Below, one piece after another: positions 1 to 64,000 of a stretch of DNA of 64,000 bases. The notes under the pieces were generated by a model. It was not told the origin of the DNA, ran no database searches, and was given only the letters and a program-made list of their open reading frames with translations. The first letter of the stretch is position 1; each line of letters starts with the position of its first letter. Position numbers and translations under genes: made by a program. This stretch comes from Numidum massiliense. Lineage in GTDB: Bacteria; Bacillota; Bacilli; Thermoactinomycetales; Novibacillaceae. The stretch spans positions 1,233,758 to 1,297,757 of the forward strand of contig NZ_CTDZ01000009.1 of assembly GCF_001375555.1 (NCBI RefSeq), in the 5' to 3' direction.

Positions 1-1025
1 TGATCCATACGTATTTAAGGCGAGTGATTGCGGGGGAACATTTGACCCGCGTCGAGGCAGCAGAAGTCATGCGACAATTAATGGAAGGAACTGTTACTCC
101 TGCCCAACAAGGGGCCTTACTGACGGCACTACACATGAAAGGCGAAACGGTCGAGGAACTGACGGGATTTGCGGAAGTGATGCGTCAACACGCTGTGCCC
201 GTATCGCTCGGCGAAGACGAGGCGGTAGACACGTGTGGCACAGGCGGCGACGGTGGCAAAACATTTAACGTATCGACGGCGACGGCCATCGTCGCCGCGA
301 GCCTCAGCGTGAAAGTGGCCAAACACGGCAACCGTTCGGTGTCGAGCAGGAGTGGCAGTAGCGACGTGTTGGAAGCGCTCGGCGTCGAAGTGCAACAGAC
401 GGCTACAGAAGCCGCGGCAACCTTGCGGCAACTCGGCATTTGCTTCATGTTTGCCCCGCAGTTTCACCAATCGATGCGACACGTCATGTCGACGCGCCAA
501 CAGTTAGGATTTCGCACCGTCTTTAATTTGCTCGGACCGCTGACGAATCCGGCTGGGGTGAAGCGGCAGTTGCTCGGTGTTTACGACCGCGCACTGACCG
601 AACCGCTCGCCCGCGTGTTACAAGCGTTAGGCAGTGAACGTGCGCTCGTCGTCGCGAGTGAGGACGGGTTAGACGAAATATCGGTTAGTGCGACGACGCA
701 AGTGAGTGAGTTGTGTGACGGGCAGGTCCAAACGTACCACCTAGAGCCTGCGCACTTCGGTTTGCCACAGCATGAGCTAACTGACGTCGCTGGCGGCGAC
801 CCCACAGTAAATGCAGCTAGTATACGGGCCGTTTTTGCGGGAAAAAAAGGGGCGGCGCGCGATATCGTCGTCGCCAATACAGCAGCGGTGCTGTATCTGG
901 CAGAGCGTGCCAATAGTTTGCGCGAAGGCGCGCGGTTGGCGGAACAGGCGCTCGACGACGGGGCAGCTGCCGCCAAATTGAACGAAATGACTGCGTATAC
1001 GGGAGGAGAACGCCATGTTTCTTGA
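1..1025 (+). CDS. trpD: Anthranilate phosphoribosyltransferase (5' end cut by window edge)
   Basis: Transfers phosphoribose from PRPP to anthranilate, the second step of tryptophan synthesis. The glycine-rich PRPP loop CGTGGDGG and the KHGNRSVSS motif are both present at the usual places. An internal GTG lies at 24, but codons before it read IHTYLRR, the family's normal N-terminus, and bases 1-2 are TG. The real start codon is therefore probably NTG with its first base just outside the window; that is inference. The end overlaps trpC by 11 bp, with the trpC ribosome site GGGAGGAG inside trpD, so the two are translationally coupled. First visible gene of a trp supraoperon whose earlier genes lie upstream. 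Confidence 0.97.
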   Translation, partial: IHTYLRRVIAGEHLTRVEAAEVMRQLMEGTVTPAQQGALLTALHMKGETVEELTGFAEVMRQHAVPVSLGEDEAVDTCGTGGDGGKTFNVSTATAIVAASLSVKVAKHGNRSVSSRSGSSDVLEALGVEVQQTATEAAATLRQLGICFMFAPQFHQSMRHVMSTRQQLGFRTVFNLLGPLTNPAGVKRQLLGVYDRALTEPLARVLQALGSERALVVASEDGLDEISVSATTQVSELCDGQVQTYHLEPAHFGLPQHELTDVAGGDPTVNAASIRAVFAGKKGAARDIVVANTAAVLYLAERANSLREGARLAEQALDDGAAAAKLNEMTAYTGGERHVS

Positions 1026-1941
1026 ACGGATTCTTGCAGTAAAAGCGCAAGAAGTCGCTCAGCTAAGGGGCGATTCCGCGTTAGTACAGGACAGCGCGCC
1101 CGCTAGCGATCCCGCGTCTGCACACAGTCCAGCGTTTATCCGTTCATTCGAGAGTACTGCCACCTCCGAGAGTACTGCCGCCCGAGCAAAGCGACCTAGC
1201 TTGGCAGAAGCACTTGCTCAAGGGCCGGACGGATTCGGGTTAATCGCCGAAGTAAAAAAAGCGTCGCCGTCAAAAGGGGTGATCCGACCCGACTTCGATC
1301 CAGTCGCCCTCGCCCGCGCGTACGAGGCTGCAGGGGCGCAAGCGATTTCGGTGTTGACGGACCGTCACTTTTTTCAAGGGGACATCGGCGATCTCGTCGC
1401 GATCCGCGAACACGTCCGTGTACCGCTCTTGCGCAAAGATTTTATTATCGACCGTTTGCAAATCGACGAGAGTGTGCGGGCAGGGGCAGACGCCATATTA
1501 CTCATTGCTGCAGCGCTTGGCGATGCGCAGCTCGCCGACTTGTGCCAGTATGCGAGGCGGTGTGGGTTGGACGTGTTGTTGGAAGTGCACACCGCACGCG
1601 AGGTGGCGGCAGCGCTGCGGGCGAAACCGAACGTCATCGGCATCAATAACCGCGATTTACACACGTTTGACGTGTCGCTCGCAGTAACCGCCGAGCTGGC
1701 ACCACTCATAACGACCGGAATCCCGGTCATAAGCGAAAGCGGCATCAGCCGTCCAGAAGATGTTGCCGCATTGAAAGATCTAGGGGTATCCGGCATGCTC
1801 GTCGGGGAATTTTTCATGCGGCAGTCGGATGTCACAGGCGGCGTACGGGCGTTGTGTGGCCCTTCCACTACAAGTGCGAACGCGAGTTTTACTAGTGCCA
1901 GCACAAATGTGAAAGGGGGGGCGGCGAGTGGTGGCAAGTGA
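1015..1941 (+). CDS. trpC: Indole-3-glycerol phosphate synthase with low-complexity insert and tail
   Basis: Closes the indole ring from carboxyphenylamino-deoxyribulose phosphate. The TIM-barrel core is clear: IAEVKKASPSKG near residues 78-88, the LRKDFI segment, GINNRDL and the SESGI phosphate-binding strand. At 308 residues it is about 50 longer than the B. subtilis enzyme. The excess is a Ser/Ala/Thr-rich insert at about residues 20-58, including a near repeat ESTATSESTAA, and a roughly 30-residue Ser/Thr/Ala/Gly tail. The core is complete, so the enzyme should be active. ATG at 1015 has a strong ribosome site. The end overlaps trpF. Confidence 0.96.
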   Translation: MFLERILAVKAQEVAQLRGDSALVQDSAPASDPASAHSPAFIRSFESTATSESTAARAKRPSLAEALAQGPDGFGLIAEVKKASPSKGVIRPDFDPVALARAYEAAGAQAISVLTDRHFFQGDIGDLVAIREHVRVPLLRKDFIIDRLQIDESVRAGADAILLIAAALGDAQLADLCQYARRCGLDVLLEVHTAREVAAALRAKPNVIGINNRDLHTFDVSLAVTAELAPLITTGIPVISESGISRPEDVAALKDLGVSGMLVGEFFMRQSDVTGGVRALCGPSTTSANASFTSASTNVKGGAASGGK

Positions 1942-2662
1942 ACAGGCGAAAAACGCGGCAACTGTTCAGAAGGCCGTGCCGGCGCTCGGGCAAGTGAACC
2001 GAACGACGATTAAACTTTGCGGCTTCCAGACAGAGGAGGACGTCGCCGCCGTACACGGCCTATCGGTGCAATACGCCGGTTTTGTCCTCGCCCCGAGTAA
2101 GCGGCAAGTGACAGTCGAGACGCTCAGCAGGTTAGTTGTGGCCTTGCCGCCAGCGGTTATCCCCGTCGCCGTCACGGTTAACGCGAGTGACGCCCACATC
2201 GAGGCGGTCATAGAACAGGCGGACGTCCGAGCGTTACAGCTGCACGGCGACGAATCTCCGGCCAGGTGCCAAGAACTGCGCGCCCGTTACGGGTGTGAGG
2301 TGCAGCTCATTAAGGCGCTGCCAGCGCGTGGACCGGAGACAGTTACGGCGATCGCGGCTTACAGTAGGGTCGTCGAAAAAGTTCTCGTCGACGCGTACCA
2401 GCTACACGCACGCGGTGGGACGGGACGCACGTTTCAGTGGGGGACAATTCCGCTGTACAAAGAGGCGTGCCAGCGTGCGGGGAGCCAGCTGTTGATCGCC
2501 GGCGGCCTCCACGCGGACAACGTGCGGGCGTTAGTGCGACAGTATGCGCCGGATGGGGTGGACGTGTCGAGCGGCATCGAAAGTAGCGGGCGCAAATCGG
2601 CAGCGCGGATGAAACAGTTTGTCGAAACGGTACGTAAAGCCGAACGAGCGGGTGCGTTTTAA
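1928..2662 (+). CDS. trpF: Phosphoribosylanthranilate isomerase
   Basis: Isomerises phosphoribosylanthranilate in the tryptophan pathway. The KLCGF motif that opens the family is present, but here it is preceded by about 28 extra residues. The LQLHG and GGL..DNV segments of the barrel follow. I took GTG at 1928 because a run of seven G residues at 1914-1921 precedes it; a second GTG directly follows, and a later start cannot be excluded because family members usually begin close to KLCGF. The 5' end overlaps trpC by 14 bp, consistent with coupled translation. Residue count 244. Confidence 0.95.
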   Translation: MVASEQAKNAATVQKAVPALGQVNRTTIKLCGFQTEEDVAAVHGLSVQYAGFVLAPSKRQVTVETLSRLVVALPPAVIPVAVTVNASDAHIEAVIEQADVRALQLHGDESPARCQELRARYGCEVQLIKALPARGPETVTAIAAYSRVVEKVLVDAYQLHARGGTGRTFQWGTIPLYKEACQRAGSQLLIAGGLHADNVRALVRQYAPDGVDVSSGIESSGRKSAARMKQFVETVRKAERAGAF

Positions 2663-2749
2663 CTTTGGTTTGTTTTAAACGTCGGCTTGTTTTAATGGAT
2701 TTGTTTTTAATCGGAAGCTTATATTTTGTACGGGAAAGGTGAGGCGACG
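2663..2749 (+). other. trpF-trpB spacer with three T-rich repeats
   Basis: The only sizeable gap inside the trp genes. It holds three imperfect copies of a TTGTTTTAA-type unit at about 2668, 2687 and 2701, spaced about 16-19 bp apart. No convincing promoter or terminator was seen. The spacing could reflect a protein-binding site or simple sequence drift. Confidence 0.35.
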
Positions 2750-4003
2750 ATGACAGCGAAGATGACGGAAACGGCAACGAACAAGACGACGGCAACTTCA
2801 ACGATAACGGAAACCCCTGACGCCCACGGCCGCTTCGGCCGTTTCGGCGGGCGCTACGTTCCGGAAACACTGATGAATGCGCTCGCGGAGTTGGAACGCG
2901 GGTTTCGCCAAGCACAGCAGGACGATGCCTTTCAGCGGACGTTACACGATTTGCGCCGCCACTATTCCGGACGACCGACTCCGCTCTACTGCGCACGCCG
3001 CCTGACGGAGATGTACGGCGGGGCACAAATATATTTGAAGCGTGAAGATTTAAACCATACCGGTGCCCATAAATTGAATAACACACTCGGGCAAGGGCTT
3101 CTAGCACAGCGGATGGGCAAACGGAAAATTATTGCCGAGACGGGAGCGGGACAGCACGGCGTCGCCTCGGCGACGGTGGCGGCGCGCCTCGGCATGTCGT
3201 GCAAAGTGTTTATGGGCGCCGAAGACATTGAACGGCAAGCGCTCAACGTGTTTCGTATGGAACTGTTAGGCGCCGAGGTGATTCCTGTCCACTCGGGGAC
3301 GGCAACGCTCAAAGACGCGACGAACGAGGCGATTCGCTATTGGGTCAGTCACGTCGATGACACGTTTTACTTGATCGGGTCGGTCGTCGGCCCCCATCCG
3401 TACCCGCAAATCGTGCATGAGTTCCAGCGCGTCATCGGCCAAGAAACGCGGGCGCAATGTTTGGAACAGCTCGGGCGCTTGCCCGACCACGTGTGTGCGT
3501 GCGTCGGGGGCGGGAGTAACGCGATCGGTATGTTTTCGGCATTCATTGGCGACGATGTCGCCTTGCACGGCGTCGAGGCAGCAGGGAAGGGGATTGAGAG
3601 TGGGGCGCACGGCGCGGCCTTGTCTGAAGGGACCCTCGGCGTCATCCACGGTTCGCTAACGTATCTCTTGCAAGACGCACACGGCCAAATTCAGCCGGCC
3701 TACTCGATTTCCGCCGGATTAGATTATCCGGGCGTCGGACCGGAACACGCGTATTTGAAAGATAATGGCCGTGTACGCTATACGGCGGCAACCGACGCTG
3801 CTGCGCTTGCGGCAGTGCGCGCCTTGTGTGAGACGGAAGGCATTCTCCCGGCACTCGAATCGGCGCACGCCGTGGCGGAAGCACTCCGCCTAGCACCTGA
3901 ACTGTCGCCGGAGGACGTCATTGTCGTCTGTCTTTCCGGGCGCGGGGACAAAGACGTGCACACGATTCACACGGCACTGACAGAAGGAGGTGGGGGACAA
4001 TGA
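2750..4003 (+). CDS. trpB: Tryptophan synthase beta chain
   Basis: PLP enzyme condensing indole with serine; partner of TrpA. The PLP lysine lies in HTGAHKLN (about K108) and the phosphate loop is [11 protein letters not shown] at 2750 was chosen because AAGGTGAGG precedes it; an in-frame TTG at 2726 has no ribosome site. The first 25 residues are a Thr/Ala/Lys-rich extension not usual in the family, then the normal [13 protein letters not shown] start follows. 417 residues against about 400 in B. subtilis. The stop codon overlaps the trpA start (ATGA). Confidence 0.97.
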
Positions 4004-4851
4004 ACCGATTGGGTGAGAACCGCATCGCACGCGCCTTTCGCATTCATGCGGGAAGCACACGTGTCCGCCCGCAGCCGCTGTTAATTCCGTACGTGACCGC
4101 GGGCGATCCGACGCCTGAAGTGACCGTTGAATTAATTGAAACGTTTGCCGGAGCGGGGGCAGACATCATCGAACTCGGCGTGCCGTATTCCGATCCGCTC
4201 GCCGACGGCCCAGTCATTCAAGCAGCCTCGGCGCGCGCTCTCGCCGCAGGGACGACACTCAGCCGCGTCCTCGACATCGGAGCTGAAGTACGCCGCCGCG
4301 GGGGTCGCGCCGAGCAAATACCGCTTATTTTATTTACGTACGTCAATCCGGTGCTAGCTATGGGGATCGGACAACTGTGTGAACGCGCGGCGGCGGCTGG
4401 CTTTGACGGCTTGATCGTCCCCGATTTACCGCTCGAAGAGGACGACGAGTTGCGGCAAGCTGCCGTGGCTAGTCATCTCGCGCTCATCCCGCTCGTCGCG
4501 CCGACGTCTCGGCAGCGGGTAGAGCAGATCGTCGCTCGAGCAGAAGGGTTCGTCTACTGTGTGTCTTCTCTCGGGACGACGGGCGCGCGCGAATCGTTCG
4601 CCCCGGAAGTTAGCCGATTTTTGCAAGACGTGCGCCGCTTAAGTGCCGTTCCTACCGCTGTCGGCTTCGGTATATCCAAGCCAGCACACGTACGTGCGTT
4701 TGCGCCGCATGCGGACGCCGTCATCGTCGGCAGTGCGATCGTGCGCGAAATCGAGCGCCTCGGCGATGCCTTACGCGATCCCGACGATAAAAAACAGGCA
4801 CACGAACAGCTCGCGGCATTTGTCAGATCGCTAAAAAGTGAGGTAAACTAG
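4000..4851 (+). CDS. trpA: Tryptophan synthase alpha chain
   Basis: Cleaves indole-3-glycerol phosphate and passes indole to TrpB. The catalytic acid regions are visible in [14 protein letters not shown], and the phosphate-binding VGFGIS strand is near the C-terminus. 283 residues, slightly longer than usual. Start ATG at 4000 lies behind AGGAGGTGGGG and overlaps the trpB stop by 4 bp, giving stoichiometric coupling of the two subunits. Followed after 25 bp by hisC. Confidence 0.97.
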
Positions 4852-4876
4852 ATAAAAAGACTAGAGGAGACGACAA

Positions 4877-5992
4877 ATGCAACCAAAACGTTCTGTACGC
4901 GGCTTACCTGTGTATCGCCCGGGGAAGTCGATCGACGAAGTAAAAAGAGAATACGGTTTGCGGCACGTCATTAAGATGGCCTCAAACGAAAACCCCGCCG
5001 GCTGTTCGCCGTACGTCGTGGAAAATTTGCTGCCGTCCAGTAATAGCGGCCAACAGCTAGCATTATATCCAGACGGTGAGATGCGCGAATTGCGTCAGAC
5101 GGCGGCGCGGCATTTACGAGTTGAACCTGAGCAGCTCATTTTTGGAAATGGATCTGACGAAATCATTCAAATTATCGCCCGTTGTTTTCTAGAGCCGGGG
5201 ATGAATACCGTCATGGCGCAGACGACGTTTCCCCGCTATAAAACGAATGTGCAGATCGAAAATGTCGACGTCGTAGAAATACCGCTCACAGGCGGCACGC
5301 ACGACCTCGAGGCAATGGCCGCCGCTGTTAATGAGCGGACGAAAATCGTTTGGGTGTGCAATCCGAACAACCCGACGGGAACGATCGTCACACACGACGC
5401 GCTCGTCCAGTTTATCGATCGTATCCCTTCGTCGACGCTCGTCGTCCTCGACGAAGCGTATGCCGAGTACGTCGCCGACGAACACTATCCGCGCACAGCC
5501 GAGTTACTGGCGAACTACCCGAACGTCATCGCGTTACGGACGTTTTCCAAAATATACGGGCTCGCCGCGCTACGCGTCGGCTACGGAATCGCCCAGCCAG
5601 AAATTGTTAGTGAGTTGAACCGCGTGCGCGAACCGTTTAACGTCAACGCGTTAGCCCAGCGTGCCGCCCATTTGGCGCTGCGCGATCAGTCGTTCGTGCA
5701 AGCGTGCCACCGCGCCAACCTCGCCGGTCTCGAACAGTTGACGACGGCTTTTACGCGGCTGGGACTATCGTTTTATCCGCCACACGGCAACTTCGTGTTC
5801 GTCGATACGGGCCATCCGGCGAGCGACGTCTATACGTCTTTGTTACAACAAGGGATCATCGTCCGCGCGGACGATTCGTGGGGTTGTCCGACGGCGATTC
5901 GAGTCACCGTCGGGAACGAAGCGGAAAATGCGGCCTTTTTGAACGCATTTGAACAATTTTTACAGGAACGAGGCCAAGAAAAAAGTAGATGA
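4877..5992 (+). CDS. hisC: Histidinol-phosphate / aromatic aminotransferase
   Basis: Class II PLP aminotransferase. In Bacillus the HisC of this operon works both on histidinol phosphate and on the keto acids of phenylalanine and tyrosine. Visible marks are MASNENP near the N-terminus, CNPNNPTGT, and the PLP lysine in TFSKIYGLA. 371 residues. AGAGGAGA precedes the ATG. Its position after trpA and before tyrA is the same as in the B. subtilis supraoperon and supports a role in aromatic amino acid synthesis. The 3' end overlaps tyrA by 4 bp. Confidence 0.95.
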   Translation: MQPKRSVRGLPVYRPGKSIDEVKREYGLRHVIKMASNENPAGCSPYVVENLLPSSNSGQQLALYPDGEMRELRQTAARHLRVEPEQLIFGNGSDEIIQIIARCFLEPGMNTVMAQTTFPRYKTNVQIENVDVVEIPLTGGTHDLEAMAAAVNERTKIVWVCNPNNPTGTIVTHDALVQFIDRIPSSTLVVLDEAYAEYVADEHYPRTAELLANYPNVIALRTFSKIYGLAALRVGYGIAQPEIVSELNRVREPFNVNALAQRAAHLALRDQSFVQACHRANLAGLEQLTTAFTRLGLSFYPPHGNFVFVDTGHPASDVYTSLLQQGIIVRADDSWGCPTAIRVTVGNEAENAAFLNAFEQFLQERGQEKSR

Positions 5993-7131
5993 AGGCAATG
6001 GATCAAGTAACCGTCATCGGAGTCGGACTGATCGGCGCATCGCTCGCCCTCGCGTGGCGCGAGCACGGGCTGTGCGTCGTCGGTTACGACCAAAACGAAC
6101 AAAGTGTTAGACAAGCTGTGGCGCGCGGCGCCATCGACCGCGGGGAAACAGAGCTCGAGCGTGCGGTGGCCGATGCCGACGTCATCGTTTTGAGTACGCC
6201 GGTACATACGATTCGCGCTTACCTCGCCCAGCTAGCAGCACTTCCACTCAAGCCGGGGGCGATTGTCACCGACACGGGTAGTACAAAGGCGGAACTCGTT
6301 CGTTTCGCCACACAGCTTAAATGGGGCGATGCCGTCTACATCGGTGGCCATCCGATGGCCGGCTCCCACCGTTCCGGCGTTAAGGCGGCCCGCGCGCATT
6401 TGTTTGAAAACGCGTATTACGTGTTAACGCCGACTGCGGATACGCCGCGCGAAGCGGTACAGCGCCTGAGCGACTTGTGCGCGTTGACACGGGCAAAAGT
6501 GATGCTGCTGGACGCTGTGACTCACGACCGGGTGATGGCGGCGATTAGTCATTTCCCACATGTGTTAGCGGCGCTTCTCGTCCGGCAGGTTGGGGAGTAC
6601 AACGAAGCAAACGACGTGTACCACCGCTTAGCGGCAGGGGGCTTTCGCGACTTGACGCGCATCGCCTCCAGCGACCCGGTCATGTGGCGCGATATTACGT
6701 TATCGAATCGGGAGATGCTACTCGAACTGTTGGACGATTGGGAACGGGGGATCGCGCAGTTTCGCCACTTGCTTACGCTAAGAGAAAACGATCAACAGCG
6801 CGAGATCGAAGCGTTTTTCCGCAGTGCGAAACGATATCGCGATGAACTACCGCAGCGTAAACACGGTTCACTGCCACGCGTGTACGAGTGTTACGTCGAC
6901 GTAGAAGATACGCCCGGCATTATTGGCCAAGTAGCCACCCTGCTCGGAGAGGCGGATATTAGCCTCGCCAACATCGGCATTGTCGAGAACCGGGAAAATA
7001 TCTCCGGTGTCCTACGCCTTTCCTTTCAACAATCGGCCGATTTTACACAGGCGGTGGCGGTACTAAAATCGCATGGCTATACTGTGTACGAACCGGATGC
7101 AGAAGTAGTGGAAAAAGGACGTGAGCTGTAG
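5989..7131 (+). CDS. tyrA: Prephenate dehydrogenase with C-terminal ACT domain
   Basis: Oxidative decarboxylation of prephenate to 4-hydroxyphenylpyruvate on the tyrosine branch. An NAD-binding GVGLIGASLA motif opens the protein, and GGHPMAGSHRSG marks the substrate site. The last ~75 residues (YVDVEDTPGIIGQVATLL onward) form an ACT domain, so feedback by an amino acid is likely. The start shown overlaps hisC by ATGA; ATG at 5998 is an alternative with similarly weak ribosome-site support. This is the last gene of the supraoperon: aroA, which follows tyrA in B. subtilis, is not here. Confidence 0.95.
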   Translation: MKAMDQVTVIGVGLIGASLALAWREHGLCVVGYDQNEQSVRQAVARGAIDRGETELERAVADADVIVLSTPVHTIRAYLAQLAALPLKPGAIVTDTGSTKAELVRFATQLKWGDAVYIGGHPMAGSHRSGVKAARAHLFENAYYVLTPTADTPREAVQRLSDLCALTRAKVMLLDAVTHDRVMAAISHFPHVLAALLVRQVGEYNEANDVYHRLAAGGFRDLTRIASSDPVMWRDITLSNREMLLELLDDWERGIAQFRHLLTLRENDQQREIEAFFRSAKRYRDELPQRKHGSLPRVYECYVDVEDTPGIIGQVATLLGEADISLANIGIVENRENISGVLRLSFQQSADFTQAVAVLKSHGYTVYEPDAEVVEKGREL

Positions 7132-7241
7132 GTGTGGAGGGATGTACGGGACGATGCAGGAAAATGTTTGTCTCGAATCGTGGCATAACAGGAGGCGCTC
7201 TTGTCACGATTGCGGACCACATACGGCTCGCCAGCGCGATC

Positions 7242-7283
7242 CGCGGCCAAAACGTGTTGAAAGGACCGTTTTGGCCGCGTTTT
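7242..7283 (+). terminator. Probable terminator of the trp supraoperon
   Basis: A perfect 13-bp inverted repeat (arms 7242-7254 and 7267-7279, core GCGGCCAAAACG) with a 12-nt loop is followed by TTTT at 7280-7283. It sits 110 bp after tyrA with no credible gene between. The T-run is short, so efficiency is uncertain. Confidence 0.7.
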
Positions 7284-7337
7284 GATTGGATGAATAACTT
7301 TTGTCTCCAAAAAAACTAGTAACTTTAAAAAATTGTG

Positions 7338-7366
7338 TTGACAACGTGATAGCGCTTACGTATACT
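7338..7366 (+). promoter_or_regulatory. SigA-type promoter with cre (CcpA) site in the spacer
   Basis: TTGACA at 7338-7343, a 17-bp spacer and TATACT at 7361-7366 make a near-consensus vegetative promoter. The spacer contains TGATAGCGCTTACG (7347-7360). Its reverse complement CGTAAGCGCTATCA differs at one position from the cre consensus TGWAANCGNTNWCA. A cre between -35 and -10 would normally mean repression by CcpA during growth on preferred sugars. The site call is a pattern match. Confidence 0.75.
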
Positions 7367-7372
7367 TAAATC

Positions 7373-7448
7373 ACAGTATGGTTTCTCTCCACTCCTATCT
7401 ACTAATGTTTTACGTTTCAGCCACCACGACATGTGGTGGTTCTTTTTT
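7373..7448 (+). ncRNA. Candidate small RNA or attenuated leader
   Basis: Predicted transcription from the 7338 promoter would start near 7373 and end at the hairpin/T-run at 7421-7448, giving a transcript of about 75 nt. It has no ribosome site. Its 5' half contains an unstructured CU-rich stretch (TCTCTCCACTCCT, 7383-7395) complementary to purine-rich Shine-Dalgarno sequences. That is how several Firmicute sRNAs act, including CcpA-controlled RsaI in Staphylococcus. The alternative is an attenuator for the membrane protein gene starting at 7511. Confidence 0.5.
7421..7448 (+). terminator. Rho-independent terminator
   Basis: Perfect 7-bp stem CCACCAC/GTGGTGG (7421-7427, 7433-7439), 5-nt loop, then TTC followed by a run of T residues. 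It is only about 50 nt downstream of a strong promoter and about 60 nt before the next ribosome site. Confidence 0.85.
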
Positions 7449-7510
7449 TTGTCTTGGGACATACGTTGGAAAAAGAGAGCTTCTGGCTTATAGGTGAAGG
7501 GGGCATCGCC

Positions 7511-8017
7511 GTGCTGACGAAGCAACAATTACACTGGTGCGGAGAGTACTTATTTGTCTTTACAGCACTCCTCATATTAAAAGTGGTTCTTTTTCCTCTC
7601 GTCCTCTGGTGGTGGTTTACGCCAGGCGATTTGCCAGCGACGTTGCAAGAAATGACGTTGCTCATTTTTAGTGTCATTGGCATCGTACTATTAGTCGCAC
7701 TCGGTTCGATTAGCCGTCATCGCTACCGTCTAACCTTCCTGCAGCTCGTAACGGCGTTCTTTGTTTTGAACGCGCCACTTTTACTCGCCTCGTTTATCCC
7801 TGCCACCGCGATATACGCTGTCTGGTGGTGGCGCGTCATCGGCGACGGTGTCCAGCTGTGGTGGCCCGACGTGACCACTGTCGTCGCACCCTTCATGTGC
7901 CTCGTGAGTGTTGTTGTCGTCTGCGCTGGGCGGCACGTGTATGTGCGAGACGAGCGAATCGCGCCATTGCGCGTGCGCGACGAGCGTGTTCGATCGGTAC
8001 GTGAACGCAACCGTTGA
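7511..8017 (+). CDS. Four-helix integral membrane protein, function unknown
   Basis: 168 residues with four predicted membrane segments: about 14-38, 45-66, 75-105 and 113-135. They are rich in Val, Leu and Trp, and a positively charged tail of Arg/Glu pairs (VRDERVRSVRERN) follows. GTG at 7511 was chosen because GAAGGGGG lies 7 nt upstream; longer readings begin inside the preceding terminator. I recognise no family. It lies between the small transcript unit and the TPR gene and could be expressed by read-through of the 7421 terminator. Confidence 0.7.
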   Translation: MLTKQQLHWCGEYLFVFTALLILKVVLFPLVLWWWFTPGDLPATLQEMTLLIFSVIGIVLLVALGSISRHRYRLTFLQLVTAFFVLNAPLLLASFIPATAIYAVWWWRVIGDGVQLWWPDVTTVVAPFMCLVSVVVVCAGRHVYVRDERIAPLRVRDERVRSVRERNR

Positions 8018-8115
8018 CGCCATTATTCGTTATCCGGGGGCAGTATATTTGTTACAATAGACGTGAGGGCGGACACATCGCCCGATCTGCGCTTTACTGT
8101 CAGGGGGAAATACTT

Positions 8116-9417
8116 TTGGGACAATGGGAACAGACAATGCAACAAATTGAGAGCCTCTTAGCGGAAGGCGAATATGAAGACGCGTTACATAAATTAGCGA
8201 CTTGTGAGCACTTGGCAGCTGGTTCAGTGGACAAGCTGCTTGCGTTAGGGGAACTGTACGTCGAATTAGGGCACGTCGAACAGGGTGAACGATTGGCTGA
8301 AGACGTTCTCGCACGCGATGATACGTGTGCCGCCGCGTTGGCGCTAAAAGGTGACATCGCCTTACAGCGCGGAGACGGTTTTGCCGCCGTGCACGTGTTG
8401 GAACAAGCGCACGCTCTCGCTCCGCACGATGCGATGATCGTCGTCGCCCTGGCGGACGCTTACCTTGCGGTCGACATGGCAGATGCCGCCTGTGCGCACT
8501 TAACGGAGCTAGTGCAGCAAAATCCGGGCTCCCCTTACTACTTACTCGCACTCGGGACTGCCCAGCTGGCGAGTGGGCAAGCTACGGCAGCGGTGGAAAC
8601 TTTAACAGCCGCCTACGCGTTAGAAGAAGGAGAAGGAGATCCTGATGTACTGGCGATGTTAGCTGAGGCACTCGTTGCAGCGGGAGAATGGGAAGCAAGC
8701 ATTCCTTATTTGGCAGAGGCCGAGCGGCTGCAGCCGGAAAATAGCGAACATGCGTTAAAACGGGCGTCGCTCCTCTTTCACCTCGGCGAGTTAGAGGAAG
8801 CGGTTGAACTGCTGACTCGCCTCGTAGCGAAAGACGGCGACAACGTCGACGCGTTAACGGCATTAGGCGAAGCGAACTTAGCTTTAGCGCGCTTTAGTGA
8901 GGCAAAAAAAGCGTGGCGCCGCGTGTACGAGCTCAACCCCCATCATACGGACGCCCTATTTGCACTCGGTCGGATCGCGACGCATGAACAGCAGTACGAA
9001 AAAGCGATCGATTACTACGAACGGGCGCAATTCGAAGGCGACGAGCGCGTCGATCTCCTACTCGGTATGGCGGAAGCGTATCAAGGGATGGAAGAGTGGT
9101 CAGAGGCGCTCCGCTACTACAAGCAAATTAGCAGCGACCGAGCGGGTGGAACTGAAACACTTCCCGCAGGCATTTACCGGGAAATGGCACACTGCTACAA
9201 ACAGTTAGAGGCGTTTGCCGAAGCGGTTAGCTGTTTGCAAAAAGAAGCTGCACAAACAGACATTCCCGACACCTCGCTACTCAACGAGCTCGCGGATGCA
9301 CACTTGTTAAACGGCGAGCGGCGCGAAGCGTGTAACTGCTGGCAGCGATCGCTCGCTCAAGATCCGACCCAGTGGGATATTGCCGACTTGTACGAACGCA
9401 ACTGTGATGACGTATAG
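8116..9417 (+). CDS. ypiA: TPR-repeat protein YpiA
   Basis: 433 residues made almost entirely of tetratricopeptide repeats, such as ALALKGDIALQRG, DALFALGRIATHE and ALRYYKQISS. These form a superhelical protein-interaction scaffold and no enzymatic motif is visible. Size and position (after the aromatic operon, before ypiB-ypiF-qcrABC) match B. subtilis YpiA, whose partner and role I do not know. Start: TTG at 8116 has AGGGGGAAA at the right distance; ATG at 8137 has none. A possible -10 TACAAT at 8053 precedes it. Confidence 0.85.
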   Translation: MGQWEQTMQQIESLLAEGEYEDALHKLATCEHLAAGSVDKLLALGELYVELGHVEQGERLAEDVLARDDTCAAALALKGDIALQRGDGFAAVHVLEQAHALAPHDAMIVVALADAYLAVDMADAACAHLTELVQQNPGSPYYLLALGTAQLASGQATAAVETLTAAYALEEGEGDPDVLAMLAEALVAAGEWEASIPYLAEAERLQPENSEHALKRASLLFHLGELEEAVELLTRLVAKDGDNVDALTALGEANLALARFSEAKKAWRRVYELNPHHTDALFALGRIATHEQQYEKAIDYYERAQFEGDERVDLLLGMAEAYQGMEEWSEALRYYKQISSDRAGGTETLPAGIYREMAHCYKQLEAFAEAVSCLQKEAAQTDIPDTSLLNELADAHLLNGERREACNCWQRSLAQDPTQWDIADLYERNCDDV

Positions 9418-9437
9418 GGAGATTCGCACGAAACCCA

Positions 9438-9469
9438 TTGTACATTCACGTACAACTTTAATATATAAT
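9438..9469 (+). promoter_or_regulatory. Possible promoter region with inverted repeat
   Basis: TTGTAC/GTACAA arms (9438-9443, 9450-9455) form an 18-bp inverted repeat just upstream of an AT-rich TATAAT (9464-9469). The -35/-10 spacing (20 bp) is poor. The repeat could be an operator for the PH-domain gene. Confidence 0.35.
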
Positions 9470-9555
9470 AAAATCTACCCGTAACAGTTGTAAAAGTAAA
9501 ACAGAGAGTAGACAACGGGATTGTACACGTATGACTAATGGGAGGAAGTGAGCGT

Positions 9556-9921
9556 ATGGAAGAAGAAATTTTATGGGAAGGGAAGCCGTTTAACTTCGGG
9601 ATCCCGAGCTTTACCAAATATAAGATTACGAATGCCCGCATTATTATCGAGAAAGGGATCTTCACGAAACGGCGGGACGAAATTAGGCTGTTCCGAATTC
9701 GCGACGTATCGACGAAGCGCAACTTGTTTGAGCGGATGATCGGCATCGGTGACGTGAATATCGTGTCTACCGACGCAAGTTTGCCGAAGTACCAGTTACG
9801 TAACATTCGCGACTCGACAGACGTCGCAGATTTACTCGGGTTCCAGGCCGAACAGGCGCGACTAAAGCACCGTACATCGGTTGAAGTTTCCGAAATAAGG
9901 GGTGACGTGAGCGAGTGGTGA
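9556..9921 (+). CDS. Bacterial PH-domain (DUF304-type) protein
   Basis: 121 residues. The pattern LWEGKP, then YKITNARIIIEKGIF, then DEIRLFRIRDVS and a final NIRDS..VADLL is that of the bacterial pleckstrin-homology fold (YdbS/DUF304 relatives), here as a single soluble domain without membrane helices. Role unknown; such domains are usually linked to membranes or protein binding. ATG at 9556 follows GGAGGAAG; an upstream in-frame ATG at 9538 has no ribosome site. It is monocistronic, ending at a terminator at 10037-10094. Confidence 0.8.
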   Translation: MEEEILWEGKPFNFGIPSFTKYKITNARIIIEKGIFTKRRDEIRLFRIRDVSTKRNLFERMIGIGDVNIVSTDASLPKYQLRNIRDSTDVADLLGFQAEQARLKHRTSVEVSEIRGDVSEW

Positions 9922-10036
9922 GCCGCCTGTCGCCATAGTATTTTAACGGGATCTTATAAAGTAGAGGCACAGGCAGAAACTTATGGTGTGAGAAGACACT
10001 TATGGTGTAGAAAATAAATAAGGCGAAGTAGAAGTA

Positions 10037-10094
10037 GACGAAAGGGAATCGACGCAACGTTCGTTAATACGTTCGTTCCTTTTTCGTCTTTTTT
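10037..10094 (+). terminator. Terminator after the PH-domain gene
   Basis: GACGAAA (10037-10043) pairs with TTTCGTC (10082-10088) and GGAA with TTCC inside it; TTTTTT follows. The loop contains a direct repeat ACGTTCGTT. Upstream in the same gap, the unit ACTTATGGTGT occurs twice (about 9979 and 9998). A possible -10 TATACT lies at 10165-10170 for the next gene, without a good -35. Confidence 0.6.
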
Positions 10095-10219
10095 ATGTTG
10101 TCCGCTGTACATTATCCGTGTATATAGTGCACGTAGCACATGTTTTACAACGTTAGTTTCAGCGTATACTTTCCCCCCACATTTCTCATAATAACGGTAA
10201 ATGTTGGGAGGAATGCCGC

Positions 10220-11386
10220 ATGAACTTACCGGACGTACTCAGCTATGCCGACATCGCCCAACTGCAGACGATCGCTACACACGCACGCATCGACGTCACT
10301 TCGAACTCGAAACACGACCTAATGCAGCGGTTACTGCGCGACATGCAACACCCGCGTTGGTGGCGCGAGCAGACGGAGGCGTTAGCTGCGGCAGAGAAAC
10401 GGTTTTGGCAATTGTTGCTGCTAGATTCGCGCGATACGTTCAACGTGGAAGAACTCGTCGGGAAGGGGCGGCAAGCGCTAGCCGGGAAAGAAGGTAATCC
10501 GCGCACGCTCGTCGCCCAGGCGATGCGCGCTGGGCTCTTATTTCCGTGCGTTTCCCGTACGGATCGTTCGCTATATCGCGTACCGCGCGACGTGCAAACA
10601 TATGTCGTGCGCGCGTTACGCGACGGGCTACTGAGCAGAGCCGTCCATACGGAGCAGCCCGCCGCTTACCGCGACGAGCAGCTACTGTTTGTCCATGATC
10701 TCGTCACCTTCTTAACGTACGTCGGTCAAAACGACGTGCGCCTCACAGCGGGAAGCGCCATTTACCGCCGCGATTTACAGGCGCTTCTGGCGCAAATGCA
10801 CGTCAGCGAGCAACCGATTGTAAAAACGCGCTGGCGCTTTGGATTCGGACGCCGCTACCACCAGTACCCGGATCGGTTCTCACTTCTGTACGATTACGCC
10901 TACTATCGCGGCTATATTGCCGAGTTGGAACAAATGCTCGCGTTGACCGTCAGCTTGCGCGAAGGGCAGCTCGCCGTGGAGACGGAGGCAGAACGCGTAT
11001 ACAATTTTTGGCTGCGCCTGTACCGCAAGGCGATCCCGACATTGCCCTTAATCGTGAAATGGCTATACGTGTTGGCGCGCGAGGAGTGGGTTTTGCTAGC
11101 GAAAGTGCGGCCGCACTTTCGCGAGTGGTTGACCCCGTTTTACTATATGAGCGCGGACGACCTACTGGCGTTAGTCGTAAAAATGTTGGTACACCTTGGC
11201 GTGATCCGCCTAGGTTTCACGCAGCAGCTGACGGTTCCGGACGGTTCGTTGCCGACAACGGAAAGCTTGACGCCCACTGCTCCAGACGATGCCTTCGTAC
11301 GCATGACTGACTACGGTTCAGCGTGGGTCGCGCGAAGTGCAGGCTGGGATTTGCGCGAATTGGACTCGCGCTTCACGACAGTGTAG
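10220..11386 (+). CDS. Unknown 388-residue protein, possibly helicase-associated fold
   Basis: Soluble, rich in Leu, Arg and Tyr, without catalytic motifs that I can name. The opening LSYADIAQLQ...SKHDLMQRLLRDM followed by helical segments, and later KMLVHLGVIRLG near the C-terminus, look like winged-helix units. The closest impression is the XPB/Ssl2-N-terminal-like 'helicase-associated' proteins of Gram-positives, but this is weak. GGGAGGAATGCCGC precedes the ATG. It is inserted between ypiA and ypiB, where B. subtilis has no counterpart. Confidence 0.6.
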   Translation: MNLPDVLSYADIAQLQTIATHARIDVTSNSKHDLMQRLLRDMQHPRWWREQTEALAAAEKRFWQLLLLDSRDTFNVEELVGKGRQALAGKEGNPRTLVAQAMRAGLLFPCVSRTDRSLYRVPRDVQTYVVRALRDGLLSRAVHTEQPAAYRDEQLLFVHDLVTFLTYVGQNDVRLTAGSAIYRRDLQALLAQMHVSEQPIVKTRWRFGFGRRYHQYPDRFSLLYDYAYYRGYIAELEQMLALTVSLREGQLAVETEAERVYNFWLRLYRKAIPTLPLIVKWLYVLAREEWVLLAKVRPHFREWLTPFYYMSADDLLALVVKMLVHLGVIRLGFTQQLTVPDGSLPTTESLTPTAPDDAFVRMTDYGSAWVARSAGWDLRELDSRFTTV

Positions 11387-11480
11387 GAACATTTTTTTTT
11401 GCACATTAGCAGGGGATTTCCGGCGCTGTGGTGAATAAATTATATCATATATCCGACTTTTCCTTTTTGGGAGGGATATG

Positions 11481-12032
11481 ATGAATGAATGTGTGACAAC
11501 GACGGAGAAGAAGGCGTTTATCAAATGGTTTTTGCACAACTACGAGTTACAAAAAAAAGAGGCCGCTTGGCTCTTATCGTATTTAGCGTCCGACGGCCAA
11601 CTGTTGGCGCGCGTTCATTTCATTGACAGTTTCCGCCACCTTCCAAAAATAGTTTTAATGGCAACTAAGTGCACACAAATGACACCGTTCAAGTTTTACA
11701 AACACAAACGGGTCACGCGAGAGGTAGAAAGGGCGTTCTACGACATTCGCGCCAACCCTCACGAGGACATTTATATCGGCTTGTTCTTTAAGGACCGGGC
11801 GACATGTCCGGAATACGCTGCTGTATTGGAGGGGAATCCGATGGAGAGACAGAACGTCGTTCAAGATTCACTACTGAGCTTGCTAGCGGAAATCACGTTA
11901 GAACAGTCGCTAAAGTCGTACAGAAAAAAGAAGCTGTACGAGCAAATTGACGCAGCGCTCGCCGAGGGAGACGAAGAAGCGTTTTTGACACTGACGGAAG
12001 AGCTGAGAGCGTTACTAGCATACGAGCAGTAA
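11481..12032 (+). CDS. ypiB: YpiB family protein (UPF0302) with IDEAL motif
   Basis: 183 residues. The N-terminal UPF0302 region (KAFIKWFLHNYEL, SYLASDGQLL, VHF) is followed at the C-terminus by an IDEAL-type helix pair (LYEQIDAALAEGDEEAF). Function unproven; it is conserved in Bacillales next to the cytochrome bc genes. ATG at 11481 gives a better ribosome-site spacing from GGAGGG (11470) than ATG at 11478. Upstream gene is the unknown 388-residue protein; downstream is ypiF across a strong hairpin. Confidence 0.9.
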   Translation: MNECVTTTEKKAFIKWFLHNYELQKKEAAWLLSYLASDGQLLARVHFIDSFRHLPKIVLMATKCTQMTPFKFYKHKRVTREVERAFYDIRANPHEDIYIGLFFKDRATCPEYAAVLEGNPMERQNVVQDSLLSLLAEITLEQSLKSYRKKKLYEQIDAALAEGDEEAFLTLTEELRALLAYEQ

Positions 12033-12035
12033 ATG

Positions 12036-12071
12036 CGTTATAATGTCCAGCGAATGCTGGACATTATAACG
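12036..12071 (+). other. Perfect 16-bp stem hairpin between ypiB and ypiF
   Basis: Arms 12036-12051 and 12056-12071 are exact reverse complements with a GAAT tetraloop. No T-run follows; instead the ypiF ribosome site begins 5 nt later. It is more likely an mRNA-stability or processing element, or an operator, than a simple terminator. TATAAT occurs within each arm. Confidence 0.8.
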
Positions 12072-12086
12072 TGATAGGGGATTGCG

Positions 12087-12521
12087 ATGATTTGGAATCA
12101 GTTAAAGGAAGATGAGTGGCGGAAAGCCGCGCCCTACGTCGACACGGCACTCGTGCCCGTACTCGACATTTACGGGCTGGGGAAAGAGGCGTTACCCGTG
12201 TACGGGCGACACGTTGGACGGGCCACCGAAGTGTTGGAGCGCCAGTTGACTGGGCGCGTCCTATGCATGCCGCCACTCCCGTTCACCGTCGACGACACAG
12301 CCTTTTCAGAACATGTGGCGCTCGTGCGCAAACGTTTTAACGAGGCAGGGTTTCGCTTTATCTTTTTTGTGATGGACGAGGCGACCGTAAAGGCGACAGG
12401 ACAGGTCGATTGGGGCATGCTTTTGCAAGTTAGTGAGACGCCGGAATCGCAAGACGAAGCGGAGGAGGAAATTCGACAGTTGTGTGAACAAATTGTACGC
12501 GAGTGGCAAAAAGATGTATAA
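12087..12521 (+). CDS. ypiF: YpiF family protein (DUF2487)
   Basis: 144-residue cytoplasmic protein. The sequence from VDTALVPVLDIYGLG through LLQVSETPE matches my recollection of the DUF2487 family found beside ypiB and qcrA in Bacillales. No catalytic motif is visible and no role is known to me. ATG at 12087 follows AGGGGA. A possible terminator lies downstream, and qcrABC has its own promoter. Confidence 0.85.
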   Translation: MIWNQLKEDEWRKAAPYVDTALVPVLDIYGLGKEALPVYGRHVGRATEVLERQLTGRVLCMPPLPFTVDDTAFSEHVALVRKRFNEAGFRFIFFVMDEATVKATGQVDWGMLLQVSETPESQDEAEEEIRQLCEQIVREWQKDV

Positions 12522-12554
12522 CTTTTCCTCCGAAAGTACATCTTACAATAGCGC

Positions 12555-12589
12555 GATTTCCTCAGTTTTTCGCGGAAATCACTCGTTTT
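12555..12589 (+). terminator. Possible terminator after ypiF
   Basis: GATTTCC/GGAAATC stem (12555-12561, 12574-12580) with a T-rich loop, then ACTCG and TTTTT. The gap between stem and T-run weakens the call. Confidence 0.45.
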
Positions 12590-12662
12590 TCACTCCTTTT
12601 TAGGCGTAAGGGACAAGTTGTCAAGCGTATAAAGAACAGTTAACCACTTTTGTGGCGAATCC

Positions 12663-12691
12663 TTGACAGCGTGATACGCCTCGCCTATGAT
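12663..12691 (+). promoter_or_regulatory. SigA-type promoter of qcrABC
   Basis: TTGACA (12663-12668), 17-bp spacer, TATGAT (12686-12691). Start near 12698 would leave a leader of about 78 nt before qcrA. Confidence 0.8.
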
Positions 12692-12775
12692 GGAAATGTC
12701 CTAGTATATGTTGATTATTTTGTCTGGAATGTATGGTGTGTACATATGTGTACATAGAGGAGGTTAGAAAAAGAC

Positions 12776-13333
12776 GTGAGTGATGAACAACCGCAATTGC
12801 AAAACTCAGACGGCATGCAGCCGGAACGCATCTCGCGACGCAAGTTTTTGACGTACACAATTGCGAGCGTCGGCGGGTTCCTCGTCTCCGGAACTGTGTT
12901 TCCGATGGTGCGGATGGCGATCGATCCGATGCTGAAGCACGGGGAAGAATCCGATTTCGTCGAAGTATGTAAGCTCGATGATTTAAGCGAGGCACCTAAG
13001 AAATTTGGTTTCGATCGACAATTGAAGGACGCTTGGTACGACTCGGTGCAAAAGTTTGAGGCTTGGATTACGAAAGATAAGGACGGCAACATTTTGGCGC
13101 TCTCGCCGATTTGTAAGCACTTAGGTTGCACGGTCGACTGGGAGGGCGGTGGGAACAAGAACCGCTACTTCTGTCCGTGTCATTTCGGCTTCTACTACAG
13201 TAACGGGCTGAACGTGCCGAATACGCCGCCGCCGGCACCGCTCGACAAGTACGAAGTGAAGGTGAAAGGGAACAAAGTTTTCCTTGGCCCGCTGCAACCG
13301 AATAACGTCACAGAAAAACCGAAGGGTGAGTAA
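12776..13333 (+). CDS. qcrA: Menaquinol:cytochrome c reductase Rieske iron-sulfur subunit
   Basis: Carries the 2Fe-2S cluster that takes electrons from menaquinol. Ligands are visible as C113-x-H115 in CKHLGC and C133/H136 in CPCHFGF. A twin-arginine-like SRRKFLT (residues 20-26) precedes one hydrophobic anchor segment, so Tat-dependent membrane insertion is likely. 185 residues. GTG start with GGAGGTT upstream, about 11 nt away. First gene of the qcrABC operon; qcrB starts 2 bp after its stop. Confidence 0.96.
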   Translation: MSDEQPQLQNSDGMQPERISRRKFLTYTIASVGGFLVSGTVFPMVRMAIDPMLKHGEESDFVEVCKLDDLSEAPKKFGFDRQLKDAWYDSVQKFEAWITKDKDGNILALSPICKHLGCTVDWEGGGNKNRYFCPCHFGFYYSNGLNVPNTPPPAPLDKYEVKVKGNKVFLGPLQPNNVTEKPKGE

Positions 13334-13335
13334 CG

Positions 13336-14010
13336 ATGATGCAAAAAGTTTACGCTTGGATAGACGAACGCGTCGATCTGTCGCCACTGTGGCGCGACCT
13401 CGCCGATCACGAGGTGCCAGAACACGTGAACCCTGCTCACCACTTTTCGGCCTTCGTGTACTGTTTCGGCGGTTTGACTTTTTTCGTCGTCCTGATTCAA
13501 ATTTTATCGGGTATGTTCCTTGCACTCAACTATACCCCTGACATTATTAATGCCCACGCGAGTGTCAGCTTCATTCAAAACGAGTTGGCCTTCGGCGACG
13601 TCGTACGCGGTATGCACCATTGGGGCGCGAGTGTCGTCATCGTGATGCTCTTCTTGCACACGTTGCGCGTGTTCTTCCAAGGGGCGTACAAAAAACCGCG
13701 GGAATTGAACTGGGTCGTCGGCATGCTCGTCTTTTTCGTCATGCTCGGGCTCGGTTTGACCGGTTACTTACTACCGTGGGACGAAAAAGCGTACTTCGCA
13801 ACGAAAGTTACCGTTGAAATTGCCGGTTCTGTACCGGTTCTCGGGCCGTACATTTCCGCCTTTTTGATGGGTGGTTCCGGTGTCGTCGGCGCCGAAACGT
13901 TGACGCGCTTTTTCGCTATCCATGTCTTCTTCCTGCCGGGCGCGCTGTTAGCACTGCTCGCTGTTCACTTTATTTTAATCCGGCGTCAAGGGATTTCCGG
14001 ACCACTATAA
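13336..14010 (+). CDS. qcrB: Menaquinol:cytochrome c reductase cytochrome b subunit (b6-type)
   Basis: 224-residue, four-helix b6-type subunit. Haem-ligand histidines appear in MHHWGA...LFLHTLR and again in AIHVFFLPG...LLAVHF. The conserved GLTGYLLPWDEKAYFA segment is present. As in other Bacillales, cytochrome b is split: QcrB holds the haem helices and the rest is in QcrC. Acts in the cytoplasmic membrane between menaquinone and cytochrome c/oxidase. Confidence 0.97.
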   Translation: MMQKVYAWIDERVDLSPLWRDLADHEVPEHVNPAHHFSAFVYCFGGLTFFVVLIQILSGMFLALNYTPDIINAHASVSFIQNELAFGDVVRGMHHWGASVVIVMLFLHTLRVFFQGAYKKPRELNWVVGMLVFFVMLGLGLTGYLLPWDEKAYFATKVTVEIAGSVPVLGPYISAFLMGGSGVVGAETLTRFFAIHVFFLPGALLALLAVHFILIRRQGISGPL

Positions 14011-14036
14011 ACCGATAAGGAGGAGGGAGACAAACA

Positions 14037-14891
14037 ATGGCACATTCGAACGGAAAACCAGAACGCATTCACTACGTCGGCGATTCGCGTATACCCGCGA
14101 AAGAAGATAGAATGTACCCGAAAGACTATACGGATTACCCAGGGAAGACGGAAGCGTTTTTTCCCGACTTCTTGTTGCGGGAGTGGATGGTCGGCGTCGT
14201 CTTTTTAGTCGGCTTTATGGCTCTTGTCTTAACAGAACCGGCACCGCTCGGGAACATTGCCGACCCGACGAATACCGGGTTTATCCCGATGCCGGACTGG
14301 TACTTCATGTTTTTGTATCAATTGCTTAAGTACGAATGGTCGTCTGGCGTGTTGACGCCGATCGGTACACTCGTCATCCCCGGGGTCGCCTTCACGGCAA
14401 TGATTCTCGCCCCGTGGCTCGACCGCGGCAAAGAGCGTCGCCCGTCGAAGCGACCGGTCGCTGTCGGTTCGATGCTGATCGCGCTCGTCGCCGTCTTTTA
14501 CTTGACGTGGGCGGCTGTCGACCAGCACGCGAAAAACGAATTAGCTCAAAACGGTGCCGGCGCCGGTGGTGGCGGTGGCGGCGGAGATGTAGCCATCGTC
14601 AACGAAGACAGCGAAGGGTACGAAATTTACAAAGGGCAGTCGTGTGTCGGCTGTCACGCAACTGATTTGTCGGGTGGCAATGCGCCTGCCTTGTTAGGTG
14701 TCGGTGACAGACGAACGAAAGATGAAATTATCGATATCATCGACAACGGGGTCGGGACCATGCCTGCCCAACCGATGGAGAACGATAAGGAAAAAGAAAA
14801 ACTGGCCGCTTGGTTAGCTGAACAAAAAGCGGACGGCGGTGAAGAAGGCGACAAAAAGGGCGAAGAAGATAAAGAAGAGGGCGGTAAATAA
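14037..14891 (+). CDS. qcrC: Menaquinol:cytochrome c reductase subunit IV / cytochrome c fusion
   Basis: N-terminal subunit-IV part with three membrane segments and the PMPDWYF quinol-site region. A Gly-rich linker (about 172-183) then leads to a cytochrome c domain with haem motif CVGCH (203-207) and a probable axial Met in VGTMPAQPM. The tail is a Gly/Glu/Lys-rich acidic stretch. This b/c fusion is typical of Bacillales. GGAGGAGGGAG lies upstream of the ATG. A 15-bp hairpin follows the operon. Confidence 0.97.
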   Translation: MAHSNGKPERIHYVGDSRIPAKEDRMYPKDYTDYPGKTEAFFPDFLLREWMVGVVFLVGFMALVLTEPAPLGNIADPTNTGFIPMPDWYFMFLYQLLKYEWSSGVLTPIGTLVIPGVAFTAMILAPWLDRGKERRPSKRPVAVGSMLIALVAVFYLTWAAVDQHAKNELAQNGAGAGGGGGGGDVAIVNEDSEGYEIYKGQSCVGCHATDLSGGNAPALLGVGDRRTKDEIIDIIDNGVGTMPAQPMENDKEKEKLAAWLAEQKADGGEEGDKKGEEDKEEGGK

Positions 14892-14929
14892 CGCCACCTC
14901 GCGCGTGTCGCGAACGATATTTGGACAGA

Positions 14930-14968
14930 ATTGAGACTGACTGCGATCTACAAGCAGTCAGTCTCAAT
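14930..14968 (+). terminator. Strong hairpin after qcrC
   Basis: Exact 15-bp arms (14930-14944, 14954-14968; ATTGAGACTGACTGC) with a 9-nt loop. The T-run is lacking (CGTTATGG follows), so termination is uncertain; a 3'-end stabiliser is equally possible. Confidence 0.6.
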
Positions 14969-15169
14969 CGTTATGGCGATTTTCTGTTAACAGGGATCTT
15001 TCCCGTTTACGAATATACCATGCGGATACCGTGCAAACAGCATGCGAATACCGTGCGAAATTACAAATTGATGGTGGTCATACGGTTCGTTTGTTTATCG
15101 GTCTGTCTGATTCAATCGCGTCCCGCGGCTGTTTTTGGTAAAATAAACGGGAAATGGAGGTGTCCAAAG

Positions 15170-15805
15170 CTGCGACTATTAGTGGAGTCGGCACGACAGT
15201 TGTTGACGAAACGATCGGTGCTATTATCCCTCTTTATCGTTAATTTTCTTGGGTCGATTTACGGTTTTTACTGGTATAAAAACCAACTGATCTCTGTCGG
15301 CAGTTGGCTAAACATTTTCGTCCCTGACAGCCCGACCGCGAGTGCTGCTTTTACACTCGTCCTGGCGTTGTACTTACTGAAAAAACGGTCGCCACTAGCG
15401 GAAGCGTTTGCCATTGTCACTTTGTTTAAGTACGGCGTGTGGGCGATCGCGATGATCGTATGCGGCGCAGCGGAAAATGCGCGGCTGTTCGGTGGCAGTA
15501 TGTTCGCTTATTTTCACTGGACTGATTGGATGCTGATGGTCTCGCACGGTGGGATGGCGCTAGAAGGCTTATTGTTTGCCCGCTTTTATACATATCGTTG
15601 GCAACATCTCGCAATCGTCGGGGCGTGGACACTGCTTAACGATTACATGGATTACATCGTCGGCTTGCATCCGTGGCTACCGGTTTCACTCGATCCGTAC
15701 GTCGGGACGATCGGTTGGTACACCGCCTTACTCAGTATCATTTCTCTCGCGATCGCGGCGTATGTCGTGCATCGCTCGCAACGCCAGGGCCCGATTGAAT
15801 TGTAA
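15170..15805 (+). CDS. ypjA: DUF1405 membrane protein YpjA
   Basis: Hydrophobic protein with about six membrane segments. The NFLGSIYGFYWYKNQL opening and WNDYMDY-like LLNDYMDYIVGLHP region match the DUF1405/YpjA family in this gene position. Role unknown. Start is the odd point: the reading frame has no ATG, GTG or TTG at a normal distance from the excellent site TGGAGGTG (15155-15162), but CTG at 15170 is exactly 7 nt away. GTG at 15182 is 20 nt away. A longer frame from 14921 would run through the preceding hairpin and is unlikely. Confidence 0.8.
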   Translation: MRLLVESARQLLTKRSVLLSLFIVNFLGSIYGFYWYKNQLISVGSWLNIFVPDSPTASAAFTLVLALYLLKKRSPLAEAFAIVTLFKYGVWAIAMIVCGAAENARLFGGSMFAYFHWTDWMLMVSHGGMALEGLLFARFYTYRWQHLAIVGAWTLLNDYMDYIVGLHPWLPVSLDPYVGTIGWYTALLSIISLAIAAYVVHRSQRQGPIEL

Positions 15806-15987
15806 TAACAAACAGGCAACTACTCAAGCGGATCGAGTTGCCATTTAACAACGGCAACCAGTTCGGATCGCGTTGCCATATATAACAACGGCAACGGTTC
15901 AAACGGTTAGTGTCGCAACTGATAACGGCAACGACTCTAGCGGTTCTAGCGTGCAGTAACGGCGGATCTGGAGCGGTCTAAAAAAGA

Positions 15988-16018
15988 CCCCTTGTCCATA
16001 TAGATGGATTGGGGGGGG
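15988..16018 (+). promoter_or_regulatory. Hairpin that could hide the ypjB ribosome site
   Basis: CCCC (15988-15991) faces the G8 run (16011-16018) that is the ypjB ribosome site, and TCCAT (15995-15999) pairs with ATGGA (16004-16008) around an ATAG loop. A competing small stem GGTCT/AGACC lies at 15975-15989. The preceding 200 bp hold imperfect repeats of AACAACGGCAAC-like units. Confidence 0.4.
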
Positions 16019-16023
16019 TTTTT

Positions 16024-16944
16024 ATGGGTACAATCGCTGTTTACGCAATTCGCTGCGCCGTGATTGCCGTTGCTGCGCCTTTTTTGGTGTTTGTTAACGG
16101 GCTTATCGACACGGAAGTGGCCTCTACACCGAAGGCTCCAGCGCAGGTGGCGTCGGCAGTGACGACGTCTTTGGAGACGGCACCATCTCTTACCGCGCGC
16201 TCACAGGCGGTAGTGAGGGCGCCGGCGACACCGGGGGATTTATCTGGGATGTCGCGGCAGGTGCTGACCTACGCTAAAAAAGGTGACTGGTTAGCCGCGC
16301 GGGCGGAACTGTGGAACTTGTCGACGGCGTTTAGCCAATACAACTGGAAAGATGCTGCCGTCTCTGTCGAAGGAATACACGCTTTAGCCGATACGCTCGT
16401 GCGGGCGCGGCAGGCACTTACAAAAGCGGCGATCGAAGCGGAAGACGTCCGGCTGCACGCCGTCCGACTGCGCTTGGCGTTCGATGCGTTGGAACGGCGC
16501 GAGCAACCGCTCTGGCACGCGTATTACGATGTACTCACACGGGATGCCGCCCATTTAAGGCGCGTGCTACCTAAAGGCCGCAAGGCAGACATTGTCGCAG
16601 CTGTCGATCGGCTTCACAGCCATTACACATTGATCGAACCGGCGCTGTACGTTGCCCGTACACCTGGAGTCGTTCAACAAGTAAACGCGCTGTTTGCGGC
16701 GACAGAGACGCACATCCGCGATACGGGCATCAACCGGGAGCCGCTCATCCAACTGGCGGACCATTGGCAGAAAATATGGCACCCTCTGTTTTACGGGACA
16801 GACGAAGAAGTCATGGCTGTGAAGGTTTGGTCCGTTTCACCGCTATATCCGGTCGCTTGGCTGCTCGCGGGCTTAATCGGTTCTGTGCTCGCTTTTGTCG
16901 CTTGGTCAAAAGCACAGCAACAGCGCGAGACAGACGGCGTGTGA
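16024..16944 (+). CDS. ypjB: Sporulation protein YpjB family
   Basis: 306 residues with an N-terminal hydrophobic segment (about 4-25), an extended helical outer region, and a C-terminal anchor (AWLLAGLIGSVLAFVAW) ending in a short charged tail. Architecture and position after ypjA match YpjB, annotated as sporulation-related in Bacillales; the mechanism is unknown to me. ATG at 16024 is 5 nt after a run of eight G residues. Confidence 0.85.
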   Translation: MGTIAVYAIRCAVIAVAAPFLVFVNGLIDTEVASTPKAPAQVASAVTTSLETAPSLTARSQAVVRAPATPGDLSGMSRQVLTYAKKGDWLAARAELWNLSTAFSQYNWKDAAVSVEGIHALADTLVRARQALTKAAIEAEDVRLHAVRLRLAFDALERREQPLWHAYYDVLTRDAAHLRRVLPKGRKADIVAAVDRLHSHYTLIEPALYVARTPGVVQQVNALFAATETHIRDTGINREPLIQLADHWQKIWHPLFYGTDEEVMAVKVWSVSPLYPVAWLLAGLIGSVLAFVAWSKAQQQRETDGV

Positions 16945-16976
16945 GCCGCTACAGGATGACTACAGGACGCTCAGTT

Positions 16977-17879
16977 TCACATGCGGTCGTCGGCTTTAGT
17001 TGTTTTTTGTTCCATCTGCTTTCGTTCCTCTTCGGTAAAAGAAAACCCTTCCCCCAGTACTTCGTGCACGTTGTTGACGACGACGAACGCATATGGGTCG
17101 ATGCGGTGGACGATTTCCTTCAGCCGCGTCAATTCGGTGCGGTTCACCACACAGTACAAGACGTCTCTGTCGATGCCCGTGTACCCGCCTTTCCCTTTTA
17201 GGAGAGTGGCTCCACGCCCCATTTCCCTTGTCAACGCTTCACCGATTGCCGCGTCTTTTTGCGAGATGATTAAAGCGGCACGCACGGCATACGCCCCTTC
17301 TTGGACGAAGTCGATGACGCGCGAAGCGATGAAGACGGCGATGAGCGTGTACATCGCTTTTTCACGCCCGAGAAAGTAGGCAGACGCCGAAATAACGATG
17401 AAGTCGCACACAAACATCGTGCGCCCGATCGGCCAGCGGAAGTGTTTTTGCAACACGCGGACGACAATGTCGATGCCGCCTGTCGTACCGCCGAAGCGAA
17501 AAATGATGCCGAGCCCCAATCCGATACACGCCCCTGCGTACAACGCCGCTAACAGCATGTCGTTGCCGATTGGCACGCCGATGTCTTCTAACAGCCACAA
17601 AAAAAGCGAGAAGGCGGTCGTCCCGAAGATCGTATACCCCATAGCCGCGCGGCCGAGCTCTCGCCAACCGATGACAAACAGCGGAATGTTGATCATCATC
17701 GTCACGAGTGCGGGGGACCAATTTAACGAGTATTTTAACAATAAAGTAATTCCGGTGACGCCACCTTCCGCTAAGCGGTTCGGGATGGCGAAGTAGTTGA
17801 TCCCGAAGGCGAAGATGAGTGCCCCGAGTAAAATCATTACACCGTTTTTAATGTGTGGTCGGATGTCGCGCTGTCGCAT
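16977..17879 (-). CDS. ypjC: YitT-family membrane protein (UPF0750) with DUF2179 tail, YpjC-like
   Basis: 300 residues. Five to six membrane segments at the N-terminal two thirds (GVMILLGALIFAFGINYFAIP, GGVTGITLLL) are followed by a DUF2179 cytoplasmic tail (TREMGRGATLLKGKGGYTG...RIDPYAFVVVNNVHEVLGEGF). The transport or sensing role of the family is not settled. B. subtilis ypjC, at the same map position, is of this family. AAGGTGAT precedes the ATG on the minus strand. It converges on ypjB with 32 bp between stops. Confidence 0.9.
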   Translation of the reverse strand: MRQRDIRPHIKNGVMILLGALIFAFGINYFAIPNRLAEGGVTGITLLLKYSLNWSPALVTMMINIPLFVIGWRELGRAAMGYTIFGTTAFSLFLWLLEDIGVPIGNDMLLAALYAGACIGLGLGIIFRFGGTTGGIDIVVRVLQKHFRWPIGRTMFVCDFIVISASAYFLGREKAMYTLIAVFIASRVIDFVQEGAYAVRAALIISQKDAAIGEALTREMGRGATLLKGKGGYTGIDRDVLYCVVNRTELTRLKEIVHRIDPYAFVVVNNVHEVLGEGFSFTEEERKQMEQKTTKADDRM

Positions 17880-17929
17880 ATGTTATCACCTTATTTAATA
17901 GTAGTCCTTACCAATGACAGCTATATCCA

Positions 17930-17959
17930 ATTATAGCGAGATTGCCTACGAGTGGGCAA
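17930..17959 (-). promoter_or_regulatory. Promoter for the YitT-family gene
   Basis: On the minus strand TTGCCC (17954-17959), 18-bp spacer, TATAAT (17930-17935), about 50 bp before the start codon. Confidence 0.6.
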
Positions 17960-18030
17960 ACGATGGCGTGACGTATGTGTAACATTTCTCTCGAAGGGTT
18001 TTAGCAGGAATTTGGAGGGAGAATATAGAA

Positions 18031-18082
18031 AAGGAAGACCTAAATAGTACTCCTAACCACCACGAAAGGAGAGGTCTTCCTT
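18031..18082 (+). promoter_or_regulatory. IS left-end hairpin around the transposase ribosome site
   Basis: AAGGAAGACC (18031-18040) is complementary to GGTCTTCCTT (18073-18082). Inside, CTCCT (18050-18054) pairs with AGGAG (18067-18071), which is the ribosome site itself. The start codon TTG begins within the outer arm. A transcript entering from outside would fold shut; one starting inside the left arm would not. Confidence 0.7.
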
Positions 18083-19481
18083 GAAAACCATTATACCAGA
18101 AATCGCTACTATCTTGGAACAGTCTACAGATATGTTGTCGTTTTGGGAAAGCTTACGTATTCGCCTGATGGAAGTGATGGCTGATCTGTTCGGAGAATTT
18201 TTGGAGCAGCTCGATCAGATGATGACGACGCATTACAAGGAAAAATACGGTTGGAAAAGTGAGCGATTGGACAGCCGGGAGTTCACCAGTTTTTTTGGGA
18301 CAGTGTCCTATAAACGCCACTTGATGTACGACCGAAACGGAAACGCACATTACCCTGTCGATGAGGCAATCGGTTTAAAACGCCGTAAAAGATACAGCCC
18401 AGACCTTATGATGCTCGGAGCAGAGTTAGCTGCAGCGCCGGGAATGACCTACCGCCTCGCCTCAGAGGTCACGCAAAAACTTGCCGGTATAACGATCAGC
18501 CATACGACGTTTCAGCGCTTAGTAAAAGAAGCAGGTGAAGCTCAAGCTGTCATGGATGCTGAAAAAAGGGATCGAATTTTTGAGGATACGGTAATTCCTA
18601 ACTCTCCGTCCGTTAAGCACTTATATTGCGAAGCAGATGGCTTATACGTCAAAGGGAGAGGCAAAGGAATAGAGATCAAAAATATGCTTGCCTATACCGG
18701 GTGGGAGCAAAACGGACAGCGTGTCTCGTTAACAGATCGTCACGTCTTTTCTACCGTTGAATCGGTGGATGACTTTTGGGAAATAGGTTATGCAGCGATT
18801 CGACATCGTTGGGATCTCTCACATACACATGTGGCGACTAATGCGGATGCGGCTTCATGGATCTCTGAGGAACGCGTTCAAAATACCTTTTCTGAAGCGA
18901 CATCGGTTGTCCGCCAATTGGATCCTTTTCACGTAAAGAGGAGTATTCGTCGCGGGTTGAGCCGCCAGCCAAGGCTCATTCCTCAAATTGAAAAGGCAAT
19001 ATCCGAAAAAAATAAGGATAGGTTTAAAGCGGTGATTGATACGGCACAGGGAAATGCAGAGACGGAGCGAGAGGAAAAGCGTATCGAGAACATGCAGAAG
19101 TATCTTGAAGGGCACTGGGAGATCCTCTGCGACTGGCGTGAGGTTAGTCCAGACGTGCCAAAAAATGCTCGTAGGATGGGATGCATGGAATCGAACCAGA
19201 GACGTCTGGCATACCGCATGAAACGTCGTGGCATGTACTGGAGTGAAGAAGGGGCTCAAGCCATCGCCAAAGTACAACAAGGCGTTACCAATGGGACGTT
19301 GAGACAGGCATTATTAACTGTCTGGCCCAACCGCCAAGTGACACAAAAACTAAAACGCCATGCGAGGCGAATAGGTAAGTCGGATCACATTGGGGTTCAA
19401 GTTGGCAGGATCCAAGTAGGTGCCGCATCAGCTTCAAGTGCTATTGGGTATTTGGATAAGGTGGTTAATCGCCGTCCTTGA
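18081..19481 (+). CDS. ISLre2-family transposase (UPF0236 type)
   Basis: 466 residues, full length for the family. Typical segments are YSPDLMMLGAELAAAPGMTYRLAS, SHTTFQRLV, YCEADGLYVKGRGKG, HTHVATNADAASWI, LDPFHVKRSI and CMESNQRRLAYRMKRRGM. These supply the acidic residues expected of an RNase-H-like catalytic core. TTG start at 18081 with AAAGGAGAGG 7 nt upstream. No frameshift or internal stop, so the element may be active. Its ribosome site lies in the loop of an end hairpin. Confidence 0.95.
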   Translation: MKTIIPEIATILEQSTDMLSFWESLRIRLMEVMADLFGEFLEQLDQMMTTHYKEKYGWKSERLDSREFTSFFGTVSYKRHLMYDRNGNAHYPVDEAIGLKRRKRYSPDLMMLGAELAAAPGMTYRLASEVTQKLAGITISHTTFQRLVKEAGEAQAVMDAEKRDRIFEDTVIPNSPSVKHLYCEADGLYVKGRGKGIEIKNMLAYTGWEQNGQRVSLTDRHVFSTVESVDDFWEIGYAAIRHRWDLSHTHVATNADAASWISEERVQNTFSEATSVVRQLDPFHVKRSIRRGLSRQPRLIPQIEKAISEKNKDRFKAVIDTAQGNAETEREEKRIENMQKYLEGHWEILCDWREVSPDVPKNARRMGCMESNQRRLAYRMKRRGMYWSEEGAQAIAKVQQGVTNGTLRQALLTVWPNRQVTQKLKRHARRIGKSDHIGVQVGRIQVGAASASSAIGYLDKVVNRRP

Positions 19482-19499
19482 AGAGTTAACTCCTCAAGG
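19476..19499 (+). terminator. Palindrome over the transposase stop codon
   Basis: 24-bp near-perfect palindrome (CCTTGAAGAGTT/AACTCCTCAAGG, one mismatch) spanning the TGA stop. No T-run follows. It may limit outward transcription from the IS or stabilise its mRNA. The remaining gap to ypjD (19500-19744) shows nothing else I can name. Confidence 0.5.
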
Positions 19500-19744
19500 G
19501 CGGACAACAAGTGAACGTTAGGGAATGACATATTTAGGTCTTTAAATCCTTGATCCTGTAAGGTCGTCGAGTAAAGCTTGACACATACTGGCGTGACGGA
19601 TTTGTTGCACGTAGGTAACGATTTAAGGTAACATAAAGTTAATTTGCGTGTGCTTCATTTAACCGATCCTCAATAAGCACGCAATCAATTCCTTACCATT
19701 TATTTGAGACTGTTTCGAGACGATTTGAGACGAGGTGTAAACGA

Positions 19745-20080
19745 GTGAACGACCCGTTGACGTTGCAGGCGATGCAACGCGAAGTGGACGATTATATTTC
19801 ACAGTTTAAAGAAGGTTATTTCTCCCCATTGGCGATGTTGGCGCGCCTTTCGGAAGAAGTGGGGGAACTTGCGCGAGAAGTGAATGACCGTTTCGGGGAA
19901 AAACCGAAAAAAGCGGAGGAAGCTGCGGGAAGCGTCGAGATGGAGCTGGGGGACATTTTGTTCGTCCTCGCCTGTTTCGCGAACTCTTTACATATCGATT
20001 TAGAAGAGGTGTTTGGCGATGTCATGCACAAGTTCCGCACCCGCGACGCCGATCGCTGGACGAAAATTGACGAAGACTGA
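19745..20080 (+). CDS. ypjD: MazG-like nucleotide pyrophosphohydrolase YpjD
   Basis: 111 residues, all-alpha NTP pyrophosphatase fold. The metal-binding acidic pattern is visible as SEEVGELAREV and later ELGDILFVLACFAN. Likely a house-cleaning enzyme for non-canonical nucleotides; exact substrate unknown. GTG start with ACGAGGTG upstream. Stands before dapB as in B. subtilis, but now behind an insertion sequence that separates it from ypjC. Confidence 0.93.
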   Translation: MNDPLTLQAMQREVDDYISQFKEGYFSPLAMLARLSEEVGELAREVNDRFGEKPKKAEEAAGSVEMELGDILFVLACFANSLHIDLEEVFGDVMHKFRTRDADRWTKIDED

Positions 20081-20103
20081 CGAAGACGATATATGATGGA
20101 AGG

Positions 20104-20919
20104 ATGACTGTTAAGATGGGGAAAATTCGTGTAGCAGTAGCAGGTGCTAAAGGGCGAATGGGCCGCGAAGCGGTGAAAATGATCTTAGACGATGAGGCGC
20201 TCGCCTTCGTACGTGGGATCGACCGCACCGAGAACGGCGTCGACGTCGGTGAGGCGATCGGCATTGGAACGATCGGCGTCACGTTTTCTAATGCGATAGA
20301 AGATGTGTTGTTAAAGGATAAACCTGATGTACTGATCGATCTTACCCATCCTGACGCGGGGAAGCGCCATACGCGGTTAGCCCTCGAATACGGCGTGCGG
20401 CCAGTCGTCGGGACGACGGGTTGGACGCCGCAGGAAATTGCCGATGTGGACAAGCTGAGCCGCGATAGACATATCGGTGCGGTCATCGCACCAAACTTTG
20501 CGATCGGAGCCGTGTTAATGATGAAATTTGCGCAAACAGCGGCTAAATATATGCCTCATGTTGAAATTATTGAGATGCATCACGATCAGAAACTGGACGC
20601 GCCGTCGGGGACGGCGATGAAAACGGCGGAATTGATCGCGCAAAATCGGCGAGAGCTCAAACAAGGCCACCCGAATGAAGTGGAACAGCTCGAGGGAGCG
20701 CGCGGCGGCTATTACGACGGCTTGCGCGTGCACAGTGTACGGTTACCCGGCCTAGTCGCGCACCAACAAGTGTTGTTCGGGGGACCGGGTCAAACGCTGA
20801 CGCTGCGTCACGATTCGCTTGATCGGCAGTCGTTCATGCCTGGCGTTAACTTAGCCGTTAAAAAAGTGATGCAGCTGGGTCACCTCGTTTACGGGTTGGA
20901 GCACTTGCTCGACGATTGA
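20104..20919 (+). CDS. dapB: 4-Hydroxy-tetrahydrodipicolinate reductase
   Basis: Reduces the DapA product on the way to diaminopimelate and lysine, so it serves peptidoglycan and spore dipicolinate supply. NAD(P)-binding GAKGRMG near the N-terminus, GTTGWTPQEI, and the catalytic EMHHDQKLDAPSGTA segment are intact. 271 residues from ATG 20104; ATG at 20116 is an alternative with better spacing from GGAAGG (20098). The terminator stem includes its stop codon. Confidence 0.97.
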   Translation: MTVKMGKIRVAVAGAKGRMGREAVKMILDDEALAFVRGIDRTENGVDVGEAIGIGTIGVTFSNAIEDVLLKDKPDVLIDLTHPDAGKRHTRLALEYGVRPVVGTTGWTPQEIADVDKLSRDRHIGAVIAPNFAIGAVLMMKFAQTAAKYMPHVEIIEMHHDQKLDAPSGTAMKTAELIAQNRRELKQGHPNEVEQLEGARGGYYDGLRVHSVRLPGLVAHQQVLFGGPGQTLTLRHDSLDRQSFMPGVNLAVKKVMQLGHLVYGLEHLLDD

Positions 20920-20939
20920 GGGCGATTCAATCGTTTTTT
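20913..20939 (+). terminator. Terminator overlapping the dapB stop
   Basis: CGATTGA (20913-20919) pairs with TCAATCG (20927-20933); 7-nt loop; six T residues follow directly. Confidence 0.85.
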
Positions 20940-21030
20940 CGTCCAAGGCTTCCATTTATGGGGCTATAGTTAGAATGGTTTTATTGGTGTTTTACTTGTC
21001 GCTTTGTTTTAAGGAAGGTGGAGGTTAGAC

Positions 21031-21462
21031 ATGAATATCGCGTTTATCGCCCACGACCGCAAAAAAGAGGCGATCGTTAACTTAGCCGTCGCCTATCGCG
21101 AGTTGTTGCGTGGCCATACGTTGTACGCGACGGGGACGACGGGGAAGCGGATCGCGGAAGCGACGTCACTTCCGGTGCACCGCTTCCGCTCGGGGCCGCT
21201 CGGCGGCGATCAACAAATCGGTGCGCTCGTGGCAGAAAACGCGCTCGACTGCGTCATTTTTTTACGCGATCCACTCACGGCGCAACCACATGAACCGGAC
21301 ATTATTGCCTTGTTGCGCCTGTGCGACGTGTACGACATCCCGCTGGCCACGAATATCGCTACGGCAGAACTGTTAATCCGCGCGGTGGCAGAAGGCGAAC
21401 TGGCGTGGCGGGAAACGGTGCGCGGCAGCAGTGCAGGAAAGGCGGTGTGGTCCAATGACTAA
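21031..21462 (+). CDS. mgsA: Methylglyoxal synthase
   Basis: Converts dihydroxyacetone phosphate to methylglyoxal, a bypass of lower glycolysis when phosphate is short. The pattern [24 protein letters not shown] and [15 protein letters not shown] is diagnostic, and the phosphate-binding and catalytic Asp residues lie in these segments. 143 residues, normal length. AAGGTGGAGG precedes the ATG. The 3' end overlaps bshB1 by 8 bp; methylglyoxal detoxification depends on bacillithiol in Bacillus, so the pairing makes metabolic sense. Confidence 0.97.
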
Positions 21463-22159
21463 AACTGACGGTATTCACGTATTGGCGATCGGCGCTCACG
21501 CTGACGACGTCGAACTCGGGATGGGCGCGACGTTAGCCAAACACGCAGCAGCGGGACAACGCGCGGTTATTTGTGATTTAACCGAGGCTGAGTTATCTTC
21601 GAACGGCACGGTAGAGGGACGGCGCGAGGAAGCGGAAGCCGCTGCACGCATACTGGGCGTCTCGCGCGTGAACTTACAGTATCCAGATCGCGGTTTCGGG
21701 GTGAGCGACGCGTTTATTCGCCCGCTCGTCGCGCTCATCCGCAAACTCAAGCCACGAGTCGTTTGCGCGCCGTATTGGGAGGATCGCCATCCGGATCACG
21801 TGACGTGTTCAAGCCTAGTGACCGAAGCGGTTTTTAATGCGAAGATTCGCAAGTACGATGCGGAGGGTTTGCCGGCGCATACCGTTTCGCACCTTTACTA
21901 TTACTATATAAACGGCGTCGGCGAAGCGTCATTCGTCGTCCCTGTCAGCGACGTGTATGAGCAAAAGGTAGAGGCACTCGTCGCGTATGCGTCTCAGTTT
22001 TCCCTGCAAAAAAATGCCGTTGCTACTCCGCTGAACGAAACGAATTACATGGGCATGATTCGCGGGCGCGATCAAATATGGGGGCAGCAAATCGGTACGG
22101 CGTACGGAGAAGGGTTCGTGACGCGCACGCCGGTTAGCCGCGCGTATTTAATCGATTAA
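21455..22159 (+). CDS. bshB1: Bacillithiol biosynthesis deacetylase BshB1
   Basis: Zinc-dependent removal of the acetyl group from GlcNAc-malate in bacillithiol synthesis (LmbE/PIG-L fold). Metal motif AHADD (H15, D18) and the HPDH pair further on are present. 234 residues. ATG at 21455 was chosen behind AAAGGCGGTG; a GTG at 21431 lies deeper in mgsA. Second gene of mgsA-bshB1-bshA-cca-birA, the same order as B. subtilis. Confidence 0.96.
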
Positions 22160-22265
22160 GGTGGAGCAGTGGTGCAGCCGCCCTTTACATCGCTGGGTCC
22201 GTCGCTCTTCGTCAACGTGAAGGGCCCATTGGGGTATTTTATAGTAGAAGGAAGGTGTTTTTTTT

Positions 22266-23387
22266 ATGTATCGGATTGGGATTACGTGTTATCCGACGCA
22301 CGGCGGCTCGGGCGTCGTCGCAACCGAACTCGGCAAGTTGCTAGCGGATCGCGGGCACGAAATTCACTTTATTACGTATAACATGCCCTTTCGCTTAGGG
22401 CAGTTTCACCGCAATATTTATTACCACGAAGTTGAAGTTAACCATTATGCGTTGTTTCAATACCCGCCGTACGACCTCAGTTTAGCGAGCAAAATGGCGC
22501 AAGTGGCGAAAACGGAGTCGCTCGATTTGTTGCACGTGCACTATGCCGTGCCCCACGCGGTCTGCGCGTATTTGGCGAAACAGATGGTCGGCGAGCACTT
22601 GAAAGTCGTGACGACGTTGCACGGGACAGATATTACCGTTCTCGGATATGACCGTTCGTTGAGAGACATTATTTTATTCGGGATCGAGTCTAGCGACGCC
22701 GTCACTGCGGTGTCGGACAGTTTAATCGAAGAGACTGTGCGCATGTTCCCGGTGAAAAAACCGCTCAGACGTATTTACAATTTCGTCGACAATCGCGTCT
22801 ATTACCCGCGCGACGTGCGTCACATGCGGCGCGATTATGCTAGAGACGACGAGAAAATTGTATTGCACATCTCAAATTTTCGCGCGGTAAAAAGAGTGCC
22901 AGACGTCGTCAAAACGTTTCAGCGCATCCGTGAACGCGTACCCGCCAAACTGCTACTCATCGGCGACGGGCCTGAGTGGTCGACCGTGTGTCAATTAGTC
23001 AAGCAACTCGGCTTAGAGGAACACGTACTTTGTCTAGGGAAGCAAGACGAAGTGGTAAAGATAATTTCCCTCGCCGACTTATTGTTGTTGCCTTCGGAGC
23101 GGGAAAGTTTCGGACTCGTCGCCTTGGAAGCGATGGCTTGTGGCGTGCCGACGGTCGCTTCGCGCGCCGGCGGGTTAGGGGAAGTGATTGCCCACGGTGA
23201 AACGGGCTATTTGTGCGCAGTCGGCGATACGGAGGCGATGGCGCGCCACGCAGTTGAGTTGTTGACCGATAAAGCCAAATACGAACAGTTTCGCCGGCGC
23301 GGGATCGAACGGGCCAAGACAGTTTTTTCTGCGAAAAAAATTGCTGCCGCATATGAGGAAGTGTATCGCGATGTGTTACGCGGCTGA
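22266..23387 (+). CDS. bshA: Bacillithiol biosynthesis glycosyltransferase BshA
   Basis: GT4-family enzyme joining GlcNAc from UDP-GlcNAc to malate, the first step to bacillithiol. GGSGVVATELG near the N-terminus, HVHYAVPHA, and the C-terminal nucleotide-sugar site PSERESFGLVALEAMACG are visible. 373 residues. GAAGGTG precedes the ATG. The 106-bp gap after bshB1 shows no clear terminator, so one operon is likely. Overlaps cca by 17 bp. Confidence 0.97.
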   Translation: MYRIGITCYPTHGGSGVVATELGKLLADRGHEIHFITYNMPFRLGQFHRNIYYHEVEVNHYALFQYPPYDLSLASKMAQVAKTESLDLLHVHYAVPHAVCAYLAKQMVGEHLKVVTTLHGTDITVLGYDRSLRDIILFGIESSDAVTAVSDSLIEETVRMFPVKKPLRRIYNFVDNRVYYPRDVRHMRRDYARDDEKIVLHISNFRAVKRVPDVVKTFQRIRERVPAKLLLIGDGPEWSTVCQLVKQLGLEEHVLCLGKQDEVVKIISLADLLLLPSERESFGLVALEAMACGVPTVASRAGGLGEVIAHGETGYLCAVGDTEAMARHAVELLTDKAKYEQFRRRGIERAKTVFSAKKIAAAYEEVYRDVLRG

Positions 23388-24723
23388 ACGGATCCAGCAG
23401 TTATTGCAAATGCCGCGGGTAGTCGTCGCTAAAGGCGTGATGGCGCAGTTAGAACGCGCGGGATTTCAAGCGTACCTCGTCGGTGGCGCGGTACGCGACG
23501 CCTTGCTCGGGCGGGCAATCGGCGACATCGATCTAGCGACGTCGGCGACCCCAGACGAGGTGCAAGCGTTGTTTCCGCACGCCGTGCCGACTGGACTCGC
23601 TCACGGGACAGTGACAGTCGTCGCCCGAGGCGAACCTTTCGAAGTGACGACCTTTCGCCAAGAAGGCCCGTACGTCGATAAGCGGCACCCCGCTTACGTC
23701 CATTATGTGCGCGACATCACGGACGACCTCGCGCGGCGCGATTTCACGATTAATGCGCTCGCCTGCGACAGCCGTGGCCACTTGGTCGACCCGTTTGGCG
23801 GGTTGGCCGATTTACAGGCAGGCATCGTCCGCGCTGTCGGTCAGCCGCGCGACCGCTTTCGCGAAGATGCGCTGCGCCTGTTGCGCGCCTTGCGCTTCGC
23901 CGCACAATTGGATTTCACTATTGACAGAGAGACAGTAGCAGCGATGCGAGACGAAGCCGCTAGTCTCGGCGCGCTCGCCGCGGAACGCGTCCGCACAGAA
24001 CTGCACAAATTACTCGCTGCACCGCAACCGGGCAGGGTGCTCCAATTGTTGTGGACAGAGGAGCTCCTACCCCACATTGCGCCGCTCACTGATTCGCTAG
24101 AAGGTGTTGTCCCTGATGCCGATGCGCGCCTAGGAGCAAATGGCAGCGGTACAGGTAACGGCACAAGGGCATTCTCTTCTGTCAACTGGAGACCCTCTAG
24201 CGACCAGTTAGCGCAAATTGAAAACGAATTAGATGTGGCGTTACGCTGGATATTATTTCTGCGGTTGTGCGGGGCGACTGCTGGGCAGGCGCGGTCACTC
24301 GCACGCGCCTTGCGCATGTCGCGGCAACAAATGGACGAACTGGCGTACATATGGCAGGCAGCAGACAGCTGGCAGCGTACGCTGTTATCGCCGCGAGAGG
24401 CGCGTGCAGCTGCATTCGCGCACGGGTTGGCGCCAGCCCTCCGCATCGTCCGCCTCGCGCACTATTTTGGGCAGGTGACGGCAGTTGAACGACAGTTGCT
24501 CGAGCGGCAACTGTGTCACGCCGACTGGGAACTCGCTGTCGAACAGGTGACTCAGCTGGCGTTAGACAGTGCGGCGATGATCCGACTCGCCGGGCGCCGC
24601 CCTGGCCCGTGGCTCGGCCGGGTGCGGCAGGCACTGCTCGAGAAGGTCGTCGCCGGAGAAGTTGTCAATGACGCGCATCGTTTAGAAAGGGAGTGGCGCT
24701 TACATGGACCTGACGCTCCGTGA
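23371..24723 (+). CDS. cca: CCA tRNA nucleotidyltransferase
   Basis: Adds or repairs the 3' CCA of tRNAs. Head domain: VGGAVRD (38-43) and the metal pair D52-x-D54 in GDIDLAT; RRDFTINA follows; neck and tail are helical. 450 residues, about 50 longer than B. subtilis. Part of the excess is a hydrophilic insert near residues 245-282 (PDADARLGANGSGTGNGTRAF). ATG at 23371 follows GAGGAAG and overlaps bshA; an earlier in-frame TTG lies at 23341. The end overlaps birA. Confidence 0.95.
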   Translation: MCYAAERIQQLLQMPRVVVAKGVMAQLERAGFQAYLVGGAVRDALLGRAIGDIDLATSATPDEVQALFPHAVPTGLAHGTVTVVARGEPFEVTTFRQEGPYVDKRHPAYVHYVRDITDDLARRDFTINALACDSRGHLVDPFGGLADLQAGIVRAVGQPRDRFREDALRLLRALRFAAQLDFTIDRETVAAMRDEAASLGALAAERVRTELHKLLAAPQPGRVLQLLWTEELLPHIAPLTDSLEGVVPDADARLGANGSGTGNGTRAFSSVNWRPSSDQLAQIENELDVALRWILFLRLCGATAGQARSLARALRMSRQQMDELAYIWQAADSWQRTLLSPREARAAAFAHGLAPALRIVRLAHYFGQVTAVERQLLERQLCHADWELAVEQVTQLALDSAAMIRLAGRRPGPWLGRVRQALLEKVVAGEVVNDAHRLEREWRLHGPDAP

Positions 24724-25738
24724 AGCCGTCTTACGTTATTTTACACAGTCGAACGCGTACGTTTCTGGGGAGCGCCTCAGCGAGGCGCTCGGCTGTACGC
24801 GGACAGCCGTTTGGAAGCAAATCGAGGAGTTGCGCGCACTCGGTTACGTTTTTGACGCTAAGCCGCGCAAAGGATACCGCTTAGTGTCTCGTCCCGACGT
24901 CGTGCTCGCCGAAGAAATTAAGTGTTTTAACGAGGCCGCGCATATCGGGCAGGAGGTGCGCTACGTGGATACGACTCCTTCGACACAACAGATCGCCCAC
25001 AAATGGGCGCGTGAAGGGGCTGCGCACGGTGCGCTCGTCGTTGCCGACGAACAGACAGCGGGCAAAGGGCGGATGGGACGGTTTTGGCATTCGCCGCCGG
25101 GCAGCGGCATTTGGATGAGTTTCATTTTGCGGCCGGCGATCCCGCTCGTTTATACGCCACACTTGACGATCTTAGTCGCTGTCGCAGTGACGCGAGCGCT
25201 GCGTCGCGCCGCCTCTGTTGACGCCCTCATTAAGTGGCCGAACGATTTGTTCATCGCTGGCCGAAAAGTGTGCGGCGTCTTAACCGAAGTGCGTGCAGAA
25301 GCGGATCGGATTCATTACGTCGTCGCCGGCGTCGGCATTAACGTACATACGACGAAGGAAGATTGGCCGCCGGAGTTGCGCCCGATCGCGACATCACTCA
25401 CGCAGGAAATCGCGCATGTGGAGGGACAGTCTATTACCGGCGGAGCCGTAGAAGACGGCGATTACGGCGAAGAAAAGCCGCACCTGTCCCGTGCGCGCAT
25501 TATTGCCGCTTGTTGCGAGGAACTCGAACAACTGCTCAACATGTATGAGAAAAATGGTTTTTCTCCGATCCGCTCCCTTTGGGAGAGTTACGCCTTCATG
25601 CTAGGACAAACGGTGACTGTGCGCGCGTCCGATGGAACGAAGCGGGGAAAGGCACTCGGGTTGGACGAGAGTGGCGCCTTGCTTTTGCAGACGTCGCAGG
25701 GCGTCGAGCCGATTTTTTCGGCAGACGTCTTAGTATAG
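24704..25738 (+). CDS. birA: Bifunctional biotin-protein ligase / biotin repressor
   Basis: N-terminal winged helix (about 1-62, with CTRTAVWKQIEELRALGY), then the ligase domain with biotinyl-AMP loop GKGRMGRFW (121-129) and KWPNDLF, and a C-terminal SH3-like cap. Attaches biotin to acetyl-CoA carboxylase and similar proteins, and probably represses biotin genes. Its substrates here would include the YngHB-like carrier at 54.8 kb. 344 residues; a hydrophilic insert lies around 240-260. Start overlaps cca by 20 bp. Confidence 0.95.
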   Translation: MDLTLREAVLRYFTQSNAYVSGERLSEALGCTRTAVWKQIEELRALGYVFDAKPRKGYRLVSRPDVVLAEEIKCFNEAAHIGQEVRYVDTTPSTQQIAHKWAREGAAHGALVVADEQTAGKGRMGRFWHSPPGSGIWMSFILRPAIPLVYTPHLTILVAVAVTRALRRAASVDALIKWPNDLFIAGRKVCGVLTEVRAEADRIHYVVAGVGINVHTTKEDWPPELRPIATSLTQEIAHVEGQSITGGAVEDGDYGEEKPHLSRARIIAACCEELEQLLNMYEKNGFSPIRSLWESYAFMLGQTVTVRASDGTKRGKALGLDESGALLLQTSQGVEPIFSADVLV

Positions 25739-25774
25739 CGGGTCAAAAAAGTTACACAACGTCTGCTCCTACTG

Positions 25775-25783
25775 TGCTATACT
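25775..25783 (+). promoter_or_regulatory. Extended -10 promoter before panB leader
   Basis: TGCTATACT: TG at the extended position and TATACT as -10. No clear -35. A start near 25790 would give a leader of about 258 nt before panB. Confidence 0.55.
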
Positions 25784-25789
25784 GAGGGC

Positions 25790-26000
25790 GAAGGAACGGC
25801 TGTATCCGCAAGGAACGGCACGCATCCCTTTTTTGCATTTACGAACTTAAACAGATGCACGTCTGCACTCGTGCAAAAGACGTTAAACGGTTAGCTGCTC
25901 TTATCCGCATGGAAAGAGACGGTTGTTGTACCGCATGCAAAAAAATGGGATTAAGACGAGTCGGACCTTCCGTATGCCTTTTTGGCTGGAAGGTTTTTTT
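25790..26000 (+). ncRNA. Structured leader of panBCD (candidate Pan-type RNA / attenuator)
   Basis: AAGGAACGGC occurs exactly twice (25791-25800, 25810-25819), and a third related unit TCCGCATGGAA is at 25903-25914 (compare TCCGCAAGGAA at 25805). Hairpins include TGCACG/CGTGCA (about 25856-25875), and a compound stem GCATG..CGGT/ACCG..CATGC with a one-sided purine bulge (about 25907-25938). A terminator follows at 25965. Tandem small hairpins upstream of panBCD are how the Pan RNA motif is described, but I could not test this against its model. Confidence 0.5.
25965..26000 (+). terminator. Terminator/attenuator just before panB
   Basis: ACCTTCC (25965-25971) with GGAAGGT (25988-25994), inner GCC/GGC stem, then seven T residues. 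Placed 48 bp before panB it would regulate, not end, the unit. GAAGG at the 5' end of the leader could pair with the left arm as an antiterminator. Confidence 0.75.
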
Positions 26001-26047
26001 AGTACAGTCGCTTCTGAAACGCTAAAAACGTAAAGGAGTGGCAAACG

Positions 26048-26893
26048 ATGCAACGAGTGACAGTAGGGCGCTTACAAAAAATGAAGCGCGAAGGAAAACC
26101 GATCGCGATGGTGACGGCGTATGACTTTCCGACAGCCCAGCTCGCAGAAAAAAGCGGTGTCGACGTCGTCCTCGTCGGCGATTCGCTCGGCATGGTCGTA
26201 CTCGGTTACGAGTCGACCGTTCCGGTGACAATCGCGGACATGGTACACCATACGCGGGCGGTGCGGCGCGGGTTGGCGCGTCCGCTCTTAGTTGCCGACT
26301 TACCGTTTCTAACGTACCACCAAGGAGAGCAGGCGGCACTTACTGCAGCCGGGCGCTTAATGCAAGAAGGAGGGGCGACGGCAGTAAAAATGGAAGGCGG
26401 CCGCGAGCTCGCCCCGACCGTTGCCGCATGTGTCGCAGCAGGCATTCCGGTGATGGGACACATCGGTCTTTTGCCGCAAGCGGTTCATCAGACCGGTTAC
26501 CGCATTCGCGGGAAATCGGTTCACGAAGTGGAGCAGTTGCAACAGGATGCCGAGGCGCTCGCCGCGGCAGGCGCGTTTGCGCTCGTCCTCGAATGCGTCA
26601 CCGAGGAAGTGGCGCGCGCCGTGTCCGAAGCAGTGGCGATCCCGACGATCGGCATCGGCTCTGGCCGTTACTGTGACGGACAAGTGCTCGTATTTCACGA
26701 CCTCGTCCGCTTCAGTGCCGGCGATTTTCTCCCGTCTTTCGCCAAAACGTATGCCGATGTCGGTACGGCGGTGCGCGAAGGGCTCACCCAGTACGTCAAA
26801 GACGTGAAAAGCAAGCGATTTCCCGACAGCGAGCATACGTTTCGCGCATCGGATGAACTCGTGCAACAGTTGTACGGCGGTGAACGCGTGTGA
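26048..26893 (+). CDS. panB: 3-Methyl-2-oxobutanoate hydroxymethyltransferase
   Basis: First committed step of pantothenate synthesis, adding a hydroxymethyl group to alpha-ketoisovalerate. The metal and substrate region VLVGDSLGMVVLGYEST, the HTRAVRRG loop, KMEGG and MGHIGLLPQ are all intact. 281 residues. AAAGGAGTGG precedes the ATG. First gene of panBCD; overlaps the panC GTG start by 4 bp. Expression is probably set by the leader terminator. Confidence 0.98.
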   Translation: MQRVTVGRLQKMKREGKPIAMVTAYDFPTAQLAEKSGVDVVLVGDSLGMVVLGYESTVPVTIADMVHHTRAVRRGLARPLLVADLPFLTYHQGEQAALTAAGRLMQEGGATAVKMEGGRELAPTVAACVAAGIPVMGHIGLLPQAVHQTGYRIRGKSVHEVEQLQQDAEALAAAGAFALVLECVTEEVARAVSEAVAIPTIGIGSGRYCDGQVLVFHDLVRFSAGDFLPSFAKTYADVGTAVREGLTQYVKDVKSKRFPDSEHTFRASDELVQQLYGGERV

Positions 26894-27990
26894 GTATGAG
26901 GACTCAGCCTCGTCAACAGAGCGAGCCGTTTAACGAAAGCCCACCACGTAACCGACGGATGCAAGTGGTGTCGACGATTGCCGCCTTGCGCGACGCGTTA
27001 CGACAGATCCGACAGCAGCGAAACCATCATGTGACAGTCGGTTTCGTGCCGACGATGGGATATTTGCACGAGGGGCACATCAGTTTGTTTCAGGAGGCGC
27101 GGCGTAGGTGTCATGTCGTCGTCGCTTCTGTCTTCGTCAATCCGCTACAGTTCGGCCCGTGCGAAGACTTTGCCACCTACCCGCGGGACTGTGAACGGGA
27201 TCGGGCCCTGGCGGAGCGAGGGGGCGTCGACCTACTGTTTACACCGGCAGTTGAGGAGATATATCCGCAGGTGCCGCTGAAGCGACAGACCCCATCGCCG
27301 CGATCGAGTTCGACCCAATCGTCGCAACGGCTACTGCTGACGACTGTCTCCGTCGCGCAAGTAGGCGACGGGTTGTGCGGGGCGTCACGGCCCGGACACT
27401 TTGACGGCGTAACGACCGTCGTGGCGAAACTGTTTAACATCGTGCAGCCGGACAAAGCGTTTTTTGGGTTAAAAGATGTGCAACAAGTGGCGGTCATTAC
27501 GCAGATGGTGACAGATTTGAACATGCCCGTCGACATCGTCGCCTGTCCGACGTTGCGCGAGACAGACGGTTTGGCGATTAGTTCGCGCAACGTTTATCTT
27601 ACTTCGCCAGAACGGCGCCAAGCGCCTATTTTGTACCGTACACTTCGTGAGGCGGCACGCCGCGTACGCGAAGGGCAGTGGCGGACGGCTGCGGAAGTGA
27701 CCGAATGGGTACGCACGACGCTTGCCACCGCACCGCTCGCGCGAGTCGACTACGTCGAGCTGCGTACCTTTCCCGAGTTACGGCCGGTCGACCTTCTCGC
27801 ATATAGCAGCGATTGCTCCGACGACTTTGCGCGGCGTGAATCGGACGGGGTAGATGAACCGGACAGGTCGATCGATTCGGACGAGTTGGGCAAGTTGTGC
27901 GAATCGTACGTGCTCGCCGTTGCCGTTTACTTTGGACGCACGCGTCTAATCGACAACGTCGTGATCGACGGTGAGGGGGCGCTGCCGTGA
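26890..27990 (+). CDS. panC: Pantothenate synthetase with two inserts
   Basis: Joins pantoate and beta-alanine with ATP. Nucleotidyl-transferase motifs are intact: PTMGYLHEGH, the GLKDVQQ segment and ISSRNVYL. 366 residues against about 285 normally. Extra material is an N-terminal stretch of about 23 residues, a Ser/Gln-rich insert after YPQVPL (about 128-150) and an acidic Asp/Ser-rich insert near the C-terminus (about 300-335). GTG at 26890 overlaps panB; ATG 26896 or ATG 26959 are other possible starts, the last matching the usual family N-terminus but lacking a ribosome site. Confidence 0.94.
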   Translation: MSMRTQPRQQSEPFNESPPRNRRMQVVSTIAALRDALRQIRQQRNHHVTVGFVPTMGYLHEGHISLFQEARRRCHVVVASVFVNPLQFGPCEDFATYPRDCERDRALAERGGVDLLFTPAVEEIYPQVPLKRQTPSPRSSSTQSSQRLLLTTVSVAQVGDGLCGASRPGHFDGVTTVVAKLFNIVQPDKAFFGLKDVQQVAVITQMVTDLNMPVDIVACPTLRETDGLAISSRNVYLTSPERRQAPILYRTLREAARRVREGQWRTAAEVTEWVRTTLATAPLARVDYVELRTFPELRPVDLLAYSSDCSDDFARRESDGVDEPDRSIDSDELGKLCESYVLAVAVYFGRTRLIDNVVIDGEGALP

Positions 27991-28081
27991 AACAGCGGTT
28001 AGCGAGGCAAGACCTTACGAATAAGACCTTACGTAGGATCGTCCATGGGCCGGACATAACGACGAGAGGGGCTGTGCATAC

Positions 28082-28465
28082 GTGTTCCGAACGATGATGA
28101 AAAGTAAACTCCACAATGCGACGGTGACTGAGGCGAATTTGCACTACGTCGGCAGTATTACGATCGATGCCGATTTACTTCGTTTAGTCGATATGTTGCC
28201 GCACGAAAAAGTGCAAGTCGTCAACAACACTAACGGCGCGCGGTTTGAGACGTATGTGATCGCCGGCGAGCGGGGGAGCGGAACGATCTGTTTAAACGGG
28301 GCGGCCGCACGCTTAGTACAACCTGGGGATCGCGTCATCATTATTGCGTATGCGTCGATGGCGGATGCGGAAGCGCGACAACATTGCCCGCAAGTGGCTG
28401 TACTCGACGAGCAAAACCGCGTCGTGCAGACGTTTACTTCCGAACCCGCAGCACACATCGTATAA
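28082..28465 (+). CDS. panD: Aspartate 1-decarboxylase (pyruvoyl enzyme)
   Basis: Makes beta-alanine for PanC. The self-cleavage site G24-S25 in HYVGSITID yields the pyruvoyl cofactor; [11 protein letters not shown] and CLNGAAARL are conserved. 127 residues, same as B. subtilis, and the GTG start gives the matching N-terminus MFRTMM. GAGAGGGG lies upstream. In the 91-bp gap after panC the unit AAGACCTTACG appears twice. dinG, which follows panD in B. subtilis, is absent. Confidence 0.97.
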
Positions 28466-28525
28466 ACTCTCGGGACTATTACGATAATTTTGCTATTGGG
28501 CGCACATTTTCCGACAGCACATAAA

Positions 28526-28571
28526 ACCCGTCTGTGTAACAAACAATGCATAACAAATACAGACGACGGGT
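28526..28571 (+). terminator. Hairpin after panD
   Basis: CGTCTGT (28529-28535) pairs with ACAGACG (28559-28565) and ACC with GGT outside a small bulge; 23-nt loop. No T-run, and the right arm reaches into the ribosome-site region of the next gene, so it could control that gene's translation. Confidence 0.45.
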
Positions 28572-28581
28572 GTGAGTGGCC

Positions 28582-30168
28582 ATGATGCACGAATGGTTTG
28601 ACTGGGCAGAAGCGACGCTAACGCAGATCGAACAAGTGTGGACATACTGTCCTGATGAAGTGAAGCGAGAAATCGCCAGTCGTTTTCAGGCGTTGCGAGA
28701 AATGAGCGATGCGTGGCTCGACGAGTGGTTGCTTTTACAAGAGCGGCTAGACGAATTAGCGATGAAATATCCAGGGTTAAACGGAGCCTGGGAAAATGGG
28801 GGCGGCGGTGAAACTACCTACGATCCCCAATTGCCGTCCTCGTTACTTGAGTTGCTACTCGGCGAAAATACGCCCGGCGGCGACGGAGTAAATCTCGCAT
28901 CCGGCGCATCCAACCCGAACAGCGAGGATCCCGCTAACGAAGATCCCGCTAACGGAGTCGGCAATGCTAAAAAAAGTGACGGTGTCGACAGTGAGGACGA
29001 TGTGCTCGAGTTTTGGATCGATGAACACGCGTTGCGCCAATTTCGGGAAGGACAAGGATATTACAACTTATGGATGCTGCCGGAAGCGATGCAGCACTTT
29101 AACGAAGTCGTCGCGGTAGAACCGGACTTTATTCTCGGCCGCTTGTATTTAGCGTTAACGTACTACGAGCGGCGGGAATTGGATGAAGCGGAACGGCAAC
29201 TGCGGCTTGTGCTCGAAACGGCGCCTCACGACGAGTTTCGTCGCATTGCGAACCACATGTTAGGGTGTGTCGCCGTTAAGCGGGGGCGCGATCCAGAAGC
29301 GGTGCGCCATTTTTCTGCGGCATTACAATTCGACGACAGCGACAGCGATACGTTGTTTAATCTGGGGGCTTGCCACATTCGGCTTCGCGCGGTCCGCCTA
29401 GCTATCCCGTTTTTTGAACAAGTCATCTTGCAGCGGAACGACGACTGGGAGAGCATGCTGTATTTGGCGCGCGCGTTTGCGGCACTCGGACAGGCAGAAT
29501 TGGCAGCGTATTGGCGGCGCGTCGCGTACGAGGCGTCGCAAAAGCCACACATCGCAACCGAGATTGCCGACTCATACGAACAACAGGGACAGTTAGACGT
29601 CGCCTGCGCTTGGAATATGTATTGTGTACGCAAACACCCGGAATGGGCGGAAGGGTATCACGGCGTGGCGTGGATCTTGTGGAAGCGGGACCGCGACCCA
29701 CGGGCGATCGTTTGGTTAAAAAAGGCGCTTGCGTTAAAACGGGACGATGTCAACATTTTATTTTCATACTGGTGGATCGTACAAGCAGAAGGGACGGCGC
29801 GAGAGAAGCAGCGCGTCGAACAGTTTCTCGCGTCCCGTCTAGAGGAATACCATTTGTGGCAACTGGCACGCGGTAATCAGTACCGCCTAAGTGGCGATGC
29901 CGAGCAAGCGCGGTCGGCCTTAACCCCATTGCTAAATGCAAAAGCGCTAGGTATGCAAGGGGCGGCACACTATCAATTGGCTCACTTGTACATGGCGGAA
30001 CAAAAGTGGCTGAAGGCGGTGCAACATTTTCACGCCGCGAGAGATCGCGATGTATACTTGAACGATACGTGGCTGTTCGAGGGTATTTGCCACTATTTAG
30101 CCGGTGACATCGATACGTCACGCCGTTGTTTACAACTGTACCAGACGCAAGCGTCGGGGGAGGTTTGA
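28582..30168 (+). CDS. Large TPR-repeat protein, function unknown
   Basis: 528 residues. The N-terminal ~150 are helical and then low-complexity (Asn/Glu/Asp/Pro-rich, with a repeat DPANEDPANG). From about residue 150 onward there are tetratricopeptide repeats, such as GYYNLWMLPEAMQHFNEVV and DTLFNLGACHIRL. No signal peptide or catalytic motif. It occupies the position of dinG-ypmA in B. subtilis. ATG at 28582 has a weak GGTG site; GTG 28576 and ATG 28585 are possible. A second TPR protein (YpiA) is at 8.1 kb. Confidence 0.75.
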   Translation: MMHEWFDWAEATLTQIEQVWTYCPDEVKREIASRFQALREMSDAWLDEWLLLQERLDELAMKYPGLNGAWENGGGGETTYDPQLPSSLLELLLGENTPGGDGVNLASGASNPNSEDPANEDPANGVGNAKKSDGVDSEDDVLEFWIDEHALRQFREGQGYYNLWMLPEAMQHFNEVVAVEPDFILGRLYLALTYYERRELDEAERQLRLVLETAPHDEFRRIANHMLGCVAVKRGRDPEAVRHFSAALQFDDSDSDTLFNLGACHIRLRAVRLAIPFFEQVILQRNDDWESMLYLARAFAALGQAELAAYWRRVAYEASQKPHIATEIADSYEQQGQLDVACAWNMYCVRKHPEWAEGYHGVAWILWKRDRDPRAIVWLKKALALKRDDVNILFSYWWIVQAEGTAREKQRVEQFLASRLEEYHLWQLARGNQYRLSGDAEQARSALTPLLNAKALGMQGAAHYQLAHLYMAEQKWLKAVQHFHAARDRDVYLNDTWLFEGICHYLAGDIDTSRRCLQLYQTQASGEV

Positions 30169-30240
30169 CGCTTCCGCTGCCAATACTTACCGCGTCTGAA
30201 CATCGCTTCGTTCTCTCATCTTACAGATGAGGTGATCGTT

Positions 30241-31026
30241 ATGCATACCGTATGGAAAGGGGCGATCAGTTTTGGGTTGGTGAACATTCCGGTACGCCTA
30301 TTCACCGCCACTGACGAAAAAACGGTTCGCTTCCGGCAGCTTCACGACGCGTGTCACACACCCATTCAGTACCGCCGCACGTGTCCACATTGCGAACGCG
30401 AAGTGAGTCACGACGAAATTGTAAAAGGGTATGAAATCGATGACGGCCGCTTCGTTGTCGTCACGGAGGAAGATATCGCGGCGATCGAACCAGAAAAAAG
30501 CAGGGCGATCGACATTGTCGATTTTGTCGATCTTCAAGACATCGATCCCGTATACTTTAACAAAACGTATTTCCTTTCTCCCCAAGAGACGGGCGAGCGC
30601 GCTTACGCGTTATTGCGGCAAGCGATGTTCGACACGAACAAAATCGGAATTGCCCAGTTCACGCTGCGCACGAAACAGACGTTAGCTGCTGTGCGCGTAT
30701 ACGAAAACGCCCTCGTCTTAGAGACGATTTTTTATCCCGATGAAGTGAGACGCGCGAGCGACGTGCCTGGTTTACCTGAACAACTGACCTTACCCGCACG
30801 CGAACTGACGATGGCACAACAATTAATCGGGCAACTGGCGACGACATTTAACCCCGAACAGTATGAAGACGACTACCGTAAAGCAGTGCTCGAAATTATT
30901 GAAAAAAAGGCAGCGGGGCAAGAAGTGCGCGAAGCGCCAGCGGTTAAACCGCATAAAGTGGTCGATTTAATGGAGGCACTAAAAGCGAGTTTAGACCAAA
31001 CGAGTGAAAAGAGGCGCCGCAGCTAG
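30241..31026 (+). CDS. ku: Non-homologous end-joining protein Ku
   Basis: Ring-shaped DNA-end binding protein that recruits LigD to double-strand breaks, important in dormant spores. The start HTVWKGAISFGLVNIPVRLF is the classical bacterial Ku opening. A Cys pair (CPHCEREV) lies near residue 40 and a short basic C-terminal tail KRRRS ends the protein. 261 residues, shorter than B. subtilis YkoV (about 310), so the tail is reduced. ATG at 30241 follows GAGGTGAT. Its ligase and polymerase partners are 18 kb away at 48.1-50.0 kb. Confidence 0.96.
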   Translation: MHTVWKGAISFGLVNIPVRLFTATDEKTVRFRQLHDACHTPIQYRRTCPHCEREVSHDEIVKGYEIDDGRFVVVTEEDIAAIEPEKSRAIDIVDFVDLQDIDPVYFNKTYFLSPQETGERAYALLRQAMFDTNKIGIAQFTLRTKQTLAAVRVYENALVLETIFYPDEVRRASDVPGLPEQLTLPARELTMAQQLIGQLATTFNPEQYEDDYRKAVLEIIEKKAAGQEVREAPAVKPHKVVDLMEALKASLDQTSEKRRRS

Positions 31027-31132
31027 CCAGTAGGCCGCTCGGCGCCATTCGTGTGAACGCGAAGATGGTTGAACGCACCTTACAATGATGTGGGAGCGCC
31101 TGCAAAATAAATCCTCATCCGACAGGCCAATC

Positions 31133-31588
31133 CTACTCGCCCACCCAGTATTTAAGATTTTCAGTCTGTTCGGTCGGTCTCTTTTTTAATACGTGACCTT
31201 TCGCGTTTACCGTTAGTTCATACTGCTGATAATGTTCAATCCGCCATCCGTCCGTGTAAGAAACGTTATCTAACGTGTATTCGTAGACGAGGTGTGTGTT
31301 CACACTGCTCTCTTCGCCAGCTTTAAAATTAGCGTCAAATGTTGGATTGGTGCCAGGTGCTGCATTAGGATCACTTGTATTTGTTACCGAATCGTTGTGA
31401 AACCCCGCATCAAAGGCTGAATCCCTCAAAAGCGCGGAATCGCTAGTGGGCTTTGAATCTGCTTCGGGCGTTTCAGCGCTAGGGGGAATGACTACGGTGC
31501 TTTTGGCGATAATGAGGGCGAGAATCATCGTGTTTATGAAAGCGGTACAATAAAAAGCGATTTGTTTCCACGACAGTTTGCCTTCCAT
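31133..31588 (-). CDS. Membrane-anchored protein of unknown function
   Basis: 151 residues: one membrane segment at about 8-29, a Ser/Asp/Pro/Asn-rich linker (about 35-90), and a C-terminal domain with Tyr-rich beta strands (HLVYEYTLDNVSYTDGWRIEHYQQYELTV). Topology suggests an external domain. ATG at 31588 follows CGGAGGGG on the minus strand; a longer reading to 31633 has no ribosome site. I recognise no family. Divergent from the dus gene. Confidence 0.75.
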   Translation of the reverse strand: MEGKLSWKQIAFYCTAFINTMILALIIAKSTVVIPPSAETPEADSKPTSDSALLRDSAFDAGFHNDSVTNTSDPNAAPGTNPTFDANFKAGEESSVNTHLVYEYTLDNVSYTDGWRIEHYQQYELTVNAKGHVLKKRPTEQTENLKYWVGE

Positions 31589-31759
31589 TTTAACCCCTCC
31601 GAACTGTTTACCGATATATATACGTATGTCCATTTTTGGCTGAGCATGAATCGTGAATCGGCGATGTTGGACAGCGACCTCGTTTCCGGGTTATAATTAA
31701 TTTGAATTTTTAACGTACCTTATGGTTATACCGTAGTAACGTAAAGTAGGTGCCCTAAT

Positions 31760-32791
31760 ATGAAACAGAGAAAATTGCAAATAGGTTCGGTGCAAACGGA
31801 GAACAACGTCGTCCTCGCACCGATGGCTGGCGTCTGTAACCCGGCATTTCGCTTGATCGCTAAAGAGTTCGGCTGCGGACTCGTCTGTGCCGAAATGGTT
31901 AGCGATAAAGCGATTTTACACGGGAATGAGCGGACGATGCACATGTTGTACGTCGATGAGCGGGAAAAGCCGCTTTCGCTGCAAATTTTTGGCGGAGATA
32001 AAGCGACGTTAGTAGAAGCGGCGCGCATCGTTGACCGCCAGACGAACGCCGACATTATCGACATAAATATGGGTTGCCCCGCCCCTAAAGTGACGAAGTG
32101 CGATGCGGGTGCTCGCTGGCTGTTAGATCCGCGTAAAGTTGAAGAGATGGTTGCTGCCGTCGTGGCTGTCGTCGACAAGCCGGTGACCGTAAAGATGCGC
32201 ATGGGTTGGGACGACGCACACATTTTTGCAGTGGAAAACGCGCGGGCAGTGGAGCGGGCCGGAGGGCAGGCAGTCTCGCTGCACGGGCGTACGCGCGAGC
32301 AGAAATATACGGGGAAAGCGAATTGGGACATTATTCGCGAAGTGAAAGAAGCAGTTTCGATTCCGGTCATCGGCAACGGCGACATTAAGACGCCGCAAGA
32401 CGCAAAACGCATGCTCGATACGACCGGTTGTGACGGGGTGATGATCGGTCGCGCTGCCTTAGGCAACCCGTGGATGCTGTACCGTACGATACGTTACTTG
32501 TCTACTGGGGAACTGCTCCCCGAACCTAAGTCGCAAGAAAAAGTGGACATCGCCATTTTGCACATGGATCGGCTCATCGCCCTGCGCGGGGAAGAAGTGG
32601 CGGTGCGCGAAATGCGTAAGCACGCTGCCTGGTATTTGCGCGGGTTGCGCGGCGGTGCCCGCGTGAAGGACTTAGTCAACGAGCAGACGACGAGGGACGG
32701 AATGGCGCGCGTCCTTACCGACTTCGTCGCTCAGTTGGAAGAAAAGCGGGCGCAGTCTAAAGCAAGTACGTCTGAGTTGGAAGCTGTCTAG
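31760..32791 (+). CDS. dus: tRNA-dihydrouridine synthase
   Basis: FMN enzyme reducing uridines in tRNA D-loops. [12 protein letters not shown] opens the barrel, NMGCPAPKV carries the catalytic Cys, and [11 protein letters not shown] and NGDI complete the FMN/phosphate sites. 343 residues, DusB-like. One segment reads [12 protein letters not shown] where most relatives have K-N-D/x-A-G-x-x-L; the change is next to the active site and may be neutral. Upstream AGGTG sets the ATG. Stands alone. Confidence 0.95.
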
Positions 32792-32944
32792 TGGTCGTTG
32801 CTGTGGCAGGTGATCGTGCGGTAAGTAATCGTGTCACGATGGTTGAGAGAGCTTCCTGCAGACGAGGATCGGCGAGAATCAGAGAACAGAGTGGTTTGTG
32901 TAACAGGCTATGTATTCAAAGGTTAAAGAAAAGGGGAGGCTGCA

Positions 32945-33829
32945 ATGGTCGCTAGTAGCAAGCGGATCGGGTTTATCGGTACAGGTGTGATGGGGAGAAG
33001 TATGGCTGCCAACTTGCTGCAAGCCGGTTTTAAGCTAGCGGTGTACAACCGGACGAAAGAGAAAGCGGAAGAGCTAGTAGCACAAGGCGCGACGTGGAAA
33101 GAGAGCCCGGCAGACGTCGCTGCCTCGTCAGACATCGTCATTACGATCGTCGGTTATCCGCGCGATGTGGCGGACGTTTATTTAGGTGAGCAAGGCATTG
33201 TGCGCCATGCGCACCGCGGAACGACAGTGATCGATATGACGACGTCGAAACCGTCTTTAGCGAAGCGCATCGCCGAAGAAGCCGGGCGGCACGGCATGTA
33301 CGCCTTAGATGCTCCCGTTTCCGGGGGCGACATCGGGGCACGCGAAGGGACGTTGTCAATTATGGTCGGGGGCGAACGCGCGGCGTTTGACGCGGTGAAA
33401 CACGTGTTAGAAGTCATGGGCACCGGCGTCGTCTACCAAGGGCCTGCAGGCGCGGGCCAACATACGAAAATGTGCAACCAGATCGCCATAGCCGCTAACA
33501 TGATGGGCGTTTGTGAAGCGGTCGCCTACGCCGAACGGGCGGGGCTCGATCCGGCCACCGTGTTGAGCAGCATCGCCTCTGGCGCAGCCGGCAGTTGGTC
33601 GCTCAGCAACTTAGCGCCGCGCATGCTCGCGGGAGACTTTGCGCCGGGCTTTTTCATTAAGCATTTCATTAAAGACATGCAAATCGCTCTCGAGTCGGCA
33701 GAGGAAATCGGGCTCAAGACACCGGCGCTTGCACTGGCGAAGTCGCTGTACGATCAGCTAGCCACTGCCGGGGAAGAGGACAGTGGTACGCAAGCACTCA
33801 TTAAATGGTACTTGCATTCATTGGGTTAA
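32945..33829 (+). CDS. Beta-hydroxyacid dehydrogenase (YkwC-like)
   Basis: NAD(P)-dependent oxidoreductase of the 3-hydroxyisobutyrate/tartronate-semialdehyde reductase family. The Rossmann motif GFIGTGVMG (9-17), DAPVSGGDIGA, and the catalytic lysine region GQHTKMCNQ are all there. 294 residues. Substrate cannot be read from the sequence; in a strain with acyl-CoA degradation genes, 3-hydroxyisobutyrate is one option. AAAGGGGAGG precedes the ATG. Confidence 0.92.
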   Translation: MVASSKRIGFIGTGVMGRSMAANLLQAGFKLAVYNRTKEKAEELVAQGATWKESPADVAASSDIVITIVGYPRDVADVYLGEQGIVRHAHRGTTVIDMTTSKPSLAKRIAEEAGRHGMYALDAPVSGGDIGAREGTLSIMVGGERAAFDAVKHVLEVMGTGVVYQGPAGAGQHTKMCNQIAIAANMMGVCEAVAYAERAGLDPATVLSSIASGAAGSWSLSNLAPRMLAGDFAPGFFIKHFIKDMQIALESAEEIGLKTPALALAKSLYDQLATAGEEDSGTQALIKWYLHSLG

Positions 33830-33869
33830 CGTGGATATAAATGTGCTAACGTAGATATAAAAGCTGTTC

Positions 33870-34367
33870 TTGTTGGCCCTCGTCTTTTCTTGGAAAAAAA
33901 TGAGGTCCTTACCGTTTAATGTGTCGTGGCGCGCGACACGCGTCATCGATTACGGCCTGTCTACTCTATTTGCGTTCTTTTTTGCCGCCGTCAGTGTACT
34001 CACGCTTACTCGTTACACGGTGAAGGACAAGGCGGTCGAGCTTGCGTTTCCGCTTAAGGACGGGACTGATCTGCCCGATTTAATTCCGCCTAAAGCCGAT
34101 CCGGGGCACGCTGCCGGCAATCACGTGCTCCTGCGCTGTGGGGGGGGGGATGTGCAGGTACTCGTCGCGCATATGCAGCAAGGCAGCGTCGCCGTGTAAA
34201 AAGGCGATAACGTGCAAGTAGGGCAATTCATCGGGCATGTCGGTAATTCGGGGAACACGAGCGAACCGCACCTGCACATTTACGCAGAAAAAGCGGGGAA
34301 AGAGGTGCCGATCCGCTTTGAAGGGCGTTTTCTCGTGCGCAATAGCCTGATCACTGCGAGTGATTAG
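33870..34367 (+). pseudogene. Broken M23-family peptidase
   Basis: An N-terminal membrane segment (TLFAFFFAAVSVLTL) is followed by a shortened peptidase domain. The reading frame stops at TAA 34197-34199 and continues in the same frame with KGDNVQVGQFIGHVGNSGNTSEPHLHIYAEKAG before a final TAG at 34365. The second zinc motif HLH is thus after the stop. The region that should carry the first zinc ligands (H..D) between LKDGT and GNHVLL is missing, so there is also an internal deletion. A G-tract lies at about 34140-34149. The 3' end overlaps the convergent C39 gene by 4 bp. Confidence 0.85.
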
Positions 34368-35068
34368 TCTTCTAAACTGATCGCTTGACTGCCCATCTGT
34401 TTCCACGCTTTTTCAAAGTTTTTGCGGTCGACTTTTTTGTTCGCTTTGTCGGCGAGCGGGTCGTTAAGGTACACGTGATCCGTGTCGTAGCCGGTAATGA
34501 CGGCGCTGTGCATATGGTATGTAATTTTCATGTCTCCGTTCGTGGTGTGCCACGTCTGAAATTCACTGTTTGCTAGTGGTTTGTACGTGGCGTTAATGAT
34601 GATCCACACTGGTATGCCTCGATCGATTTTTTGATAAATGTCGGAAATGTCTTTTCCACTCAAGTTTACGAGTTGACCCGGTAAATAGCGGTTACCTAAC
34701 TCGTATATTGGATCCGCGTAAACGCCAATACCGGGCGTTTCGAACGAATACATGTCTCCGACGAACCCTTTGTTCATATTGCCGCGCTTCCCGTCTTTTT
34801 CAAACGGGACTTTATGTATTTCTTCGGAGAGGGTCATTTTATCGACGTCGACTCCGGCGTGGTTTAGGAGCATCGCTAAGCTCGTTACTTCACAGCCCCG
34901 TGGCAACTCCGGCATTTGCTGCACGAACGCCACGTCAAGCGGTTCCTGATAGTTTTTGAACAGATCGCCGTGCGACGTGTTGAACAGCGGGTATTTCTTG
35001 TAAAACACAAAATATACGAGTCCCAAAATAACGACGATAATGATAAGACGCCTCATAAACTTTTTCAT
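34364..35068 (-). CDS. C39-family (papain-like) peptidase, membrane-anchored
   Basis: 234 residues: membrane anchor about 6-24, then an external domain with catalytic Cys in ELPRGCEVTSLAMLL, His in YHMHSAVITGYD and Asp in YLNDP. Resembles stand-alone C39 (peptidase_C39_2) proteins of Bacilli, not transporter-linked bacteriocin processors, because no ABC domain is present. Target unknown. ATG at 35068 follows GAGGAACG; the longer frame to 35113 lacks a site. Convergent with the M23 pseudogene. Confidence 0.88.
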   Translation of the reverse strand: MKKFMRRLIIIVVILGLVYFVFYKKYPLFNTSHGDLFKNYQEPLDVAFVQQMPELPRGCEVTSLAMLLNHAGVDVDKMTLSEEIHKVPFEKDGKRGNMNKGFVGDMYSFETPGIGVYADPIYELGNRYLPGQLVNLSGKDISDIYQKIDRGIPVWIIINATYKPLANSEFQTWHTTNGDMKITYHMHSAVITGYDTDHVYLNDPLADKANKKVDRKNFEKAWKQMGSQAISLED

Positions 35069-35274
35069 AGATTTCGTTCCTCGATTCCCTTCCTCTATTC
35101 TTGTCGTGTACAATCGTCGCCTAATCTATCGCGAAACACGTACATTCATAGTGTAGACAACTAATGTAGGGCTGGCAAGCATTATTCGCGTGACGTACAA
35201 TAGATGCATATAGGTACCCCACCTTTTTCCACAGAAACGTATATTTGCTGACAGGAAGTGACACATTGTATGCG

Positions 35275-35280
35275 TATAAT
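35275..35280 (+). promoter_or_regulatory. Probable -10 for the SinI-like gene
   Basis: TATAAT, 45 bp upstream of the start codon, without a well-spaced -35; start near 35287. Confidence 0.4.
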
Positions 35281-35324
35281 GGGAGGTGGACAACATCGAG
35301 CGGAGTCGGTGAGGAGGGTCAAGT

Positions 35325-35528
35325 ATGAAAAAACGGCACGGCGTAACGACCGATCGAGAGAAAAGTGCGTTGGAGCGCAAGGACAATATTACTCACTTCA
35401 AAGGAGAAAATTCTGCAGAAGAGTGGTATCGTCTAATGGTTTGCGCAAAAAATTTAGGGCTGTCCCCAGCCGAGGTTCGCCATTTTTTACAACAAAACAC
35501 GACGGGCGAAAATGCGGGAGAACAATAA
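35325..35528 (+). CDS. SinI-like anti-repressor domain protein
   Basis: 67 residues. The central part EEWYRLMVCAKNLGLSPAEVRHFLQQN aligns with B. subtilis SinI (QEWVELMVEAKEANISPEEIRKYLLLN): the same E-W...LM..AK....SP.E.R..L pattern that forms the helical hairpin binding SinR. The first 27 residues are a charged, probably flexible tail. GAGGAGGGT precedes the ATG. No SinR-like HTH gene is adjacent, so the partner must be elsewhere. By analogy a switch protein for biofilm/sporulation regulators; that is inference. Confidence 0.8.
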   Translation: MKKRHGVTTDREKSALERKDNITHFKGENSAEEWYRLMVCAKNLGLSPAEVRHFLQQNTTGENAGEQ

Positions 35529-35596
35529 AGGACTGTGACCAAAAATTTGTTAAAACAACTATACTTGTGAGACTTTAAAAAATAAAGGTGTTGCTA

Positions 35597-36157
35597 ATGA
35601 ACTTTAAACGGATTGTACCGATGGCACATGACTTACTGGCCGCCCGCGTGCAAGTCGGCGATGCCGTCGTCGACGCAACGGCGGGCAACGGTCACGACAC
35701 AGTGTTTCTCGCCCAGCGAGTAGGGGAGACGGGGCAAGTTTACACTTTTGACATTCAGCATAAGGCTATTGAGAACACGCGAAATAAACTCGAGGCAGCC
35801 GGATTGTCCGCGCGCGCGAAACTATGTCTACGATGCCACTCGGAGATCGCACACACGGTCGCAGAGCCGATCCAAGCTGCGGTGTTCAATCTCGGTTATT
35901 TACCAGGGTCCGATAAGCGAGTGGCGACTAAGCCCGACACGACAGTTGAAGCGATTTCCGCTGCACTGTCAATACTTAACGTCGGAGGCATCGTCGTTAT
36001 CGTCCTTTATCGCGGGCACAGAGGCGGGCGCGAAGAAGCGGCTGCCGTCGAACAATATGTGCGTACGCTTTCTCCGGCTCGCTACACCGTCCTCAAATAT
36101 GAGTATATCAATTTACTAAACGACCCGCCGTATATTCTTGCCGTGGAGTCGCACTGA
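35597..36157 (+). CDS. YtqB-type class I SAM-dependent methyltransferase
   Basis: 186 residues. The SAM-binding motif DATAGNGHDTVFLAQ, then FDIQ, and NLGYLPGSDK are typical of the rRNA-methylase-like YtqB family (PF06962 in my recollection). The substrate is not known from sequence; in some bacteria relatives act on minor tRNA bases. ATG at 35597 is 6 nt after AAAGGTG; GTG at 35588 is upstream in frame. Confidence 0.9.
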   Translation: MNFKRIVPMAHDLLAARVQVGDAVVDATAGNGHDTVFLAQRVGETGQVYTFDIQHKAIENTRNKLEAAGLSARAKLCLRCHSEIAHTVAEPIQAAVFNLGYLPGSDKRVATKPDTTVEAISAALSILNVGGIVVIVLYRGHRGGREEAAAVEQYVRTLSPARYTVLKYEYINLLNDPPYILAVESH

Positions 36158-36177
36158 GCGGAAATGTGCGTTATTTA

Positions 36178-36206
36178 TTGTATTTTTTCGTTCAGTCGGT
36201 TAAACT
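36178..36206 (+). promoter_or_regulatory. Possible promoter before a short hairpin RNA
   Basis: TTGTAT (36178-36183), 17 bp, TAAACT (36201-36206); each hexamer matches consensus in four positions. Start would be close to 36213, the first base of the hairpin below. Confidence 0.45.
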
Positions 36207-36212
36207 ATTAGT

Positions 36213-36285
36213 AAGGAGTCGCTACGCGGAGACGCTAACTGTTACGGTCTCCCGGTTACGAGTGACTGAAAAGGCGACTCTTTTT
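36213..36285 (+). terminator. Large hairpin with T-run (terminator, leader or short RNA)
   Basis: Arms 36213-36222 and 36274-36283 (core GAGTCGC/GCGACTC, extended with one G-U pair) enclose a 51-nt loop holding a second stem GGAGAC/GTCTCC (36228-36233, 36247-36252). T residues 36281-36285 end it. It would terminate the methyltransferase transcript, or act as leader/short RNA from the 36178 promoter ahead of the DeoR gene. Confidence 0.6.
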
Positions 36286-36371
36286 ACATTTGTGAACGGG
36301 AAAACTAGCTAGATGTTTGTAGTGCACGTCGCGTGTCGCTAAAACATTGATCCCGCTGGGGGAATGATTTC

Positions 36372-37124
36372 TTGTTAAAAGAGGAACGGTATCAAAAAAT
36401 ATTAGCAATGATCGACAGCGAAGGCATTGTGAAGACGAGCGAAGTGACGAAGCAGCTGGGCGTGACGGAAATGACTGTACGGCGCGATTTGAAGGCGCTT
36501 GAAGAACGAGGGTTACTCATGCGCATCCACGGCGGCGCCAAAAGAAAAAGTGAAATTTTAGTCGCCGAGTTGTCGCACGTAGAAAAAAAACAACTGAACA
36601 TCGACGAAAAAAAGTACGTCGCGAAACAGGCTGCCGCTTTAGTAAGTGAAAACGATTCAGTGTTTATCGGACACGGCACGACGAACGAATTCATTTACGA
36701 TTACTTGAACGTGCCTTACGCGAGAATTATTACGAACTCTTTACCCGTATTCACGAAATTTAAAGGTGACGAACGGTTTGAGTTGTTGCTTGTCGGTGGA
36801 CGGCTGCGTGCGCGCTCGGACGTGTTCATTGGCAGCTTTACGAACCACTTACTTGAGAAAATTAGCGTTAAAATTGCTTTCATCGGCACGAATGGCATTT
36901 ACGGCCACCAGGTGACTAATTACAACGAAGAAGAAGGGACGTCACAAAAAATTATCCTCGACAACGCTTCGGAGCGCTATATTTTGTGTGACAGCAGCAA
37001 GCTAGACAAGCAAGATTTCTTTAGCTTTTACCGGCTAGAAGATGTGACGGCGATGATTACAGACAACAAATTGGAAGCGAAAGTGAAGGAACGCTACGAG
37101 CGGATCGTTAAAGTGATTAACTGA
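36372..37124 (+). CDS. DeoR-family transcriptional regulator
   Basis: 250 residues. N-terminal helix-turn-helix (VKTSEVTKQLGVTEMTVRRDLKALEERGLL), IHGGAKR wing, and a sugar-phosphate sensor domain (GHGTTNEFIYDYL, GGRLRARSDVFIG, FIGTNGI). Family members such as LacR and GatR bind a phosphosugar, commonly tagatose-6-phosphate or similar. Probably represses the adjacent gat/lac genes. TTG start with GGGGGA upstream. Converges on the PTS operon with a bidirectional terminator between. Confidence 0.93.
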   Translation: MLKEERYQKILAMIDSEGIVKTSEVTKQLGVTEMTVRRDLKALEERGLLMRIHGGAKRKSEILVAELSHVEKKQLNIDEKKYVAKQAAALVSENDSVFIGHGTTNEFIYDYLNVPYARIITNSLPVFTKFKGDERFELLLVGGRLRARSDVFIGSFTNHLLEKISVKIAFIGTNGIYGHQVTNYNEEEGTSQKIILDNASERYILCDSSKLDKQDFFSFYRLEDVTAMITDNKLEAKVKERYERIVKVIN

Positions 37125-37141
37125 GTAGCAGAAAAGAAGTA

Positions 37142-37190
37142 TCTAGGAACTAGGAATATGGAATTAGGAACTGGGAATTAGAAATATGGA
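37142..37190 (+). repeat. Short purine-rich direct repeats
   Basis: Units of the type TAGGAACTAGGAAT / TAGGAACTGGGAAT and ATATGGA recur about every 20 bp. Looks like replication slippage; no function evident. Confidence 0.5.
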
Positions 37191-37237
37191 AAGAGGCTGT
37201 TGCCGCGCTCACTGAGCGCATTGGCAACAGCCTCTTT
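37189..37237 (+). terminator. Bidirectional terminator between deoR-type gene and gatC
   Basis: GAGGCTGTTGCC (37193-37204) is the exact complement of 37223-37234, with a second stem GCGCTC/GAGCGC in the loop. A residues flank the left and T residues the right, so both convergent transcripts can end here. Confidence 0.9.
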
Positions 37238-37266
37238 ATCAGGTGTAAGGTCACAGTTGCTGTTTG

Positions 37267-38676
37267 TTATTTTTCTTTTACTTCAGCGTATTGTTCGTTC
37301 CGTTTTTTCATCTGTTTGGCGTACCAGACGAAGAGAAGAATGTAGGCCGCGAGAGCGCCGAGCGCGAGCAAAATATTCACGACGTCTCCACCTGTGACCT
37401 TCCCGACAGCAATCGCGATAAATTTTTCCACCGGACCTTCTAACGTCGAGTGTGTAATTAAGGCCGATTGGGCGATGTTGCTCGGAAACGCGCCGACTTT
37501 TTGCGCTGTTTCAGTGACGAATGTCGCAATGGCTGTGCCGGACCATAAGAATACGGGCAACATGAATGTACCAATGATGATCATGCGCAAAATTTTCCCC
37601 CGGGTGACGACTAACAGTGCCGGGGTTAGACCGATCGCGATAATACCGCCGAGCGGAAGAATGTTGTTCCCCGGTAAAATGAGCGCCATGCCGAGCATAA
37701 TCGGAGCTAAAATGTTCGCTGCGACCCACATTTCTGGACGCGAAGCGATAAATGGCCAGTCGATCCCGATATTAAACGTTCTTCCGTCAAATTTCTTACT
37801 CATGAAGTTGGTAATTCCTTGGGATAGCGGTTCGACTGAGGCGATAAACCATGTACCAACAATAGAGAACAATTCCAAACAGACACCGCCCGTAAAGGCA
37901 AGGGTAAAGATTTGCGCCGGCGGTTGTCCGCCTAACAGCCCGATAAATACGCCTAAGTACGTCCCGATCGCAAATTTGCTACCCCAAAACCCAATTTTAC
38001 TGTTAAGTGTCGCCGCGTCAAAGTCGTACTTATCGATAAAAGGCAGGAACTTATCGAACAGCTTATCGAACACCATAATGACTGGGTTGAGCATAAAATT
38101 TAAGTGCGTCGTCGTGGTCGGGTTAACGTCGGGCATATTCAGCAAATCGTTGAACGTCGGTTTCATTAAATCGGCGTTAATAAACTTCATTACCCCGATC
38201 ACCGCGACTAGCGCCGTCGCTAAAAACAAGTTGTTGTCGGAGTAGTACATGACGATTAAGCCGATAATCGACAGATGCCACACGTTGAAAATGTCGACAT
38301 CTAATGTGTCCGTTTTCTTTATGATGAGCATGACGATGTTGATCACGATCAAAATAAATAGGAAATACAGTGTGTACATCGAGCCCCACGTAATCGTGGC
38401 GAGCGGAGCCCAACCGACGTCGATGATCGATAACTCGATGCCAGTCGATTTGACGAAGTCCTGTAAAGCAGGACTGAATTCCCCGGTTAGTATACCGATA
38501 ATGGCCCCCATACCGGTGAGCGCGATGGCAAGTTTAATGCCACCCTCCAGCGCTTTGGAGAACTTCACTTTCATCAGTACGGCCATTAACGTCAGCACGA
38601 TTAGCATCATCGCTGGCGCACCTAGGTTAATAATCGGTCCAAACATGTTGTTGGATAGATTAATGAGCCAATCCAA
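37267..38676 (-). CDS. gatC: PTS galactitol-type EIIC permease
   Basis: Membrane channel of a phosphotransferase sugar transporter, GatC family (sugar not proven). About 11 hydrophobic segments; GGQPPAQ and PGNNILPLGG loops are characteristic. 469 residues from TTG 38676, which stands 9 nt after AAAGGAG. An ATG at 38685 gives no spacing at all from that site, so TTG is preferred. Last gene of the minus-strand gatABC operon. Phosphoryl flow is EIIA to EIIB to sugar. Confidence 0.93.
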   Translation of the reverse strand: MDWLINLSNNMFGPIINLGAPAMMLIVLTLMAVLMKVKFSKALEGGIKLAIALTGMGAIIGILTGEFSPALQDFVKSTGIELSIIDVGWAPLATITWGSMYTLYFLFILIVINIVMLIIKKTDTLDVDIFNVWHLSIIGLIVMYYSDNNLFLATALVAVIGVMKFINADLMKPTFNDLLNMPDVNPTTTTHLNFMLNPVIMVFDKLFDKFLPFIDKYDFDAATLNSKIGFWGSKFAIGTYLGVFIGLLGGQPPAQIFTLAFTGGVCLELFSIVGTWFIASVEPLSQGITNFMSKKFDGRTFNIGIDWPFIASRPEMWVAANILAPIMLGMALILPGNNILPLGGIIAIGLTPALLVVTRGKILRMIIIGTFMLPVFLWSGTAIATFVTETAQKVGAFPSNIAQSALITHSTLEGPVEKFIAIAVGKVTGGDVVNILLALGALAAYILLFVWYAKQMKKRNEQYAEVKEK

Positions 38677-38708
38677 CGCGATCATCTCCTTTAGTTATTC
38701 GCTGACCG

Positions 38709-39011
38709 TTATTTGTGAATGCCCTTAATAACTTCTTCCAACTGGTCGAAGACAGGTTGGGCCATCGCCGGGATGCGGTACAAGATCGGGCCAGCCTCCA
38801 CGACGGGAATCGGAATGTCGAAGCCGAAGTCCGGTTTAGAGATGGGCGTTAAAATATCGTACTGGGACAGCATCTCCGCGGTAATGTCTTTAATGACGAC
38901 CGCGTCGACCGACACTTGATACCCCCTATTCGCCATTTCCGCTTCAATCGCATGTTTGATTTGGTGACTGGAGTTAATCCCTGCCCCACAAGCAGCTAAA
39001 ATTTTTATCAC
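38709..39011 (-). CDS. gatB: PTS galactitol-type EIIB
   Basis: 100 residues. Phosphocysteine in the opening KILAACGAGINSS (about C8), the usual P-loop of GatB-type EIIB. GTG at 39011 is 9 nt after AAGGAGG. A longer reading to 39134 would add 41 residues with no ribosome site and no family match. Transfers phosphate from EIIA to the incoming sugar. Confidence 0.94.
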   Translation of the reverse strand: MIKILAACGAGINSSHQIKHAIEAEMANRGYQVSVDAVVIKDITAEMLSQYDILTPISKPDFGFDIPIPVVEAGPILYRIPAMAQPVFDQLEEVIKGIHK

Positions 39012-39157
39012 TGTAAAGGCCTCCTTATAGTGGTTCGCAATAATGGTACGTACAGTTGTCTGCACGTTGGGCATCGTGACAGTTTGCGCGATCGTGTGAT
39101 TCGATTGTCGAGCTGATCGGGAAACGATTGTCAAAGTAGTTGCAGTTTCAAGTGTCG

Positions 39158-39631
39158 TTACCCGACAGGATTAAACAGTCGCCGAATGTCACCTGCGTCG
39201 CTTGTTTCGAGAAGCGCAAGTATTTTTTGTTTGTCGTTCGCGAAGTCCATAATGTTGGCTAGAATGTTGACCTGTGCATCTTGTTCGTCATTCAAAATTA
39301 TAAACAAAAAGCGAACGGCGACCTTTTGCTCTGGGTTAATCATGTTTTTAAATGGGACCGCGTGTTTTAACTGTACGAGCACGACGTTTTTCGTGTGGCA
39401 ATAGGCTGCTTCCGCGTGCGGAATGGCAATGTTCGGCACGCGCGGGTCGTTGTGTACGACGAACAAATCCATCCCCGTCGGATAATTTTTCTCCCTCTCG
39501 ATTAAGGCGTCGGAAAAGTCCGCTGTAACCATCTCTTTGTCGTAAAGTTTTTTTGCCACGCTCTTAAAAATGTCTACGCATTCTTTTCCATCCTCAAAAA
39601 AGATGAGATCCTCTTGAATAAGGTCGATCAC
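39158..39631 (-). CDS. gatA: PTS EIIA (fructose/mannitol-galactitol type)
   Basis: 157 residues, PTS_EIIA_2 domain with the phosphorylated His in NIAIPHAEAAY. GTG at 39631 follows AGGAGGG at 6 nt. First gene of gatABC. Upstream, on the minus strand, is a TTGACA-17-TAAAAT promoter with an operator-like motif just after the start site. Confidence 0.93.
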   Translation of the reverse strand: MIDLIQEDLIFFEDGKECVDIFKSVAKKLYDKEMVTADFSDALIEREKNYPTGMDLFVVHNDPRVPNIAIPHAEAAYCHTKNVVLVQLKHAVPFKNMINPEQKVAVRFLFIILNDEQDAQVNILANIMDFANDKQKILALLETSDAGDIRRLFNPVG

Positions 39632-39700
39632 GTGATTCCCTCCTATTCCGTGTTTTTTGTGTGGCCTTTTTTTACATGGTGCGTAGCCAGTCACTCCTTG

Positions 39701-39717
39701 TTTGTTTTCTTTTGTTT
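39701..39717 (-). promoter_or_regulatory. Operator candidate 1 (gatABC side)
   Basis: Minus-strand AAACAAAAGAAAACAAA, about +10 to +26 of the gatABC transcript. Fifteen of 17 bases match the copy at 39943-39959, read in the same sense relative to transcription. Likely bound by the DeoR-family regulator. Confidence 0.55.
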
Positions 39718-39732
39718 TTAATTGTCATCTTC

Positions 39733-39761
39733 ATTTTACTTTTAAGTGGGTAGGCTGTCAA
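39733..39761 (-). promoter_or_regulatory. Promoter of gatABC
   Basis: Minus strand: TTGACA (39756-39761), 17 bp, TAAAAT (39733-39738). Start near 39726. The decamer TAGGCTGTCA (39751-39760, plus strand) over the -35 recurs at 39894-39903. Confidence 0.75.
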
Positions 39762-39803
39762 TAAAGAACAGATATGAAAACGAAAAAATAAATGAACATC
39801 TCG

Positions 39804-39817
39804 TGAAATCGCTGTCT
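39804..39817 (+). promoter_or_regulatory. cre-like site between gat and lac promoters
   Basis: TGAAATCGCTGTCT differs from TGWAANCGNTNWCA only in the last base. Lies between the two divergent promoters, a fitting place for CcpA control of a sugar operon. Confidence 0.55.
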
Positions 39818-39904
39818 CCCTCATTTCTCGCGGGGGTCATTAGCCGCTTTATGCTTGTATTTTCAACGCAATGATGACAAAACGTCCATTTTTTAGGCTG
39901 TCAG

Positions 39905-39933
39905 TTTACAAAGTGCTGCCATCCTGTTAATAT
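39905..39933 (+). promoter_or_regulatory. Promoter of lacA-lacB-gatY
   Basis: TTTACA (39905-39910), 17 bp, TAATAT (39928-39933). Start near 39940, leaving a leader of about 155 nt. Confidence 0.55.
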
Positions 39934-39942
39934 CATATATGC

Positions 39943-39959
39943 AAACAAAATAAAACAAT
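39943..39959 (+). promoter_or_regulatory. Operator candidate 2 (lacAB side)
   Basis: AAACAAAATAAAACAAT, about +3 to +19 of the lacA transcript; near-identical to operator candidate 1 and in the same orientation relative to its own gene. Confidence 0.55.
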
Positions 39960-40095
39960 ATAAGTAAAAATAGAACTGTCATTCCCAAACAAGGTGTCAC
40001 TACAAAGAAATTGTCGGTGCAAAGAAAACGACAGTTCTAAAAAGAAGACCGTTCTAAGTCTGGAAGAAACGATTCTTACTAAGGAGGTAATAGGA

Positions 40096-40524
40096 ATGAA
40101 GATTGTAATAGGAGCCGATCAAAAAGGTACTGGGCTGAAGCGCCATCTCATTACTTACCTTGAACGATCAGGTCACGAGGTCATCGATTGTACGCCTCTC
40201 GATGACGCCGATTTTGTCACATCCGCCTCGGCCGTCGCACAGGCAATACTTAACGGCGATGCGCAACGCGGCATTGCCATCGATGAATACGGTGCGGGCT
40301 CTTTTATGGTAGCGAGCAAACATAAGGGCATCATTTGCGCGGAAGTGAGCGATGAGCATTCGGCGCGCATGACGAGAGATCATAACAACGCTTCAATGAT
40401 CGCACTCGGCTCGGGGATTGTCGGTGAAACGCTGGCGGAAAAAATCGTCGAGCAATTCGTCGATAACGATTACTCCGGGGGTAGACATCAAATTCGCGTC
40501 GATATGCTCAATAAAATGTGTTAA
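40096..40524 (+). CDS. lacA: Galactose-6-phosphate isomerase subunit LacA
   Basis: 142 residues, RpiB/LacA fold. Strongly like staphylococcal/streptococcal LacA: IDEYGAGSFMVASKHKGIICAEVSDEHSARMTRDHNN and the C-terminal RHQIRVDMLNKMC. Works with LacB to turn galactose-6-phosphate into tagatose-6-phosphate. ATG at 40096 stands 7 nt after AAGGAGGT; a longer frame to 39994 runs through the promoter region. Directly followed by lacB (14 bp). Confidence 0.95.
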   Translation: MKIVIGADQKGTGLKRHLITYLERSGHEVIDCTPLDDADFVTSASAVAQAILNGDAQRGIAIDEYGAGSFMVASKHKGIICAEVSDEHSARMTRDHNNASMIALGSGIVGETLAEKIVEQFVDNDYSGGRHQIRVDMLNKMC

Positions 40525-40538
40525 GCGGAGGAGAGACG

Positions 40539-41057
40539 ATGATCATTTCGATCGGTTGCGACCATATTGTAACAGACATTAAAGACCATCTTGTGCGTTA
40601 CTTGGAAGAAAAAGGTCATGAAGTCATCGATAACGGCACGTACGACCGCGAACGGACGCATTATCCGATTTACGGCAAAAAAACGGCGGAAGCGGTCGTT
40701 ACCGGAAAAGCGGACTTAGGGATCGTCCTGTGCGGGACAGGCGTCGGCATTACGAACAGCGCGAATAAAGTGAAAGGAGCGCGCGTCGCTCTCGTGCGCG
40801 ACGTCGTCACCGCGCGTCACGCGAAAGAGGCGTTGAACGCGAACATGATCGGTGTCGGTGGCCGTATCACCGGCATCGGCCTCATCGAAAACATCGTCGA
40901 CGTCTTTTTGGAAACCGAATATAAAGAGACAGAAGCAAATAAGCGTTTCGTTGCGCAAATCGATGCGCTCATCGCCGACGACGCATCGCTCGGGGACGAA
41001 CACTTTTTTGACGAATTTCTCGCAAAGTGGCAATGCAGCGGCTACCCTACAGAATAG
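40539..41057 (+). CDS. lacB: Galactose-6-phosphate isomerase subunit LacB
   Basis: 172 residues. GCDHIVTDIKDHL, GTYDRERTHYPIYGKK, LCGTGVGI and the C-terminal DPHFFDEFLEKW-like EHFFDEFLAKW are LacB features. The Cys of LCGTG is the isomerase active-site type found in RpiB/LacB. CGGAGGAG precedes the ATG. The 149-bp gap before gatY contains an exact tandem 14-bp repeat. Confidence 0.95.
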   Translation: MIISIGCDHIVTDIKDHLVRYLEEKGHEVIDNGTYDRERTHYPIYGKKTAEAVVTGKADLGIVLCGTGVGITNSANKVKGARVALVRDVVTARHAKEALNANMIGVGGRITGIGLIENIVDVFLETEYKETEANKRFVAQIDALIADDASLGDEHFFDEFLAKWQCSGYPTE

Positions 41058-41157
41058 GTTGTTCCCACGGAAATTAGCCGATAATTTGTGGATCGAGAAA
41101 CGGGTGACCGCGAGCAAGCTACAATCCTACATTAAACCCGAACAAACCCGAATCTAT

Positions 41158-42075
<918 letters not shown>

Positions 42076-42087
42076 CCGCTATTAATA

Positions 42088-42141
42088 AAAGACTCCCGTC
42101 GTTCACTGTAGGTTTACACAGTAGGCGGCGGGAGTTTTTAT
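42088..42141 (+). terminator. Terminator after gatY
   Basis: ACTCCCG (42092-42098) pairs with CGGGAGT (42129-42135), with an inner CACTGT/ACAGT stem; TTTTTATT follows and AATAAAA precedes, so it may serve both directions. The rest of the gap to 42286 shows nothing I can name. Confidence 0.85.
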
Positions 42142-42286
42142 TCCGCGGCGAAACGGATCGAGTAGCGGCAGCTTTGTCAGAAAGAGCGTGCACATGAAGC
42201 GTACCATGTCGGACAAATCGCTATGTTAGCGCGTGCGAGCGCGTGCGCTTGGACTTAAGCCACTGCATTTTTAGTTCACCGCTGTC

Positions 42287-43006
42287 CTATTCGGAAAACA
42301 ATCCGCGACGCTGCTGCAACTGCTCGTACAGCTCGCGCAGTGTGCCGCGGGCGTCGATGCGGTATTGTGGCGAGCCCCGGTCGATCGCGCAGTCCGTCAC
42401 CAAAAATGTGCGCATGCCGACCTCACTCGCTACCATATCTTCTTGTGCGTCATTGCCGATCATGACACAATCTGCAGGGTCGCAGCCTAGCTCGCGGCAA
42501 ATTTCGACATAATACGCCGGGTTCGGCTTACAAAAATGTGCCGTTTCATAAGAAGTGACCAAAGCGAACGGCAAGTCGGCAACGCCGGCCCACTTCAGGC
42601 GCTCGACAATGGCGGTGCGGGGGAACACGGCGTTCGTCGCTACGACGAGGTGATATCGTTGTGCGAGCGCTTCTTCTGAAATCGCGCGGGCGAGTGGCGT
42701 CGGCTGCGTAAACCTCTGCAGCAGGGGAAAACTGTCGCGGTAAAAACGGTCGAACACTGGCCCGACCGTTTCGTAAGAGAGTTCTGCGCGCCGGACAAAA
42801 TCGTTCCGGAACACTTCTTCATTCGTTAAGGTTGCGTCGTTATTTTTGACCATCGTCTCTGTGGCGGCAAAAATATGTTTAACGAGCGCTTCCGCGGGGA
42901 GCAGCGCTTGCTTTTCCATGGCAATTTGTTTTACGTACGCCTTAATAAACGTCTCTTGATCCATCGGGAGCAACGTACCGTCTAAGTCAAAACAGAGCAC
43001 CTTCAA
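42287..43006 (-). CDS. HAD-superfamily hydrolase
   Basis: 239 residues. Motif I FDLDGTLL (nucleophile D7, acid/base D9), motif II VVATNA, a lysine in FCKPNPAYY and motif IV MIGNDAQEDMVAS are complete, with a helical cap between. A phosphatase of unknown small-molecule substrate. Its place beside the sugar island may be chance. TTG start on the minus strand with GAGAAGG upstream; this start gives the normal family N-terminus. Confidence 0.9.
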   Translation of the reverse strand: MKVLCFDLDGTLLPMDQETFIKAYVKQIAMEKQALLPAEALVKHIFAATETMVKNNDATLTNEEVFRNDFVRRAELSYETVGPVFDRFYRDSFPLLQRFTQPTPLARAISEEALAQRYHLVVATNAVFPRTAIVERLKWAGVADLPFALVTSYETAHFCKPNPAYYVEICRELGCDPADCVMIGNDAQEDMVASEVGMRTFLVTDCAIDRGSPQYRIDARGTLRELYEQLQQRRGLFSE

Positions 43007-43217
43007 CTCGCCTTCTCCTCTCAGTGCTTTTCTACTTACAAGAATGCCAACTATATTGCTTGTTTACGAGCGAACGTTCCATTTGTCGAAAAGGCACTTC
43101 CTGGGCCCTTATGACAGCTCGTGTCGATAAATGTAACATTTTTGTTACCTATCTTTCGCGCCCCTTCGATATACTTAATAACAGATGATACTTTGTGCAA
43201 AAAATGGGGGATGCACG

Positions 43218-44225
43218 GTGAAACGTAAGACGCTGCTAGTTGTATTAAGTGTGCTTGTCGGAGGGGGAGTGTTGCTTTACCAACAGTTTGGTTATTCTAG
43301 TACAAACCGAGCGGCGAGTCAAGGACACTCTGCTGACAAAACTGGGGACAATGCTAACAAAACCGTAGACAGTAAAACGACAGTAGACGACAAGTATACA
43401 TACAAATCTAGCAAATCGGTGCCGGTAGAAGGTAAAGATCGTGCCAAACAAGATAGTAAGGCCGGCGACAAACCGGATGTACAACAGAAAGAAGCGGATG
43501 AGACACAATCTAGTGGCAAGCAAGAAAAAGAGAGAGGCGTCACCGCCGAGCGCGCAAAGGGATCATTGTCGTTAACGACGGGGATAGTGTTACCGGGCGT
43601 AGCAGAAATTAAGCAGAAGAAAGGGAAAAAAGTCGCTTACCTTACGTTTGACGACGGTCCAACACCTCAGTCGCACGAAATACTAGACATATTGAAAGAA
43701 TTCGATGCGCATGCGACGTTCTTTATGCTCGAACCGGCAATGAAAGAGTACCCGAAAGCCGTCAAGCGGATGGTGGAGGAAGGCCATGCAGTCGGTATGC
43801 ACGGCGTGACGCACGATCAGCGGGCGTTTTATGCCTCAGTGGCATCGGTTGTCGGGGAGATGAGTGCCGGTCGCGAGACAATCAAGAAGCTCACCGGAGT
43901 CGATACAGGGCTCATCCGCGTTCCGTACGGCAGTTATCCGCACATGACTCCCGTCTACAAGCAAGCGGTCGCGAGCCACGGCTTCACGATGTGGGATTGG
44001 AACGTCGACAGTAACGATTGGCGCTTTCGCGACGGCCGCTTCTTAGAGACGACCATCGCCCAAGTGAACGAATTGGAAAAAAAAGGCGAAACCCCGGTTA
44101 TCTTGTTGCACGATCGTGCTGAAACCGTCCCGCATTTACGGGAGTTGCTTTCCTTTCTAAAGGAGAAAGGCTATGAATTAGAGGCGCTCGACGCCACAGT
44201 GGCTCCAGTTCAGTTTGTGCAATAG
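43218..44225 (+). CDS. Membrane-anchored polysaccharide (peptidoglycan) deacetylase
   Basis: 335 residues. N-terminal anchor about 5-24, then a Lys/Asp/Ser-rich linker to about residue 125, then a NodB domain. Motifs: TFDDGP, metal ligands HGVTHD, RVPYGSYP, WDWNVDSNDW and ILLHD. All catalytic positions are kept. Likely removes N-acetyl groups from cell-wall glycans. GTG at 43218 follows GGGGGAT at 6 nt; the frame to 43185 lacks a site. Next gene, a lipoprotein, begins 37 bp later and may be co-transcribed. Confidence 0.92.
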   Translation: MKRKTLLVVLSVLVGGGVLLYQQFGYSSTNRAASQGHSADKTGDNANKTVDSKTTVDDKYTYKSSKSVPVEGKDRAKQDSKAGDKPDVQQKEADETQSSGKQEKERGVTAERAKGSLSLTTGIVLPGVAEIKQKKGKKVAYLTFDDGPTPQSHEILDILKEFDAHATFFMLEPAMKEYPKAVKRMVEEGHAVGMHGVTHDQRAFYASVASVVGEMSAGRETIKKLTGVDTGLIRVPYGSYPHMTPVYKQAVASHGFTMWDWNVDSNDWRFRDGRFLETTIAQVNELEKKGETPVILLHDRAETVPHLRELLSFLKEKGYELEALDATVAPVQFVQ

Positions 44226-44262
44226 GCAATACCGCGGGGTGCCATTTGCTGGGAGGTAGAAG

Positions 44263-45570
44263 ATGAAACGCGCCATGCTCACCATCTGCTTATGCTCGAT
44301 CATCGTTTCTTTCGTCGGCTGTGGGTTGTCGCCGGAGGAACTGATCCAACCACCGAAATTCGAGCAGAACAAGGCGGATCTCAAAACAGAGGTTGAACGC
44401 AGCTTGCCGCACGGTGCCGTTATGGTCGCGCCGCTAAATGGAAAAAAGAAGCAACTGTTCTCGCTCGTCGACTTAGGTCGAGACGAGCGAGAAGCAGTTG
44501 TTTTTTACAAAGAAAAAGAAGAGGATGCCGCGATCTATTTAGCTGTTTTTACGAAACGAAACGGCGTGTGGAAGAAGGCGGACCAAATTAAAGCGGCAGG
44601 CAGCGAAGTCGATTTATTGGCAATTGAAGACGTTACAAACGACGGACGCAAAAATATTATCGTCGGTTATGCGAACGGCGACGCGTTGAATAAGGGGTTA
44701 GTCGTGTACAATTATAAGGACGGGAAGTTAAAAAATATCTTCGAAAAGGGTTATAGTTACGCTGTGATCGAAGACCTTAACCGAGATGGCATTAAAGATA
44801 TTTCCCTTATTACGTTAGAGCGCGACGTAACCGCCAATGTGGTTCTTTACCAAACGAACCGTAAGAATCGGCTCGAGAAAGCATCTGAATTGGCCATCGG
44901 GACGCATCTAATCGAAAAAACGTCTGAGTTAGCGCTCGGACCGTTCGTAAAAGGCTACGACAACATCATATCAGGAAAAGTGAGCAAAACGAAGCGGGGC
45001 ATTTTGATCGATGCGGCATTCCGCGGGCGATCGGCTTTTACCGAACTCATCGTGGTGGAAAAAGGAAAGTTAAAATCCGTCTTTGGACTGCAAACAGAGC
45101 GATTGCTATTTAAAGAGAGACAAGTTTTCAGTAAGGATATTGATGGCGACGGCATTTTAGAGATTGGCTTAACGACGACTCCAAAAGGTTGGGGGAAAGA
45201 GCCGACGACCGATACACCTTATTTCGAGACGTATTACGAATGGGACGGCAAAAAAGATCTCAAGTTGAAGCATGAACGGTACGCCGATTACGAGAACGGT
45301 TTTTATGTCGACTTTCCGCCGGAGTGGTACGAACGCGTGACGATTGAAAAAGTTGATGGGGGAAATTGGATAAGGTTAGTCTCTACGAAGACAGGTGACA
45401 ACCTGTTGGAAGTTCGCTATATTAAAAAAGGAAAATGGAAGAACAGCCGGAAAGGTAACAACGAATTGATCCAGATCCATCAGAGCGATAAGTTCATTTA
45501 TGCCATTCCTGCGGCGCAAGCGGCGTTAGCGCCACACGTTCACCTCATTGCCGAAGATGTCGGGCGATAA
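44263..45570 (+). CDS. Lipoprotein with three Asp-rich FG-GAP/VCBS-like loops
   Basis: 435 residues. Signal peptide with lipobox FVGC (C20). Three D-x-N/D-x-D-G loops (DVTNDGRKN, DLNRDGIKD, DIDGDGILE) at about residues 125, 170 and 290 suggest calcium-stabilised beta-propeller-like repeats. A C-terminal domain with Trp/Tyr-rich strands follows. Function unknown; external face of the membrane. GGGAGGTAG precedes the ATG. Stands just upstream of a histidine kinase, possibly as its sensor partner. Confidence 0.85.
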   Translation: MKRAMLTICLCSIIVSFVGCGLSPEELIQPPKFEQNKADLKTEVERSLPHGAVMVAPLNGKKKQLFSLVDLGRDEREAVVFYKEKEEDAAIYLAVFTKRNGVWKKADQIKAAGSEVDLLAIEDVTNDGRKNIIVGYANGDALNKGLVVYNYKDGKLKNIFEKGYSYAVIEDLNRDGIKDISLITLERDVTANVVLYQTNRKNRLEKASELAIGTHLIEKTSELALGPFVKGYDNIISGKVSKTKRGILIDAAFRGRSAFTELIVVEKGKLKSVFGLQTERLLFKERQVFSKDIDGDGILEIGLTTTPKGWGKEPTTDTPYFETYYEWDGKKDLKLKHERYADYENGFYVDFPPEWYERVTIEKVDGGNWIRLVSTKTGDNLLEVRYIKKGKWKNSRKGNNELIQIHQSDKFIYAIPAAQAALAPHVHLIAEDVGR

Positions 45571-45694
45571 ACTGTAGGTAGTTAGGGACTGAACGATCAA
45601 GGCGAAATCCATATAAAATAGTTCGGAATTATTAGATGACCGAAACGATGAGTGATTTACATCGATCTTACTTGCTTTGGCGGGAGTTTAGTAC

Positions 45695-47083
45695 ATGAAA
45701 CGACGCGTCATTTTTCGCTTTATGGCTGTTATTTTACTTACGCTCCTCCTAGTGGAAGCCATTTTTTTTATCGGCGTCTATCGGTACTACTATTACGGGA
45801 TCGCGCAGCGATTGACGAGCCACGCCGAAATTTCGACCGCTTTTTATAATAAATACAACGACGACTTGCAAGGTAGTATTAAGCGGAAAGCGCAAGACAT
45901 TATAAAGTCCTTTGCCTACCCTGGCACGTATTTGGAGTTGCTCGACCGGCAGGGGACGCTCATCATGTCGTCCAACGGTTTTAACGGTAAAAATCGAGTG
46001 CCGTTGAGTAAGCAAGTGTTAGACGGGGAGACCGATTCGCACATTGACCGTATGCCTGGGACGGGCGAGCGCGTGCTGTTTGTGGAAAGTCCACTCAAAA
46101 ACGGCGGGCAGACGGTGGCGATCCTGCGCTATACGACATCGCTCGTAGCGGTCGATCGCACGGTCCAGTCCATTGTAGCGATTGCCTTAATGTCTGGCTT
46201 CTTCGTGCTCGTGTTTGTGTTTTTGCTCAGCTTAAAGCTCGCTAATTCGATCGTCAACCCGTTAAAGGATATCATTAATATTTCTTCCGAAATGGCGAAA
46301 GGGCAGTTCGGTATCCGCATGGACGAGACGTACGAGAAGGAACTGGGTGAACTCGCGCGCACACTCAATTACATGGCCGATGAAATCGTCAAAAACGACC
46401 GTTTAAAAAACGAGTTTATCTCGTCTATTTCACACGAACTGCGCACCCCGCTGACAGCGATCAAGGGGTGGGCGGAAACGATGTACGTCGGCGAGCAGTT
46501 AAGTAAGGAAGAAATGAATCAGGGGATAGGGATTATTCGTGCGGAAACGAATCGCATGATTATGTTAGTGGAAGAGCTACTCGATTTCTCCAAATTTATG
46601 GCTAATCGCGTGCAACTATATCGAGAAGATGTGCGCATCGATCGACTCGTGGAAGAAGTCGCCCTCGAGTTTAAGATGAAGGCGGAAGAGAAGCAATGTA
46701 CCATTGCTGTACACGGCCTACAGCCAGTGACAATCTTTGTTGACGAATTGCGCCTAAAGCAAGTTCTCATCAACATCGTCGACAACGCGATCAAGTTTTC
46801 CCACCAAGGTGGCGAAGTGACTGTGTCGCTGGACGAGAGCGCCGCCGACGTCGTCGTAAAAGTAAGTGATCGCGGTTGCGGCATTGCTGCGGACCACTTG
46901 CCCCACTTAACGAAATCTTTCTATCAGGTTGCCCCGCAGGGGGCGGGTGCAGGGATTGGTTTGGCGATTAGCGACGAGATCGTGCGGCTGCACGGTGGCA
47001 CGTTACACATAGCGAGTATTTACGGCGAAGGCACGTGTGTCTCGCTACAAATCCCCAGAACTGACAAAAGAAAAAACGTGTAA
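45695..47083 (+). CDS. Orphan sensor histidine kinase
   Basis: 462 residues: membrane segments about 8-29 and 158-180 around an external sensor of about 125 residues, HAMP (about 180-232), HisKA with phospho-His H246 in SISHELRTPLTAIKGW, and a HATPase domain with NIVDNAIKFS, DRGCGI and GAGIGLAI. All kinase boxes are intact. No response regulator is adjacent; lipoproteins lie on both sides. CGGGAG precedes the ATG. Confidence 0.95.
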   Translation: MKRRVIFRFMAVILLTLLLVEAIFFIGVYRYYYYGIAQRLTSHAEISTAFYNKYNDDLQGSIKRKAQDIIKSFAYPGTYLELLDRQGTLIMSSNGFNGKNRVPLSKQVLDGETDSHIDRMPGTGERVLFVESPLKNGGQTVAILRYTTSLVAVDRTVQSIVAIALMSGFFVLVFVFLLSLKLANSIVNPLKDIINISSEMAKGQFGIRMDETYEKELGELARTLNYMADEIVKNDRLKNEFISSISHELRTPLTAIKGWAETMYVGEQLSKEEMNQGIGIIRAETNRMIMLVEELLDFSKFMANRVQLYREDVRIDRLVEEVALEFKMKAEEKQCTIAVHGLQPVTIFVDELRLKQVLINIVDNAIKFSHQGGEVTVSLDESAADVVVKVSDRGCGIAADHLPHLTKSFYQVAPQGAGAGIGLAISDEIVRLHGGTLHIASIYGEGTCVSLQIPRTDKRKNV

Positions 47084-47108
47084 GGGCTTTTCTCTCCTCG
47101 CGGGTGTG

Positions 47109-47117
47109 TGGTATAAT
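47109..47117 (+). promoter_or_regulatory. Extended -10 promoter of the second lipoprotein
   Basis: TGGTATAAT with the extended TG; no clear -35. Start near 47124, about 23 nt before the start codon. Confidence 0.5.
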
Positions 47118-47146
47118 ACTGTCCGTGCAGGAGGGATACATACGTC

Positions 47147-47872
47147 ATGGGGAAAGTAAAGGGCTTATGGTTAGCTATGTCACTCGCGCTTTTATTCGCT
47201 AGTGCATGTTCTAACAAAGCAGCCAGTTCGAAAGAACAGGTACAAACAATTATCGACAATATGGTGGAGAACTCGTTTGATTTCACCAGCGCCTTACATG
47301 CAGAGGCAGATAGTAAAAAGATGGAACGCCTCTTCGCCTTAGACGGTTCGTACGTCGCCGGTCGCGGTTACATCGCAGAGGCGAAAGTGCGACTGTCAGG
47401 TTTTAAGAGTGAAAGTAACATTTTGGCTGCTGACGATCAACTGTACTATAAATTAGCAAACGATCGACGCTGGAAACCGACGACTGCGCAAGATTTGCAG
47501 ATGTTCGGCATTTCGTATAAAGAGAGTCCGGCCACGATGCTACAAGAAATGAAGGAAAGCGTCGTTAATATTGAGCAGAAGAGTAAGAATAGTTTTCGTA
47601 TCACACTCGATCGAAACAAGTATGCGCAGCAGGCGGGAGCAAAAACGTTGCAATTGCCGCAAGTCGACAACAGTAACAACGTGTCCATCGAACTGTTAGG
47701 GAATCCGAGTGTCGACGTCGAAATCGACGTACAGCGACAACTCGTCCGCACGCTCACGTTGCATTACAAGGCAAAAATGACTGGGGTTGACGGCGAGGAC
47801 GAGACAGTGAATATGACATATGAAGTGACGATGCGCAACTTCAACAACGGTCAAACGCTGCCGAAGTTGTGA
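47147..47872 (+). CDS. Lipoprotein, DUF6612-like
   Basis: 241 residues. Signal peptide with lipobox ASAC (C21). The mature part shows the long antiparallel-strand pattern of LolA/LppX-like lipid-binding lipoproteins (VRLSGFKSESN, DDQLYYKLAND, MTYEVTMRNFNN); the DUF6612 assignment is from memory. CAGGAGGG lies upstream. It follows the histidine kinase by 63 bp, with its own extended -10. Confidence 0.8.
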   Translation: MGKVKGLWLAMSLALLFASACSNKAASSKEQVQTIIDNMVENSFDFTSALHAEADSKKMERLFALDGSYVAGRGYIAEAKVRLSGFKSESNILAADDQLYYKLANDRRWKPTTAQDLQMFGISYKESPATMLQEMKESVVNIEQKSKNSFRITLDRNKYAQQAGAKTLQLPQVDNSNNVSIELLGNPSVDVEIDVQRQLVRTLTLHYKAKMTGVDGEDETVNMTYEVTMRNFNNGQTLPKL

Positions 47873-47895
47873 ATAGTTCAACTCTTACCAAAACT

Positions 47896-47920
47896 AGCTG
47901 TCGAGACGTTCTCGACAGCT
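47896..47920 (+). other. Exact 11-bp stem hairpin after the lipoprotein
   Basis: AGCTGTCGAGA (47896-47906), CGT loop, complement 47910-47920. No T-run. It sits at the edge of the acetyltransferase remnant and could still act as a weak terminator. Confidence 0.6.
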
Positions 47921-48003
47921 TGCTCGTTGATGCGTACGTGTACAGTATTTTAGACCGCGAGTGGCCGCAAGTGCAAGGAAGACTAGAAGGTTTTTTAGCT
48001 TAA
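47911..48003 (+). pseudogene. 3' remnant of a GNAT acetyltransferase
   Basis: In frame the segment reads LDSLLVDAYVYSILDREWP and then QVQGRLEGFLA and a stop (TAA 48001-48003). The piece VDAYVYSILDREWP..V..RLE is the usual C-terminal end of GNAT N-acetyltransferases. No start or upstream fold is left, so this is a decayed tail about 30 codons long. Confidence 0.65.
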
Positions 48004-48059
48004 CATTTAGCATACGAAATGCCGCTGCACGATAGGGTGCCGCCGGCACACCCGCCGCA

Positions 48060-49028
48060 TTATGTCATGTAGCCGTTAAAAGGTGAATCCCTTCCGGGAA
48101 AAACGCACTGTCTTAGCGGCACGTCGACGACACTTTGCACACTCGGCTGCCGGAGTGCGCCTCCGGGAGTCCATTCGATGTAAGTCACTTTCACCGCGAC
48201 TGTAGGACGTACCCAGTAGGCGTCGCGATGTCGTTCCGGTCGGTTTGCGAACGGTTGTTCCGTCGTTACAGTCGGGTGTAACAGGGCGGTGAGGGTGCGC
48301 CATTCCGCCTGTGATAACTTCCCTGTCCCAGCGTGTCCGATGTACCACAGGCGGCCATCCGCATCGTATAGTCCTAGCAGCAAGGCATTAACGACTTGGT
48401 CGCGCACAGTAAAACCGCCGATGACCGCGATTAAGTCGTGGTAATTTTTTATTTTGAGCCAGCGATCGCTTTTCGTCCCGGCGACGTACGGCGACTCGCG
48501 CTGCTTCATGACGATGCCTTCCATGTCGTTTTCCTTCATTACATTGAATAGCGACACACCGTCGGCATAAGAAGAGACGAGTTGTACGCATTCGTTTGGT
48601 GTGACCAGCGTCTCCAACAATTCTAGGCGCTTGTGCAGCGGGAGGCGACAAAGTGAGGAGCCGTCCGCGTACAACAGATCGAATATCATGAATGTGACGG
48701 GGACGAGCTGTCGCATGCGCGGGACCCGCTCGAGGCGGCGAATGCCGTCGCGCCGCATCACTTCGTGAAAGGATGGCTTGCCATCCGGACCGAGCGCGAT
48801 CACTTCTCCGTCAAGAATGACCGATTTGGCGCGGCAATAGTTGCGAATGTCGGTCAGTTCGGGGTAGTGCTGTGTCCGTTCGCGCTTTTTGCGGTTGAAC
48901 AACTGCAGGCGTGCACCGTCGTAATACGTCAAGAGGCGTACGCCATCCCATTTTATTTGTGCGATCCAATCGGAGCCGGAAGGGATGATCTCCCCGCGTT
49001 TTGGTTCCATCGGTGCTAATGGCTGCAC
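48060..49028 (-). CDS. ligD: ATP-dependent DNA ligase (LigD ligase module)
   Basis: 322 residues. Adenylation lysine K26 in QIKWDGVR, DGEVIAL, FMIFDLL, EGIVMK and RWLKIKN are the nucleotidyltransferase motifs I-V; the OB-fold follows. Seals breaks in the Ku pathway. In B. subtilis ligase and polymerase are one polypeptide; here the polymerase is a separate, divergent gene 73 bp away. GTG at 49028 with GAGGTG 7 nt upstream. Confidence 0.93.
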   Translation of the reverse strand: MQPLAPMEPKRGEIIPSGSDWIAQIKWDGVRLLTYYDGARLQLFNRKKRERTQHYPELTDIRNYCRAKSVILDGEVIALGPDGKPSFHEVMRRDGIRRLERVPRMRQLVPVTFMIFDLLYADGSSLCRLPLHKRLELLETLVTPNECVQLVSSYADGVSLFNVMKENDMEGIVMKQRESPYVAGTKSDRWLKIKNYHDLIAVIGGFTVRDQVVNALLLGLYDADGRLWYIGHAGTGKLSQAEWRTLTALLHPTVTTEQPFANRPERHRDAYWVRPTVAVKVTYIEWTPGGALRQPSVQSVVDVPLRQCVFPGRDSPFNGYMT

Positions 49029-49101
49029 GTCGTTTCACCTCTTTTTTCTACATACACATAGTTTGCACCGCGTAGCTGATAATAATTTTAACTCGGCGAA
49101 A

Positions 49102-50022
49102 GTGGAAGTGAAGCGATTGTCTGACAAAATCGTACGGATCGAAAACAAAGAAATTACGGTAACGCACCCGGACAAATTACTGTTTACCGAGGCGGCGATT
49201 ACGAAGTGGGACTTCGTCGTACACGTGACGCGGCTCGCGCCGTTCATCTTGCCGTATGCGCGTGACCGACTGCTCACAGTCATTCGCTCTCCGGACGGTA
49301 CAGGGGGAAAATCGTTTTATCAAAAAAACGTGCCCGCCCACGCCCCCGCCTGGGTACAGACCGCAGAATGGCAAGGGACGACGTATGTTTTACTGCAAAA
49401 TACAGCGACGCTCGTATGGTTGGCGACACAAGCGGCGCTCGAGTTGCACACATCGTTTCACTTCGCGCACAGTGAAGCGCCAGCGGAACTCGTTTTCGAT
49501 TTAGACCCGACGGTGGAAGGGTTTGCCGCCGTAGTCGAGGTGTCACTCACACTGCACAATGTGCTTCAATCGCTCGGCCTTACCGCCGTTCCAAAAACGT
49601 CTGGCGCGACTGGCCTGCAAGTGTACGTGCCGATCGCGCGTCGCTATTCGTTTGCGGAAACGCGGCTCGTCGGCGCCTTTATTGCGAAGTACTTACACGA
49701 AAAGCTGCCTCGTCTCGTCACGTTGGAACGGTTAAAGCGAAACCGCGGCGACAAAGTGTACATCGATTATTTGCAGCACTGGCTCGGCAAAACGTTGATC
49801 ACTCCGTACTCGCCCCGCGCCCGCAACGTCGCGACCGTATCGACACCTGTCTTATGGCAGGAGCTGGCCCGCGGCGTGCAGCCGGAAGATTTTACGCTTC
49901 ACACCATTCACGCGCGACTGGAAAAGATAGGGGATATATTTTCGCCATTACAACACGTGGAACAACGACTTGCCTTGGACGACATTTTGACTTTTATCCG
50001 CAAAAAAGTGTCCCTCTCTTGA
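49102..50022 (+). CDS. LigD-type end-joining polymerase (primase-like) as separate protein
   Basis: 306 residues from GTG 49102. Catalytic metal pair in LVFDLDP, THPDKLLF near the N-terminus and SGATGLQVYVPI (nucleotide site) are characteristic of LigD polymerase domains. It fills gaps and adds ribonucleotides at breaks. The start is uncertain: GTG 49108 and TTG 49117 are near, the latter close behind GGAAGTGAAG. A frame back to 48985 overlaps the ligase gene and is unlikely. Confidence 0.9.
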   Translation: MEVKRLSDKIVRIENKEITVTHPDKLLFTEAAITKWDFVVHVTRLAPFILPYARDRLLTVIRSPDGTGGKSFYQKNVPAHAPAWVQTAEWQGTTYVLLQNTATLVWLATQAALELHTSFHFAHSEAPAELVFDLDPTVEGFAAVVEVSLTLHNVLQSLGLTAVPKTSGATGLQVYVPIARRYSFAETRLVGAFIAKYLHEKLPRLVTLERLKRNRGDKVYIDYLQHWLGKTLITPYSPRARNVATVSTPVLWQELARGVQPEDFTLHTIHARLEKIGDIFSPLQHVEQRLALDDILTFIRKKVSLS

Positions 50023-50090
50023 CGATCGTTCCCGCTGTCTGTTTCAATAAATAGAGTGAGAATGGAAAACTTTTATGAGGGGCGAACAGT

Positions 50091-51380
50091 GTGAAACGGT
50101 TATTTATTAATGCCGCGATTGCGACCGTTAACGAAGGGAATGACGTTATTCACGGCGCGCTAGCGACTTGCGACGACAAGATTACATACATTGGCAAGAC
50201 ACCGGAAAACATTTGGGCGTACGACGACGTCGTCGACATGCGCGGGAAAATGCTGCTGCCCGGATTCGTCAATACGCACGGCCACGCAGCAATGACACTG
50301 CTGCGCGGATATGCTGACGACTTGCCGCTGCAGAAGTGGCTTGAGACAAAAATGTGGCCGGTTGAAGAAAAGTTCGGGCCGCAACAAGTGAAGTGGGGGA
50401 CAAATCTCGCCCTGTTAGAAATGGTGAAGAGCGGCACGACGACGTTCGCCGACATGTACGACTACATGGACGAAGTGGCGCAAGCGGTTGTTCTGTCAGG
50501 CATGCGCGCCAGCTTGTGCCGCGGGATGACGGGACTCGGTTCGGAAGAGGAACGCCGCTATAAGCTGCGGGAAGCGACGCAGTTTGTGCAAGATTGGCAC
50601 GGGCAAGCGGGAGGGCGGATTACGACGATGATGGCGCCACACGCCCCGTATACGTGCCCGCCGGATTTCATCCGCCAGACGGTAGAACAGGCGACAGCGT
50701 TAAACGTGCCCGTTCACATCCACATGTCGGAAACGGCGCGCGAAGTAGAGCAGAATGTCGCCGATTACGGGAAGCGCCCTGTGGCGCACTTGCTCGAACT
50801 AGGCGTCTTTGACCGGCCGACGTTAGTCGCACACGCCGTGCACGTCAACGACGAAGAAATTAACATTTTGGCGCAAAAAGAAGTTAAGGTATCACATAAT
50901 CCAGGGAGTAACCTAAAGCTCGGCAGCGGTATTGCGCCAATCCCGACGATGTTGGAAAAAGGACTCTGCCCATCGCTCGGCACCGACAGCGCTGCGAGCA
51001 ACAATAACTTACATATGATGGAAGAAATGCGGTTAGCGGCACTCATCCATAAAGGACACTGGGAAGATTCGCTCGCCGTTCCAGCGGAAACCGCACTGCG
51101 GATGGCGACTCGTTACGGGGCAGAAGCACTGTTTTTAACGGAAATCGGGTCGCTCGAAGTCGGGAAAAAAGCTGACTTTATTTCCGTGCGTACTGACGGC
51201 CCACACTGGCAACCCGTGCATGACGTCGTCTCCAACCTCGTGTACAGTGCGATGAGCAGTGACGTGCAAGACGTGTACGTGAACGGACGTCCGCTCATGC
51301 GCAACCGCGAGTGCTTGACGCTGGACGAGGAACGCATTCGTTACCAAGTAAAAAAAGTGTGGGGTCAGTTAGATTTATGA
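50091..51380 (+). CDS. mtaD: 5-Methylthioadenosine/S-adenosylhomocysteine deaminase
   Basis: 429 residues, amidohydrolase barrel. Zinc site NTHGHAAM (H63, H65), HMSETAREV, HAVHVND and GTDSAASNN follow in order. Deaminates methylthioadenosine or adenosylhomocysteine, feeding sulfur salvage; related chlorohydrolase-type enzymes cannot be excluded. GTG start with GAGGGG upstream. Followed by a 419-bp gap containing repeats and a palindrome. Confidence 0.93.
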   Translation: MKRLFINAAIATVNEGNDVIHGALATCDDKITYIGKTPENIWAYDDVVDMRGKMLLPGFVNTHGHAAMTLLRGYADDLPLQKWLETKMWPVEEKFGPQQVKWGTNLALLEMVKSGTTTFADMYDYMDEVAQAVVLSGMRASLCRGMTGLGSEEERRYKLREATQFVQDWHGQAGGRITTMMAPHAPYTCPPDFIRQTVEQATALNVPVHIHMSETAREVEQNVADYGKRPVAHLLELGVFDRPTLVAHAVHVNDEEINILAQKEVKVSHNPGSNLKLGSGIAPIPTMLEKGLCPSLGTDSAASNNNLHMMEEMRLAALIHKGHWEDSLAVPAETALRMATRYGAEALFLTEIGSLEVGKKADFISVRTDGPHWQPVHDVVSNLVYSAMSSDVQDVYVNGRPLMRNRECLTLDEERIRYQVKKVWGQLDL

Positions 51381-51440
51381 TAGGTAATCATTGTGTGACA
51401 ACCGTTTGCCGCGCGAAAGCGCGCAAGGTGTTGTAACGGA

Positions 51441-51473
51441 CAGTGATGGCGCAGTGACGGCGCAGTGATGGCG
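51441..51473 (+). repeat. Three tandem 11-bp repeats
   Basis: CAGTGATGGCG, CAGTGACGGCG and CAGTGATGGCG in direct succession, leading straight into the left arm of the hairpin at 51470. Confidence 0.85.
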
Positions 51474-51508
51474 GTGCCCGCTAGAGTTAAGCGACTGCGG
51501 GCACCGCC
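51470..51508 (+). terminator. 12-bp hairpin after mtaD
   Basis: GGCGGTGCCCGC (51470-51481) and its exact complement (51497-51508), 15-nt loop. No T-run follows, so only a weak terminator or 3' stabiliser. Confidence 0.5.
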
Positions 51509-51552
51509 CGCCTGTGAATCCGTCCGTTAACTAAACATAGACAACGGCGCTA

Positions 51553-51577
51553 CGTTACCATATAATATATGGTAACG
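51553..51577 (+). promoter_or_regulatory. 25-bp palindrome upstream of the acyl-CoA cluster
   Basis: Arms CGTTACCATAT (51553-51563) and ATATGGTAACG (51567-51577) around a 3-bp centre. An operator for a dimeric (TetR- or GntR-like) regulator is the natural reading. Another small hairpin GCTAGTT/AACTAGC is at 51684-51701. The remaining sequence to 51799 shows no convincing promoter. Confidence 0.55.
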
Positions 51578-51799
51578 CTTACTAGGTGCTCTCTATTGGC
51601 TGTTTACAATTTTGTGTATAGCTCGTTTTGTAACGCGAATGACACAATAATTTTCCTTTGGGCAATCTGATCCGACTCTGCCTGCTAGTTCTCAAACTAG
51701 CGATGGTGGCGTACAGAATAATACACGAGCCATGCGAGTCACGACGGACGCCTCCGTAAGCGCATACAGTAAAAGACGACAGGAGGGAGAGGAATCGCG

Positions 51800-52942
51800 A
51801 TGGATTTTAGTTTGACGAAAGAACAGCGCCTCATACGCGACACGGTGCGCGCCTTTGCGGAAAAAGAGATCGCCCCTAAGGCAGAGCACCTCGATCAGAC
51901 GAGTCAATTTCCGCTGGACACGTTTAAAAAAATGGGCGAACTGGGCCTACTGGGCATCCCGTTCCCGGAGGCGTACGGCGGTGTCGGTGCCGATACGATT
52001 TCATACGCACTCGCCGTTGAAGAAGTCGGGCGCGCCTGCGGCAGTACCGGCTTAAGTTATGCGGCGGCGGTATCGCTCGGGGCAAGTCCGATTTATTATT
52101 TTGGCACGGAGGAACAAAAACAGAAGTACCTCGTACCGCTCGCTTCGGGAGTCGCACTCGGCTCCTTCGGTCTCACGGAAGCGGGGGCGGGGTCTGACGC
52201 GGGGGGCACAGCGACGCGAGCCGTTTGCGAAGGAGACGCGTATGTCATCAACGGCAGCAAATGTTTTATTACGAATGCGAGCTATGCACAGACAGTTATT
52301 GTAACCGCTGTCACGCATAAAAGCCCTAACGGAAAAAACGTCGTCTCCGCCTTTATCGTCCCGACGGAGACGCCGGGTTTTCGCGTGAGCAAGCAGTACG
52401 ACAAGATGGGGTTGCGCGGCTCGAATACGGCCGAGCTAATTTTGGAAGACGTCCGCGTGCCACAGGAAAACTTACTCGGTGACCCGGAAAAAGGGTTCAG
52501 TCAATTTTTGTACACACTCGACGGCGGACGCATCTCGATCGGCGCCCTGTCAGTCGGCATTGCCCAGGCGGCCTTTGAAGCAGCGCTGACGTATGCGAAG
52601 GAGCGAGTCCAATTCGCTCAAGCGATCTCCAAATTTCAAGCGATTCAGTTCAAATTGGCGGACATGGCGACGCAAATCGAGTTGGCGCGCAATATGGTAC
52701 TAAAGGCGGCATGGCTCAAAGATGCCGGGCGCCCCTTTACGAAAGAGTCGGCGATGGCTAAACTGCATGCGTCCGAAATATGCATGCGCGTCTGTGATCA
52801 AGCGGTACAAATTCACGGTGGTTATGGCTACATCAAAGAATATCCAGTCGAACGCTATTTGCGCGACGCTAAGTTAATGGAAATTGGTGAAGGAACGTCA
52901 GAAATTCAGCGCCTCGTCATTGCCCGGCAACTCGGTTGTTAG
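51800..52942 (+). CDS. yngJ: Acyl-CoA dehydrogenase (YngJ-like)
   Basis: 380 residues, FAD enzyme of the short/branched-chain acyl-CoA dehydrogenase family. [33 protein letters not shown] and the C-terminal [20 protein letters not shown] and EGTSEIQ are conserved. By cluster context (carboxyltransferase, hydratase, HMG-CoA lyase) isovaleryl-CoA in leucine breakdown is the likely substrate. AGGAGGGAGAGG precedes the ATG. Confidence 0.92.
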
Positions 52943-53136
52943 TTGTACCGAATAAATACGAGTGACACGGCCGCGGTACTGTGCGGTACGATCAGAAGTT
53001 ATTTAGGAATTAAAAGTTAGCAGTTAGTGGAGTTATTGATAGCTATTAGTCGATAAAAGTGGAGTGGCTTAAGGGCGTAACGGCGCGCCCACTTGTGCAA
53101 GTACGGATTAAGGGGGTCTAAGGGGGGATTTTTTGT

Positions 53137-54795
53137 ATGGCAGAGCTGTTAAACGTTTCGGTCGGACGGTTGCTAGAAAACGTCGCTACGGCACAGCCCG
53201 AGCACGAGGCAGTCGTTTACCCGGAGCGGAACTTGCGCTATACGTACCGCCAGTTCGACGACGTGTGTCGGCAAGTGGCGAAGGGGTTGATGCACCTCGG
53301 CATCGAGAAGGGTGAGCACGTGGCGATTTGGGCGACGAACCAGCCAGAATGGCTCGTCTCCCAGTTTGCGACAGGGAAAATGGGTGCTGTCCTCGTCACG
53401 GTAAACACGAATTACCGCACGGCAGAGCTAGAGTATTTATTAAAGCAATCGGATGCGACGACGCTCATTTTAATGGAGTCATACCGCGGTGCTTCGTACA
53501 TTGACATGTTATACGAAATCGTACCGGAATTGCGTACGTCCGAGCTAGGCGCATTGTCGTCGGAGCGGTTGCCTTACTTAAAGAACGTCATCGTGCTCGG
53601 TGAGAAGCGCTATCCGGGCATGTATCTCTGGGACGACCTCGTGCAGATGGGAGAGGCGGTGGGCGACGGTGCACTCGACCGACGCACGGATGAACTCGCG
53701 CCGGACGACGTCATTAACATGCAATATACGTCGGGTACGACCGGTTTTCCGAAAGGCGTCATGCTCACGCACAACAACATCGTCAACAACGGGGCACACA
53801 TTGCGGCATCGATGCGCTTGACAGCTGCCGATCGGCTGTGTATTCCGGTCCCCTTTTTCCACTGTTTCGGCTGTGTGTTGGGGACGATGGCGTGTGTGTC
53901 CGTCGGGGCGACGATGGTGCCTGTCGAGTCGTTTGAGCCGCTCACGGTGTTGAAAGCGGTCGAGGTGGAACGTTGTACCGCACTACACGGTGTGCCTACG
54001 ATGTTTATCGCCGAGTTAAACCATCCTGAGTTTGACCGGTTTGACTTGTCGTCGCTGCGCACCGGCATTATGGCTGGCTCGACCTGTCCGATGGAAGTGA
54101 TGAAAGCCGTCATGGGAAAAATGGGCGCGGCACAAATTACGATTGCTTACGGGCAAACGGAGGCGTCTCCCGTCATTACGCAGACGCGCGCCGACGACCC
54201 GATCGACTTAAAAGTGTCTTCCGTCGGACGTAAAATACCGCACGTAGAAGTAAAAATTATCGATCCAACTACGAGGGAAGAGGTACCGACCGGAGAGCAA
54301 GGGGAACTGTGTACGCGCGGTTATCACGTCATGAAGGGGTACTACAAAAATCCGGAAGCGACGGCAGAAGTGATCGATGCCGACGGTTGGCTGCACACGG
54401 GTGATTTGGCGACGATGGATGGGGACGGGTACGTGCAAATAACGGGTCGTTTAAAAGATATGATCATTCGCGGCGGCGAAAACATATATCCGCGGGAAGT
54501 GGAAGAATTTTTGTACACGCATCCACAAATTCTCGACGTACAAATCGTCGGTGTGCCCGATGAGCTGTTCGGTGAAGAAGTGATGGCGTGGATCATTTTA
54601 AAGGAAGACGCAACGTTAACGGCTGAAGACATTCGCGACTACTGTCGCGGTAAAATTGCCCGGCACAAAATACCGCGCTACATCGAATTTTGTCGCGAAT
54701 ACCCGATGACGGCGTCGGGTAAGATCCAGAAGTTCAAACTACGGCAAATGGCGCATGAGTTACTCGGGCTGGGGATTGAAGAAGCTACGAAATGA
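53137..54795 (+). CDS. yngI: AMP-forming acyl-CoA synthetase (YngI-like)
   Basis: 552 residues. AMP-binding signature YTSGTTGFPKGVMLTH, later YGQTEASP, DGWLHTGDLA and GRLKDMIIRGGENIYPREVEE; C-terminal lysine in SGKIQKFKL. Activates a carboxylic acid, by synteny a branched-chain acid or acetoacetate. GGGGGG before ATG. The 194-bp gap after yngJ carries no terminator that I can see. Ends 26 bp before the biotin-carrier gene; yngH (biotin carboxylase), which lies in between in B. subtilis, is missing. Confidence 0.92.
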   Translation: MAELLNVSVGRLLENVATAQPEHEAVVYPERNLRYTYRQFDDVCRQVAKGLMHLGIEKGEHVAIWATNQPEWLVSQFATGKMGAVLVTVNTNYRTAELEYLLKQSDATTLILMESYRGASYIDMLYEIVPELRTSELGALSSERLPYLKNVIVLGEKRYPGMYLWDDLVQMGEAVGDGALDRRTDELAPDDVINMQYTSGTTGFPKGVMLTHNNIVNNGAHIAASMRLTAADRLCIPVPFFHCFGCVLGTMACVSVGATMVPVESFEPLTVLKAVEVERCTALHGVPTMFIAELNHPEFDRFDLSSLRTGIMAGSTCPMEVMKAVMGKMGAAQITIAYGQTEASPVITQTRADDPIDLKVSSVGRKIPHVEVKIIDPTTREEVPTGEQGELCTRGYHVMKGYYKNPEATAEVIDADGWLHTGDLATMDGDGYVQITGRLKDMIIRGGENIYPREVEEFLYTHPQILDVQIVGVPDELFGEEVMAWIILKEDATLTAEDIRDYCRGKIARHKIPRYIEFCREYPMTASGKIQKFKLRQMAHELLGLGIEEATK

Positions 54796-54821
54796 CGAAG
54801 AAGGACATAGGAGGAGAGGAC

Positions 54822-55034
54822 ATGAAACAGATTAAAGCGACGATGGCTGGAAGTGTGTGGAAAATGCTCGTTAGCGAAGGTGAACAAGTGACCGCGGGAC
54901 AAGAAGTCGTTATTTTGGAATCGATGAAAATGGAAATTCCGATTACGGCGGAGACGAGCGGTACGGTGAAAAAGGTGCGCATCGAGGAGGGCGGGTTCGT
55001 CAACGAAGACGACATCTTGATCGAGCTCGCGTAA
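54822..55034 (+). CDS. yngHB: Biotin/lipoyl attachment carrier protein (YngHB-like)
   Basis: 70 residues, one biotinyl domain. Attachment lysine in LESMKMEIPI; GQEVVILE and VNEDDILIEL frame the beta hairpins. ATG at 54822 stands behind GAGGAGAGGA; an in-frame ATG at 54792 overlaps yngI and has no site. Carries CO2 between a biotin carboxylase (not encoded here) and the carboxyltransferase at 57.2 kb. Biotinylated by BirA (24.7 kb). Confidence 0.95.
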   Translation: MKQIKATMAGSVWKMLVSEGEQVTAGQEVVILESMKMEIPITAETSGTVKKVRIEEGGFVNEDDILIELA

Positions 55035-55189
55035 CGTGCGTCTGTGTAAGAAAATGGTTTGCTACCGTTTTGTCATTGTGCGATTAACCACTCCTGATCG
55101 TAAGTAGTGACCACTGTCGATGGCCGGCGACTTAAGGCGTTAAATGGAGAGACACTTGCGACAGGCACTTAAATGGGGTGAAAAAAGTC

Positions 55190-56098
55190 GTGAAATGGCC
55201 GCAAGCTGTGACACTAAAAGAAGTTGGACCGCGCGACGGGTTACAAAATGAGCAGCAATTTTTGGAGACTGAGCATAAAGTTGCATGGATTAACGCCTTG
55301 TCTCAAACGGGTTTAACGTACGTTGAGATCACGTCCTTTGTCCATCCGCGTTGGATGCCGGCTCTTTCGGACGGCGAGTCGGTCGCTAAACAAATTGTGC
55401 GCGTCCCCGGCGTGACGTACGCCGCACTCGTGCCGAACCGCCGTGGGCTCGTACGGGCATTGTCCGCCGATGTGGACGAAGTGGCCGTGTTTATGTCCGC
55501 GAGCGAGACCCATAACCGTAAAAATATTAACAAATCGTGTGCGGACACACTACCTATTTTACGCGAAGTCGTCCGCGAGGCAACGCAAGCGGGCAAGCGC
55601 GTCCGCGGCTACCTTTCGACTGTCTTCGGTTGTCCTTACGAAGGGGAAGTCGCGCACCGTGACGTCTTGCGCCTCGCCGACGCGTTGTTTGAAATGGGCG
55701 TGTACGAAGTGTCGTTCGGCGACACGATTGGTGTCGCCAACCCGCGTCAAGTGCAAATCGTACTGAGCGAGCTGTTGTCTTACTATCCTGCGGAAAAACT
55801 GGCGCTCCACTTTCACGACACGCGGGGGACAGCAATCGCTAACGTCCTCGCCGCGCTCGATTTAGGGATTACTGTGTTTGACGGCTCAGTCGGCGGGCTC
55901 GGCGGTTGTCCCTATGCGCCGGGGGCATCGGGTAACATCGCGACCGACGATTTGTTGTACATGCTCGCCGAAATGGGGATTTCCACCGGAATCGACCGCG
56001 ACAAACTGCACGAGGCTGCACGCTTCATTCAAGAAAAAATTGGCCGTCAGCTGCCGAGTCACCAGTTGCGAGCGCTTTCTGGGACGATGAGTAAATAA
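55190..56098 (+). CDS. yngG: Hydroxymethylglutaryl-CoA lyase (YngG-like)
   Basis: 302 residues. KEVGPRDGLQNE opens the barrel, HFHDTRG gives metal ligands, and the catalytic Cys lies in GGLGGCPYAPGASGN. Splits HMG-CoA into acetyl-CoA and acetoacetate, the last step of leucine breakdown. GTG 55190 is 9 nt after TGGGGTG; GTG 55178 is inside that site. The preceding 155-bp gap shows no strong hairpin. Confidence 0.95.
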   Translation: MKWPQAVTLKEVGPRDGLQNEQQFLETEHKVAWINALSQTGLTYVEITSFVHPRWMPALSDGESVAKQIVRVPGVTYAALVPNRRGLVRALSADVDEVAVFMSASETHNRKNINKSCADTLPILREVVREATQAGKRVRGYLSTVFGCPYEGEVAHRDVLRLADALFEMGVYEVSFGDTIGVANPRQVQIVLSELLSYYPAEKLALHFHDTRGTAIANVLAALDLGITVFDGSVGGLGGCPYAPGASGNIATDDLLYMLAEMGISTGIDRDKLHEAARFIQEKIGRQLPSHQLRALSGTMSK

Positions 56099-56205
56099 AG
56101 CATATATTTTATCTGTCGGTTCATTGTCGGATGCAACATCGGTTAACGATGAGCTTTCGTGTGTGTTTCTAATAAATGTGTTGCCAAGCGGGGGAGGTAA
56201 GGGAC

Positions 56206-56997
56206 ATGTCTACCGTGGAGCATACGGTAACTGTAGCGAAAGAGGCGACAGGCGTTGTCACTGTGACGTTAAACCGCCCGCAAGCGGCTAACGCGATGTC
56301 GCTGAAGTTACTACACGAATTGAACGAAGCGGTACAAAGTATGACGTACGACCGCACCGTGCGCTGTGTCATCGTCACGGGGGCCGGCGACAAAGCGTTT
56401 TGCGCAGGTGCGGATCTAAAAGAGCGCGCCGGAATGAATGCGACCGAAGTGCGGCAAACAGTCGCATTAATTCGCAGCAACATGGATCGTCTAGCCGAAT
56501 TGCCGCAACCGGTCATCGCCGCTGTCAACGGGACGGCTTTTGGCGGGGGAACGGAGCTGGCACTCGCGTGCGACATTCGCTTAGCCGCTGAGCATGCGTC
56601 GTTTGCCCTAACAGAAACGTCGCTCGGGATCATTCCCGGCGCAGGTGGTACGCAGCGGTTGGCGCGCCTGGTGGGGCTCGGGCGGGCGAAGGAGCTCATC
56701 TTCACGGCGCGGCGCGTACAAGCGGAAGAGGCGGCGCGCATCGGCCTCGTCGAATACGTTACGCCGGCAGCATCACTAATGGAAAGAGCGCAAGCGTTGG
56801 CCACCCAAATTGCGAGTAACGCGCCGATCGCTGTCGCGCAGGCGAAATTTGCGATTGACAAAGGGTATGACAGCGACCTTCATACCGGGCTGGCGATCGA
56901 AAAAAGTGCGTACGAAGTGACAATTCCGACAGAGGACCGCATGGAAGGGTTACGTGCCTTTAAAGAGAAGCGCCGCCCGAGATTTAAAGGCGAGTAA
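56206..56997 (+). CDS. yngF: Enoyl-CoA hydratase/isomerase (methylglutaconyl-CoA hydratase-like, YngF)
   Basis: 263 residues, crotonase fold. Oxyanion-hole segments AFCAGADLKERAGM and GTAFGGGTELALACD and the catalytic Glu in ETSLGIIPGAGGTQRL are present. By cluster position hydrates 3-methylglutaconyl-CoA. ATG at 56206 follows GGGGAGG; an upstream ATG at 56176 has none. Confidence 0.93.
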   Translation: MSTVEHTVTVAKEATGVVTVTLNRPQAANAMSLKLLHELNEAVQSMTYDRTVRCVIVTGAGDKAFCAGADLKERAGMNATEVRQTVALIRSNMDRLAELPQPVIAAVNGTAFGGGTELALACDIRLAAEHASFALTETSLGIIPGAGGTQRLARLVGLGRAKELIFTARRVQAEEAARIGLVEYVTPAASLMERAQALATQIASNAPIAVAQAKFAIDKGYDSDLHTGLAIEKSAYEVTIPTEDRMEGLRAFKEKRRPRFKGE

Positions 56998-57190
56998 TGC
57001 AGCGACGTGTAACGCTGCTGCTTAACTCGGCAGCGACAGCTGGAGGGCAGCGTAGATGTGTTCGTCGCGGGTGCCGGTTCGAAGTAGCGACGGGAAAGTA
57101 GCAGGATGAAGGTGCGCAAGTCGCATGGTGCAGGCAGGTAGGCAGTATCATAACAAGCAGCAGGATAAATAGGAGAAGTGGGGGAGACCG

Positions 57191-58717
57191 ATGACTGAAA
57201 AAAACTTGCAAGTTTACATAGACCGTATCACTCGCGGAGGGGCAGCCAAGTATCACGAAAAAAACGCGGAAAAAGGAAAGATGTTCGTGCGCGAGCGGCT
57301 AAGCCTATTGTTTGACGACGATGTCGAATTAGAGGATGCGTTGTTCGCCAACTGCTTGGCTGACGATTTACCGGCCGACGGCGTCGTTACCGCGATCGGC
57401 AAAGTGAACGGGCAGACCGTCTGCGTCATGGCCAACGATTCGACGGTGAAGGCGGGGTCGTGGGGTTGGCGCACCGTGGAAAAGATCATCCGCATCCAAG
57501 AGACGGCGGAAAAGCTATCTGTGCCACTCGTTTATTTAGTCGACTCAGCCGGCGCGCGCATTACCGATCAGATCGAGATGTTTCCGGGACGGCGCGGAGC
57601 TGGACGCATTTTTTACAACCAAGTGAAACTGTCCGGACAGATCCCGCAAATATGTTTGTTGTTCGGACCGTCAGCCGCTGGAGGCGCATACATTCCCGCG
57701 TTTTGCGACGTGGTCATTATGGTCGAAGGAAACGCTTCGATGTATCTCGGCTCGCCGCGCATGGCGGAAATGGTCATCGGGGAGAAAGTGTCGTTAGAGG
57801 AAATGGGTGGCGGGCGCATGCATTGTTCCGTCTCTGGGTGCGGCGACTTTTTAGCGGCTAACGAAGAAGAAGCGATCGCGACAGCGCGCACGTACTTGTC
57901 GTACTTTCCGGTCAATTACACGGCGCATCCGCCGCAGCAGACGCCACAAGCTCCGCCGGCCTTCGACCGTGCGATAGAAGAGATCATCCCCGCCAATCAA
58001 AACGCACCGTTCAACATGATCGACCTCGTTGAACGCCTCGTCGATCAGGATTCGTTTTTAGAAATAAAGAAGCTGTTCGCACCAGAACTCATCACTGGAT
58101 TGGCCCGGCTCGACGGGAGGCCGATTGGAATCGTCGCCAACCAGCCGCGCGTCAAAGGGGGAGTTCTCTTCGCCGATTCTGCCGACAAAGCGGCGCGATT
58201 CATTACGTTATGTGACGCGTTCAACATCCCGCTGCTTTTTCTCGCTGACGTCCCCGGGTTTATGATCGGGACAAAAGTAGAAAGGGCAGGTATCATTCGC
58301 CACGGGGCGAAAATGATCGCCGCGATGTCGGAAGTGACCGTTCCGAAAATTTCCGTCATCGTGCGCAAAGCGTACGGTGCTGGCCTGTACGCAATGGCCG
58401 GGCCGGCGTTTGAGCCCGATTGCTGTCTCGCGCTTCCGACGGCACAAATAGCCGTCATGGGACCGGAAGCCGCCGTTAACGCCGTGTACGCCAACAAAAT
58501 TGCCGCCTTACCGCCAGAAGAGCGCGCTACCTTCATTGACCAAAAGCGCACCGAGTACCGCGAAGACATCGATCTTTACCGTCTCGCCTCAGAGATGGTC
58601 ATCGACGGCATCATTCCGGCACACCGTTTGCGCGACGAACTGAGCAAACGGTTCGCCACCTATGCTTCCAAGAACGTTTCGTTTGCGGCGCGCAAACATC
58701 CGGTGTATCCCGTATGA
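57191..58717 (+). CDS. yngE: Acyl-CoA carboxylase beta (carboxyltransferase) subunit (YngE-like)
   Basis: 508 residues. Two crotonase-like halves: KVNGQTVCVMANDSTVKAGSWG, then YLVDSAGARITDQIEMFPGRRGAG and GPSAAGGAYIPA; second half GGVLFADSADKAARFI, DVPGFMIG and KAYGAGLYAM. Moves CO2 from biotin to methylcrotonyl- or propionyl-CoA; the leucine context favours methylcrotonyl-CoA. GTGGGGGAG before ATG. Last gene of the cluster. Confidence 0.94.
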   Translation: MTEKNLQVYIDRITRGGAAKYHEKNAEKGKMFVRERLSLLFDDDVELEDALFANCLADDLPADGVVTAIGKVNGQTVCVMANDSTVKAGSWGWRTVEKIIRIQETAEKLSVPLVYLVDSAGARITDQIEMFPGRRGAGRIFYNQVKLSGQIPQICLLFGPSAAGGAYIPAFCDVVIMVEGNASMYLGSPRMAEMVIGEKVSLEEMGGGRMHCSVSGCGDFLAANEEEAIATARTYLSYFPVNYTAHPPQQTPQAPPAFDRAIEEIIPANQNAPFNMIDLVERLVDQDSFLEIKKLFAPELITGLARLDGRPIGIVANQPRVKGGVLFADSADKAARFITLCDAFNIPLLFLADVPGFMIGTKVERAGIIRHGAKMIAAMSEVTVPKISVIVRKAYGAGLYAMAGPAFEPDCCLALPTAQIAVMGPEAAVNAVYANKIAALPPEERATFIDQKRTEYREDIDLYRLASEMVIDGIIPAHRLRDELSKRFATYASKNVSFAARKHPVYPV

Positions 58718-58794
58718 AATAATGTTGAACCTTTTTGTTTCCCGCTTCGTCATTATAAGTGAACGGATGTTGACGGTGGGGCGACGATCAAAAA

Positions 58795-58819
58795 AAAGCC
58801 CGGTCAAGCACCGGGCTTT
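58795..58819 (-). terminator. Terminator, mainly for the minus strand
   Basis: AAAGCCCGGT/ACCGGGCTTT exact 10-bp stem with a 5-nt loop. Seven A residues at 58791-58797 become the T-run of minus-strand transcripts. On the plus strand it may also stop yngE transcripts, less efficiently. Confidence 0.85.
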
Positions 58820-58864
58820 AAGGCATAGGTAGGTGAAATTGGGATATAATACGACACATAGTCA

Positions 58865-59062
58865 TCATTTTGCGTCAAGTAGTAAAGTGAACCGCGGCCC
58901 AACTGTCTCAGCGTGTAACACGTCTTCTGTTAAGCGATGACGGTAAGCGAGTTGGCCTAAACAGTGTTCACTGCGCCTCGCTTCGACCATTTCCGGGGCA
59001 ATACCGTGCGCGCGTAAATGGTCTAACAAAGACGGATCGAGGGAATGTAACCAGTTAGTCAG
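58865..59062 (-). CDS. Small unknown protein, probable CTG start
   Basis: 65 residues, soluble and rich in Leu, His and Arg (NWLHSLDPSLLDHLRAHGIAPEMVEARR...LGQLAYRHRL). I know no family. The strong site GGGAGGTG (minus strand) is 6 nt before CTG 59062, while GTG 59071 falls inside the site and GTG 59083 has nothing upstream; ATG 59146 is far away. The well-formed terminator downstream on the same strand supports a real gene. Confidence 0.6.
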   Translation of the reverse strand: MTNWLHSLDPSLLDHLRAHGIAPEMVEARRSEHCLGQLAYRHRLTEDVLHAETVGPRFTLLLDAK

Positions 59063-59212
59063 GACCGTCACCTCCCTTCTCACCTGTACAACGTAGTATG
59101 GCTTAGCATCTGTCGCGCTATGTCTGCCAGTATTTATTTTGCCCATAGCCGTTATAAACGCCCCGCCCTGTGCATACGTTTAAAAGCATACGATGCATAG
59201 GGTGGTATCCAC

Positions 59213-59920
59213 ATGTATATACAACGGTGGCGCAAAACCTTTACTGTCCTGTTGATCGTTGTAGCGGCTCTCGGATGCGGCTTACTCGGCATGATGCACG
59301 ACCGTGTCGAGCGTGTAACAAAACAGCTTGCTCCGGCGGATGAAATCCTACCCGACGAAAATGTCGTCACACGCGTGATCAATCACTTTTTAGAAAAAAA
59401 AGGGCAAGTGTCCTTTCGCTTGCACGTCGTTGAGGATGGAAAAATAACCGCCAATATGACCGGTACTTTCCGCCAGCAGCAGTGGAAAACGTGCAGGGAA
59501 AGGCAATCCTTGCAATTGTCCGGCAGAAATGAGCAAATCCGAGAAATAAAAAAGGGGGAAAAGCAAGCACCTATTAAAGATCCACTGCAAGGGCTCGTCT
59601 CTCCCCGCGATCACCTCCGGCAACTGCAAGCGGCGCATTATCGACCGATTTACGCTGCCGAGAACCGCAGCGCAGCAGCGACGTCAGCCGTACAACTGTC
59701 GTTAACCGAAGAGCAAATTGTCAATACGTTAAAAAGTATTTTGGGTGATACATTCACATCGGAAAATGTGCTACAGCAGCTGGCGCACAATGTAGAAATT
59801 CGTTATGTACTCGTTTACGATAAGAAAATCTTTGACCTTAAGCAATTAAAAATGGAAATCAGACACAAAGATGCATCTATACGCGGGTTAACTTACTTAT
59901 TTGAGGAGACGTCTGAGTGA
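59213..59920 (+). CDS. Membrane-anchored or secreted protein, function unknown
   Basis: 235 residues with an N-terminal hydrophobic segment about 9-28 and a mature region of mixed helix and strand (VSFRLHVVEDGKITANMTGTF). I recognise no domain. AGGGTGGT precedes the ATG. Ends overlapping the TseB-like gene by GTGA, so both are translated together and may act together at the cell surface. Confidence 0.75.
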   Translation: MYIQRWRKTFTVLLIVVAALGCGLLGMMHDRVERVTKQLAPADEILPDENVVTRVINHFLEKKGQVSFRLHVVEDGKITANMTGTFRQQQWKTCRERQSLQLSGRNEQIREIKKGEKQAPIKDPLQGLVSPRDHLRQLQAAHYRPIYAAENRSAAATSAVQLSLTEEQIVNTLKSILGDTFTSENVLQQLAHNVEIRYVLVYDKKIFDLKQLKMEIRHKDASIRGLTYLFEETSE

Positions 59921-60420
59921 AACGTTGGGCGATCATACTTGGGATTGTCACCTTGCTAATCGTTTGGCAATTACTACTTGTTTACAATAATTTTAAGGGA
60001 TCAGAATTAGATTTAACTAACGAAGGTTTGACGGTGGCGAAAGAAAAGGCGGCTGTCGTTACTGCTCAGTCGGTGACGTATTATCCCGGCGACGGAGGAT
60101 ACGTTGTCATCAATGGGAAACAAAAGGACGGCGCGGACGTCATCGTCTGGGTACAAAATGGCGACGTCTGGTCCGAACGACTGGCAAATAGCGTGGATCA
60201 AAAACAACTGCGCGCGCAACTGTCGGAGGCGGTCATTAAACGTATCACCCCGGGGATGATGACCGTGCCACGCGGTCAAAACGGCGCCAAAGGAAAGAAA
60301 GATGAACAAGGTGAAAAACGCCCGCTCTGGGAAGTGTATTACGAAACAGCGACGGGCGAATCGTATTACGAGTGCTTCGATTATAAAAGCGGAAAAAGCG
60401 TCAAAAAGATCGAACTGTAA
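59917..60420 (+). CDS. ypmB: YpmB/TseB-like protein (DUF5590/PepSY)
   Basis: 167 residues. N-terminal anchor about 5-23, then two PepSY-like halves, the second ending with YYECFDYKSGKSVKKIEL. This matches YpmB (TseB), which in B. subtilis influences cell-wall elongation by the PBP2A pathway. An insert PRGQNGAKGKKDEQGEK around 128-144 separates two strands. GTG start overlaps the gene before. The usual neighbours dinG, ypmA and aspB are missing. A strong terminator follows. Confidence 0.8.
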   Translation: MKRWAIILGIVTLLIVWQLLLVYNNFKGSELDLTNEGLTVAKEKAAVVTAQSVTYYPGDGGYVVINGKQKDGADVIVWVQNGDVWSERLANSVDQKQLRAQLSEAVIKRITPGMMTVPRGQNGAKGKKDEQGEKRPLWEVYYETATGESYYECFDYKSGKSVKKIEL

Positions 60421-60457
60421 TTCGCAGGGAACTTTAAGAGAATCCACATCAGGTGAG

Positions 60458-60498
60458 AAAACCGCTCCGACCGTCTATGTCGGCTAGCGGTTTTTTTT
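60458..60498 (+). terminator. Terminator after ypmB
   Basis: AAAACCGCT (60458-60466) with AGCGGTTTT (60486-60494), inner CCGAC/GTCGG stem, and a run of eight T residues. Confidence 0.92.
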
Positions 60499-60540
60499 TA
60501 CTGCTTGCTCAATACTTCCAGCTAAAAAGTATAACTCGTA

Positions 60541-60549
60541 TGATATACT
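60541..60549 (+). promoter_or_regulatory. Extended -10 promoter of the mini-FtsH pair
   Basis: TGATATACT: extended TG and TATACT; the -35 (CTAAAA) is poor. Start near 60556. Confidence 0.5.
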
Positions 60550-60609
60550 AATAGTGTTGCTTATGCGAAGGAACGTGAGTAAAAAAAGGAACACAAGGAG
60601 GCGTAACGA

Positions 60610-61155
60610 TTGAAAAAAATACGTCTACTTCCCGCCGTCCTAAGCCTTGTCATTACAGGTTCTGTCTTGTTCGGCGGATGGTTTTTTTATGAAGTGAAAA
60701 CGGTGAAACAGCCGCTACGCGAACTGCTTGTGCAAGAAAAGTACGTGACTCATTACGAGATTGATGTCACACCGAAAACCGTAGCGATCGAATTAAATGT
60801 TACGCCTTCTTTTTTACTTTCTCAAGATTATATCCGTTTACTCGAACAGGCTAAAGAGATGAGTGGGCGTGAGCACGTGACGATCACTTTAAAGGACAAG
60901 CCAAACGCACGCTTGTACGGGGCGTGGAGTGAACTTTATTTTCTGTTAGCTGAAGGTGTAGAAACGAGTGACTACTATACGATGCAGGAGAGAATCGAAA
61001 AACATCCAGCGACAAAATCGGTAGAGACACAAGTTGCGCTGGACGCTGACCACTTGTATGTGTGGCTGCAAGATGCGTCCGGAACCGGAAAGCACTCACT
61101 GTTTCGGACACTTCCGATGACTGTCGGCGAGAACAGGGGGGGAGGAAATGGTTAA
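60610..61155 (+). CDS. Membrane-anchored partner of the mini-FtsH, function unknown
   Basis: 181 residues. One membrane segment about 8-27; then about 150 external residues with helices and strands (YEIDVTPKTVAIELNVTPSFLL). No catalytic motif. TTG start 7-8 nt after AAGGAGGCG. The 3' end overlaps the FtsH-like gene by 8 bp, so the two are made together. It may supply the external part that the shortened FtsH lacks; this is inference. Confidence 0.75.
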   Translation: MKKIRLLPAVLSLVITGSVLFGGWFFYEVKTVKQPLRELLVQEKYVTHYEIDVTPKTVAIELNVTPSFLLSQDYIRLLEQAKEMSGREHVTITLKDKPNARLYGAWSELYFLLAEGVETSDYYTMQERIEKHPATKSVETQVALDADHLYVWLQDASGTGKHSLFRTLPMTVGENRGGGNG

Positions 61156-62644
61156 AGAAATAGCGATCGGGGTAACAGTAGCGCTACTCGCCTTTTGTGC
61201 CTTCCTCGGTGTCAACGTCATTCCTATTGTGTTAGTCGGATTGCTCGCGACAGCTTTTTACGTGTTGCTGTCGCTGAAGGGGACGTCTTTACCTATCGGA
61301 AAAAACAGGCGGCTCAATGTGAAGGAGACCGTGCCCAAGACGTCGTTTAACGATGTCGGGGGCCATAAGCGGACGAAGCAAGAGCTCATGGAAGCCTTAA
61401 ATTTTTTGATTGAGCGCGAAAAAATTGAAGCGTACGGTATTCGTCCGATCAAAGGGTTGCTACTGTCCGGACCGCCAGGTACCGGGAAAACGCTAATGGC
61501 GAAAGCGGCGGCACACTACACGAACTCTGTGTTTGTCGCCGCGTCGGGCAGTGAGTTCGTCGAGATGTATGTCGGCGTCGGCGCGCAGCGTATCCGCAAC
61601 GTGTTTAAACAAGCGCGCGAACTGGCGCAAAAAAACGATAAAAAGAGCGCCATCGTCTTTATCGACGAAATTGACGTGATCGGGGGGAAACGCGACGGCG
61701 CGCAAAACCGAGAGTACGACCAGACGTTAAACCAATTGCTGACGGAGATGGACGGGATCCAGTCGTCACACGACGTACAAATACTCGTCATCGCCGCCAC
61801 GAACCGCCCTGACATGCTCGACGCGGCTCTGCTCCGACCAGGTCGTTTCGACCGTCACATACTTGTCGATTTGCCGGATAAAAAAGCACGGGAACATATA
61901 TTAAAATTATATTTAGGAAACAAACCGCTGGCGAACGACGTCCAGATCGCGCAAGTAGCCGAGGAAACCTTCGGTTTTTCCGGCGCGCAGTTAGAAAGTT
62001 TAGCGAACGAAGCGGCGATCTACGCCTTGCGCGAACAATCGGAAGCCATTCGCCCCACCCATCTCGCCAGTGCGATCGATAAAGTGATGATGGGGGAGAA
62101 AACGGATCGCGAAGCGACGAAGCAAGAACGCGAACGCGTCGCTGTCCACGAATTGGGGCATGCGCTCGTTTCTGAGTTAGTGCGCCCGCAGTCTGTTTCC
62201 CAAGTCGCCCTCAGCCCGCGTGGCAAAGCGCTCGGCTATGTGCGGCAAAACCCGGCAGGGGACAAATATTTGTATACAAAAAAAGATATCGAAAACGAGA
62301 TTAAGGTCACTTTGGCCGGAGCTGTCGCCGAAGAAATGATTTACGGTAATCGTAGTACTGGGTCGCGCAACGACTTTGAACAGGCAAACGAGCGGACAGT
62401 TTTGTTGATCGAGACAGGATTGTCGAATTTGGGTATAATTAATAAGGAGCTCGCCAACAAAGATGCTATGCAGGAAGAATCGTCACGCATTTTGGAGCGC
62501 TTGTTACGAGAGACGCGCACCCTATTGGAACAGCATCGCGAGTTGTTTTCTTCCGCGCTCGCCATTTTGTTACGGGAAGAAGTGTTGTCCGGCGACTATT
62601 TCCGGCAGAAGGTTTCCCCAGAGCGGGATTGTCATTGCGGTTAA
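61148..62644 (+). CDS. Shortened FtsH-like membrane AAA+ zinc protease
   Basis: 498 residues against about 640 for FtsH. Two adjacent hydrophobic segments (about 5-21, 25-43) with almost no external loop replace the usual periplasmic domain. The AAA domain is complete: Walker A GPPGTGKT (108-115), Walker B IVFIDEID, and SRH ATNRPDMLDAALLRPGRFDR. The protease part keeps HELGH (334-338; FtsH has HEAGH) and the third-ligand Asp in GSRNDFEQA (about D409). Probably active. ATG behind GGGGGAGG. Confidence 0.9.
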   Translation: MVKEIAIGVTVALLAFCAFLGVNVIPIVLVGLLATAFYVLLSLKGTSLPIGKNRRLNVKETVPKTSFNDVGGHKRTKQELMEALNFLIEREKIEAYGIRPIKGLLLSGPPGTGKTLMAKAAAHYTNSVFVAASGSEFVEMYVGVGAQRIRNVFKQARELAQKNDKKSAIVFIDEIDVIGGKRDGAQNREYDQTLNQLLTEMDGIQSSHDVQILVIAATNRPDMLDAALLRPGRFDRHILVDLPDKKAREHILKLYLGNKPLANDVQIAQVAEETFGFSGAQLESLANEAAIYALREQSEAIRPTHLASAIDKVMMGEKTDREATKQERERVAVHELGHALVSELVRPQSVSQVALSPRGKALGYVRQNPAGDKYLYTKKDIENEIKVTLAGAVAEEMIYGNRSTGSRNDFEQANERTVLLIETGLSNLGIINKELANKDAMQEESSRILERLLRETRTLLEQHRELFSSALAILLREEVLSGDYFRQKVSPERDCHCG

Positions 62645-62707
62645 GTTCGGGCTAGGGCTGATGGCAACAGGTAATCGGTCGGAAGGTCAGCACAATGAAT
62701 GAATCGT

Positions 62708-62736
62708 AGCAAGCTCTGCCGTGGGCTTGCTTTTTT
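62708..62736 (+). terminator. Terminator after the mini-FtsH
   Basis: AGCAAGC (62708-62714) pairs with GCTTGCT (62725-62731); 10-nt loop; six T residues. Confidence 0.85.
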
Positions 62737-62782
62737 ATTGACCTCCTGTTGCTCATAACGAGTGGAGAAAGGAAGAAGCATC

Positions 62783-63676
62783 ATGACTAACATTCACGAC
62801 GTGGCGGTGATCGGCGGAGGCACGATGGGCTGTGGGATTGCCGAAACGTTTGCTAAAAACGGTTTTAACGTCGCTGTTATCGAAAAGTCGCAGGCAGACG
62901 TCGCGCGCGTGGAGCTCGCGATCGATTTATCTCTCAAAAAACAGTTGGAAAAGTGGCGCATTACCGAAGCGGAGAAAAAGATTACGTTATCCCATCTCGA
63001 GGTAACGACCGATTTTGAGCGTGTAAAAAATGTCGACCTCGTCATTGAAAGTGTTTATGAAGATTTCGTGACAAAAAAAGAGGTGCTGCAACGATGCGAC
63101 CGTCTCGCCCGGCCAGGCGTCATCTTTGCGAGTAACACGTCGGCACTCAGTTTGACGGAACTAGCAGCTGCAACTGAGCGACCGGACAAAGTGATCGGGC
63201 TTCACTTTCTGTACCCGGTCGGCACGCGTAACCTCGTCGAAATCGTGCGCGCGTTAAAAACGTCCGACGAAACGGTAGCTGCCGCGAAGGAGATTGTGGA
63301 CCAGTTAGCAAAGGTGAGCGTCGAAGTGTACGAATCGCCCGGCTTTGTTACGACGCGACTGATGATGACAGTTATTAACGAAGCGTTACGCGTGTTGATG
63401 GAAGGGGTCGCGACGGCGCGGGAAATCGACATCGCGATGAAACTCGGGTACGACTTCCAGTACGGCCCGTTAGAGGCAGCGGACCGCTTTGGTCTGGATG
63501 CCGTGCTGGCGGCGATGGAGCATTTATACCGCGAATTCGGTGAACCGAAATACCGTCCCGCGCCACTTTTGAAAAAAATGGTGCGTGCCAACCAACTCGG
63601 GGTGAAAACAGGAGAAGGTTTTTTCCGCTACAACGAAGATGGTGAACGCATCTTAGAGGAGGAAACTGGACAATGA
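62783..63676 (+). CDS. hbd: 3-Hydroxyacyl-CoA (3-hydroxybutyryl-CoA) dehydrogenase
   Basis: 297 residues. NAD motif VIGGGTMGCGIA (9-20), FASNTSALSLTELA, GLHFLYPVGTRNLVEIV (catalytic His region) and SPGFVTTRLMMTVINEA are typical of HBD/PaaH proteins. Oxidises or reduces 3-hydroxybutyryl-CoA. ATG at 62783 follows GAAAGGAAG; GTG 62762 is inside the upstream region. Overlaps the acetate kinase start by ATGA: a coupled operon. Confidence 0.93.
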   Translation: MTNIHDVAVIGGGTMGCGIAETFAKNGFNVAVIEKSQADVARVELAIDLSLKKQLEKWRITEAEKKITLSHLEVTTDFERVKNVDLVIESVYEDFVTKKEVLQRCDRLARPGVIFASNTSALSLTELAAATERPDKVIGLHFLYPVGTRNLVEIVRALKTSDETVAAAKEIVDQLAKVSVEVYESPGFVTTRLMMTVINEALRVLMEGVATAREIDIAMKLGYDFQYGPLEAADRFGLDAVLAAMEHLYREFGEPKYRPAPLLKKMVRANQLGVKTGEGFFRYNEDGERILEEETGQ

Positions 63677-64000
63677 TTATTCTCGTGTTAAATTCAGGCA
63701 GCTCTTCGGTAAAGTATCAGTTATTCGACATGAACGGTGAGCGCGTCCTCGCTTCTGGCAATGTGGAACGCATCGGGATGGAAGATGCCATCGTCACCTA
63801 CCGACCGGAGGGGAAAGATAAAATTGTCGAAGTGATGGAAATACTGGAACACTACTCTGCGGTTGAGATCATCTTGGAAAAACTCGTCGACAAGGCACAC
63901 GGCGTATTGTCCGATATTCGCGATGTGCAAGCGGTCGGCCACCGCATCGTCCACGGCGGCGAGTTTTTTTCACAGTCCGTCATCGTGACCGAAGACGTGA
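63673..64000 (+). CDS. ackA: Acetate kinase, 5' part (runs off the window)
   Basis: First 109 residues only. LVLNSGSSSVKYQLFD and AVGHRIVHGGE are the ASKHA-fold signatures of acetate kinase; butyrate kinase is less likely because the SSVKYQLFD spacing fits AckA. Forms ATP and acetate from acetyl phosphate. GAGGAGG lies in the end of hbd, 9 nt before the ATG. Confidence 0.92.
   Translation, partial: MIILVLNSGSSSVKYQLFDMNGERVLASGNVERIGMEDAIVTYRPEGKDKIVEVMEILEHYSAVEIILEKLVDKAHGVLSDIRDVQAVGHRIVHGGEFFSQSVIVTEDV

Follow-up and report, generated by a model that had tools for sequence, protein, structure and literature searches.

The window, a stretch of 64,000 nucleotides from the Numidum massiliense genome, carries the leader region analysed here between the end of birA (25738) and the start of panB (26048). 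panB (26048–26893, + strand, as are all features with coordinates below; Pfam Pantoate_transf, E 4.8e-108) is the first gene 3' of the leader and is followed by panC (26890–27990; Pantoate_ligase, E 1.8e-101) and panD (28082–28465; Asp_decarbox, E 2.1e-53). These three genes were assigned by Pfam, and birA was assigned by its open reading frame and position. PanC is 366 amino acids long and its Pfam match spans residues 25–358 against a profile of 268 positions, which means that it carries an insert; a serine-rich stretch lies around residues 131–147.

Architecture of the leader

An earlier note, made from the letters of the sequence, had placed an exact 10-bp repeat with a third related unit, a compound stem with a purine bulge and a terminator between an extended −10 promoter and panB, and all of these elements were recovered. 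The extended −10 element TGCTATACT is at 25775–25783, 12 nt before the start of the first pan hairpin (P1) in the model, and the transcript is expected from the sequence to start near 25790; a two-hexamer promoter scan of 25500–26300 gave no match. The intrinsic terminator (25963–26000) consists of a hairpin at 25963–25996 (−16.9 kcal/mol, z −3.48, 1 of 200 shuffles as good) and seven T at 25994–26000; a simple consensus terminator scan did not list this hairpin. Folding of the leader (25785–26060) gave −86.7 kcal/mol compared with −73.95 kcal/mol (sd 4.75) for shuffled sequences (z −2.68, 1 of 200 as good).

P1 (25797–25822) was located by model alignments and folding and has 10 pairs, bulged A25804 and A25820 and a GCAA tetraloop; its region alone (25790–25825) folds with −11.6 kcal/mol (z −2.59). 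The second hairpin, P2 (25895–25922), has bulged A25903 and A25919, and its base is extended to 25888–25933 in the predicted fold; the region 25886–25930 alone gave −14.5 kcal/mol (z −2.34). The compound stem with a purine bulge of the earlier note corresponds to P2 with these bulged A and its extended base. The exact repeat AAGGAACGGC is present at 25791–25800 and 25810–25819, for which the chance in about 270 nt is 0.04 by a rough estimate. It is explained by the pan fold, since the copies fall on the strands of P1: copy 2 is the P1 3' strand, and copy 1 comprises the likely transcript start and the first part of the P1 5' strand. The third related unit lies in P2 (25902–25921) and is 80% identical to 25803–25822.

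Further helices are predicted around P2. A linker-spacer helix of 15 pairs with a 2-nt bulge (5' arm 25824–25838, 3' arm 25935–25951) would enclose it, and the domain 25824–25951 gave z −3.35 with 2 of 200 shuffles as good. The linker between P1 and P2 contains a hairpin-forming insert (25850–25892), placed by the predicted fold and by comparison of motif spans: the window copy spans 131 nt compared with a median of 96 and a maximum of 135 in 148 other leaders, and some named panB loci have longer spans, up to 172. A possible hairpin over the panB ribosome site (26007–26042, with 26007–26015 pairing to 26034–26042) was no better than shuffled sequence (z only −0.75) and may be due to chance. 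A pairing between the loop strand of P2, GCATGGAA, and TTCC-GT-ATGC in the terminator had been picked out by eye and was rejected (−9.0 kcal/mol, p 0.48 against shuffled arms; also absent from the partition function).

Relation to the pan motif

The pan motif (RF01749; Weinberg et al. 2010, PMC2864571) is described as a stem interrupted by two conserved bulged A, mostly in tandem, upstream of panB, panC or the aspartate decarboxylase gene panD. The passage on pan in PMC2864571 suggests protein binding, probably as a dimer; it makes no mention of terminators, though the annotated alignments of that paper may mark them, and an unpaired 3' tail lies outside the description given there. In the window, the leader upstream of panB, panC and panD shares with pan the tandem hairpins with two bulged A each, close behind a promoter; A25804/A25820 and A25903/A25919 fall on the conserved bulges. 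It differs in having TTGT at the position of the conserved unpaired 3' tail (25923–25926; consensus AaGG), in its score below the Rfam gathering cut-off, and in the extended P2 base, the linker insert and the linker-spacer helix.

Infernal search with the Rfam pan model, the check proposed in the earlier note, matched 25796–25926 with 33.1 bits (E 3.8e-4 for the 64-kb stretch, 1.05e-3 for the whole genome), below the gathering cut-off of 36.2. A gathering-level Rfam scan of the 64 kb listed no family because the pan score was under this cut-off, and pan alone was found on the leader at E up to 10, by which other Rfam families were ruled out. The low score probably stems from the long linker and the lost tail, and the cut-off was treated as a curation threshold and not as a biologically defining feature. 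An independent covariance model, built from 50 relatives with the window excluded, gave 40.3 bits (E 3.6e-7) for the window copy as the sole match in 64 kb at E up to 10; the same model recovered 60 of 80 named panB loci, three of which (L033, L067, L086) are on the same contigs as training rows. In the alignment of these 50 relatives, 15 of 23 pairs changed on both sides and 92.5% of cells were paired; on each of five measures the observed level was reached by 0 of 500 shuffles, and the pairing broke down when the partners were slid. The outcomes that the earlier note had named as speaking against its assignment, no model match and no covariation of the stems in relatives, did not occur, and its reading of tandem hairpins before panBCD as the Pan motif is borne out by both models and the covarying stems. 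On these grounds the leader is assigned as a divergent tandem pan RNA (RF01749). It is the single pan match in its genome, in which panB is also single (whole genome searched).

At E up to 1e-3, the search of relatives gave pan RNAs in 30 of 41 genomes (the own genome is among the 41 and outside the 30), and the corresponding counts were 221 of 398 genomes for the class and 115 of 299 for the phylum; this filter missed the window copy, which appears at E 1.05e-3 in a search of the two genomes of its family. The sole other genome of the family (L014) has P1 and P2 nearly letter for letter as in the window copy and keeps the repeat AAGGAACGGC with one change in the alignment. Unlike the window copy, its leader scores over the Rfam cut-off (48.5 bits), has a short linker and partly keeps the tail (AGAA instead of TTGT); the linker-spacer helix is absent from its minimum-energy fold.

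Pan leaders (149, window included) were examined for promoters, terminators and genes. A TATAAT-like hexamer ends 5–14 nt before P1 in 102 of 149 leaders and at 5 of 149 control positions, which places P1 near the transcript start. Behind P2, a terminator hairpin with a T-run at −10 kcal/mol or better was present in 119 of 149 leaders (window included) compared with 32 of 447 dinucleotide shuffles; some leaders scored as lacking a terminator seem by eye to have one, e.g. where the gene start was wrongly projected. The first recognised gene, by tblastn similarity, was panB in 92 leaders, a DUF2520 reductase-like gene in 36 (with panB further on in 30 of these), panC in 11, BirA in 2, an SBF transporter in 2 and panD in 1; among the five leaders with none of these, Pfam identified a BioY, an ECF and an OPT transporter, one each. 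The pan RNAs that precede SBF, BioY, OPT and ECF transporters and BirA instead of panBCD (L166, L168, L178, L184, L205, L149, L190) are useful for guessing the ligand. Since DUF2520, BirA, SBF, BioY, ECF and OPT genes occur besides panBCD, this wider gene set points to a signal tied to the supply of pantothenate or coenzyme A.

Pairing between pan strands and terminators

In many leaders the 5' arm of the terminator contains CCTTC or CCTTTC, and the end of the pan model, CaG at the P2 base followed by the unpaired AaGG, is the complement. For the class-level comparison, the 149 leaders (no duplicates removed) were reduced to 120 with a terminator at −9 kcal/mol or better within 110 nt of P2, to 115 after redundant tail-arm pairs were dropped, and to 114 without the window; these form 52 families, which are related to each other. 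The P2 3' strand and tail paired with their own arm at −11.45 kcal/mol by family, compared with −10.28 after random exchange of arms among families (a value as good arose in 1 of 2000 permutations) and −8.35 for shuffled arms. Helix scores of 6 or more were reached with 57% of own, 43% of foreign and 19% of shuffled arms; at 8 or more, own and foreign arms were at 9% and 10%. When the tail was paired with 138 other terminators of the same loci (60 drawn per leader) the mean was −8.26 kcal/mol, and the own arm was stronger in 45 of 52 families (Wilcoxon p 1e-8, families taken as independent) but better than 95% of these natural terminators in only 5 of 52. When each leader was folded as far as the terminator loop, the P2 3' strand or tail paired with 31% of arm bases, compared with 16% for shuffled arms (119 leaders).

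The register of this pairing was concentrated at model positions 86–92 (64 of 114 leaders, 36 of 52 families; shuffled arms gave means of 19.9 leaders and 14.4 families with maxima of 29 and 20). At model position 87 the pair with the arm was A-U in 37 leaders (19 families), G-C in 15 (9), G-U in 9 (6) and A-A in 3 (2), and within P2 the same position changes between U-A and C-G (alignment columns 87–116). As position 87 exchanges both with the arm and within P2, it seems in these alignments to be one base serving two partners. Part of the tail-arm signal is base composition: the tail is purine-rich and the arms are pyrimidine-rich, the tail is the preferred partner for 33% of shuffled arms and for 75 of 114 real ones, and the advantage of own over foreign pan arms is modest (62% of leaders pair more strongly with the own arm than with the average foreign one; median rank 0.40). 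Sequence statistics support an attenuation model for the class.

Several leaders show other complementarities. In seven relatives from the order (L006, L008, L011, L017, L018, L022, L025), CTCT or CTCTG after the terminator, before CCTCC/CCCC, is complementary by eye to the pan tail CAGAG. In four Paenibacillus leaders (L035, L043, L061, L072), GAAGGG stands behind P2 and CCCTTCGGACCTT at the terminator, which by eye may offer two blocks of complementarity to the P2 3' strand. L010 and L019 come from two genomes of one genus; in them GGAGG or GGAGATGAG continues the P2 3' end shortly upstream of panB (by a few bases), and a scan of this short stretch found no terminator. This is a hint only that the tail would there be placed at the ribosome site.

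In the window copy, pairing of the P2 3' strand or tail to the terminator arm has a probability of 0.000 in the ensemble, and with TTGT for AaGG the usual switching strand is, as far as can be read from the letters, lost. For this copy the earlier note had proposed that GAAGG at the leader start (25790–25794) pairs with CCTTC in the left arm of the terminator (25966–25970). Such pairing is possible, but taken alone and with the terminator arm only it was no better than controls, both in the window (p 0.144 and 0.122 in one test, 0.132 and 0.147 in a second; in a third, 0.23 against shuffled and 0.53 against foreign arms) and in L014 (p 0.111 and 0.253 in the second test, 0.115 and 0.36 in the third). 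It is, however, half of a longer composite helix in which the candidate strand GAAGG-AA-CGGCU (25790–25801) pairs with AGUCG-GA-CCUUC (25959–25970), a segment overlapping the terminator 5' arm; the second half of the candidate strand would otherwise pair within P1. This helix has 10 pairs and −15.1 kcal/mol, GAAGG/CCUUC being followed by a 2-by-2 internal loop and then by CGGCU (25797–25801) with AGUCG (25959–25963) just before the arm. It beat shuffling of either side (p 0.0034 and 0.0042, 5000 shuffles each) and 0 of 118 foreign segments were as good; these fitted windows were chosen after the helix had been seen by eye, and the comparison comprises two related sequences. Wider windows that were not fitted to the helix gave p 0.012 for the window copy and 0.017 for L014, with 0 of 118 foreign segments as good in each. 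L014 shares the leader start GAAGGA and AGTCG with CCTTC (CCTT kept in the comparison of the partner segments) before and in the terminator, and there the same composite helix, GAAGGAGCGGCUG with CAGUCGUGCCUUC, has −18.6 kcal/mol (p 0.0046 and 0.0030; 0 of 118 foreign).

Competition between P1 and the composite helix was modelled for the leader before the terminator 3' arm. In the window, −57.3 kcal/mol was obtained with P1 forced and −55.8 kcal/mol with the composite helix forced (1.5 apart), and in the free ensemble the probability was 0.63 for P1 and 0.10 for the CGGCU half of the composite helix; since the forced folds are nearly equal in energy, the two are predicted to be real competitors close to balance. 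For L014 the values were −44.7 and −49.7 kcal/mol, and the composite helix is predicted to outcompete P1. Behind the L014 terminator, GCTCCTTCAC is complementary to two places, the leader start GTGAAGGAGC and the likely panB ribosome site GAAGGAG, and in this fold model a second, translational layer is possible.

The P1 5' side was also considered as a general switching strand and rejected, the family-level difference being weak (own −8.13, permuted −7.55 kcal/mol; 65 of 2000): at p 0.05 such pairing was found in 6 of 27 leaders of the order and in 9 of 93 others (class and phylum), hence it is not general. In three more leaders of the order (L023, L024, L017) the P1 5' side pairs with a segment before and in the terminator at −21.5, −17.5 and −20.1 kcal/mol. 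From such sequences, a P1-side switch may extend beyond the family of the window.

Proposed attenuation model and rival readings

With a probability of about two in three, the window leader regulates panBCD as a pan RNA, through transcription attenuation. A strand belonging to one of the pan hairpins would have two alternative partners, its own hairpin or a segment including the terminator 5' arm. When a partner, either a protein or a metabolite from the pathway of pantothenate and coenzyme A, holds the pan fold, the strand would be occupied, the terminator would form and the operon would be off; when the fold is unheld, the strand would capture the terminator arm and transcription would read on. 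In the class at large the switching strand would be the P2 base with the tail, CaGAaGG, and in the window copy, which has lost the tail, it would be GAAGG-AA-CGGCU with AGUCG-GA-CCUUC. The pan identity, the covarying stems, the promoter position, the terminator and the complementarities, each with its controls, can be read directly from the sequences. The near-equal stability of the two states in the window is a prediction of the folding energies. We infer that the two states compete in the cell, that a present partner means off, and what kind of partner is involved.

Terminator-type OFF riboswitches share a strand between the sensor domain and the antiterminator. The strand proposed here for pan would likewise be shared by the sensor domain and the antiterminator, with the difference that, to our knowledge, no ligand is known for pan. 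The switch proposed in the earlier note is upheld in part: the composite helix occurs in both genomes of the family and is near the stability of the P1 fold, but in the class at large it is the P2 tail that is complementary to the terminator. Its interpretation is supported as far as a pan RNA with a plausible switch, which falls short of a proven switch.

That the leader-start strand is the switching strand of the window copy has slightly better than even odds; these were raised from a chance well below even because the pairing continues upstream of the arm and the longer helix was tested. The strand has probably moved to the leader start in the window copy, as the earlier note had partly suspected. 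The broader proposal has two parts. The first is that the orphan pan RNA uses its unpaired 3' tail as the switching strand, which would be shared by the P2 base and the terminator arm and in two leaders would lie at the ribosome site; the second is that in the lineage of the window this strand has moved from the P2 3' side to the 5' end of the transcript and there competes with P1. Taken together they are tentative, at somewhat less than even odds.

It is unlikely that the terminator of the window copy is unregulated by the pan fold and that the RNA is decaying or works at the level of translation or stability. The lost tail, the score under the Rfam cut-off and the P2 base locked by extra pairs agree with such a state, as does the inability of the 5-pair GAAGG helix alone to beat controls; but P1 and P2 retain both bulged A and nearly all pairs, the terminator is strong (−16.9 kcal/mol), the composite helix beats controls in both members of the family, and this copy and panB are each the single match in the genome. 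A hairpin could cover the panB ribosome site, yet its z of −0.75 is no better than that of shuffles. A different origin of the switching strand, the linker insert of the window pairing with the segment before the terminator instead of the leader start, draws on a 14-mer that starts 64 nt into the motif and pairs with ACGAGTCGGACCTTCC at −15.2 kcal/mol, as good as the leader start; it is improbable, as the insert is absent from L014, where the best other place reaches −16.8 kcal/mol compared with −18.6 for the leader start.

The attenuation model is compatible with a protein partner of pan, probably dimeric, in place of a small molecule, and we consider such a partner nearly an even chance. Simple tandem hairpins and conservation outside the stems that is mostly limited to the bulged A are in line with the suggestion of the discoverers of pan (in the pan passage of PMC2864571), against which stands that no candidate protein is known from the literature searched. 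ANTAR-type antitermination sites have two hairpins in tandem near a terminator and a conserved loop. The tandem hairpins near the terminator of the window resemble this architecture, but pan loops vary in length and letters while the stems and bulged A are kept, and an ANTAR-type site is very improbable here.

The literature was searched for a mechanism or ligand of pan and none was found, nor were direct data on binding of small molecules (many papers in subscription journals and supplements were outside the scope of the search). PMC4342826, PMC4634765 and PMC5670726 list the motif, in the sections that name it, in the 5' region of the pan operon or among RNA elements, and reviews count coenzyme A, in their passages on ligands, among those without, or long without, a known riboswitch (PMC9971707, PMC10043782). 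In the literature found, no mechanism and no ligand have been given for pan RNA since it was described in 2010. Comparison with relatives suggests that pan elements could switch genes by deciding whether an RNA stop signal forms. Naming the switching strand makes a plain mutational test possible, and the direction of regulation is predicted.
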